From: Candidatus Limosilactobacillus merdavium
Lineage (GTDB): Bacteria; Bacillota; Bacilli; Lactobacillales; Lactobacillaceae
Assembly (NCBI GenBank): GCA_018883805.1
Contig: JAHLFK010000001.1
Coordinates: 1-33,848 of the forward strand
Direction: 5' to 3'
Length of the DNA stretch: 33,848 nucleotides
The notes below the pieces were generated by a model. The model saw only the letters and a list, made by a program, of their open reading frames with translations. It ran no database searches and had not been told where the DNA came from. This document shows, piece after piece, positions 1 to 33,848 of the stretch (position 1 is the stretch's first letter; the number at the start of each line of letters is the position of its first letter). A program made the translations under genes and the position numbers.

Positions 1-260
1 TCCTTAACCGTTACAGTCTTTTGCTTCTTTCGAGCTTCACGCTCTTTCTTTTGCAGTTCGTAACGGTACTTCCCGTAATCCATAATCCGGGCAACAGCTG
101 GCCGGGCCTTTGGAGCGACAAGGACTAAGTCAAGATTAGCTTCTTCAGCCAATTGTAAAGCTTCACGCTTTGACTTAATTCCTAATTGTTCGCCATCTTG
201 ACCAATTAGCCGTACTTCACGAGCACGAATACCGTTATTGACAATCATATCTTGAGCTAT
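1..260 (-). CDS. infC: Translation initiation factor IF-3, N-terminal part (cut by window edge)
   Basis: IF-3 binds the 30S subunit, prevents premature 50S joining and checks start codon-initiator tRNA pairing. About 86 residues are visible: the whole N-terminal domain ([21 protein letters not shown], then the [21 protein letters not shown] block typical of IF-3) and the start of the basic linker. The C-terminal domain lies off the left edge. The start is chosen at an ATA codon (258-260): the frame has a stop at 279-281 and no ATG, GTG or TTG between it and ATA. A GGAGGT Shine-Dalgarno (269-274) sits 8 bases before ATA, but 20 bases before the first ATG (246-248). Rare AUU/AUA-type starts are a known autoregulatory feature of infC. 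Identity is secure; the ATA start is strong inference. Confidence 0.95.
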
Positions 261-298
261 GGCAACGCACCTCCAATTTTATTAGCGAAAGATCAAGC

Positions 299-327
299 AA
301 AAAAGCGGAATGCAAATTGCACCCCGC
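299..327 (-). terminator. Attenuator terminator in infC leader
   Basis: On the minus strand GCGGGGTGCA, loop ATT, TGCATTCCGC form a 10-bp stem with two G-U pairs (305-314 with 318-327), followed by a run of six T (299-304). It ends about 38 bases before the infC start codon, so it acts inside the leader rather than after a gene. Confidence 0.8.
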
Positions 328-428
328 TAGTAATAAACAATATTAAATATTGCTTTATTTAACTCGTCAGCCCGGCAATCCTTATCACCTAGGCGAGAAG
401 CGGGTGCTTCTGCTTTTTCTTTCAACGT
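299..428 (-). promoter_or_regulatory. L20-type leader (attenuator) upstream of infC-rpmI-rplT
   Basis: The leader between the promoter and infC contains a hairpin AGAAGC-ACCC-GCTTCT (396-411), a conserved-looking middle segment, and a terminator hairpin (299-327). The hairpin's 5' segment GCACCCGC (400-407) can also pair with GCGGGGTGC of the terminator, with one bulge. That gives mutually exclusive folds, as expected for transcription attenuation by ribosomal protein L20, which is encoded downstream in this operon in Firmicutes. The alternative pairing is seen in the sequence; the ligand is inferred from family knowledge. Confidence 0.75.
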
Positions 429-433
429 TATCT

Positions 434-462
434 AGAATACTAAAGCCAACATCGAATGTCAA
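434..462 (-). promoter_or_regulatory. Sigma-A promoter of the infC operon
   Basis: Minus strand: -35 TTGACA (457-462), spacer 17, -10 TATTCT (434-439). It lies just after the dnaI stop codon and gives a leader of about 165 bases before infC. Confidence 0.75.
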
Positions 463-487
463 GGAAAAGTCTTAAATCATCCAGATT

Positions 488-1426
488 TTATCCCTTATCG
501 CGGAGATTCTTTCCTTCCATTTCGTATTGACGGGAAAGAAACTTAATCCGTTCCATTATTCGACTTGCCTTAACTGGTTCTTCTTCACCCTTAACGTTAA
601 CTTTTAAGTGTTCTTGTAACTCATCCATTGAGAAGTTCGAACTAAAGAAAGTTGGCAACTCTTCTTGCATTCGGTACTCAAGAATAACACCAAGAATGTC
701 ATCCCGTGCCCATGTTGTCATTGCATCGGCCCCAATATCATCAAGCATTAAAATTGGCGCCTTCTTAACTGCATCGATCTTTTGACCAAGGTTATTATTC
801 TTGATTGAATTACGCATTTCAACAACAAAGCTTGGAAAATGCATCATTGTTGTTGGGATTTCCTTTTGTCGTGCCAGTTCGTTGGCAATTGCTCCTAAGA
901 GGAAGGTCTTACCAACTCCGAAACGACCGTATAAATATAATCCTGGTCGGAATTGCTGTGGTGTAAACTGATCAACAAAATCAAGGGCAGCATTCAATGC
1001 CGCATTTCGTGTTTCTGTTTGATGCTGGTCATCAATATAGAAATTGTCAAACGAAGCATTCTGGATAAATTTTGGCATATTAATTGATGAAACCAATTGC
1101 TGAATATGTGCCTGGTGCTGCTGTTCGATCAGCTTTTTGGTCGGTACATAGGTGACATCAATTTGGCCAGCATTAACAATTAATTGTGGTGAGTACCCAG
1201 GAGCAACTGTTGCTGTCCCCTTTTTTATCAATTGTTTCTCATGATAAAACTCATAAAGTTTTGCTTCCCCACGATTAATCGCTTCTTTAGAAAGAATTTG
1301 ACTATTTTTATTCAGGAATGATGCAACATCAGGATCTGCAAATACTTGGCGCATTGTCTCTTCATACGCCGGTCCAATATTTTGACCCTTCATGATCTCC
1401 TTCATTGTTTCACTTAAAGATCTCAT
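488..1426 (-). CDS. dnaI: Primosomal protein DnaI (helicase loader)
   Basis: DnaI is an AAA+ ATPase that loads the replicative helicase DnaC onto DNA with DnaB and DnaD. The 312-aa length matches the family (about 311). The N-terminal helicase-binding region covers about residues 1-150. The ATPase part follows with Walker A GRFGVGKT near residue 170 and Walker B ILMLDDIGAD near 230. The start codon overlaps the stop of dnaB by four bases (ATGA), so translation is probably coupled and the two loader components are made together. It is the last gene of the polA-mutM-coaE-nrdR-dnaB-dnaI run; no clear terminator follows, and the infC promoter starts right after it. Confidence 0.96.
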   Translation of the reverse strand: MRSLSETMKEIMKGQNIGPAYEETMRQVFADPDVASFLNKNSQILSKEAINRGEAKLYEFYHEKQLIKKGTATVAPGYSPQLIVNAGQIDVTYVPTKKLIEQQHQAHIQQLVSSINMPKFIQNASFDNFYIDDQHQTETRNAALNAALDFVDQFTPQQFRPGLYLYGRFGVGKTFLLGAIANELARQKEIPTTMMHFPSFVVEMRNSIKNNNLGQKIDAVKKAPILMLDDIGADAMTTWARDDILGVILEYRMQEELPTFFSSNFSMDELQEHLKVNVKGEEEPVKASRIMERIKFLSRQYEMEGKNLRDKG

Positions 1427-2811
1427 TTACTTTCATCCCCTTTTGGATTAGCCGATTTACGCCGCCTAGCTAAACGTTCGCGGAGTCTATTCAACTGCTC
1501 TGGCGTTGATTTTTCGCTTTGCTCTTCTTTTTGCTTAGACCAAGCTGGCATCTTTTCGCGAACTGTAGTTGCCTGCCGTTGACGATACGTTGTCCGTTTT
1601 CCAGTCTGACGCTGGTTCTTTTGACTAGTAAAGTTTTGAATATGAGCAAGCGCGCTCTCCGGAGTAGTCACCCCAGCACGCATCCAATTATTAGCAATCG
1701 CATTAACATAATTAGCCTGGAGGGTTGCTTTGCCCAACGAAGCAATTACATACCAAGACAAGACATTCACAACACTAGGCTCCAATTGCTGTTCTTGAAT
1801 TAAGCTTCGAATAATTGATCGTTCGCTTGAAGTAACGAAACCACCCATTTGCTGTTTTAACTGTTGTAGGAAAGTAACTGGTGGGTAATACTTGCAGGTT
1901 TCAATTAATTGTTGTTCTTCATTTGAAAAAGAAGTTTGCGTCTTAGTTGAATCATGGTTATCCACCGGTGCTTCATGCTTGACCGCATCGACACGATATC
2001 CACTAGCGATTAACTGTTTTAATTTCTTTGGCTGAATCTTATTTGTAACTAGATCGGTTGCCTGAGGTAAAATGCGGGCCATTGTTGGCTCATCAATCCC
2101 ATAAAGCCGGTGTTCAACCTCAATTAGTTCACGATTAGTTTCCAAATCAGATTCAGTAATTGGCTGGTTACTTAATAATTCAACAAGTGTCGGCCAATCA
2201 AAGTCAGTTGCAGTTATTTTAGGCTTTTGCTGATACGATTGCTCATCCTTCATTCTCACTTGAGCTTTTTTTATTTCATCTGGCAAGTGAGTAATTCGCT
2301 GTTCATCGACATGAAAAGCATCAAAGAAATGATGAGTAACTTCTTTCAAGCTCGCCTTGTCATTTAAAGAAAAACGTTCCGCATACCGGCTAAGCTCTTT
2401 GAACCGCTCTTCGCCAACAGCCTCTAAAAGCAACACACTCAGTAAATTATCATTAATGAATTCCGCTGGTGTAATTGTTGGCTGTAACTCATAGACGAAG
2501 AGTTCACCAAGCTGATCTATTTGATGGAATGTTCTGAGCATCCCCACTGCTTCTAGCCGTTGTAATGCATCATCAGCTACCTGACGACCATCGTTTAACT
2601 GAATTAATAATTGAGACTGCAAATGACGATCACTAATTACCGGCTGGTTTTGCAACCGTGTTTGTAAGGCATGAAACATTGCAAACGCAGCTGGTCCTAA
2701 AATTGGTTGGTAAAAGAGCGTAAAAACTTCTTCATTGAAGTTCGGCCACTGATGGCTAGCTGTGACAATATAACCAGCACTTGGGTCAAACAATTGCTTA
2801 TCTCCTGTCAT
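1423..2811 (-). CDS. dnaB: Replication initiation / membrane attachment protein DnaB (Firmicutes type)
   Basis: This is the Gram-positive DnaB, unrelated to the E. coli helicase. It works with DnaD and DnaI to load the helicase at oriC and restart sites. At 462 aa it has the usual length (B. subtilis about 470). The N-terminal part (FNEEVFTLFYQPILGPAAFAMFHAL) is the winged-helix DnaB/DnaD entry region. A second DnaD-like helical domain lies at about residues 300-400, ending in the ATLQANYVNAIANNWMRAGV block that resembles the YxxxIxxxW motif of DnaD proteins. The C-terminus is very basic (RERLARRRK). It overlaps dnaI by four bases and lies 18 bases after nrdR. Confidence 0.95.
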   Translation of the reverse strand: MTGDKQLFDPSAGYIVTASHQWPNFNEEVFTLFYQPILGPAAFAMFHALQTRLQNQPVISDRHLQSQLLIQLNDGRQVADDALQRLEAVGMLRTFHQIDQLGELFVYELQPTITPAEFINDNLLSVLLLEAVGEERFKELSRYAERFSLNDKASLKEVTHHFFDAFHVDEQRITHLPDEIKKAQVRMKDEQSYQQKPKITATDFDWPTLVELLSNQPITESDLETNRELIEVEHRLYGIDEPTMARILPQATDLVTNKIQPKKLKQLIASGYRVDAVKHEAPVDNHDSTKTQTSFSNEEQQLIETCKYYPPVTFLQQLKQQMGGFVTSSERSIIRSLIQEQQLEPSVVNVLSWYVIASLGKATLQANYVNAIANNWMRAGVTTPESALAHIQNFTSQKNQRQTGKRTTYRQRQATTVREKMPAWSKQKEEQSEKSTPEQLNRLRERLARRRKSANPKGDESK

Positions 2812-2829
2812 TGTGGCCTTTCACTCCTT

Positions 2830-3294
2830 TTACTTCTTATCACCGTTTTTCATCATTGATTCAAGCTCGTTCATAAATGCATCGACATCTTTAAATTGCC
2901 GATAAACACTAGCAAACCGAATGTAGGCAATCTCGTCAACATCTTTCAATTCCTGCATTACAAACTTACCAATCACTTGACTAGAAACCTCATTTTCGCC
3001 AAGGCTCCGTACTTCTTTTTCAATTTTATCTGCAACCTTAGTCAGTCGTTCCATACTAACAGGCCGTTTTTCTGCAGAACGGACAATCCCGTTAAGAATT
3101 TTTTGCCGGCTAAATTCCTGACGAGTACCGTCCTTCTTGATTACTAATAGCGGAGTTTCTTCATACCGTTCAAAGGTAGTAAACCGAAATCCGCAATGAA
3201 CACATTCACGACGCCGACGGATAAATGTTCCATCTTCACTTGGTCGACTGTCGACGACTCGCGAACCATTTTTATGACAATGTGGACAGCGCAT
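2830..3294 (-). CDS. nrdR: Transcriptional repressor NrdR
   Basis: NrdR represses ribonucleotide reductase genes when dATP/ATP is bound and so controls dNTP supply. The 154-aa protein has a zinc ribbon with Cys3, Cys6, Cys31 and Cys34 (CPHC and [13 protein letters not shown]), followed by an ATP-cone domain at about residues 49-139 ([16 protein letters not shown]). Length and both domains match the family exactly. In Firmicutes it is usually beside dnaB/dnaI, as here, linking DNA precursor control to initiation genes. Confidence 0.97.
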
Positions 3295-3333
3295 CTAACT
3301 TCCCCTCCTTACTTATCTCAATCTATTATTCTA

Positions 3334-3939
3334 TCACAAGTTATAATCCTGCATATTATCAATCAATTTGGCGACTTGTTGCTTTAAATGATCTTCATCG
3401 CCATTATTGTTAATTACAATATCAGCTAACCCCTTTTTCTCTTCAAGCGGCATCTGTGCATCAATTCTTTGTTCTGCTTCTTCTCTTGAGTATCCATTCC
3501 GTTGCATAAGTCGTTGAATTTCCGTTGAACGATCAACATAGACAACAATTACTTGATCACAATCAGATGCATAATTAGCCTCAAATAACAAAGGAATATC
3601 CAAAATGACATAGGGAAGTTGCTGCTTCTTATAATTGTCCACTTGGCGCCAAATTTCTTCCCTAATCAAAGGCTGCATAATTTCATTTAATTTAGTTAGT
3701 TTTTCTTGATCACCAAAAACAATCGAGCCAAGTTTTTGCCGATTTAATGTTTGATCAGGATTGAGGATTTGATTGCCAAATGCAGTTGCCAATTTTGCTA
3801 ATCCTTTTGACTGAGCAGATTGAAGTTGGTGAACAATTTGATCAGCATCAACAATTGGGTATCCAGCTAAGCGGAGCAAATTACTAACAGTTGATTTACC
3901 ACTTGCAATTCCACCAGTCAAACCAATTATCTTAGTCAT
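3334..3939 (-). CDS. coaE: Dephospho-CoA kinase
   Basis: CoaE phosphorylates the 3' hydroxyl of dephospho-CoA with ATP, the last step of coenzyme A synthesis. The 201-aa protein begins with the P-loop GGIASGKST (residues 9-17), followed by DADQIVHQL and the lid/substrate block IREEIWRQV...LDIPLLFEA, typical of the family. The start overlaps the mutM stop by eight bases, implying coupled translation. Its place between mutM and nrdR is the standard Firmicute order. Confidence 0.96.
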   Translation of the reverse strand: MTKIIGLTGGIASGKSTVSNLLRLAGYPIVDADQIVHQLQSAQSKGLAKLATAFGNQILNPDQTLNRQKLGSIVFGDQEKLTKLNEIMQPLIREEIWRQVDNYKKQQLPYVILDIPLLFEANYASDCDQVIVVYVDRSTEIQRLMQRNGYSREEAEQRIDAQMPLEEKKGLADIVINNNGDEDHLKQQVAKLIDNMQDYNL

Positions 3940-4774
3940 TGTGTTCCTCCATTAGTGGTTGACAGTGTGGACAGAAAGTTGTTCCACGTTGGTTAACTTT
4001 AATCTTAACCATCTTGGTACCACACTGCGGACAATGATCACCACTCCGGCCATAAGCATTTAGGCGCTCCTGAAAACCACCGGCATCCCCAAAAGCGTTC
4101 TTAAATGTATGAACCGTTGTCCCCTTATATTTAGTTGCTACTGCTAATTCTTTAATAATATTATCGTGAAGTACTTTAATTTGTTCTGGTGTCAAAGTAT
4201 TTGCTGGTTGTTCTGGATTAATTTTACTCATCCATAAGACTTCATCAACATAAATGTTTCCTAAGCCAGCAACATGTCGCTGATTAAGGAGAAATGGTTT
4301 TATCTTTCCTCGACTTCGGTGAAGGATTTTCGTAAAGTAATCAACTTTAAAATCTTCTTCAGTTGGCTCTGGGCCAATTGTTTTTAACCCACCGACTGTC
4401 ATCTCATCACCTGTTTTTACCAAAGTCATTCGCCCGAACTTTCGAGTGTCACGGTAACAAAGCTCTGTTCCATCAGTAAACTTAAAGACAACATGAGTAT
4501 GTTTATCAACAGGTCCATCGACAGGCTGGGTATAGTAACTGCCTTCCATTCGCAGGTGTGAAACCATTGTCAAATCATTGGTAAACCGGAAAAGAAGATA
4601 CTTTCCTCGTCGATCAACACTCTTTATTGTTTGCCCAATTAGTGATTGCCTAAAATCCTCAACATCATTCGTAATTACTTTGCCATAGTAGACGTCAATT
4701 CCGTTTATTTTTCGGCCAGCAGCAATCTTCAGAAGACCACGACGAACCGTCTCAACTTCTGGTAATTCAGGCAT
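3932..4774 (-). CDS. mutM: Formamidopyrimidine-DNA glycosylase (Fpg/MutM)
   Basis: This bifunctional glycosylase/AP lyase removes 8-oxoguanine and formamidopyrimidines. The N-terminus MPELPEVETVRRGL supplies the catalytic Pro2 (Schiff base) and Glu3 after Met removal. The DRRGKYLLF segment contains the conserved lysine. The H2TH region includes GLGNIYVDEVLW, and the C-terminal zinc finger uses Cys248, Cys251, Cys268 and Cys271. At 280 aa it is full length. It lies 13 bases after polA, so repair synthesis and base excision are co-transcribed. Confidence 0.97.
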   Translation of the reverse strand: MPELPEVETVRRGLLKIAAGRKINGIDVYYGKVITNDVEDFRQSLIGQTIKSVDRRGKYLLFRFTNDLTMVSHLRMEGSYYTQPVDGPVDKHTHVVFKFTDGTELCYRDTRKFGRMTLVKTGDEMTVGGLKTIGPEPTEEDFKVDYFTKILHRSRGKIKPFLLNQRHVAGLGNIYVDEVLWMSKINPEQPANTLTPEQIKVLHDNIIKELAVATKYKGTTVHTFKNAFGDAGGFQERLNAYGRSGDHCPQCGTKMVKIKVNQRGTTFCPHCQPLMEEHND

Positions 4775-4787
4775 TCTCCTACTTCCT

Positions 4788-7448
4788 TTACTTCTTTAAA
4801 TCATACCAAGTATCGCCATACTTACTATCAACCTTCAATGGAACTGATAACTTAACAGCAGTATCCATTACTGAAGGAACTAGCTTGTTTAATACTGGAA
4901 TTTCTTCTTTTGGCGCTTCAAATACAAGTTCGTCATGGATCTGTAAAAGCATCTTAGCTTTCAAGTGACGCTTTTCTAACTCATCTTGCATCTTAATCAT
5001 TGCAATCTTAATAATATCAGCGGCACTCCCTTGAATTGGAGTGTTCATTGCAGTCCGTTCTGCAAATGAACGCCGACTAAAGTTCTTTGCATTAATATCT
5101 GGTAAGTAACGGCGACGGTTAGTAATTGTCTTAACATAACCATTCTTCCGAGCAAATTCAATTGTGTCATGAATATAGTCTTTAACTTTTGGGAACTCCT
5201 TGAAGTAATTTTGAATAAATTCATGTGCTTGACTGCGACTAACATGAATCCGCTGAGCAAGACCATAATCACTGATTCCATAAACGATTCCAAAATTAAC
5301 TGCCTTAGCACGACGCCGCATATTACGATCAATCTCTTGATCCGGTTTTAAGTGGAAAATCCGGCGAGCGGTACTTGCGTGAATATCCTCGCCATTCTTA
5401 AAGTCTTCTTGCAAGTTATGATCACCAGTAATGTGAGCTAGGACTCGCAATTCAACTTGTGAATAGTCAGAAGAGAAGATTTGCCAGCCTTCATGACTTG
5501 GAACAAATGCCCGACGAATTTGTCGACCTTCTGGCAAGCGGACAGGAATATTTTGCAGGTTTGGATCAACTGAAGAAAGTCGTCCAGTCTGGGTTAATGT
5601 TTGTAAGTAACGAGTATGGATCTTTTGGTCACTAGAATGGATGACCTTTAATAATCCTTTGATGTACGTTGATTGTAGTTTTGAAATTTGCCGGTATTGA
5701 AGGATATTCTCAACAATTGGTGCTTGCGGTGCTAACTTTTCTAGGACTTCAACGGCGGTAGAATAGCCTGTCTTAGTCTTTTTAATAACTGGTAGTTTTA
5801 ATTTTTCAAAGAGAATTTTACCCAGCTGCTTAGTAGAATTAATATTAAACTCTTCACCAGCTTCTTGATAAATTTGCTCTTCAATTTCCGTTAACCGTTC
5901 TGTTAACTTACTTCCCATATCTTTAAGGGTTTGCGCATCAACATGAACCCCGGTGATTTCCATTTTAGCTAGGACATGTGTTAGTGGCAGTTCGATATCA
6001 GTATATAGTGGCAGCTGTTCATTTTCTTTTAGCTGGTCAACTAGTTTTGTCCGGAGACTTTCTACTGCCCTAGTCTTATTAGCTAGGTGAGCAAAGAAAA
6101 TTTGATCATCTTCAGGAATCGCCCGCTTAGCCCCTTTACCGTAAACTTCTTCATCGGTTTGAATATCATAATAGTCATGTTCATGTGCTAACCGACCTAA
6201 ATCATTACTATTATCATTAGTATTCAACAGGTAAGAAGCAAGGAGGAGGTCAAAATCAATTCCAGTTAAGTTAATCCCTAAACGGTTTAGTCCAACTATC
6301 TGTGCCTTAGCATTAAAGACATCTTTCTTAATTTCTGGATCCGTCAAATACTTCTTTAATGGATCTTTCTTTAATAATTCTGGATCGCGACTTACCAGCC
6401 ATTGCTTTCCATTGCCAATTGCAAATCCCGCAAATGGAGAAACATGATAGTTAGCTTCTGGCATCTCAAGATAGAAGCTAACCCGGTTGCCTAATTTAGA
6501 AACGAGGTCTAAATTATCAGCTGTTAGCTCAGTAAATTCAATTGGTGCAATCTCATTTGCTGTATCTTGAGGAGCAACGTTCATATTTTTCAAGAAAGAA
6601 CGAAAATCCATCTTTTGATAGAAATCAATCAACTTTTCAGTCTGTGGGCCCTGGTAATCAAGATCAGCTAATTTAACCTCAATTGGTGCGTCACGAAGGA
6701 TTGTAGCTAAGGTCTTGCATTGGCGTGCGATGTCTTCTTCCTCAACCAAGTGTTCCTTCATCTTGCTCTTCTTAAGCTGATCAATATTTTCGTAAATACC
6801 TTCAACGGAGCCAAATTGTTTTACTAATTTGATAGCTGTCTTTTCACCGATCTTAGTAACCCCAGGATAATTATCAGAAGAGTCACCCATAAGAGCTTTC
6901 ATATCAATGATCTGTGTTGGGGTAATCCCTAACTTCTCCTTAACATGCTCTGGTGTGTAATGTTCAGTATCAGTAACTCCTTTATGGGTAACTGCGACTG
7001 TTGTATTTTCACTTGCTAACTGCGTTAAGTCTCGATCTCCGGTTACGATCAATGTCTTATAACCTGCTTCATCGGCTTCTTTTGCAAGGGTCCCGATAAT
7101 GTCATCGGCTTCATAGTTCTTCAGTTCATAACTGTGTAGGCCAGAATCTTTTACCAGTTCACGAACATAAGGCAGTTGTTCAGTCAATTCTTCAGGAGTT
7201 TTGTTCCGACCACCCTTATAATCGTCGTACATCTTAGTCCGAAAAGTTACTTTCCCAGCATCAAATGCAACTAGTGCCGCATCAGGCTGAAAGTTTTGTA
7301 GGACATGATCCAGCATCAATTTGAAACCATAAATTGCCGCTGTGTGAAGGCCATCCTTGTTAGTAAATTTGTCAATTTGATTGTGCATGGCAAAGAATGC
7401 CCGAAAGACAATACTATTTCCATCAATTAATAATAATTGTTTACTCAT
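4788..7448 (-). CDS. polA: DNA polymerase I
   Basis: PolA fills gaps and removes RNA primers in repair and lagging-strand synthesis. The 886-aa protein has an N-terminal 5'-3' exonuclease/flap domain (about 1-290; LLIDGNSIVFRAFFA, NYEADDIIGT, VTGDRDLTQL), a middle 3'-5' exonuclease-fold domain (about 300-480), and a C-terminal polymerase domain with motif A DYSQVELRVLAHI, motif B RRAKAVNFGIVYG and motif C QIHDELVFEAP (His838-Asp839-Glu840). The middle domain reads YLEMP where proofreading enzymes have FDTET, so the metal-binding acidic residues are lost, as in other Firmicute PolA. It is first in the repair/initiation run. Confidence 0.98.
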   Translation of the reverse strand: MSKQLLLIDGNSIVFRAFFAMHNQIDKFTNKDGLHTAAIYGFKLMLDHVLQNFQPDAALVAFDAGKVTFRTKMYDDYKGGRNKTPEELTEQLPYVRELVKDSGLHSYELKNYEADDIIGTLAKEADEAGYKTLIVTGDRDLTQLASENTTVAVTHKGVTDTEHYTPEHVKEKLGITPTQIIDMKALMGDSSDNYPGVTKIGEKTAIKLVKQFGSVEGIYENIDQLKKSKMKEHLVEEEDIARQCKTLATILRDAPIEVKLADLDYQGPQTEKLIDFYQKMDFRSFLKNMNVAPQDTANEIAPIEFTELTADNLDLVSKLGNRVSFYLEMPEANYHVSPFAGFAIGNGKQWLVSRDPELLKKDPLKKYLTDPEIKKDVFNAKAQIVGLNRLGINLTGIDFDLLLASYLLNTNDNSNDLGRLAHEHDYYDIQTDEEVYGKGAKRAIPEDDQIFFAHLANKTRAVESLRTKLVDQLKENEQLPLYTDIELPLTHVLAKMEITGVHVDAQTLKDMGSKLTERLTEIEEQIYQEAGEEFNINSTKQLGKILFEKLKLPVIKKTKTGYSTAVEVLEKLAPQAPIVENILQYRQISKLQSTYIKGLLKVIHSSDQKIHTRYLQTLTQTGRLSSVDPNLQNIPVRLPEGRQIRRAFVPSHEGWQIFSSDYSQVELRVLAHITGDHNLQEDFKNGEDIHASTARRIFHLKPDQEIDRNMRRRAKAVNFGIVYGISDYGLAQRIHVSRSQAHEFIQNYFKEFPKVKDYIHDTIEFARKNGYVKTITNRRRYLPDINAKNFSRRSFAERTAMNTPIQGSAADIIKIAMIKMQDELEKRHLKAKMLLQIHDELVFEAPKEEIPVLNKLVPSVMDTAVKLSVPLKVDSKYGDTWYDLKK

Positions 7449-7478
7449 TTAATTTCCGCCCTTTCATTACTCATTACA

Positions 7479-7508
7479 ATTGTACCAAAGAAGCGAGGTA
7501 GAAGTCAT
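7479..7508 (-). promoter_or_regulatory. Possible polA promoter
   Basis: Minus strand: -35 ATGACT (7503-7508), spacer 18, -10 TACAAT (7479-7484), about 31 bases before the polA start codon. The -10 is good and the -35 is four of six. It overlaps the hairpin that ends the upstream gene. Confidence 0.45.
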
Positions 7509-7530
7509 AACTGACCTCCCCTCGCTTCTT
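7488..7530 (-). terminator. Hairpin after the Bax-inhibitor-1 gene
   Basis: A perfect 11-bp stem AAGAAGCGAGG/CCTCGCTTCTT (7488-7498 with 7520-7530) starts ten bases after the stop of the gene at 7540. The minus-strand T tract after it is short; the plus-strand one (GATTTTT) is better, so efficiency as a leftward terminator is uncertain. Confidence 0.55.
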
Positions 7531-7539
7531 GATTTTTAA

Positions 7540-8253
7540 TTAATTTCGATCGCTCATACCAAAAATTTGTAAGAGTGAAATAAATAGGTTTACAAAGTCT
7601 AAGTATAATTGTAATGCGCCTAGGATTGCCAGGCCGGTTACAGAAACTTGGTCACCATAGTTTACATAAATCTGCTTCATCTTTTGAGCATCCCAACCAG
7701 TCAATACAGTAAAGATAATAACTGCAATGAAGGAGAAGATGTAAGAAATTGCTGGACTTTGCAAGAACATATTGATGATGTAAGCAATAATCAAAGCAAT
7801 TAATGCAGCAGTTGCATGTGAACCAAACTTTGTTAAGTCTCGCTTAGTAACTGTCCCGTAAATTGCCATTACAGCAAAGACCGCTGCCGAGGAAACAAAA
7901 GCAGAAGCAATACTTGCTCCAGTATAAACTCCAGCAATCAAGGCAAATTCAACACCATAGATAATTGATATCAGCATCAACATGATGAAAGCCCCAGCCG
8001 GATTACGAGTAGCGCTAAAGCTGATTCCCATTGACAATGCAATTGGCAACAGAAGAATAATCCACGTCATTGCAGGATGAGCACTCAAGTAACCAAATAC
8101 TTGTGTACGGAAAGTGTTCATCGTCAAATAAGCGGAAAATGCGGAAACCAAGACTGCCAGAACCATGTTGCCATACATTCTGGTTAAGAAACTATTCAAA
8201 CCAGCTGCATCAGTAACAACACGACGTCCCGGTTGTTCTGAAAAGTTATTCAT
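7540..8253 (-). CDS. Bax inhibitor-1 (BI-1/YbhL/YccA) family membrane protein
   Basis: This 237-aa polytopic protein shows about seven hydrophobic segments: around 28-48, 60-80, 88-110, 113-135, 146-165, 168-188 and 208-230. It ends with the family signature region (LTGWDAQKMKQIYVNYGD...LGALQLYLDFVNLFISLLQIFG), where the acidic residues of the last segments form the pH-gated Ca2+ leak pore in characterised members such as B. subtilis YetJ. The cellular role in lactobacilli is not established. It is a single gene between murC and polA with its own promoter-like sequence and a following hairpin. Confidence 0.9.
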   Translation of the reverse strand: MNNFSEQPGRRVVTDAAGLNSFLTRMYGNMVLAVLVSAFSAYLTMNTFRTQVFGYLSAHPAMTWIILLLPIALSMGISFSATRNPAGAFIMLMLISIIYGVEFALIAGVYTGASIASAFVSSAAVFAVMAIYGTVTKRDLTKFGSHATAALIALIIAYIINMFLQSPAISYIFSFIAVIIFTVLTGWDAQKMKQIYVNYGDQVSVTGLAILGALQLYLDFVNLFISLLQIFGMSDRN

Positions 8254-8295
8254 TTAGATCATTCCTTTGATTTGACTATTATTGACTTTCAAAAA

Positions 8296-8324
8296 ATAAT
8301 AACAAATTCAACTAGTTGCTGCAA
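8296..8324 (-). promoter_or_regulatory. Possible promoter of the BI-1 family gene
   Basis: Minus strand: -35 TTGCAG (8319-8324), spacer 17, -10 TATTAT (8296-8301), immediately after the murC stop. The -10 is five of six, the -35 only three of six. Confidence 0.4.
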
Positions 8325-8332
8325 GTCTTAAA

Positions 8333-9640
8333 CTACTTATTCAGCAATTCTTTATACTTATCTTCATATTTTTCAATATCGCCGGCGCCCATGAAGACAA
8401 CTACTGCATCATGGTAATGCAAAAGCTTTGTCATTGTGTCCATATCGATCCCTTCACTATTAGGAATCTTAGCTTCAAGATCCTCGCTTGAAACATGACC
8501 AGCGTGTTCACGAATTGAACCAAAAATTGGTGTAACGAAGACCTTATCTGCCCGCTTTAATGATTCAGCAAAACCATCAATGTAGGCCGCCAAACGGGAG
8601 TAAGTATGAGGTTGGAAGACCGCAATGATTTGACGATCAGGGTACTTTTGCCGTGCTGCATCAATCGTTGCCTTGATTTCACTTGGGTGGTGAGCATAAT
8701 CATCAATTAAGGTTTCATCAGCAATGTCAGTTTCACTAAACCGCCGCTTAACACCGGTAAAGTTTGCTAATTCACGCTTAATATCTGCCATATCAACGTG
8801 TTCCATATAAGCTACGGCAATAACAGCTAAACTATTCAATACACTGTGTTCCCCGTAAAGGTGGATTGTAAAGGTTCCTAACTTTTGATCCTTGAAGTAG
8901 GCATCGTAAGTTGAACCAGCTGGAGTCCGTTGGATGTTTTCAGCACGGAAGTCATCAGTGTCATTAGTTCCGTAGTAATAAACTGGAACATCGACATCAA
9001 GTTTCCGTAAGTTTTCATCATCGCCCCACGCGAAAATAGCCTTTTTAACTTGCTTACCATATGTTTCGAATGAGTCACGAACATCGTTAATGTCCTTGAA
9101 ATAATCTGGATGATCAAAGTCAATGTTAGTCATGATGGCGTAGTCTGGGTGATATGCCAAGAAGTGATCACGATATTCATCCGCTTCAAAAACAAAGAAC
9201 CGGTCCTTAGCATTCCCCTTACCAACACCGTCACCGATTAAGTAACTAGTTGGTTCAACACCGTCAAGAACATGAGCAAGTAAAGCAGTTGTACTTGTCT
9301 TACCGTGTGCCCCTGCAATACCAATGCTTGTATGACTGGCTACTTCATTTTCAACTGCTTCAGGGTAACTCATAATCGTTAATCCTAATTCATGAGCCTT
9401 CTTTACTTCTGGATGATTGTCGTCAAAGGCATTTCCTTGAATAACAATCATCCCTGGCTTTAAGTTTGCAGGATCAAAAGGAAGAATCTTAATTCCCGCT
9501 TTTAGCAATGGACCTTGCGTAAATGTTTCCTTTTCAATATCTGAACCTAGAACTTCATTCCCCTTATCGTGGAGAATCCGTGCTAGCGAAGCCATTCCAG
9601 TTCCTTTAATTCCAATAAAATAATAAGTCTTCTTATCCAT
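8333..9640 (-). CDS. murC: UDP-N-acetylmuramate--L-alanine ligase
   Basis: MurC adds L-alanine to UDP-MurNAc using ATP, the first peptide step of peptidoglycan precursor synthesis in the cytoplasm. The 435-aa protein has the UDP-binding loop GIKGTGM (10-16), the ATP loop [11 protein letters not shown] (107-117), the [10 protein letters not shown] substrate block, and the C-terminal [10 protein letters not shown] and FQPHTYSR motifs. The frame opens at a GTG (9658), but the ATG at 9640 is preferred: AAAGGA lies nine bases upstream of it, and the GTG itself precedes that Shine-Dalgarno. It follows the YtpR gene by about 40 bases. Confidence 0.96.
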
Positions 9641-9679
9641 CAATCCGGTTCCTTTCACAAAACACTTTTACACAACAGG

Positions 9680-10330
9680 TTAGTCTTCGGCTGGGAAGTA
9701 AGTATTAGCTCGTTCAAAGTCAACTGCTTCGCCAACTTGTTGCCAATCATCAGGGATAATCCATAATCCCTTTTTATCTGGGGCATTCTTTAAACGCAAT
9801 TCCCGGAAACCACAAAGCATTCCATCACTTTCAACGCCCATTAATTTCCCTGGCCAAATAATTTTCCCATCAGGCATCATTGCACCTGGACGAGCAGCGA
9901 CAACCTTAATGTGTTCCTTAACATTAGGTGAACCACAAACAACTTGAACCGTCTTGCCATCTTCTACCCGTGTTTGAGTGATTTTAAGGTGATCTGACTT
10001 CGGGTGATCTTCAATCTTTTCAACATAGCCGACAACAAACTTTGGTGAATGATCAGCAACTAATTGCTCTTCAAAGCCTGCCTTTTCCAAATCATCATTT
10101 AATTTGGCAACTTGTTCATCATTTAAGAAAACTTGACCACATTCGTCCTTTAATTCAGGCAATAATTCACTGGCATTAAAGAAATTGTAACCCAGTAAGT
10201 GTTGGTCCTTAGCATCGACAATTTGTGTAATTGAACCCTTAGAAACTGTCTTTTGTTCTGCAGTATCAGGGCCTGTAATAACGACTAAAACGTCACCCAT
10301 TTCTTGGGGATTGTAACTAGAAATTAACAT
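9680..10330 (-). CDS. ytpR: YtpR-type tRNA-binding domain protein
   Basis: This 216-aa protein has a C-terminal tRNA-binding (EMAP/Arc1-type OB-fold) domain at about residues 95-205. It includes VGYVEKIEDHPKSDHLKITQTRV, VVCGSPNV and GVESDGMLCGFRELRL, the same module found at the N-terminus of the PheT beta subunit. The N-terminal 90 residues are specific to the YtpR family. The molecular function is unknown; the domain suggests RNA binding. Neighbours are murC and a thioredoxin, as in B. subtilis, where ytpP, ytpQ, ytpR and murC lie close together. Confidence 0.9.
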   Translation of the reverse strand: MLISSYNPQEMGDVLVVITGPDTAEQKTVSKGSITQIVDAKDQHLLGYNFFNASELLPELKDECGQVFLNDEQVAKLNDDLEKAGFEEQLVADHSPKFVVGYVEKIEDHPKSDHLKITQTRVEDGKTVQVVCGSPNVKEHIKVVAARPGAMMPDGKIIWPGKLMGVESDGMLCGFRELRLKNAPDKKGLWIIPDDWQQVGEAVDFERANTYFPAED

Positions 10331-10358
10331 CAGATTTTCCTTTCTCCATCAAAATAAC

Positions 10359-10404
10359 AATGAAGGGAACTGCGATGAATACCACTGGACCCTTCATTCT
10401 TTTT
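10359..10404. terminator. Intergenic hairpin between the thioredoxin gene and ytpR
   Basis: A nine-bp stem AATGAAGGG/CCCTTCATT (10359-10367 with 10390-10398) sits between the thioredoxin stop and the ytpR start. A T-rich tract follows on both strands (CTTTTT on plus, GTTATTTTG on minus). It is likely a leftward terminator for the thioredoxin gene; the loop is long, so strength is uncertain. Confidence 0.55.
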
Positions 10405-10417
10405 ACCGTTTACCATT

Positions 10418-10738
10418 TTACTTCAAATCATTTAAAAAATCTTCTACTTGTTGCTTTGTTTTTCGATCTTTATTGACAAATCGACCAATTTCTTGACCAT
10501 CGTTATAAACAACAAAGCTTGGAATACCAAAAATATTTAATTCAGCAGCTAAATCAATGTTTTCGTCACGATCAACTTCAATAAAAGTATATTCTGAAAA
10601 ATCTTGTTCAATCTCTGGCATTGCTGGCTTGATAAAGTGACAATCTGGGCACCAATCTGCATCAAAGAACAAAACATACTTGCCCTTACTAATTTTCTTA
10701 AGTAGTTCGTCTTCTTGCATTTGTGGTAACTTTTCCAT
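10418..10738 (-). CDS. Thioredoxin-fold protein (YtpP-like)
   Basis: This 106-aa cytoplasmic thioredoxin-fold protein has active site WCPDC (Trp29-Cys33) and the cis-proline segment FGIPSFVVYNDGQEIGRF. The WCPDC dipeptide differs from the WCGPC of the main thioredoxin and matches the YtpP group that sits beside ytpR in Firmicutes. It probably performs thiol-disulfide exchange or de-thiolation with an unknown partner. It has no signal peptide. The gene is transcribed away from the small membrane protein gene at 10880, and a GAGGAGG-type ribosome site precedes it. Confidence 0.9.
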   Translation of the reverse strand: MEKLPQMQEDELLKKISKGKYVLFFDADWCPDCHFIKPAMPEIEQDFSEYTFIEVDRDENIDLAAELNIFGIPSFVVYNDGQEIGRFVNKDRKTKQQVEDFLNDLK

Positions 10739-10768
10739 GTTGCTACCTCCTCAATTAATTTGCATTCA

Positions 10769-10777
10769 ATTATAACA
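10769..10777 (-). promoter_or_regulatory. Extended -10 promoter of the thioredoxin gene
   Basis: Minus strand TGTTATAAT: a perfect TATAAT with the TG extension, about 31 bases before the start codon. No good -35 is visible at 17 bases. Confidence 0.6.
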
Positions 10778-10879
10778 TGCTTCCCCAGTTTTCCTTCATA
10801 ATTAGCTTTTTCAGCCAGTTAATGGTAGAATTAACGATATTGTTTTGGACATAAACTAACAAAGGAAGCAATTAATTAA

Positions 10880-11227
10880 ATGAATGATTCTAACAATTCA
10901 CTTAACCCATGGTTATTGCCAGTTACTCTTGGTGCATCTGGAGTAGTTGGTTTCCTTGCTGGAAAATTATTTGGTCAACGGCATATCTCTGCTGACCAAA
11001 TCCTTAAAATCATCCGTGACGACTTCAAACGCGAAGGCAAAGTTACCGGAAGCTGGATCAACCAACGCCGGATCCCTTACCAACGCTTTGCGGTCAAAAC
11101 AGATGCTTATGAAGGTGGCATTACTAGATTAGAAGATAACCAACCAGTTGATTATCAATTCATCGCTGATGCCAAAACGGGTAGTCTGCTTTCACTAAAG
11201 CGGGTTGAACGTTCAACAGATAAATAG
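10880..11227 (+). CDS. Small membrane-anchored protein, PepSY-like
   Basis: This 115-aa protein has one N-terminal hydrophobic segment (about residues 11-31, WLLPVTLGASGVVGFLAGKLFG) followed by a soluble domain. The segment has no clear cleavage site, so it is likely a membrane anchor. The domain pattern (ILKIIRDDFKREGKVTGSW ... YEGGITRLEDNQPVDYQFIADAKTGSLLSLKRV) resembles PepSY-type small extracellular domains of lactobacilli, but I cannot confirm the family by eye. The start is supported by AAGGAAG upstream. It is a monocistronic gene bounded by a strong terminator; function unknown. Confidence 0.75.
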   Translation: MNDSNNSLNPWLLPVTLGASGVVGFLAGKLFGQRHISADQILKIIRDDFKREGKVTGSWINQRRIPYQRFAVKTDAYEGGITRLEDNQPVDYQFIADAKTGSLLSLKRVERSTDK

Positions 11228-11251
11228 AAGAAGCATTTCTTTAAAAGAATA

Positions 11252-11297
11252 AACCGCTAAGATGTGGGATCAAATCCCATATCTTAGCGGTTTTCTT
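11252..11297. terminator. Strong bidirectional terminator
   Basis: A 19-base arm (11252-11270) pairs with 11274-11292 with a single mismatch/wobble position and a three-base loop. T-rich tracts follow on both strands. It separates the convergent genes ending at 11227 (plus) and 11296 (minus). Confidence 0.9.
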
Positions 11298-11676
11298 ATT
11301 CCCAAAACTCTTCAAAATTTCGTGACGCCCCTGTCGTTGCATCAACATCTTCAGCGGTAAAATTACCGTCTTTCTTCTCTTCCTCTCGTTGAAAGAGAAA
11401 TTGAGGTTGCGGATCTCCTTCCCGATAATCAACTAATGTAATTAATCCAGAGAAGAACCAGGCATCATCAAAATTAATATGGTAGTTAATCTTATTCTTG
11501 GTTTCCACCACCGTTGCTTGCTTCACATCATTTTCTACCGCATAGCCTTGGTTAGGGCCATGTTTAACGTGATGTGGTTGAGTAGTTTTTCCAAAAAATC
11601 TAACTCCATCACCAGCTTGGAGGTTGAAATTATCCTGAAACCATTTACTAGCGGTATCTGTGATTAGTAACTTCAT
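11296..11676 (-). CDS. HesB/YneR-like iron-sulfur-fold protein
   Basis: This 126-aa cytoplasmic protein shows the HesB/IscA fold pattern (MKLLITDTASKWFQDNF...GDGVRFFGKT...YHINFDDAWFF...LVDYRE) of the YneR/YqkB group. It lacks the three conserved cysteines of true A-type Fe-S carriers; indeed no cysteine is present. It is therefore unlikely to carry a cluster, and its real role is unknown. It stands alone between a terminator and trmB, and the C-terminal 30 residues are acidic and probably unstructured. Confidence 0.75.
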   Translation of the reverse strand: MKLLITDTASKWFQDNFNLQAGDGVRFFGKTTQPHHVKHGPNQGYAVENDVKQATVVETKNKINYHINFDDAWFFSGLITLVDYREGDPQPQFLFQREEEKKDGNFTAEDVDATTGASRNFEEFWE

Positions 11677-11718
11677 TCAATCACTCCTTGCTTAAGGCCG
11701 AGAAATAACTCGGTCTCT

Positions 11719-12366
11719 CTATTTCTTTGGCATCGTTGCTGTTAATTTATAAATTGGTTGACCCTTTGAAGCAAATTTATGTTCATATTCTGTCTCAATG
11801 TTATGTTCATTTTCATCGCTATTATGTAGGTCGAGCCACAAACCATCAAACTTCATGCCAAAGTTATTCATACTAACAACGGAAAATTCAAAGAATCCCA
11901 TGTTATCTGTCTTTAATTCAACTTGCCCTTGTTCCTGCAAAATCAGTTGATATTCACTCAAAAAGGTATGGTATGTTAACCGTCGCTTTGCATGACGCTT
12001 CTTTGGCCATGGATCGGAGAAATTCAAGTAAAGCTTTTCAATTTCACCATTCTCAAAGTATTCAGTTAATTCTTCCCCTTCACCACAAATTAATTGCAAG
12101 TTAGGCAAATCTTCTGGCAAAGCCTTCTTTAGTGCAATTGCGGCAACAGTTCGTTGAATTTCAAGACCAATGAAATTAATTTCCGGATGAGCCTTCGCCA
12201 TTCCAATAATAAATTGGCCCTTTCCCATACCAACTTCAAGATGAAGCGGTTGTTCTTTTGGAAAACGTGATTGCCATTTTCCCTTAAATTTTGTTGCATC
12301 ATCGACTAATAATTCCGGGTGAGCAGCCATTAAAGGATCAGCCCATTTTTTATGTTTTACACGCAT
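11719..12366 (-). CDS. trmB: tRNA (guanine-N7-)-methyltransferase
   Basis: TrmB uses S-adenosylmethionine to make m7G46 in tRNA variable loops. The 215-aa protein has the SAM motif [11 protein letters not shown], the FIGLEIQ segment and the family signature [21 protein letters not shown] region carrying the catalytic Asp and tRNA-binding basic residues. The frame also opens at a GTG (12378), but the ATG at 12366 has GAGG six bases upstream. The start lies nine bases after the ecsB stop, so it is co-transcribed with ecsAB, the usual lactobacillar arrangement. Confidence 0.96.
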
Positions 12367-12374
12367 AATAATCC

Positions 12375-13577
12375 TCACTTAGTTAATTTTTTTATTCGAC
12401 TTTGAAAATAAAACTTACTCAAAATGTATGTTTCTGCAATTCCTAAGACTAGGTTAACTAGTACTCGTTGCCAATCTAAATCACTACCAACACTGGCAAT
12501 TACGATTAACAACATTTCAATCACTACAATCTTATTTAACAAACTCTTAAAATCTGCTACTTGTTCCTGATGAGGGATTGGATAAATGTGGGTAAAGACA
12601 TTATCCTGATATTGCTCAAAGAACGGCATTAATTGTGTAGCAATTAAATAGATAAAGAGCAAAGCAATAATTGTGTTTAACCAGCTAACTGGGATGAAGA
12701 ACACAATCAGCATCCCGACAATAGTTAACCTAGTAACTAGTCCACTTACTTCAGTATTCCGGATAAAACCGTGAGCATACAAGTAAGCCCAAGGATGGTC
12801 GCCCTTTTCTAGCAAGTGGATCAGTCCGTTTGCCCAAGACCGCCGTTTTACATTTCCTTGAACACTTGGAACATCTGTAAACAGGTTAAAGAAGCGATAA
12901 ATACTGTACATCCGATCTTGCTCTGCCCGAACGGCAAGACGCCAATCTAAAGCAACATCACGATAATAAACGGTCATTGCAATCAGCAAAATTACCGAAA
13001 CAATGAAACCCCAGATAGGACCAATCAGCCAGGTTACTAACCAAACTACTGCTGGATTTACCCAATACTCACTGGTTGTCCGCCACCGTTGGCTTCCCCA
13101 GCGAATACTGATTGCTTTTCGTGCCGTCCATAACCAGGTTGCCTTGGTTACCAAAGCAGTTAGAAAGATTAAACCAACATCAAGATCTGTTAGCCTTTCA
13201 GTAGTAAGGGCAAAAGGCAAAGCAATTGCGGATAGTGCAGCCATCATGATCAGTCCTAAGATCATACTGTAAACAGTAGCTTGCTTTAGATAACGATTAA
13301 TTGCTGTTACCTGAGGAAGCAAGAAGACCGGATCGGGACGTTTAATTAGTGTAGCTAAACGACCGACTTGAGTTATCAGGACAAACCATAAAACTAATAG
13401 CCATCGTGACCACCAAAGATGACTATTTAATTGCGGTAGCCACTGTGAGTAACCATATGCTAGCGCACCGAAGAGAAAAAACAGCGCAATAACAAAGTGA
13501 TCATTGAACACAAGCCGCCAATACTTCAGCAACTCCATAAAGTGCTTTTGCCGACGTTGACTAAATAAATTATTCAT
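12375..13577 (-). CDS. ecsB: ABC transporter permease EcsB
   Basis: EcsB is the membrane subunit of the EcsAB transporter, which in B. subtilis affects secretion, competence and intramembrane proteolysis of peptides. At about 400 aa it shows many hydrophobic segments (around 20-40, 45-65, 100-125, 130-150, 180-205, 285-320 and 340-385) and the family start ([29 protein letters not shown]). The ATG at 13577 has AAGGA eight bases upstream; an earlier in-frame ATG (13586) abuts that site and is less likely. It overlaps the end of ecsA by eight bases. Confidence 0.93.
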
Positions 13578-14307
13578 TTTGATCATTCCTTGCTAAGCCA
13601 AGATAAATATCGTCAAGAGATTCGTTTGGTCGATCAGCATCCTGTCGTAATTCATCTAGGGTTCCATGTGCACGAACTTTTCCATCGGCAAGAAGAACAA
13701 ATCGGTCACAGTACCGCTGTGCAGTATCAAGTACATGGGTCGACATTAAGACTGCAGTGCCTGCTTTTTTCTTTTCTTCAATCAATTCCAATAAATCGTG
13801 AACTGCTAATGGATCCAGCCCATAGAATGGTTCGTCAACAATTAACAATTGTGCATCAGTCATTAATGCACAGCAAATCATTACCTTTTGCTTCATCCCT
13901 TTAGAGAAATTAGCTGGGAACCAATCAAGCTTGTTATCTAGTCGAAATGTTTTAAGAAGCTTATGAGCACGATTCCAGGCTTCTTCATGGTTTAATGAAT
14001 AAGCTTTGATCGTCATCTCAATATGCTCACGCAATGTTAATTCGTCATATAAAATTGGCGTTTCTGGAACGTAAGCAATTTGCTTTTTATATTCTACAGG
14101 ATTTTGCTGAAGATTAACTCCATTTAACGTAATTTCTCCGGAAAATGGCCTTAAAAGTCCAATAACATGATTAATTGTTGTTGATTTACCGGCACCGTTA
14201 AGGCCGATCAAACCAACTAATTCTCCAGGATCAACTCGAAGGCTCACATTCTTGAGGACAGGAATTCGTGAATAGCCCCCAACTAGGTTTTTAATTTCAA
14301 GTGACAT
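13570..14307 (-). CDS. ecsA: ABC transporter ATP-binding protein EcsA
   Basis: This 245-aa nucleotide-binding subunit partners EcsB. It has Walker A GLNGAGKST (35-43), the Q-loop AYVPETP, the signature-like NFSKGMKQKV and Walker B LLIVDEPFYGLD, then the switch histidine in STHVLDTAQRY. The signature reads SKGMKQK rather than LSGGQ, as is typical for the Ecs group. The gene is divergent from hit across a short region holding both promoters; the order ecsA-ecsB with hit divergent is conserved in Firmicutes. Confidence 0.95.
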   Translation of the reverse strand: MSLEIKNLVGGYSRIPVLKNVSLRVDPGELVGLIGLNGAGKSTTINHVIGLLRPFSGEITLNGVNLQQNPVEYKKQIAYVPETPILYDELTLREHIEMTIKAYSLNHEEAWNRAHKLLKTFRLDNKLDWFPANFSKGMKQKVMICCALMTDAQLLIVDEPFYGLDPLAVHDLLELIEEKKKAGTAVLMSTHVLDTAQRYCDRFVLLADGKVRAHGTLDELRQDADRPNESLDDIYLGLARNDQNE

Positions 14308-14343
14308 TCTTTTTTCCTCTTTTTCATTGACTTACTAGCGTTG

Positions 14344-14352
14344 ATTATATCA
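14344..14352 (-). promoter_or_regulatory. Extended -10 promoter of ecsAB-trmB
   Basis: Minus strand TGATATAAT (perfect TATAAT with TG extension), 37 bases before the ecsA start. It lies just outside the oppositely directed hit promoter. Confidence 0.55.
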
Positions 14353-14363
14353 TATGTCACTTA

Positions 14364-14392
14364 CTGACAGCGTTTTTTGGTATACTTATAAT
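14364..14392 (+). promoter_or_regulatory. Promoter of hit
   Basis: CTGACA (14364-14369), spacer 17, TATAAT (14387-14392), 31 bases before the hit start codon. Confidence 0.75.
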
Positions 14393-14422
14393 AACTATGA
14401 AATAAAAAAGGAGCGATTATCA

Positions 14423-14860
14423 ATGGATGACTGTATTTTTTGCAAAATTGTAAAGGGTGAAATTCCTAGCTATACGGTTTATGAAGATGATGTTGTTAAA
14501 GCCTTCCTTGATATTTCTCAAGGCACGCCTGGCCACACTTTAGTAATTCCTAAGAAGCACGTTCCGGATCTTTTCGCATACGATGAAGAACTTGCAGCTG
14601 CTGTTTTCTCCCGCTTACCAAAGATCGCTCGTGCAGTGAAGGCCTCTAACCCAAAGATTAAAGGTCTCAACGTTCTTAACAATAATGGTAAAGTTGCCTA
14701 CCAATCTGTTTTCCACTCACATATCCACTTAATTCCTCGTTATTCTGATCAAGATGACTTTAAGATGATTTTCAAGGATAATTCAGGTGAATATAATGAT
14801 GCTAAATACAAAGAAATTCAAGAATCAATTAAACGCCAATTTGATAACGCCGATAACTAA
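14423..14860 (+). CDS. hit: HIT family nucleotide hydrolase
   Basis: This 145-aa histidine-triad protein is of the Hint/HinT group, which hydrolyses AMP-lysine/nucleoside phosphoramidates; the exact substrate here is unknown. The catalytic triad is His98-Ser-His100-Ile-His102 in the HSHIHLIPR motif. The N-terminal CIFCKIVKGEIPS carries the two cysteines common in Firmicute Hit. The start at 14423 is set by AAGGAG eight bases upstream; the frame opens earlier (14354) but inside the promoter. It is divergent from ecsA. Confidence 0.95.
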   Translation: MDDCIFCKIVKGEIPSYTVYEDDVVKAFLDISQGTPGHTLVIPKKHVPDLFAYDEELAAAVFSRLPKIARAVKASNPKIKGLNVLNNNGKVAYQSVFHSHIHLIPRYSDQDDFKMIFKDNSGEYNDAKYKEIQESIKRQFDNADN

Positions 14861-15062
14861 TCGCGTTAAAGAAGACTGGTCAGACATTAAGCGACTGCAA
14901 ACGTCAATCAAACAACTGCAATCAAATGTTACTGCACTGCAAGATGCAAGCAAGCAAATTAGCAATTACACCGCAGACGTTGAACGTCTTATTAATCAAT
15001 GGCAGTTTAAAAGCCAACCGCGTCTTGATAAGATTCAAGAAATTCTCAATAAGATGAAATAG
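14796..15062 (+). CDS. Small coiled-coil protein downstream of hit
   Basis: This roughly 88-aa predicted protein of unknown function overlaps the end of hit in another frame. Past residue 25 it is almost wholly helical with heptad-like spacing (DWSDIKRLQTSIKQLQSNVTALQDASKQI...), suggesting a coiled coil. The start is uncertain: ATG at 14796 has GGTG six bases upstream and would overlap hit by 65 bases; GTG 14787 and TTG 14841 are alternatives. Its position matches the small yhaH-type gene after hit in B. subtilis, but no sequence similarity is claimed. Confidence 0.6.
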   Translation: MMLNTKKFKNQLNANLITPITNRVKEDWSDIKRLQTSIKQLQSNVTALQDASKQISNYTADVERLINQWQFKSQPRLDKIQEILNKMK

Positions 15063-15064
15063 AA

Positions 15065-15109
15065 AAATCTCCCAATATTCAATGTGAACGTTGGGAGATT
15101 TATTATTTT
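15065..15109. terminator. Bidirectional terminator between the hit operon and prsA
   Basis: A perfect 11-bp stem AAATCTCCCAA/TTGGGAGATTT (15065-15075 with 15091-15101), with T-rich tracts on both sides, sits between convergent genes. Confidence 0.85.
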
Positions 15110-15114
15110 AAATC

Positions 15115-16044
15115 CTAGTTACTGCCTAGAGATGAACCACTGTTTGAATTAGTAGAAGCATTACTATTCAAATAGTCATCCATGATGTTCTTAAGGTCGT
15201 TATCCTTAATGGAAACGTTACCCTTCTTCAGAACATTAGAAACAACCTTGTGAAGGAACTTAGAATCATTCATCTTTTCTTGAACAATTTGGTTCTTCAA
15301 GTCATTGATGTGTTGACTCTTCTTGCCCTTTGCAGGGTGTTCGATCATGTAAATTACAACATAACCATCGTCAGTCTTAACTGGTTCAGTTGTGAATTCA
15401 CCAGTCTTCAACTTGAACGCAGCCTTCTTGTATGCTGAATCAACAGAAGTGGAAGTGTTATCAAATGCTGCAACCTTTCCACCGGCGTTCTTAGTTGAAG
15501 AATCAGTTGACTTAGACTTAACTAACTTCTTAAAGGTCTTGTATGGGTGATCTGAATTGTTAAGTTGGTCAATAATGCTTTGGGCATCATCCTTGCTACC
15601 AACAAGAATTTCAGCAGTTTGGACTTTTGGTTCATACTTTGTCCATTGCTTGTCAATTTGCTTGTTGGTGATATGAGTATAACTGCGAACCGCAGCCTCT
15701 AGGCAAAGGTTTGACCGGATTTGTTGCTTCAGTTTCTTTTCAGTTAAACCTTGTTGTTGTAATACAGCACTAAATTGGGAACCGTATTGATTCTTGTAAG
15801 TGTTGTATTGGGCATTAACTTGTTTATCAGAAACTTGCTTACCGTATTCCTTCTCCAAAACCTTATCCAGGATCATTTGTTGGAGAACTTGCTTACCATT
15901 AGTGGTTGACTTCATTTCGTTGTAATACTCTTCTTGAGTAATCTTCCCACCACTAGTAGTTGCAACTGCTTTACTTCCACAAGCAGCTAAGGGAAGTACT
16001 AAAGTTGCACAGGCAATTAATGCAATTAACTTTTTAGATTTCAA
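15115..16044 (-). CDS. prsA: Foldase lipoprotein PrsA (parvulin-type peptidyl-prolyl isomerase)
   Basis: PrsA is a lipid-anchored extracellular chaperone/isomerase that folds secreted proteins after Sec export. The 309-aa protein starts with a type II signal peptide whose lipobox is LAAC, lipidated Cys22. A long helical chaperone region follows, with a PPIase-like domain at about 145-240 ([20 protein letters not shown] ... [16 protein letters not shown]) and a Ser/Asn-rich tail. The parvulin core is degenerate, as in many lactobacillar PrsA, so isomerase activity is not assured. The start codon is TTG (16042-16044) with GAGGATG seven bases upstream. It lies next to yhaNO, as in B. subtilis. 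Confidence 0.9.
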
Positions 16045-16148
16045 AAAAACACATCCTCAATCAAAATTTTTATCTCAAAACTTACCAGTCTAATATACCA
16101 CACTCAAAAAGCGATGCCATGTTAGCATACAGAATGTTTAAACGATCT

Positions 16149-18623
16149 TCAAAGTTTTTTCTTATTTATCAAATCGAGATCAAGCACTGGAGCACCTAAT
16201 TTCTTAATTTGATCATTAGCAGTAAAGTAGATTACTTGGTTCTTTTCCGCCATCTGATCAAGAAGGTCTAACATTCGGCCACGACGAACATTATCAAAAT
16301 TAACAAAGCCATCATCGACCATAATTGGTAGTTGAATCTGGTCACTAATTACAGTGATAAAACCTAATCGCAAAGAAATGAAAAGTTGTTCAGCAGTTCC
16401 TAATGATAACTCAGCTACTTCAAATACTTGTTGTTCGCTATCAAGCACACTGATCCCGTCATCAGTTACCATAATTCGTTGATAATGGTCGTTAGTTAAA
16501 ATGGCAAAGAGCTTTTCCGCTTGTTGCAAAATCTTTGGATAGCGATCTTTCGAGGCTAATTTCAGTGCACCATTGATCCAGCGGATTGCAAATTGTTCAC
16601 TTAACCATTGCTTAGTTTCATTCCAAATGGTTGTCTGTAAATTAATTAATTGTTGATTTAATTCACTAAATGAACCGTCTTGAACTAAGAAGTTTATTTG
16701 TGCCTTTAGTTTGGCTAATGAGGACTCTAGGCCCGATTGTTCTTGTTCGTTTGCAGCTAGTTGCTGATGAGCTTGTGAAACCGCAGCATCAAGTTCGTCT
16801 TTACCATCATACTGACTTAATAATTGGCGGTCTTTTTCAGTTAATTGTTGTTCATAAGCTGCGGTAGTAACTTTTCTTGTCTCGGCAGCAACTTTCTGTG
16901 CTTGTAGTTGCTTAAAATCATCATCGGTTTCTATACCGAACTGATGATATTCATCATTTTTAGTATCAGTAGTTGTTGCCAACTGAGAAGCTAGTCGATC
17001 ATGCTGTTTTTGAACATTAACCAATTCTTGCTCAGCATTAGTCAACTTTTGGCTGTGATCCTGCATTTCGATCAACCACCGGTTATAGCCATTGACCAGA
17101 TCACTAACCGTATTACCGGTTAAATTGATTGGCAACTGCTGCTTTAGTTTAGTTAGTCTTGTAGAATAATCCTCTTGCTCTCTCTGAGCTTGAGCAATTT
17201 GTGTTTGCAAATCATGATAACGATGAAGATCCCCTTGCATCGTCAACCACTTTTCTTCTGGAAAGTCAGTTAAGCCATATTGCTCGCCAAAAGATTGCAA
17301 TGCCGTTCGTTGTTGTACTTCAGTTTGATTCTTTTGTTGTTGCTGTTTGAACCACAGCGCACCGCCAGCACAAATGACAACAATCCCAAGAAGCCAAATC
17401 AAAGGTTGATGAACAATCAAACCAATCATAAACAGAACGAAACCAATTCCTGAGATAACAAGGTTTTGATTACTGGTATTTGTTTGAGAAGGTGATTTTA
17501 AAAGGCCCTCTAGTTCAGTGATCGCTCGTTCAGAAAGTGGCTCTGGTAACGAATGGTTGCCGTACCGTTCTTCTAACTGTTTAAGTTCGGTTGTCCATTC
17601 TACTTGGTTTGAATTTGACTGACCATTCGCGTGAATTTGTAACGCAAATAATTCGTCCTTTAATTGCTGATAATGTGCTTTTTGTTGTCGGTAATCCTTG
17701 ACCTCTAGGGTAGTTAATTCCTTCAAGAGGGTTTGCTGTTCGATTACCTGCTGATTGACTGAATGTAGTCGCGACCGCAGTTCTCGTTCGTTGCTTTGAA
17801 TTTCCTGAATCTTCAAGACTTCATCATCAGTCAACTTTGTATCCGTTCGTAATTGTTTCTGATGACTCTGCCATTGCTCATATACCGGCCACAATCTTTG
17901 TAAACGCTCAGTTTGTTCAACTTGAGTCTTAATTTCCGGCTGTTGTTTTTTCAACTGGGTCAGTTGCTTTTGGTCACTTACCTGCTGTTGAACTAATTGA
18001 TGGTATTCTTGGCTCTGTGACTGAGCTTGGTTAACTTTTTGTTGGAGTTCATCATATTCTTTAAGGTGCCGGTTTAGACTTAGCTTCCTTCCCCGTGGTT
18101 TATAAAGCGCATCTGCTGACTTTTCTAGTCGTGCAATCTGCTGTAACCACTCGCGACTACCAACAGCACCCAGTTGTTGCAATTGCTGTTCTAACTGCTC
18201 CCGATCAAGCTCATCATTCAAAATATTTGTCTGACTAAAACTGTAAATTGCCTGGTAAAGCTCCCGATCAAGCGGTCCAATTAGCGTTGCTAAAAAGTCA
18301 GCTTTTTCTTGCTTTCCCTTTTCGTTAGTAATTGTTACCTTACCACCATTTTTTCCTTTGACCCGTTTAATTACGTACTGGTGCTGACCCTCAATTACAG
18401 TCAAAGAGCCACCATAACTAGAATTATTTTTAGGAAGATACTGTTGATATTTATTTTTGCCACGACCATCCGCAAAGCCAAAAAGCACGCTGAGGATAAA
18501 TGAAGCTAAAGTTGTTTTCCCGGCTTCATTTGCACCATAAATCAAAACGGGGTTGTCAGTAAATTCAAAATCCTGATCGTGCCATTTACCAAAGCCATCG
18601 ATATGGACCTTTTTAATCTTCAT
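16149..18623 (-). CDS. yhaN: YhaN-like SbcC-type ATPase with membrane hairpin
   Basis: This is an SMC/Rad50-like ATPase of about 824 aa, probably working with YhaO in DNA end processing. Walker A is GANEAGKTT (about 32-40). Two long coiled-coil arms (about 180-370 and 430-650, Gln-rich) are split by a hydrophobic hairpin (NLVISGIGFVLFMIGLIVHQ, then WLLGIVVICAGGALWF, about 385-425). The C-terminal ATPase half has signature ELSLGTAEQLFISLR and Walker B PIMVDDGFVNFD. The membrane hairpin in place of the zinc hook is typical of YhaN and anchors the coil apex to the membrane. ATG 18623 is preferred (AGGGGG six bases upstream); it overlaps yhaO by eleven bases. Confidence 0.88.
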   Translation of the reverse strand: MKIKKVHIDGFGKWHDQDFEFTDNPVLIYGANEAGKTTLASFILSVLFGFADGRGKNKYQQYLPKNNSSYGGSLTVIEGQHQYVIKRVKGKNGGKVTITNEKGKQEKADFLATLIGPLDRELYQAIYSFSQTNILNDELDREQLEQQLQQLGAVGSREWLQQIARLEKSADALYKPRGRKLSLNRHLKEYDELQQKVNQAQSQSQEYHQLVQQQVSDQKQLTQLKKQQPEIKTQVEQTERLQRLWPVYEQWQSHQKQLRTDTKLTDDEVLKIQEIQSNERELRSRLHSVNQQVIEQQTLLKELTTLEVKDYRQQKAHYQQLKDELFALQIHANGQSNSNQVEWTTELKQLEERYGNHSLPEPLSERAITELEGLLKSPSQTNTSNQNLVISGIGFVLFMIGLIVHQPLIWLLGIVVICAGGALWFKQQQQKNQTEVQQRTALQSFGEQYGLTDFPEEKWLTMQGDLHRYHDLQTQIAQAQREQEDYSTRLTKLKQQLPINLTGNTVSDLVNGYNRWLIEMQDHSQKLTNAEQELVNVQKQHDRLASQLATTTDTKNDEYHQFGIETDDDFKQLQAQKVAAETRKVTTAAYEQQLTEKDRQLLSQYDGKDELDAAVSQAHQQLAANEQEQSGLESSLAKLKAQINFLVQDGSFSELNQQLINLQTTIWNETKQWLSEQFAIRWINGALKLASKDRYPKILQQAEKLFAILTNDHYQRIMVTDDGISVLDSEQQVFEVAELSLGTAEQLFISLRLGFITVISDQIQLPIMVDDGFVNFDNVRRGRMLDLLDQMAEKNQVIYFTANDQIKKLGAPVLDLDLINKKKL

Positions 18624-19818
18624 TGTCATCCCCCTCTTCTAATTGTCTAGTTGCCGCTTGGCGCAGTTCAGTAATAAAGTCAGGATCCTGTAGTCGTTCG
18701 GCGATGAAATCGTACTTAGTCAGTTTCCCAGCTAATTCTACAACGTCGTCCCGATTAAATGTCTCCTTTGCGGATTGATCCCAGTAGTCTTGATCAAGAT
18801 CAGTCATTTTTGGCAAAGCTAATTTATCTTGTAAATTAATCTGATATGGCCACCAATGAGGAGTACCATTCGTGATTAACTTATCTTGCAACCGTTCTAA
18901 AATACTCCCATTGCTAATTAGCTGTTTCGTTAGGCTATCTATTTCGGCAGTACCCTGAAGATCAAACGCAACCATATTAAAGCTTGTAGTCTTTTCTCCC
19001 AACTCCAATAATTTTTCAAGTAATAAATCATTAGTTAGCTGTTCATCAATTGATACGGGGATTGTATGCCATTCAATTGGTGCTACAGCATTAAACTGCG
19101 GTACAAGTTGATGTTCATGGCTTTGTACCAAGTAGTAACCATGTTGGCCGTCTTCATTTTTGTGTCGTCCTTGGGGATCACCTGGATAAACTACTGGTGG
19201 CATTTCATTCAACAATTGATGCTTATGAATATGACCTAGTGCCCAGTAATCATAGTTCTTAGCCTGAAGTTCATCAAGCGTAAATGGTGCATAGTGATCC
19301 TGGTTAACATCATTTTGCCGAATAGCACCATGAAGCATTCCAATTTGCCAATCGACGTTTCCTTTTTCTGGAAAAGCAGTTACTTGATTTTCCGGCAACC
19401 AGCGTTTTTGATAACTAAAGCCTGTAATAGCAACTATCTGTCCATCACGGGTAGTAAACTGACTAGTCTCAACCTGATTGCCAAATACATGGACATTTTC
19501 CGGAAAAGCTTCCGACTGACTGGAAACGGTCTGATAGTCATGATTACCGTAACTTAAATAAACGGGAATCTTTTCTTTGCCTAATCGCTGACATTGACGA
19601 ATAAAGAAATCTTCAGCTTCGGCACTATGATGATCCCGATCGTAAATATCCCCAACGATCAAAACAAAATCTACTTGCTGTTCAATCGCAGCATCAACAA
19701 TCTTCTGAAACGCCAGGAATGTTGATTGATGGACCTTTTCCCAGATAGTTGTAGGCATATCAGTTAGGCCACGAAATGGACTATCTAAATGTAAATCTGC
19801 TGTATGAATAAACTTCAT
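18613..19818 (-). CDS. yhaO: YhaO-like DNA exonuclease (Mre11/SbcD-type metallophosphoesterase)
   Basis: This 401-aa calcineurin-fold nuclease has the five metal-binding motifs: Asp8 and His10 (ADLHLDSPF), Asp57 (VGDIYDRDH), Asn92-His93 (YGNHDYQ), His163 (MLHGA), and His196/His198 (LGHIHKH). These match the SbcD/Mre11 core that binds two Mn2+. The C-terminal 150 residues would contact the YhaN ATPase. It is upstream of and overlapping yhaN, so the two subunits are made together. Preceded by AAAGGG. Confidence 0.92.
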   Translation of the reverse strand: MKFIHTADLHLDSPFRGLTDMPTTIWEKVHQSTFLAFQKIVDAAIEQQVDFVLIVGDIYDRDHHSAEAEDFFIRQCQRLGKEKIPVYLSYGNHDYQTVSSQSEAFPENVHVFGNQVETSQFTTRDGQIVAITGFSYQKRWLPENQVTAFPEKGNVDWQIGMLHGAIRQNDVNQDHYAPFTLDELQAKNYDYWALGHIHKHQLLNEMPPVVYPGDPQGRHKNEDGQHGYYLVQSHEHQLVPQFNAVAPIEWHTIPVSIDEQLTNDLLLEKLLELGEKTTSFNMVAFDLQGTAEIDSLTKQLISNGSILERLQDKLITNGTPHWWPYQINLQDKLALPKMTDLDQDYWDQSAKETFNRDDVVELAGKLTKYDFIAERLQDPDFITELRQAATRQLEEGDDNED

Positions 19819-19841
19819 TTTTTCACCCTTTAGATAAGAAA

Positions 19842-19885
19842 ACGGGAAGAATAATCCGACGCACTGTCTTCATCTTTCTTCCCGT
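19842..19885 (-). terminator. Terminator after the ylbF-family gene
   Basis: Minus strand: ten-bp stem ACGGGAAGAA/TTCTTCCCGT (19876-19885 with 19842-19851), followed by TTTCTTATC. It ends the gene at 19911 just before yhaO. Confidence 0.75.
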
Positions 19886-19910
19886 GATCGTATTTTAACT
19901 AGTAAATCAA

Positions 19911-20285
19911 TTACTTGTCAGATGGTTGTGGTCCTTGTGGCATAACATCCTTGTAGATGTCTTGGATAGGGCCAGTAATTGTCCGGTTAAGTTGTTGAAG
20001 CATGTTGTCAACTGCCCGTTCTTGGTTCATCAAAGTTTGAACTTCTGGCTTAGAGCTCATTTCTTTAGCAATGTTTTGAATTGCGTTAATTTCGTCTTGG
20101 CTCAACTTTTGACCAGACATTTGCTTTTGTTGAGCATTAGCTTGCATTTGTTGGAACTTCTTGAAAGTTTCGAAAGTGTCCTTTTGTGCTTTCAAGCTAT
20201 CAAAAGCCTTTTTCAAGCCTTGGTATTCTTGTGTTTCCTTAATTTGGTTACTAAGTTCATTAGCGGTGTCATAAATATTAACCAT
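19911..20285 (-). CDS. YlbF/YmcA (YheA, UPF0342) family protein
   Basis: This 124-aa all-helical protein matches the YlbF/YmcA family pattern (MVNIYDTANELSNQIKETQEYQGLKKAFDSLK...FKKFQQMQ...QKQMSGQKLSQDE). In B. subtilis, YlbF and YmcA with YaaT assist RNase Y and affect biofilm and competence; the YheA subgroup, closest here by the N-terminus, has no defined job. It is a single gene with its own extended -10 promoter and terminator. The C-terminus is Pro/Gln-rich. Confidence 0.88.
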   Translation of the reverse strand: MVNIYDTANELSNQIKETQEYQGLKKAFDSLKAQKDTFETFKKFQQMQANAQQKQMSGQKLSQDEINAIQNIAKEMSSKPEVQTLMNQERAVDNMLQQLNRTITGPIQDIYKDVMPQGPQPSDK

Positions 20286-20319
20286 TTTCTTAACCCCTTT
20301 TCAATTATTCAACATCTCG

Positions 20320-20328
20320 ATTGTATCA
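20320..20328 (-). promoter_or_regulatory. Extended -10 promoter of the ylbF-family gene
   Basis: Minus strand TGATACAAT, 35 bases before the start codon and just after the pbp1A stop. No clear -35. Confidence 0.5.
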
Positions 20329-20352
20329 TACTCTGAGCTTATCATCATTCTT

Positions 20353-22518
20353 TCAGAATAAAGAACGAACATTATCCCATAATTGACTAGCACGATTACC
20401 AAAATTATCAACAGATTGGTTAAAGCGATTCATTAGGTCTCCACCGTTCTTTAGCAGTGATCCCCATCCTTTGTCACTTTTACCGCTATTAGCCATTGCA
20501 CGAGTTTGCGCATCTTGGACGTCAAACTTGGTATTTGGTGTATTCTTTAGAATTCCGGTCATTTCAGACTTAAAGAGACTATTAGTGTTGCGCATTGAAA
20601 TATCTTGGAGAGCATGCGTTGAATTTGTATCATCATACCCTTCCCAAGTAGCAACAACAACATCAGGTGTATACCCGACGATCCATTTATCACGATCATC
20701 CGCACTGTTATTCTTAACTGCCGATTCAGTTGTCCCTGTCTTTCCAGCAAGAGTATAGCCTGCTGGTCGTGCTGATTGACCAGTACCATGTTCGAAGACG
20801 CCAATAAGCATACTAGTCATATTCTTAGCTGTATTTGCAGTTACAACCCGTTTGGGCCGTGATGTTTTGGCAGTTACAATTGTCTTGCCTGAAGCATCTT
20901 TAATCTTGGTGATATAGTGCGTGTCTGGCATTTTACCAGCATTAGCAAACGTTGAATATGCACGGGCAATTTGCTCAGGAGATACCCCTTTGGTCATTCC
21001 TCCAAGGGCCAAGGCAAGGTTCTTGTCACTCTTTTCAACTGGCAAGCCAAACTTTTGTGCCATCTTATAACCAGTATTAACGCCAATCTTATTCAAAAGC
21101 CAAACAGCAGGAGCATTAAGACTTTCATATAACGCCTTATACATTGGTACGCTTCCCGCATAGGTATCATCATAATTCTTTGGCGTGTAATTGTTTGTCC
21201 CGTATGATTGCTTCTTATCTTGCAAAGTAGAGTCATAGAAATAGCCATGTTCTAGAGCTGGTGCATAGACAACTAGTGGCTTAATTGTTGAACCCGGTTG
21301 CCGCCGCATTTGGGTACCACGGTTAAAGCCCCGGAAGACATGCTTTCCACGACCACCAACAACTGCTGTAACCCCACCAGTCTTTGGATTCATTGCAACA
21401 GATGCTGATTGCACCATCGTCCCATCACTTGAGTCACTCGGGAAGTTGTCATCATCCTCATAAGTTTGCTGCATTGACCGTTGTTGATCCTGATCAAGCG
21501 TCGTGTAAATCTTATAGCCATTATTCATTATTTCCTTTTCAGAAAGGTGGTACTTACTAATGGCTTCTGAAATCACCGCATCAAAATAGTATGGATAACG
21601 ATAAGTATTTGGTGCGACATATCCATTCTTAACTACTAATGGTGTTTTCTTATACTGATCAGCAGCTGACTGACTTAACTGATGGTTTTCGACCATTAGC
21701 TGAAGCACAAGGTTCCGCCGCTGCTTAGTTGCATCAGGATGAGTCACAGGATCATAAATTCCTGGAGATGTCAGCATCCCCGCTAACGTAGCCGCTTGCG
21801 GAACGGTTAATTCACTGGCATCACAGTTAAAGTATCGTTGAGCAGCATCTTGAACACCCCAAACTCCATTACCAAAATAGGCATTATTGAGATACATCGT
21901 GAGGATTTGCTTCTTGCTATACTGATTTTCAACTTCAACTGAAATAAAGATTTCTTTAGCTTTTCGTGAAAAAGTTTGTTGTTGGGTAAGAAAAGCGTTC
22001 TTAACTAATTGTTGGGTTAAAGTACTACCACCACCAGAAATGTAATTACGGTGCAATAGTTTATTTTTTACCAACAAGAATCCAGCACGACCAAGCCCCT
22101 TTACTGAGAAACCATGCTCATGATAAAAGTTACGATCTTCTGTTGAAATCACCGCTGCTGGAACATTATTTGAAATTTTATCCAACGAAACATAAGTCCC
22201 TTTTTGTGAATATAAACTTCCAGCAGATTCACCATTATGATCATAAATCATCGTTGGTCGTTGAAGACGCTGCTCAAGGTTTTTAACATTCGCAGTTTTG
22301 GCAACAAATGTCAGATAAATGCTCATAACTAAAAACAGTGTTAGGAAGATTGTAATCAACCAACGCGTCAGCTGATATCGATGCCAAAATTTCTTCAACC
22401 ATTGAATAAATTTTTTCCAAAGCTCACTTAAACCGCTCTTCAACTTCTGCCAAAATTGCTTTAACCAAGCTAAGAGACGGTCACGAAATGGTGGCTTTTC
22501 TTCTGGTTCTCTTCTCAT
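20353..22518 (-). CDS. pbp1A: Penicillin-binding protein 1A (bifunctional glycosyltransferase/transpeptidase)
   Basis: This class A PBP polymerises glycan strands and cross-links peptides outside the membrane. The 721-aa protein has a basic, Trp-rich cytoplasmic tail (1-50), one membrane helix (about 53-73), and a GT51 domain with catalytic Glu117 (STEDRNFYHEHG) and GGGSTLTQQLVKN. The transpeptidase domain has STIK (in RQPGSTIKPL, acyl-serine), SLN and KTGTTE motifs in order. The short Asn/Gly/Asp-rich C-terminus lacks an added PASTA or fibronectin domain. It stands alone between argS and the ylbF-family gene. Confidence 0.95.
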   Translation of the reverse strand: MRREPEEKPPFRDRLLAWLKQFWQKLKSGLSELWKKFIQWLKKFWHRYQLTRWLITIFLTLFLVMSIYLTFVAKTANVKNLEQRLQRPTMIYDHNGESAGSLYSQKGTYVSLDKISNNVPAAVISTEDRNFYHEHGFSVKGLGRAGFLLVKNKLLHRNYISGGGSTLTQQLVKNAFLTQQQTFSRKAKEIFISVEVENQYSKKQILTMYLNNAYFGNGVWGVQDAAQRYFNCDASELTVPQAATLAGMLTSPGIYDPVTHPDATKQRRNLVLQLMVENHQLSQSAADQYKKTPLVVKNGYVAPNTYRYPYYFDAVISEAISKYHLSEKEIMNNGYKIYTTLDQDQQRSMQQTYEDDDNFPSDSSDGTMVQSASVAMNPKTGGVTAVVGGRGKHVFRGFNRGTQMRRQPGSTIKPLVVYAPALEHGYFYDSTLQDKKQSYGTNNYTPKNYDDTYAGSVPMYKALYESLNAPAVWLLNKIGVNTGYKMAQKFGLPVEKSDKNLALALGGMTKGVSPEQIARAYSTFANAGKMPDTHYITKIKDASGKTIVTAKTSRPKRVVTANTAKNMTSMLIGVFEHGTGQSARPAGYTLAGKTGTTESAVKNNSADDRDKWIVGYTPDVVVATWEGYDDTNSTHALQDISMRNTNSLFKSEMTGILKNTPNTKFDVQDAQTRAMANSGKSDKGWGSLLKNGGDLMNRFNQSVDNFGNRASQLWDNVRSLF

Positions 22519-22610
22519 TCATTTATCCCCGTTTAATAACATAAATCTAAATCATTTTAACACAGCTACACAAGTCGATCAGATTTCTGATGCTGAGGAT
22601 AACTAAAATT

Positions 22611-22653
22611 TAAAAAATAAGACTGACAAAAATACAAAATGTTTTTGCCAGTC
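22611..22653 (-). terminator. argS terminator
   Basis: Minus strand: 12-bp stem GACTGGCAAAAA/TTTTTGTCAGTC with one G-U pair (22642-22653 with 22621-22632), then TTATTTTTTA. It starts 35 bases after the argS stop. Confidence 0.85.
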
Positions 22654-22687
22654 TCTTATTTAAATCACAAAGATTATGTGATAACTA

Positions 22688-24388
22688 TTACATTTCGTCA
22701 GGAGCCTTAACGTCAAGAAGAGCCAATGCTGACTTCAATACGTCACTAACAGCTTGAGTTAATGCTAACCGTGCTGGTTGTTGTGGATCATCGTCCAAGA
22801 TTCGTGTGTGTGCGTAGTATTGGTTGAACTTCTTAGCAAGTTCCAATGCGTACTTAGCAACTACAGATGGGTCGTAGTTAATAGCAGCACGCTTGATAGC
22901 TTCACTGTATTGACCTAAGAAGCTAATTAAGTCCCATGCACCATCGCCAACTTGAGTCAAATCAACATTGCTGAAGTCACGGATGCCGCCCTTCCGCAAA
23001 ATACTCTCTGCACGAGCGTGAGCGTATTGAACGTAAGGACCAGTTTCCCCTTCAAACTTAACAACGTCTTCAAGCTTAAAGTTAACAGCATTCCGACGGT
23101 AGTTCTTCAAGTCATGGAAAATTACGGCACCAACACCAACTTGCTTAGCAACTTCATCAGCGTTCTTCAAGTCAGGGTTCTTTTCTGCAATTTGCTTCCG
23201 GGCTAAGTCAATTGAATCATTAAGAACATCTTCAAGAGAAACAACATTACCCTTCCGTGTTGACATCTTTTGACCATTTAAGTTCATTAAACCAAATGAG
23301 ATATGTTCAATTTGATCCCACCAGTTAAAGCCCATGTTCTTCAATGCCATCCGCAATTGCTTGAAGTAAACTTCTTGTTCAGCACCAACAACATATAGTG
23401 ACTTTACAAAGCCGTACATCCGCTTCCGGAAGAGAGCCGTAGCCAAATCACGAGTAATGTAGGTAGTTGTTCCATTACTCTTGATAATCAATAGAGGTGG
23501 CAAGTTGTATTCATCCAAGTTAACGATTTCGGCTCCCCGACTCTTTTCAAGAAGGTCCTTGTCACGTAATAATTGGATTGGTTCATCCATCTTTTGAGCG
23601 GAGAATGCTTCACCGTTAAATGAATCAAACTTAACATCTAACATGTCGTAAACTCTTTGGAAACGTTCCAATGAAATTTCACGGAACCAGTGCCAAAGAC
23701 GCCATGCTTCTTCGTCACCATGTTCCAGCTTAGCAAACCATTCACGACCTGCATCAGTATATTCTGGGTGTTCATCAGCTTCGGTGTTAATCCGAACATA
23801 GAGTTGAAGCAAGGTGTTAATTGGGTCATTCTTCAGACCATCTTGAACTTCCTTACTGTCGCCCCACATTTTGTAGGCTGCCATCATCTTACCAAATTGT
23901 GTACCCCAGTCACCAAGGTAATCAATCCGGATTAAGTTGTAGTTAACCTTTTCTAAGATTCGGGCAATTGCTTCACCAATCATAGTTGAACGAAGGTGAC
24001 CCATCCCCATTGGCTTAGCAATGTTAGGGGATGAGTAATCAATTGTAACATTAGCTTGGTGACCAAGATCAATTTCACCATAGTGTTCTGGATCATCCAA
24101 GATGGCCTTCAAAACACCAGCACCAACATTAGCTTTATCAAGGAAGAAGTTAATGTATGGTCCTGCAACAACGACTTTTTCAAATCCATCTTGGCTAATT
24201 TTTTCTACTAATTCACTCGCAATCATTTGAGGAGCCTTGTGTAAGGTCTTTGCCAAGAAGAATGTTGGAAAGGCGTAGTCACCATTTTTGGAGTCCTTAG
24301 GCCGTTCAATCTTATCTTCAATTTCCTTAACATCCAAGTCGGGTAATGCAACTGCTAAAGCATTAGCTACTTGTAATTTTTCATCCAT
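22688..24388 (-). CDS. argS: Arginyl-tRNA synthetase
   Basis: ArgS charges tRNA-Arg with arginine. The 566-aa class I synthetase has an N-terminal Add1 domain (1-110), the HIGH-equivalent GMGHLRS (about 128-134), the KMSKS-equivalent KMSTRKG (about residue 378) and a C-terminal DALR anticodon-binding domain ([11 protein letters not shown] ... [11 protein letters not shown]). The frame stays open 34 codons further upstream, but that part lies inside the T-box terminator. ATG 24388 has AGGAGG eight bases upstream and a normal family N-terminus. Expression is controlled by the T-box leader. Confidence 0.97.
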
Positions 24389-24404
24389 AAAGTAATTTCC
24401 TCCT

Positions 24405-24600
24405 ATACAAAAAGTCCCTAGCAAATAAACATTTACTAGAGACGAGATTTTCCCGCGGTACCACTCTAATTGAATTAGAATTCCACTCAATTTATTTGGT
24501 TTTACCTATGAAGCACGCTTTCATAAGAACGGATTTCCTGTCTTCCATCATCACAGGATCGCTGTTAATCCAAACCCTATTACTACTCTTCAATCATTGG
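24405..24600 (-). promoter_or_regulatory. T-box riboswitch of argS, likely CGU specifier
   Basis: On the minus strand this 435-base intergenic space holds a full T-box leader. Stem I starts with TGAAG at about 24593, pairing with CTTCA. The loop-E halves AGTA and GAA flank the specifier loop, where CGT (24517-24515) fits arginine with a purine after it. The conserved T-box AGAGTGGTACCGCGG lies at 24452-24466, followed by the terminator. The element senses uncharged tRNA-Arg. The specifier assignment is by hand folding; the rest is clear. Beyond it, 24645-24780 holds nothing I can name. Confidence 0.93.
24409..24443 (-). terminator. T-box terminator hairpin of argS
   Basis: Minus strand 13-bp stem GTCTCTAGTAAAT/ATTTGCTAGGGAC with two G-U pairs and a four-base loop, then TTTTT. 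Part of it competes with the antiterminator formed by the T-box bases. Confidence 0.88.
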
Positions 24601-24615
24601 TTTCTTGTTTAGTTT

Positions 24616-24644
24616 ATCATACTAAAACTATTTGTAAACAACAA
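24616..24644 (-). promoter_or_regulatory. argS promoter
   Basis: Minus strand: -35 TTGTTG (24639-24644), spacer 17, -10 TATGAT (24616-24621), placed directly upstream of T-box stem I. Confidence 0.6.
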
Positions 24645-24781
24645 TTTTGCATCTCTCTCATCAAATTTTTATTTGAATTTTAAAAAGCAAAATTATTAAC
24701 AATCCCTTATTTCTCCTCTTTTAGTATTATCAAAGGAATCTGCTTCAATATCTTATTATAGGAATTTCTAATTTGTAATGG

Positions 24782-24787
24782 TACAAT
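24782..24787 (+). promoter_or_regulatory. Extended -10 of the kinase-LDH operon
   Basis: TACAAT preceded by TGG (TGn extension), 36 bases before the kinase ATG. No convincing -35. Confidence 0.5.
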
Positions 24788-24823
24788 CATTGGTAATAAC
24801 TCAGAGAAAGGTTGTTGATAGAT

Positions 24824-25651
24824 ATGGTAAACCAACAAGTACAAGCAGTTACAATCGCCGGTCACGACTCTGATGGTAGTGCCGGGATGCCTGCCGATCT
24901 CCACGCCTTTTTTGTCGATGGCGTTTATGGTCATGGACTATTAACCGCTGCCGTTTCTGGCAATTCTTATGGAATCGAAGCAGCTCAGGTAATGCCTAAA
25001 GACTATATTGCCCAAGAATTTAAGACGTTAAGCGCTGACTTTAAAATCTCAGCTGCTAAAACTGGGATGTTAGCTAACGATGACGTTATTAATGTTGTTG
25101 CTGATCAATATGCTAAAGTTGATTTTGGCCCCCTTGTTGTTGATCCAGTAATTATCACTAAACACGGTGCAATGCTTCTCGAACAATCAGCATATGAGCT
25201 CTTCCGTAAGCGGATTATTCCTCTTGCAACTGTAATCACTCCTAACTTTTATGAAGCACAAAAATTAACTGGACTTGAATTGAAAGACACTCAAGAAATG
25301 TTTGCTGCTGCTGAAAAGTTACAAAAGATGGGTGCCAAGAACGTTGTTGTTAAGGGCGAACATAATGATGCAACGCAAAAAGAAGTCGTTGATGTGGTTC
25401 TCTTAGAGGATGGTTCCAAGTTTGAAATGAGCAAGCCGTTCTTCGATACAACGCATGTTAATGGTACCGGCGATACTTTCTCTGCAATTATTGCGGCAGA
25501 ACTAGCCAAAGGCAATACAGTTAAAAATGCTGTTCTCTATGCCAAGGATGCTGTTTATGCTGCTATTTCCAACCCAATTGAAGTCGGTCATAAATTTGGG
25601 CCAATCAATCATTGGGCTGCAGAACGTGAATTGAAAAAGAAGGAATTGTAA
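24824..25651 (+). CDS. Pyridoxal / hydroxymethylpyrimidine kinase (ThiD-PdxK family)
   Basis: This 275-aa ribokinase-fold enzyme is likely to phosphorylate pyridoxal/pyridoxine (B6 salvage) or HMP (thiamine). The N-terminal AGHDSDGSAGMPADLHAFF matches the ThiD substrate/ATP entry motif and MLANDDVINVVADQ the central part. The catalytic loop is NGTGDTFSA, using Asp where ThiD and B. subtilis-type PdxK have Cys (GTGC). The ATG at 24824 is preferred over two upstream TTG codons that abut the AAAGG site, although the resulting spacing (12) is long. The stop overlaps the next start (TAATG). Confidence 0.88.
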   Translation: MVNQQVQAVTIAGHDSDGSAGMPADLHAFFVDGVYGHGLLTAAVSGNSYGIEAAQVMPKDYIAQEFKTLSADFKISAAKTGMLANDDVINVVADQYAKVDFGPLVVDPVIITKHGAMLLEQSAYELFRKRIIPLATVITPNFYEAQKLTGLELKDTQEMFAAAEKLQKMGAKNVVVKGEHNDATQKEVVDVVLLEDGSKFEMSKPFFDTTHVNGTGDTFSAIIAAELAKGNTVKNAVLYAKDAVYAAISNPIEVGHKFGPINHWAAERELKKKEL

Positions 25652-26586
25652 TGATTAATCATTATCGTCATAAGGTTGTTTTAGTTGGTGACGGTGCCGT
25701 TGGGTCTGCCTTTGCCTTTTCACTTCTCCAGTCAAATCGGGAAGTTGATGAATTAGTGATTGTTACTCGGCAGCACGACCGGGCAATTGGAGATGCGCTT
25801 GATTTAGCTGACATCACCCCATTAACGGGACCAACAGATGTCTTTGCTGGTAACTATGAAGACGCACACGATGCTGATGTTGTAGTAATTACCGCAGGGG
25901 TACCGCGCAAGCCTGGTGAGAGTCGCCTAGATCTCATCCACAAAAACATCAAAATCCTAAAGAGTATTATTGACCCAATTGTTGCAAGTGGATTTAAGGG
26001 AGTCTTCGTTGTTTCAAGTAATCCTGTTGATCTCCTGACTACCCTAACGCAAGAGATTTCTGGTTTCCCTAAAGAACGGGTAATTGGAACTGGAACATCC
26101 CTTGACACAATGCGCCTTCGCTTAATTCTTAGTCAACGTCTCAATATTTCTGTCAATGCAGTCGATTCTCAAGTCCTTGGTGAACATGGTGATTCATCCT
26201 TTGTTACTTTTGATGAAACAATGATTAATGGTCGTTCATTGAATGAAATTGTTCAATTTACTCCCGAAGAAAAAGATAAGATTGAGGAACAAGTACGCCG
26301 CGCTGGTGCCAAAATCATTCAGCATAAGGGAGCAACTTTTTATGGGGTTGCTAAATGTCTTTCTTCAATCGTCTGTGCAATCATTGAAAATCAAAACACT
26401 GTGATTCCAGTATCTGCACCACTAACTGGGCAATATGGTATCAACGATCTCTACCTTGGTTCACCGGCAATCATTAATCGGCAAGGGATTGGCCAAGTAA
26501 TCGAATATCAACTTTCACCAAACGAACTCAAGAAAATGCAAGCTTCAGCTAAACAACTAAAGAGTGTTCTAGATGAAGTAAAATAA
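25651..26586 (+). CDS. Lactate/malate dehydrogenase family protein with altered specificity residues
   Basis: This 311-aa 2-hydroxyacid dehydrogenase has the LDH fold: nucleotide loop GDGAVGS (13-19), catalytic His179 (GEHGDS), substrate arginines Arg92 and Arg155 (DTMRLR), and Thr229 (GATFYG). Two positions depart from L-LDH. Where LDH has the Gln of NQKPGETR, this has Arg86 (PRKPGESR), the change known to turn LDH into a malate dehydrogenase. The Asp that binds the NAD ribose (VVID) is replaced by Thr39-Arg40 (IVTRQH), which suggests NADP(H). It would be annotated as L-LDH by homology, but malate or another bulky/acidic 2-oxoacid is a better guess. It is co-transcribed with the kinase and followed by a terminator. 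Confidence 0.85.
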   Translation: MINHYRHKVVLVGDGAVGSAFAFSLLQSNREVDELVIVTRQHDRAIGDALDLADITPLTGPTDVFAGNYEDAHDADVVVITAGVPRKPGESRLDLIHKNIKILKSIIDPIVASGFKGVFVVSSNPVDLLTTLTQEISGFPKERVIGTGTSLDTMRLRLILSQRLNISVNAVDSQVLGEHGDSSFVTFDETMINGRSLNEIVQFTPEEKDKIEEQVRRAGAKIIQHKGATFYGVAKCLSSIVCAIIENQNTVIPVSAPLTGQYGINDLYLGSPAIINRQGIGQVIEYQLSPNELKKMQASAKQLKSVLDEVK

Positions 26587-26599
26587 TCATTCTAAAAGA

Positions 26600-26632
26600 A
26601 AAGAGCCAGGAAAAATTCCTGACTCTTTTTTT
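26600..26632. terminator. Terminator shared by the LDH-family gene and tRNA-Gly
   Basis: Stem AAAGAGCCAGGAA/TTCCTGACTCTTT (26600-26612 with 26616-26628) with one C-A mismatch on plus (a G-U pair on minus), followed by TTTT on plus and TTTCTTTT on minus. It serves both converging transcripts. Confidence 0.85.
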
Positions 26633-26635
26633 ATA

Positions 26636-26706
26636 AGCGGGTAACGAGAATCGAACTCGCGACGCAACCTTGGGAAGGTTAAGTTTTACCACTAAACTAT
26701 ACCCGC
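26636..26706 (-). tRNA. tRNA-Gly (anticodon CCC)
   Basis: A full 71-base cloverleaf: acceptor GCGGGTA/TACCCGC, D arm GTTT-AGTGGTA-AAAC, anticodon stem TAACC/GGTTG with loop TTCCCAA, T arm GCGAG-TTCGATT-CTCGT, and discriminator U as usual for glycine. Loop position 34-36 reads CCC (GGG codons). The CCA end is not encoded. Confidence 0.95.
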
Positions 26707-26754
26707 ATAAACTAAGCAATTAACAATTACTTAGTAAGTATATCGCTAACAAGA

Positions 26755-27081
26755 TTATTTGTCAGCCTTTTTTGATGATTTTTTTGTCGTCTTTTTAGAG
26801 CTAGTTGACTTAGAAGACTTCTTATCAGTGCTTTCATCACTTTCATCGTCTTCATCATTCTTTTCGGTACGCGGCACAGCCTTAATCATCTTGGCTTCGC
26901 TTTGCCGAATAACTGCGCGACTGTTTAATTCATTGACACCATTCTTATCGCTGGGATCAAAGTCTTGAATCGAAATCATCACAGAATTGTTATAAACTTT
27001 TTCAACAATACCGGTAAAGTCATGATCCATTGGACCGAACTTCTTTGCTTTAACAAGATCACCAATTTCAAAATCAGCCAC
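26755..27081 (-). CDS. DUF2187-like (YkvS-type) protein with basic Ser/Lys tail
   Basis: This is a 108-aa cytoplasmic protein. Residues about 4-66 (FEIGDLVKAKKFGPMDHDFTGIVEKVYNNSVMISI...NSRAVIRQSEAKMI) look like the small SH3-like beta-barrel of DUF2187. Residues 72-108 are a low-complexity acidic then Ser/Lys-rich tail that could bind nucleic acid. The start is GTG (27079-27081) with AGAGGTG seven bases upstream. The function is unknown. It is a single gene with its own promoter, between tRNA-Gly and a divergent membrane-protein gene. Confidence 0.75.
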   Translation of the reverse strand: MADFEIGDLVKAKKFGPMDHDFTGIVEKVYNNSVMISIQDFDPSDKNGVNELNSRAVIRQSEAKMIKAVPRTEKNDEDDESDESTDKKSSKSTSSKKTTKKSSKKADK

Positions 27082-27123
27082 AGGCTATCACCTCTTCATT
27101 TTTTCTAATAGACACAGTAATGT

Positions 27124-27152
27124 ACAATACACTTTTTTTGAGATTTTTTCAA
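27124..27152 (-). promoter_or_regulatory. Promoter of the DUF2187-like gene
   Basis: Minus strand: TTGAAA (27147-27152), spacer 17, TATTGT (27124-27129), about 43 bases before the GTG start. Confidence 0.6.
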
Positions 27153-27222
27153 GTAAAGCACCTTTCTACAGTTCCATGTTTTTCTAACAGTGATAAAATC
27201 AAATGCGGAAAGGGGCTTTACC

Positions 27223-27564
27223 ATGTTAAATTTTATTATTCTATTTGCGATTATTCTTTTGTTAATCTCATCGATCAGTGGCCTTCACGCTAAGATGGAA
27301 AAACATGTCAGCGATTGTCTAGTGATTACTCGTTGCCTATTTTTTGTTATACTAACATGCCAAATCATCCAATTATTTTTGACTTGGAAAACTAGATTGC
27401 TCATTAACTTCATTTGGCTATTATTTTCCATCGTTCTTTATGCATTCACTGAAAATGCCTTTCGTGAAAAAATGGTCACATTTGGTAATCCAAGGCACTC
27501 ACGGGTGGTACTACTGGGAATGGTCATTGACTTACTCTTAACACTAATTGTGATTATCTTTTAG
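27223..27564 (+). CDS. Small four-helix membrane protein (possibly DUF1516/YisL-like)
   Basis: This 113-aa integral membrane protein has four hydrophobic stretches (about 3-24, 38-58, 62-80 and 93-113) and short basic loops. The helix layout and length resemble DUF1516 (YisL) proteins, but similarity is weak by eye. The ATG at 27223 has GGAAAGGGG eight bases upstream; the frame opens at 27190 without a ribosome site. TGATAAAAT (27191-27199) may be an extended -10. Its 3' end overlaps the convergent pyrophosphatase gene by 21 bases. Confidence 0.65.
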   Translation: MLNFIILFAIILLLISSISGLHAKMEKHVSDCLVITRCLFFVILTCQIIQLFLTWKTRLLINFIWLLFSIVLYAFTENAFREKMVTFGNPRHSRVVLLGMVIDLLLTLIVIIF

Positions 27565-28134
27565 TTGCCATAGTAACTGATCTACTGCTCGTGCTCGGGT
27601 TAGGAAATAGTAACGTTCCCTAAAGTTCATTTCTGCAAGAGTATGTCTGGTATTATCGGGGATGAGAATCCGGTTAAAGCCATCGCCACCGTTTCCCCTT
27701 TCTGTCTTTGCAATTTGTCCTCTTAAAATTCCATCAGCAGTTGCAAGAACTTTTCCCTGGTGAGCACAGACAATTGTTGTCTGCATCTGGAACGCCCGAT
27801 CGTGATCTTTAACAAGCCGTAAAACGTATTGATCATAATCATGCGGTGTTTTGCACTGAGCTAAATCTCGTGCTGTCCTGACTCCCATAATTTCTGGATA
27901 TGCTTCTAACTGAAGTCCCGAATCATCAGCAATTATTAATGAATGAGGAAGCTGTTTGCTAATGTAGAGTGCCTTTTGCTGGGCATTCTCCAGGTATGAG
28001 CTTTCACCTTCTACTGGAAATTGCTGCTTTTGAATCAAGTTGGTATAAGGAATTGCAGTATTTCCACGAACTGCGATAATTCTCTGAAGTTCCTGAATTT
28101 TGTTTTGATTATGGCTAGCGATTACGAATTTCAT
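27544..28134 (-). CDS. Divergent Ham1/RdgB-type nucleoside triphosphate pyrophosphatase
   Basis: Members hydrolyse non-canonical NTPs such as ITP/XTP to the monophosphate. This 196-aa protein keeps the start SHNQNKIQEL (Ser7...Lys12), ENAQQKA (Glu49-Asn50) and the catalytic ADDSGL (Asp70-Asp71). The base-recognition parts differ: the usual GFGYDP is replaced by GDGFNRI and the C-terminal SHRGxA by TRARAV. The substrate may therefore not be ITP/dITP. The ATG at 28134 has GGGAG eight bases upstream; the frame's earlier ATG (28149) lacks one. It is the last chromosomal gene before the integrated element. Confidence 0.8.
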   Translation of the reverse strand: MKFVIASHNQNKIQELQRIIAVRGNTAIPYTNLIQKQQFPVEGESSYLENAQQKALYISKQLPHSLIIADDSGLQLEAYPEIMGVRTARDLAQCKTPHDYDQYVLRLVKDHDRAFQMQTTIVCAHQGKVLATADGILRGQIAKTERGNGGDGFNRILIPDNTRHTLAEMNFRERYYFLTRARAVDQLLWQLKDNHN

Positions 28135-28166
28135 TTTAATTGCTCCCAAATAAACTCAAATATAGA

Positions 28167-28210
28167 AAAAAGAGCTTGATGTACAAAAGATGTGCATACA
28201 AGCTCTTTTT
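28167..28210. terminator. Terminator-like hairpin at the chromosome/element boundary
   Basis: AAAAAGAGCTTG/CAAGCTCTTTTT (28167-28178 with 28199-28210), extended by ATGTAC/GTGCAT with one bulged A, and T tracts on both strands. It probably ended the host gene that lay upstream of the pyrophosphatase gene before integration, or is the end of the element's int transcript. Confidence 0.75.
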
Positions 28211-28320
28211 AATGTTGATGTATCAACATTTTTTAAGGATCTCAAGTGCCCCAAACAGGAATACTCATTGTTGATATATCAAGGTTTCAAGGCGTTTTTT
28301 CCGCAGTTTTTCCGCAACTT
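28211..28320. other. Candidate left attachment / integrase-binding region
   Basis: Between the boundary hairpin and the int stop lie two 14-base near-identical palindromic sites TGTTGATGTATCAA (28213-28226) and TGTTGATATATCAA (28269-28282). There is also an 11-base-period direct repeat TTTTTCCGCA (28296-28305 and 28307-28316). Such repeats next to int are typical of core and arm sites. The exact core cannot be set without the right end. Confidence 0.5.
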
Positions 28321-29406
28321 TTACAATTCCGCCAATTTATCAATAATTAACGTGTCATTCTTTGCCTTGTATTCATCGATCAAATAAGAGTAAGTGTTTA
28401 ACGTTACTGTGATATTTGAATGACCTAGACGCTTACTAATGGCGTATATATCGACACCCTTACTTAGCAAATAGGCAACATGGACATGACGTAATGAGTG
28501 AAAATGGAACCCTTGTTTTTTCATCCCTATATCATTCATAATAGACCGTAGACATTTGTTTAAAGCGTTACTGGTTGGAATGGTACCAAGAACGTTCTGA
28601 AATACCATAACACTATGATTAGCCTTTAAATCTTCTAAGTGATTGAGTAATGAGCGATTTACCTTGATGGTTCGATTACTTGATTCAGTCTTAGTTGGTT
28701 TAAAGGCTTTTTCTTTTTCGTCCCACGACTTATTAATAGTGATCGTTGAATGTAAGAAGTCTATATCCTTCCAAGTAAGCGCCTGTATTTCGCCTTTTCG
28801 CATTCCTGTATATATTGCAGTTAAAATCATGAAACGGCTGGTGTTGTAATGATTCAGTTTGTCCAGTACCGCTTTTTTGAGCTTGATTAATTCATCTTTA
28901 GTTAAGTATTCGACCTTAACTTGCTTATCCTTATTGTGAATAAGCTTAACGTTACTAGTAAAATCCTTAGTAATAATATCATCATCAATCGCATAACTAA
29001 CCGCAGACCGCACCGCACCATTCAGCTTGCTAACACTATCTTTAGCATGGTCAGACCCGTACCAGTTTATAAAGGCTTGATAATCAGACCGTTTAATATC
29101 TCTTAGCTTGGTATCTTTGAAATATTTTTCAATGGCAGTTCCAATTACACGATAGCGATTTTGTGTTATGGCAGTGATACCGTTTTTTTCATACAGTTTG
29201 TACCAGCGCCAATAGTAATCAATCAATGACATATCTTTCAGATCGATATTAAGAGCGCCTAATTCCTTTTCTTTCTCGTTGGCTTTATCCAATGCTTCCC
29301 GTTTTAGTTTGAACCTACCAACTGATTTTTGGTGACGTTTACCGTTGCTATCCTTGTATTCAGCGATTCCATAGTAACCGCCTTTTGTTTTCTTAGCATA
29401 ACTCAT
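28321..29406 (-). CDS. int: Tyrosine recombinase (phage integrase)
   Basis: This integrase catalyses attP/attB recombination of the element. The 361-aa protein has an N-terminal AP2-like arm-binding domain (about 1-50, GGYYGIAEYKDSNGKRHQKSV), a SAM-like core-binding domain (about 58-155) and a catalytic domain. The catalytic set is complete: Arg203 (TGMRKGE), Lys239 (PTKTESSNR), His303-x-x-Arg306 (HSLRH), His329 (GHSNI) and nucleophile Tyr339. It resembles integrases of lactobacillar temperate phages and Tn916-like elements. It reads toward the boundary and ends next to putative att repeats; no defect is visible, so it is probably active. Confidence 0.96.
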   Translation of the reverse strand: MSYAKKTKGGYYGIAEYKDSNGKRHQKSVGRFKLKREALDKANEKEKELGALNIDLKDMSLIDYYWRWYKLYEKNGITAITQNRYRVIGTAIEKYFKDTKLRDIKRSDYQAFINWYGSDHAKDSVSKLNGAVRSAVSYAIDDDIITKDFTSNVKLIHNKDKQVKVEYLTKDELIKLKKAVLDKLNHYNTSRFMILTAIYTGMRKGEIQALTWKDIDFLHSTITINKSWDEKEKAFKPTKTESSNRTIKVNRSLLNHLEDLKANHSVMVFQNVLGTIPTSNALNKCLRSIMNDIGMKKQGFHFHSLRHVHVAYLLSKGVDIYAISKRLGHSNITVTLNTYSYLIDEYKAKNDTLIIDKLAEL

Positions 29407-29426
29407 AATTATTTACCTCTTTCGCT

Positions 29427-29446
29427 CAGCTTGTCGGGGCAGTTAG
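29427..29446 (+). repeat. 20-base direct repeat, copy 1
   Basis: CAGCTTGTCGGGGCAGTTAG, identical to 31842-31861. This copy lies in the leader of int (int is on the other strand), about 21 bases before its start codon. Confidence 0.85.
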
Positions 29447-29590
29447 AAAGTAATAAATAATCGAGTGCTGGGGATGAAATAACATCCCCTACTGGAGCTT
29501 TTAACGTCATTCACGTTTGGACTAATTAGTGCTTAAACGGATTATCGGTGCAATTTAGGAGCATTTTGCACTGAAAAGGGTCTAAATTTG

Positions 29591-29630
29591 AACGCGATTT
29601 AACGCTATCAAACGCTTTTTAACGCTTTAT
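29591..29630 (+). repeat. Four tandem AACGC repeats at 10-base spacing
   Basis: AACGCGATTT, AACGCTATCA, AACGCTTTTT and AACGCTTTAT follow each other without gap, so every AACGC starts exactly ten bases after the last, on one face of the helix. It is an iteron- or Xis-like protein-binding array. Confidence 0.8.
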
Positions 29631-29767
29631 TCACTAAAATAGCGACATCCCCAGCAATGAAGAGATGATAAGAAGCAACTAACAATCACTTATTCATAAA
29701 AGTTAATGTTCATGTTGTCTCACAAGCAATCAGCTTTTAATGATACTCACATTAGTTTTAAAACACC

Positions 29768-30529
29768 TCAGAATGGCAATTCATCATCAGATAAATTACT
29801 AATCAAGGAATGCTTCATTACTATTCCACAATTCAATTTTGAATAATCAGAATCGAAATCGTCAAAACGAAAAGAGATAGGGATACTAGGCGGTAATGTT
29901 ATATATTGATTATCAGATTGAAACTTTGAAAGATAATCATAAAATGCCCTACTGATTTTTTCTTGAATTACTTTTTGAAAACCAGCAGTCAAATCATCAT
30001 TCCAAAATTTAAAGAAGCTTTCCTTCTGAGACTTCATACTATCTTTAATTGGTGGATTGCCTAAAATTACCTTTAAATTTGGAACATCCATATAAAAGCT
30101 ATAATCATCATCTTGAATTTCGGAATAATGAAAAGAAATTTTATTTTCAGAAATTATAGATAATTCAAACGTTTTTTTTATTTCACCAGTCGAATAATTG
30201 TTACTGGTCTTTGTTAAATAAAGATCTAAATAAAATGGCTCTATATAAGTATCATTAGCAGAAGCTTCCTCAATGGAATCAGGTACAACGGGTTGTTCAT
30301 CTCCACTAACCGACACAGATACATCAAAAGGTAAATATTCAAAGAACTCTTGCGGAGTTACTCCTAAATATTGACAGAGCGAATTAACAGTTTCAAACTG
30401 AATCATTTTTCCACTATTGCTAACGGTAGAATTAATAGTATTTCTAGATAAGTTATCAATATCATTAGCTATTCTAGTTGCTTTTAGACCTCTCTCGTCC
30501 ATTAATTCTTTTAATTTATTGCGGATCAT
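29768..30529 (-). CDS. Lysogeny repressor, XRE (Cro/CI-type HTH) family, no S24 peptidase
   Basis: This is a 253-aa putative master repressor. The N-terminal HTH (about 4-66: LKELMDERGLKATRIANDID, then VNSLCQYLGVTPQEFFEYL) is of the HTH_3/HTH_26 type. The remaining roughly 180 residues match no family I recognise. I see no S24/LexA autocleavage signature, so it may not respond to RecA. The ATG at 30529 has GAGGTG seven bases upstream; the longer frame (to 30607) would run through the promoter/operators. The gene is divergent from the early genes across three dyad sites and likely autoregulated. Confidence 0.82.
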   Translation of the reverse strand: MIRNKLKELMDERGLKATRIANDIDNLSRNTINSTVSNSGKMIQFETVNSLCQYLGVTPQEFFEYLPFDVSVSVSGDEQPVVPDSIEEASANDTYIEPFYLDLYLTKTSNNYSTGEIKKTFELSIISENKISFHYSEIQDDDYSFYMDVPNLKVILGNPPIKDSMKSQKESFFKFWNDDLTAGFQKVIQEKISRAFYDYLSKFQSDNQYITLPPSIPISFRFDDFDSDYSKLNCGIVMKHSLISNLSDDELPF

Positions 30530-30579
30530 CTTATACACCTCGTTTACTTGGTTTAAACATAAAACAATATTAAGTAAAA

Positions 30580-30595
30580 GACAACTATTATTGTC
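30580..30595. promoter_or_regulatory. Operator-like dyad 1
   Basis: GACAACTATTATTGTC: outer arms GACAA/TTGTC. It lies across the minus-strand TTGACA/TTGTCT elements likely to form the repressor promoter. Confidence 0.65.
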
Positions 30596-30612
30596 AAAAG
30601 TAATCAAAAAAA

Positions 30613-30630
30613 GGCAACAAATTTGTTGTC
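30613..30630. promoter_or_regulatory. Operator-like dyad 2
   Basis: GGCAACAAATTTGTTGTC: a palindrome with GRCAAC half-sites. It overlaps the -35 of the rightward promoter. The T-rich run after it means it could also act as a weak terminator. Confidence 0.6.
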
Positions 30631-30654
30631 TTTTTATTTTTAAAGAGTTATATT
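30626..30654 (+). promoter_or_regulatory. Rightward early promoter
   Basis: TTGTCT (30626-30631), spacer 17, TATATT (30649-30654). Its -35 overlaps dyad 2, and dyad 3 starts at about the transcription start, so repressor binding would block it. Confidence 0.6.
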
Positions 30655-30664
30655 GTTCTGTGAA

Positions 30665-30684
30665 ATGACAAGTTAACTTGTCAT
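30665..30684. promoter_or_regulatory. Operator-like dyad 3 (perfect 20-base palindrome)
   Basis: ATGACAAGTTAACTTGTCAT is perfectly self-complementary, shares GACAA/TTGTC with dyad 1, and lies just downstream of the early promoter -10. Confidence 0.75.
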
Positions 30685-30716
30685 TAACATGAAAAAAATA
30701 GAAAAAGGGTGATGAA

Positions 30717-30902
30717 ATGACAGCTTACTTTTCATATACAGACGCTATGAACTATATGGGTATCAAATCAATGACAACTCTTAGAGAATATATCAAACAT
30801 GGCTTACCAATTATCAAAGCTGGTAAATCAAAGCGCATTGCCAAGTCTGATATTGATAAATTCATGTCAGAACATCGTGTAGTAGCAACACAAGACAAAT
30901 AA
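30717..30902 (+). CDS. Excisionase/AlpA-like HTH protein
   Basis: This 61-aa protein has a MerR/HTH_17-type fold: FSYTDAMNYMGIKSMTTLREYIKHGLPIIKAGKSKRIAKSDIDKFM, that is helix-turn-helix, then the KRI wing, then a final helix. Such proteins are excisionases or small activators. It sits in the first rightward position where phages usually have cro, so it may be Xis, a Cro substitute or both. AAGGGTG precedes the ATG. It ends 14 bases before the next gene. Confidence 0.75.
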   Translation: MTAYFSYTDAMNYMGIKSMTTLREYIKHGLPIIKAGKSKRIAKSDIDKFMSEHRVVATQDK

Positions 30903-30916
30903 GGGGATGTTTTTAC

Positions 30917-31540
30917 ATGCAATTACGAGTAGAAAGCTGGAACGGGTACCCTATCCGATTTGTTGAAATTGATGGTGATTGGCTAGCGATTACCACAGAC
31001 GTTTCCAAAGCACTTGGCTATTTAAGCGCAGAAAAATTATTAAGACGTATTCCTAAAAAGTACCAAGTTAAAAAGCTAGTTCCCCGAAACGGGGTATCAG
31101 GTCAAGGACGTGTATTTATCCTGTTAAAAGAAATTGGTATTTATCAGGCAGTATTCGGCAGTCATAAACCAGAAGCACAGCGATTTAGAGAATGGGTATT
31201 TAAAACCATTCAGCTATTGAGAAAGCAAGCAGGATTAGCAGAACATGAAGCCTTTAAAATGCTTGATAATCGCATTCAGAAGCAAGCCATGCAACGACTA
31301 GACGCTGATAATGAAGTGGACTACATCAAAGCCAATTCCATTGCTAACAAAGCAGTAGCCAATAAATATGGATTGCCAAAGATGATTAGTAAAAAACAAA
31401 TGACCCCAGAAATGAAGCATGACCGCCCCACAATCCTTAACGATGTTGTGGACTTAATGAATGTAAAAAAGCGGTTTGGACTTGATATTTCAGTATCACA
31501 AACGATTTACAGCAATCTTCAAAAGCAAAGTAGCAAGTAA
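30917..31540 (+). CDS. BRO-N domain antirepressor-like protein
   Basis: This 207-aa protein has an N-terminal BRO-N domain (about 1-105: VESWNGYPIRFVEIDGDWLAITTDVSKALGY, the VFILLKEIGIYQAVFGS block, AQRFREWVFKTI), found in phage antirepressors and baculovirus BRO proteins that bind DNA. The C-terminal half is basic and helical and is not a standard KilA-C/ANT domain. It may titrate or counter the repressor during induction. The ribosome site AAGGGGATG precedes it by about nine bases. Confidence 0.82.
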   Translation: MQLRVESWNGYPIRFVEIDGDWLAITTDVSKALGYLSAEKLLRRIPKKYQVKKLVPRNGVSGQGRVFILLKEIGIYQAVFGSHKPEAQRFREWVFKTIQLLRKQAGLAEHEAFKMLDNRIQKQAMQRLDADNEVDYIKANSIANKAVANKYGLPKMISKKQMTPEMKHDRPTILNDVVDLMNVKKRFGLDISVSQTIYSNLQKQSSK

Positions 31541-31544
31541 GGGG

Positions 31545-31841
31545 ATGAGAATCACGGAAGATTTACAGATTCAGCTACCAAAAGACGTGCAGGAAGCAAC
31601 GTTGAAAATGGTTCATACCATTTTAATAACGGCAGTAAAGGATATTGAGAAACAAAAAAGCTTCCCACCGTATATGACAAAGCAGGAAGCAAGCAAGTAT
31701 TTACATATTTCAGGGACCACGTTTGATAAATGGCAATGCAAACTAAACATCCCCTTAATCCAGATTGATGGCGTTAAGCGTTACAAACGTGAAACCTTAG
31801 ATCAATTTATGAAGAATATCGAACAGCAAAACACTAAATAA
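31545..31841 (+). CDS. HTH_17-type DNA-binding protein
   Basis: This 98-aa protein has a C-terminal MerR-like HTH (YMTKQEASKYLHISGTTFDKWQCKLNIPLIQIDGVKRYKRETLDQFMKNI, about 42-92) after a helical N-terminus. It is the second protein of this fold in the element, so one of the two is probably Xis. The ATG at 31545 lies four bases after the antirepressor stop, inside AAGGGGATG, so translation may start by reinitiation. The frame's earlier opening (31476) is inside the previous gene. Confidence 0.7.
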   Translation: MRITEDLQIQLPKDVQEATLKMVHTILITAVKDIEKQKSFPPYMTKQEASKYLHISGTTFDKWQCKLNIPLIQIDGVKRYKRETLDQFMKNIEQQNTK

Positions 31842-31861
31842 CAGCTTGTCGGGGCAGTTAG
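31842..31861 (+). repeat. 20-base direct repeat, copy 2
   Basis: Identical to 29427-29446. It lies immediately after the stop of the HTH gene, and its last bases merge into the AGGAG ribosome site of the next small ORF. Confidence 0.85.
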
Positions 31862-31875
31862 GAGTTCAGTTTACT

Positions 31876-32010
31876 ATGAAGATTCTACAAACAATTGATA
31901 AACAGATTTTGGCTTACTGGAACACAGCGGAAGATGAAAGACTATGGGCTTATCTTGCTACTATGCCTATTTTGGTGCTTATCATTGACGCTTTTACACA
32001 TGGATTTTAA
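31876..32010 (+). CDS. Small 44-aa membrane peptide
   Basis: This ORF codes for MKILQTIDKQILAYWNTAED and then ERLWAYLATMPILVLIIDAF-THGF. The first 20 residues are soluble; about residues 24-40 are hydrophobic and could span the membrane. AGGAG lies 11 bases before the ATG. It is flanked by genes with tight spacing (11 bases to the next ATG), which supports a real gene. Function is unknown; tiny early membrane proteins in phages are sometimes superinfection-exclusion or lysis-control factors, but nothing here shows that. Confidence 0.55.
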   Translation: MKILQTIDKQILAYWNTAEDERLWAYLATMPILVLIIDAFTHGF

Positions 32011-32021
32011 GAGGTGATTAC

Positions 32022-32336
32022 ATGAATAAATTAGATAAAGAAGAACAACGCTTATTGGACTTACTACCAAAAGGAATTGACCGACCACGCCCACTTAAAG
32101 AGTTGGTTAAACTCACTGGATGGAATAGTCGCAAGGTTAGAGGAACTATTAACCGCTTGATTGTGATTCATCATCAGCCAATTGGCGCTAAGTATGAACA
32201 CCCTAACAATGGCTATTTCATTATTACCAACGATAAAGAGCGCAACATCGCACTTGCTCCCCTAACCTCACAGATAACTGTAATGACCAAACGGGCGCAA
32301 GTAATCAGCAATGCACAGTTAGAAAGTGAAGAATAA
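32022..32336 (+). CDS. Winged-helix-like phage early protein
   Basis: This 104-aa protein has a predicted winged helix-turn-helix (LDLLPKGIDRPRPLKELVKLTGWNSRKVRGTINRLIVIHHQPIGA) with a beta-wing ending NNGYFIITND. It is common in early operons of lactobacillar phages and probably a small DNA-binding regulator. GAGGTG lies six bases before the ATG. The role is unknown. Confidence 0.65.
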   Translation: MNKLDKEEQRLLDLLPKGIDRPRPLKELVKLTGWNSRKVRGTINRLIVIHHQPIGAKYEHPNNGYFIITNDKERNIALAPLTSQITVMTKRAQVISNAQLESEE

Positions 32337-32347
32337 TGTTCAGACAA

Positions 32348-32436
32348 AATAAAAAAGCCGTCAAATGCTATCAATCGACCAAAAACGTTAGCATTTAACA
32401 GCACACTTTGAATGAGTACAACGGCTTCCCGTTGCT
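32348..32436 (-). ncRNA. Candidate small RNA antisense to the early operon
   Basis: Reading the minus strand, an extended -10 TGTTAGAAT (32442-32450) would start a transcript near 32435. It opens with hairpin CAACGG-GAAG-CCGTTG (32419-32434), has an inner hairpin AAATGCTA/TAGCATTT (32389-32396 with 32363-32370), and closes with AAGCCGT/ACGGCTT (32421-32427 with 32355-32361) directly followed by TTTTTTATTTTG. This gives a compact RNA of about 90 bases with its own promoter and terminator, in a gap without a gene. The structures are seen; transcription is inference. On the plus strand the same sequence would be a structured leader of the next gene. Confidence 0.5.
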
Positions 32437-32502
32437 TGCTTATTCTAACATGTAACTTTGAATTACAGGGAAATCATCCCCAACAACTGGAGGAATAAGA
32501 CA

Positions 32503-32712
32503 ATGAATAACGATAATTACAAGTTTATTTTGGCAGACGACCACAAAGGAAACAAAGCCCTTGTAGTAATCAAAGGCTCTTGGACTAATGATTTAGTCAA
32601 TTCATCAAAAGTTGTAGATGGCAGCCGTTTCAAAGACGTTGCTCAACAGCTTAAACATATCATTGATTCAGCGAGTGTTATTGAAAAGGACGGTGAACAG
32701 TCATGCAATTAG
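32503..32712 (+). CDS. Unknown small phage protein
   Basis: This 69-aa soluble protein starts MNNDNYKFILADDHKGNKAL, continues with VVIKGSWTNDLVNSS, and ends ...VIEKDGEQSCN. I do not recognise it. The ATG at 32503 has GGAGG eight bases upstream. It overlaps the next gene by ten bases, so translation is coupled. It is in the replication-side part of the early operon. Confidence 0.6.
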   Translation: MNNDNYKFILADDHKGNKALVVIKGSWTNDLVNSSKVVDGSRFKDVAQQLKHIIDSASVIEKDGEQSCN

Positions 32713-33173
32713 TGACCCTTACCGCACCAGACGGACACAAAGAACGCTGGGACTTTAAAACCACTTATCTATCCCTTTTAACTTGGTATCAATACCTTAA
32801 AGACGTAGACAACGCCAAAGAACCTAATGAGCTTGTTACTCGTATTAGTAAATTTGTTGGGGATGATATTAACCAAGTCCACACCTTATTAATTTACTTA
32901 GACGGATTTAACGATGATCTATATTCCAAACTGTCAATGCTTACAAAGAACGAAAACAAAAACACCGTTCGGCTATATTTCATCATGAAGTCAATTAATA
33001 ACCCCCACTACTTGCGACACAACAACGAACAGGAACCAGAACGACAGCAACTAATCAATCGGATTAAGCAAGTCACAAATAACGACAGCAAAACTCTTAA
33101 TCGCCTTACTGAATTAACTAAATTATTTGTTGATGGTCAATTAAGTTACAAATACTTGGAGGAATGCAACTAA
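32703..33173 (+). CDS. Unknown phage early protein
   Basis: This is a 156-aa soluble, mostly helical and polar protein (MQLVTLTAPDGHKERWDFKT, TYLSLLTWYQYLKDVDNAKE). No known motif is seen, and no cysteine apart from the penultimate residue. AAGGACGG lies before the ATG. Its stop overlaps the start of the replication gene by one base (TAATG), so it is co-translated with replication and may take part in it. Confidence 0.65.
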   Translation: MQLVTLTAPDGHKERWDFKTTYLSLLTWYQYLKDVDNAKEPNELVTRISKFVGDDINQVHTLLIYLDGFNDDLYSKLSMLTKNENKNTVRLYFIMKSINNPHYLRHNNEQEPERQQLINRIKQVTNNDSKTLNRLTELTKLFVDGQLSYKYLEECN

Positions 33174-33848
33174 TGGCAGAGCGAAGAATGCTAAGCAAAA
33201 GTTTATTGATGGATAATAAGTTTCTGACACTTAGCAACGATAGTAAGTCACTATATCTATATTTGTTGATGTTTGCAGATGATGACGGAATTGTTAAACG
33301 TTCAATCATGATTGACAGTGTCTTAAATGCAACGGACAACAATTATTCAGAACTTGAAGAAAAAGGCTTAATTATTGCAATTAGTGGTAATGATGAAATC
33401 AGAGTGATTACTAACTGGAATGGTATTGAAACTATTAGAGAGAAGTTGTATTCACCAACTATTTATCTCAATGTTCGCAGTCGATTATATTTAAAAACTG
33501 ATTTTTCATACACATTGAACAAAAACGATCCGAGTGTTTTCTCTAGTGCTGATAAATGGATCAACGATGGACGACCTAAAAACATTAAAGACTTCAAACC
33601 ATTGATACAACAGCATTTAAAAGAAGTACAGTACATGGACGGTACAAGTACAGTACAGGTACAGGACATGGACGGTACAAGTGCGTCCCCAGATCAGAAT
33701 AGATCAGATCAGTATAGACTAGATCAGAGTAGAACAGATCAGGACAGCAAAGATCAGATCAGCCAAGAAAAGATAAATAGTGCAAACATGCAACTTTCTT
33801 CTTCTAATGGGGGTATGGGGGAAAATGCTTCTTCTGTCGACAGTTCTA
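33173..33848 (+). CDS. Replisome organizer-like phage replication protein (cut by window edge)
   Basis: 225 codons are visible, open to the right edge. The N-terminus (MAERRMLSKSLLMDNKFLTL, then LYLYLLMFADDDGIV) matches the entry domain of phage replisome organizers/DnaD-like initiators of lactic acid bacteria phages, which carry a winged helix and bind origin DNA. After about residue 145 the protein becomes low-complexity (Asp-Gln-rich, five-residue period), encoded by DNA repeats that may themselves be the origin. GGAGG lies ten bases before the ATG. The rest, including any helicase-loader contact domain, is off the window. Confidence 0.78.
   Translation, partial: MAERRMLSKSLLMDNKFLTLSNDSKSLYLYLLMFADDDGIVKRSIMIDSVLNATDNNYSELEEKGLIIAISGNDEIRVITNWNGIETIREKLYSPTIYLNVRSRLYLKTDFSYTLNKNDPSVFSSADKWINDGRPKNIKDFKPLIQQHLKEVQYMDGTSTVQVQDMDGTSASPDQNRSDQYRLDQSRTDQDSKDQISQEKINSANMQLSSSNGGMGENASSVDSS
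33633..33682 (+). repeat. Direct repeat ACATGGACGGTACAAGT, two copies
   Basis: 17-base copies at 33633-33649 and 33666-33682 (33-base period), separated by further GTACA/GGTACA units. They lie inside the replication gene just before the GATCAG array. Confidence 0.85.
33692..33766 (+). repeat. 15-base tandem repeat array (GATCAG units)
   Basis: Five consecutive 15-base units each begin GATCAG (33692, 33707, 33722, 33737, 33752); the first three follow GATCAGnnTAGAnnA. They encode a DQxxx repeat. This looks like iterons of a replication origin inside the initiator gene, as known for lambda O and lactococcal replisome organizers. Confidence 0.85.

Follow-up and report, generated by a model that had tools for sequence, protein, structure and literature searches.

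The window, which is the whole stretch of 33,848 nucleotides analyzed here, carries on its minus strand a predicted antisense (countertranscript) RNA of ∼85 nucleotides (nt) (32351 to 32435) that is probably a cis-encoded RNA of the pT181 type and would repress the replication operon lying downstream. The structure of the RNA, its strand, its conserved slot, and the likeness of its loop and tail to those of the pT181 RNA emerge from sequence comparison. Copy control by antisense RNAs of the pT181 type is known best from plasmids. Chromosomal phage-like elements apparently have an RNA of this kind as well, built in where the early genes meet the replication genes. A sister group is placed before integrase genes, and its model matches 52 of 201 Lactobacillaceae genomes. 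If the RNA works as proposed, the choice of these gut and food bacteria between integration, excision, and replication of the elements would be governed by an RNA as well as by the repressor.

An earlier, sequence-only reading of this DNA had predicted a new small RNA that carries a promoter and a terminator of its own and opposes transcription of the early operon. The predicted minus-strand RNA with these two signals and this orientation finds good support in its conservation, its base pairing, and G-U pairs that fit one strand only. The claim of novelty stands insofar as no Rfam family matches the RNA above its cutoff in the loci scanned (the window and 14 loci); the RNA belongs, however, to a kind already known, plasmid countertranscript RNA, and the claim holds only in part.

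Gene setting and parts of the predicted RNA

The window is one complete contig, and gene calls and family scans place a phage-like integrative element at its right end. A tyrosine integrase (28321 to 29406) and an HTH repressor (29768 to 30607) are encoded on the minus strand, followed on the plus strand by early genes in the order HTH protein, Bro-N antirepressor, second HTH protein, small ORF, and a protein of the PHROG 2113 family, whose function is unknown (32022 to 32336, family scan). The gap of 166 bases that contains the RNA (32337 to 32502) extends from the end of this ORF to the ATG at 32503 and is gene-free, as the earlier reading had it. Downstream on the plus strand are the presumed first target, a gene without a family match recognized as an ORF and by comparison of homologues (32503 to 32712), the next gene of the operon presumed to be the target, likewise without a match in the family scan (32703 to 33173), and a DnaD-like helicase loader with a role in replication, identified by the family scan and truncated by the contig end (33164 to 33848). 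The same module, including the DnaD-like helicase loader downstream of the RNA, is found together with an integrase and a repressor on a circular 10.4-kb record of L. reuteri annotated as a plasmid (NZ_CP104439.1, 10428 bases). Among the 10 scanned of its 14 annotated proteins, none matches a structural family, and this "plasmid" probably represents an element of this type after excision. One viral contig shows the module beside tail-like genes, which are named from the translated sequence only. The element is labeled phage-like here and may be a small prophage or a satellite. An ordinary ribosomal protein L20 leader (RF00558, 73 bits) is located far from it, at positions 291 to 421 of the minus strand.

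The proposed promoter of the RNA is the extended −10 element TGTTAGAAT, present on the minus strand at 32450 to 32442 as described before. In all 13 distinct homologues, the −10 is ATGNTAGAATA, followed by AGC or GAC. No −35 box is recognized by eye near this element, and a two-hexamer promoter scan does not list the site. The spacing to the −10 suggests a start of the RNA at 32435. The RNA would begin with a 5′ hairpin (32418 to 32435), for which the 6-bp GAAG hairpin of the earlier reading, CAACGG-GAAG-CCGTTG, is retrieved and extended by a closing G-U to the 7 pairs of GCAACGG-GAAG-CCGUUGU, according to fold and pair counts. The second structure (32357 to 32402) is a predicted terminator and recognition hairpin comprising a 14-bp stem, an inner loop in the predicted fold of the window-class RNA, and an apical loop with UUUUUGGUC. 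Where the earlier reading saw an 8-bp hairpin nested inside a further stem, there is one unbroken helix, in which GCUGUUAAAUGCUA (32402 to 32389) pairs with UAGCAUUUGACGGC (32370 to 32357). It is followed by the T-run of a putative intrinsic terminator, six Ts at 32351 to 32356, contained in the run ACGGCTTTTTT that ends at 32351.

The minus-strand RNA (88 nt) folds with −29.6 kcal/mol, compared to −17.6 ± 3.0 kcal/mol for shuffled sequences (0 of 200 as low), and the plus strand with −18.8 kcal/mol, compared to −11.3 ± 2.7 kcal/mol (1 of 200 as low). The 5′ hairpin and the 14-bp hairpin are present together in both the minimum-energy and the centroid fold, contrary to the suggestion of a switching RNA whose two stems exclude each other through the shared bases ACGG/CCGT. 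An inverted repeat, GGGGATGATTTCCC (32468 to 32481), lies between the promoter of the RNA and the downstream ribosome-binding site and has some form of counterpart in 12 of the 13 homologues. Its interpretation as an activator site at fixed spacing was set aside because the distance to the −10 ranges from 17 to 23 bases among homologues.

Conservation of fold, strand, and slot

DNA, protein, and pattern searches yielded ten distinct copies; the covariance model R1, trained on these ten and giving scores for them that are not independent, added three more at ∼65 bits (L116 to L118). One of the 13 distinct copies is that of the window; eight are from further genomes that belong to the genus or bear the name Limosilactobacillus, one is from the L. 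reuteri plasmid, and three are from viral contigs with no host named. The structure is kept in all 13. On the minus strand, 176 of the 177 cells of the 14-bp stem are paired, 21 of them through G-U, and reading the same cells on the plus strand leaves 21 non-pairs. The fold of the minus strand is better than that of the plus strand in every copy. The G-U pairs, as a feature of the aligned sequences, show the minus strand to be the strand of the folded RNA. Arms of the stem pair at 99% when cognate and at 94% when swapped between copies, the latter value being high because the copies are similar.

Covariation in homologues, the check proposed with the earlier reading, gives values above those of shuffles for three of five measures. 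In alignment A4, 95.4% of the cells are paired, 22 cells are double changed, and the covariation score is 0.355, compared to 0.225 ± 0.017 after shuffling, with 0 of 500 shuffles as high in each case. The other two measures show no excess, with 7 pairs carrying a double change versus 5.2 in shuffled alignments (52/500) and 20 pair types versus 19.2 (223/500). A4 leaves out the four weak matches among the 14 of A3. Since A4 is fitted to the model and its member sequences are related, the strand-specific G-U pattern is a stronger argument than these counts. Stems were counted with arms set by hand because A4 misaligns part of the 5′ hairpin (L116 to L118).

R1 matches 11 of 50 Limosilactobacillus genomes at an E value of 0.01. 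Two of these 11 hold diverged copies at ∼40 bits (L119 and L120), which by eye occupy a similar slot in other elements and are followed by replication-like genes. A draw from the family gives matches in 14 of 301 genomes at an E value of 0.01, four of them from Limosilactobacillus, and a draw from the order gives a single one in 198 genomes at an E value of 0.001, the window's own. Two weak R1 matches from outside the genus (L121 and L122) were set aside as members suggested only by their score: stem and tail are present and the loop is absent. L121 adjoins an ORF that by eye resembles enolase. Phage records contain no DNA similar to the window locus, and plasmid records contain one entry with similar DNA.

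The position of the RNA before the downstream module is constant across the 13 copies. The first downstream gene belongs to one family in six of them (the window, L005, L011, L116, L117, and L118) and to an unrelated family in the other seven, with no cross-match between the families at 1e-3. The conserved link is therefore that of the RNA to the operon leader and not to one protein; as judged from this gene content, the RNA seems to be tied to the operon and not to any single gene. Among 30 PHROG 2113 loci, for one of which (L028) the orientation was not called, 12 show an antisense hairpin with a T-run downstream of the PHROG 2113 gene, and five show an antisense hairpin with the promoter pattern, four of these being of the window class. 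Two distant PHROG 2113 loci (L035 and L043) carry CUUUGGUCGG in the 5′-hairpin loop of an antisense candidate. Inspection by eye of two further loci reveals unrelated sequence in the same slot (L013, near 5300 to 5450, and L008, near 3270 to 3420), where the minus strand has a similar architecture of −10-like element, hairpin, long stem, and T-run.

Proposed action on the sense-strand leader

We infer transcription, target, direction of the effect, and termination step of the RNA as follows. An extended −10 promoter dedicated to the RNA would start it on the minus strand, and a terminator of its own would end it after ∼85 nt. Its sequence would be complementary to the untranslated leader that separates early regulatory from replication genes, and the UUUGGUC-type loop of its large hairpin would kiss the matching loop of the sense transcript in the manner of pT181. 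Pairing would lower expression of the downstream replication genes. The likeliest step is that premature termination would be favored at the sense hairpin at 32419 to 32444, with a block of translation or cleavage by RNase III as alternative steps. As an outcome, the replication module would be kept low, or its dose would be limited after induction.

The sense hairpin, CAACGG-CUUC-CCGUUG followed by CUUGCUUAUU, is listed on the plus strand by a consensus terminator scan and is also identified in an extended form. It is a candidate attenuator that is weak in the window copy, where the best sense terminator reaches −2.6 and stays under the test threshold of −5 kcal/mol or better. In its U-rich tail, this hairpin overlaps with the −10 complement. 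Terminator-like sense hairpins at the antisense 5′ region occur in 10 of 13 window-class leaders, compared to 7% of shuffles, with none found in two and the window itself weak. They occur likewise in 15 of 28 leaders of the integrase genes treated below, compared to 10% of shuffles; these 28 are the 30 loci fetched with model R2 minus L173, a short fragment, and L178. In both comparisons, the shuffle control ignores that the antisense RNA already forms a hairpin there. In one integrase leader (L141), a clear terminator and an upstream strand that competes with it can be made out by eye. Alternatively, the outer sense stem may function as a DNA operator.

The ACGG/CCGT complementarity is found on the sense strand as well, where a pT181-like antiterminator is conceivable. 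The pairing AAGCCGU:ACGGCUU is stronger than that with shuffled 5′ segments (−4.3 kcal/mol), but its cognate mean of −7.6 kcal/mol compares to −7.9 kcal/mol for swapped partners (11 distinct of 13 copies). Swapped partners thus pair equally well, and a cognate-specific antiterminator of the pT181 kind is unsupported. Because this test went against the full pT181 scheme, the proposal is confined to antisense repression by kissing, with termination as the likeliest step.

Other explanations start from the same arrangement. The RNA resembles OOP of lambda, which is likewise an antisense RNA placed where early regulatory genes give way to replication genes (PMC5869508), and shares its topology of a minus-strand RNA that terminates at the end of the upstream gene. 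In analogy, the RNA would act mainly on the upstream gene, pairing with the early-gene transcript at its 3′ end or tail to provoke RNase III cleavage, or would separate early from replication transcripts. By coordinates, the end of the RNA does overlap the last bases of an extra upstream ORF in one copy (L007/L060). OOP, however, overlaps cII by 52 bases (PMC5869508), whereas the window RNA ends at 32351, 14 bases short of the stop codon ending at 32336, and has no overlap with the upstream gene. In L007, moreover, another ORF separates the RNA from the PHROG 2113 gene at a distance of ∼400 bases, yet the RNA adjoins the downstream module, and action mainly on the upstream gene is considered unlikely. 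The loop could also target other mRNAs in trans, such as the leader of another element, a helper phage, or a host gene, making the overlap with the operon incidental. A loop core common to RNAs of other elements on different stems fits such a role, as does a related candidate elsewhere in the same genome; in the loci examined, however, the RNA is opposite the operon or an integrase leader. Possible GACCAAA target sites in the window were set aside, as they show no enrichment (TTTGGTC 9 versus 6.2 expected, with 18 of 100 shuffles having as many). A trans-acting small RNA is accordingly rated as quite improbable.

It is very improbable that the conserved feature is a DNA element, in which the palindromes (GAATAAGCA..TGCTTATTC and GGGGATG..CCCC) serve as operators or origin structure and the RNA is a by-product or primer. 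Such an element would explain why GGGGATG occurs 16 times in the window versus 1.8 expected and why, in most homologues, the outer palindrome can pair on either strand, with no consistent advantage for one of them. It would not explain why pairing of the 14-bp stem is kept through G-U on one strand only, with a T-run following on that same strand, and it sits poorly with the variable distance of the inverted repeat from the −10. Repression of the replication operon by a cis-encoded antisense RNA thus stays the preferred reading.

Known antisense RNAs and relatives at integrase leaders

The ctRNA_pT181 family (RF00242) controls rep leaders. The RNA described here is alike in being an antisense RNA of similar length (the family model has 94 positions) with a large 3′ hairpin, a UUUGGUC loop, and a U-rich tail and in opposing the leader of a presumed operon, whose third gene in the window is the DnaD-like helicase loader. 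The loop is UUUGGUC in 8 of the 13 copies (in the form CUUUGGUC in five) and a UGUGGUA variant in the other five; the UUUGGUC core is common to RF00242 and the integrase-leader RNAs. The systems differ in that ctRNA_pT181 belongs to rolling-circle staphylococcal plasmids and the RNA here to an integrated phage-like element that encodes a DnaD-like helicase loader, and the attenuator and antiterminator of pT181 have no clear counterpart in the window leader. RNAIII of pIP501 and the sar RNA of P22 are further antisense RNAs, limiting replication or an antirepressor gene. According to PMC3753616, pT181 control relies on kissing hairpins, and chimeric attenuators needed an inner loop close to the top of the hairpin.

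The window RNA does not match RF00242 at the gathering cutoff (56 bits), nor up to an E value of 10, and none of 14 genomes passes the cutoff. At the homologous place, two genomes reach 28.5 bits (G021; E value of 0.068) and 25.4 bits (G011; E value of 0.41), and weak matches to RF00242 also occur in 5 of 14 control genomes. A related RNA from outside the genus (L125) aligns over its whole length to the family model with 41.6 bits. Because the family cutoff was tested and not reached, the RNA is not filed as a member of ctRNA_pT181. Weak matches in the window to sraA, rox2, SNORA63, and serC are far under their cutoffs and were disregarded. Among the papers listed by the literature searches, none concerned these RNAs.

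Some of the weak R1 matches outside the genus (L123, L124, and L125) are RNAs in which different stems carry the loop of the window class. A search of 397 Lactobacillaceae genomes for the loop pattern AACTTTGGTCGGTGNGG gave 10 places in 9 genomes, compared to 1 match of the reversed control pattern, and all 10 places show a hairpin with a T-rich tail opposite a phage integrase leader (PF00589 in 10 of 10). These 10 RNAs and L124 make up model R2, with compensatory changes in 6 of 13 pairs. At an E value of 0.001, the genomes matched by R2 in the Lactobacillaceae draw represent 22 of 40 genera, and a class-wide draw of 240 genomes gives one match, by eye before an integrase-like ORF. Of 30 R2 loci fetched from the 201-genome draw, 28 face an integrase, eight of these being genes of the loop-pattern set; L173 faces an ORF of 70 amino acids without a match, and L178 precedes a PHROG 2113 gene within an early operon. 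L141 to L150 and L151 to L180 stand for the candidate antisense RNAs that face tyrosine integrase leaders and have a loop of the CUUUGGUCGGUG type. The integrase-leader RNAs may correspond to the Lacto-int motif (Weinberg 2010, PMC2864571), judged from name and range only; a table in that source gives Lactobacillales and phages as its range, rates it ambiguous as an RNA, and lists it without an Rfam number. No match named Lacto-int appears in the Rfam scans, which covered the window and 14 loci.

Applied to the window class, R2 finds the RNA in 7 of the 13 copies at an E value of <0.05; the window's own copy, L004, and L116 to L118 are unmatched, and L005 is found only at an E value of 5. It gives no match at the place of the RNA in seven further related slots (L119, L120, L018, L035, L043, L008, and L013). 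A tentative extension is that one family of kissing antisense RNAs, defined by its loop, controls integrase and replication leaders across integrative elements of the Lactobacillaceae, possibly with cross-element action. RNAs of one element may act on another because the loop is nearly invariant while the stems differ; if true, this would amount to RNA-level immunity or cross-regulation between coresident elements.

The window's own genome holds a second candidate of the integrase-leader type (L181, on contig C68; R2 score of 35.7 bits and E value of 0.012), followed by a small ORF and an integrase. The GGGGATG sites of the window are located at 29470, 29483, 29646, 30903, 31541, 31748, 32475, and 32859, with eight more before 28000. 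They form facing pairs twice, at 24002 to 24033 and, in the leader of the integrase, at 29470 to 29489.
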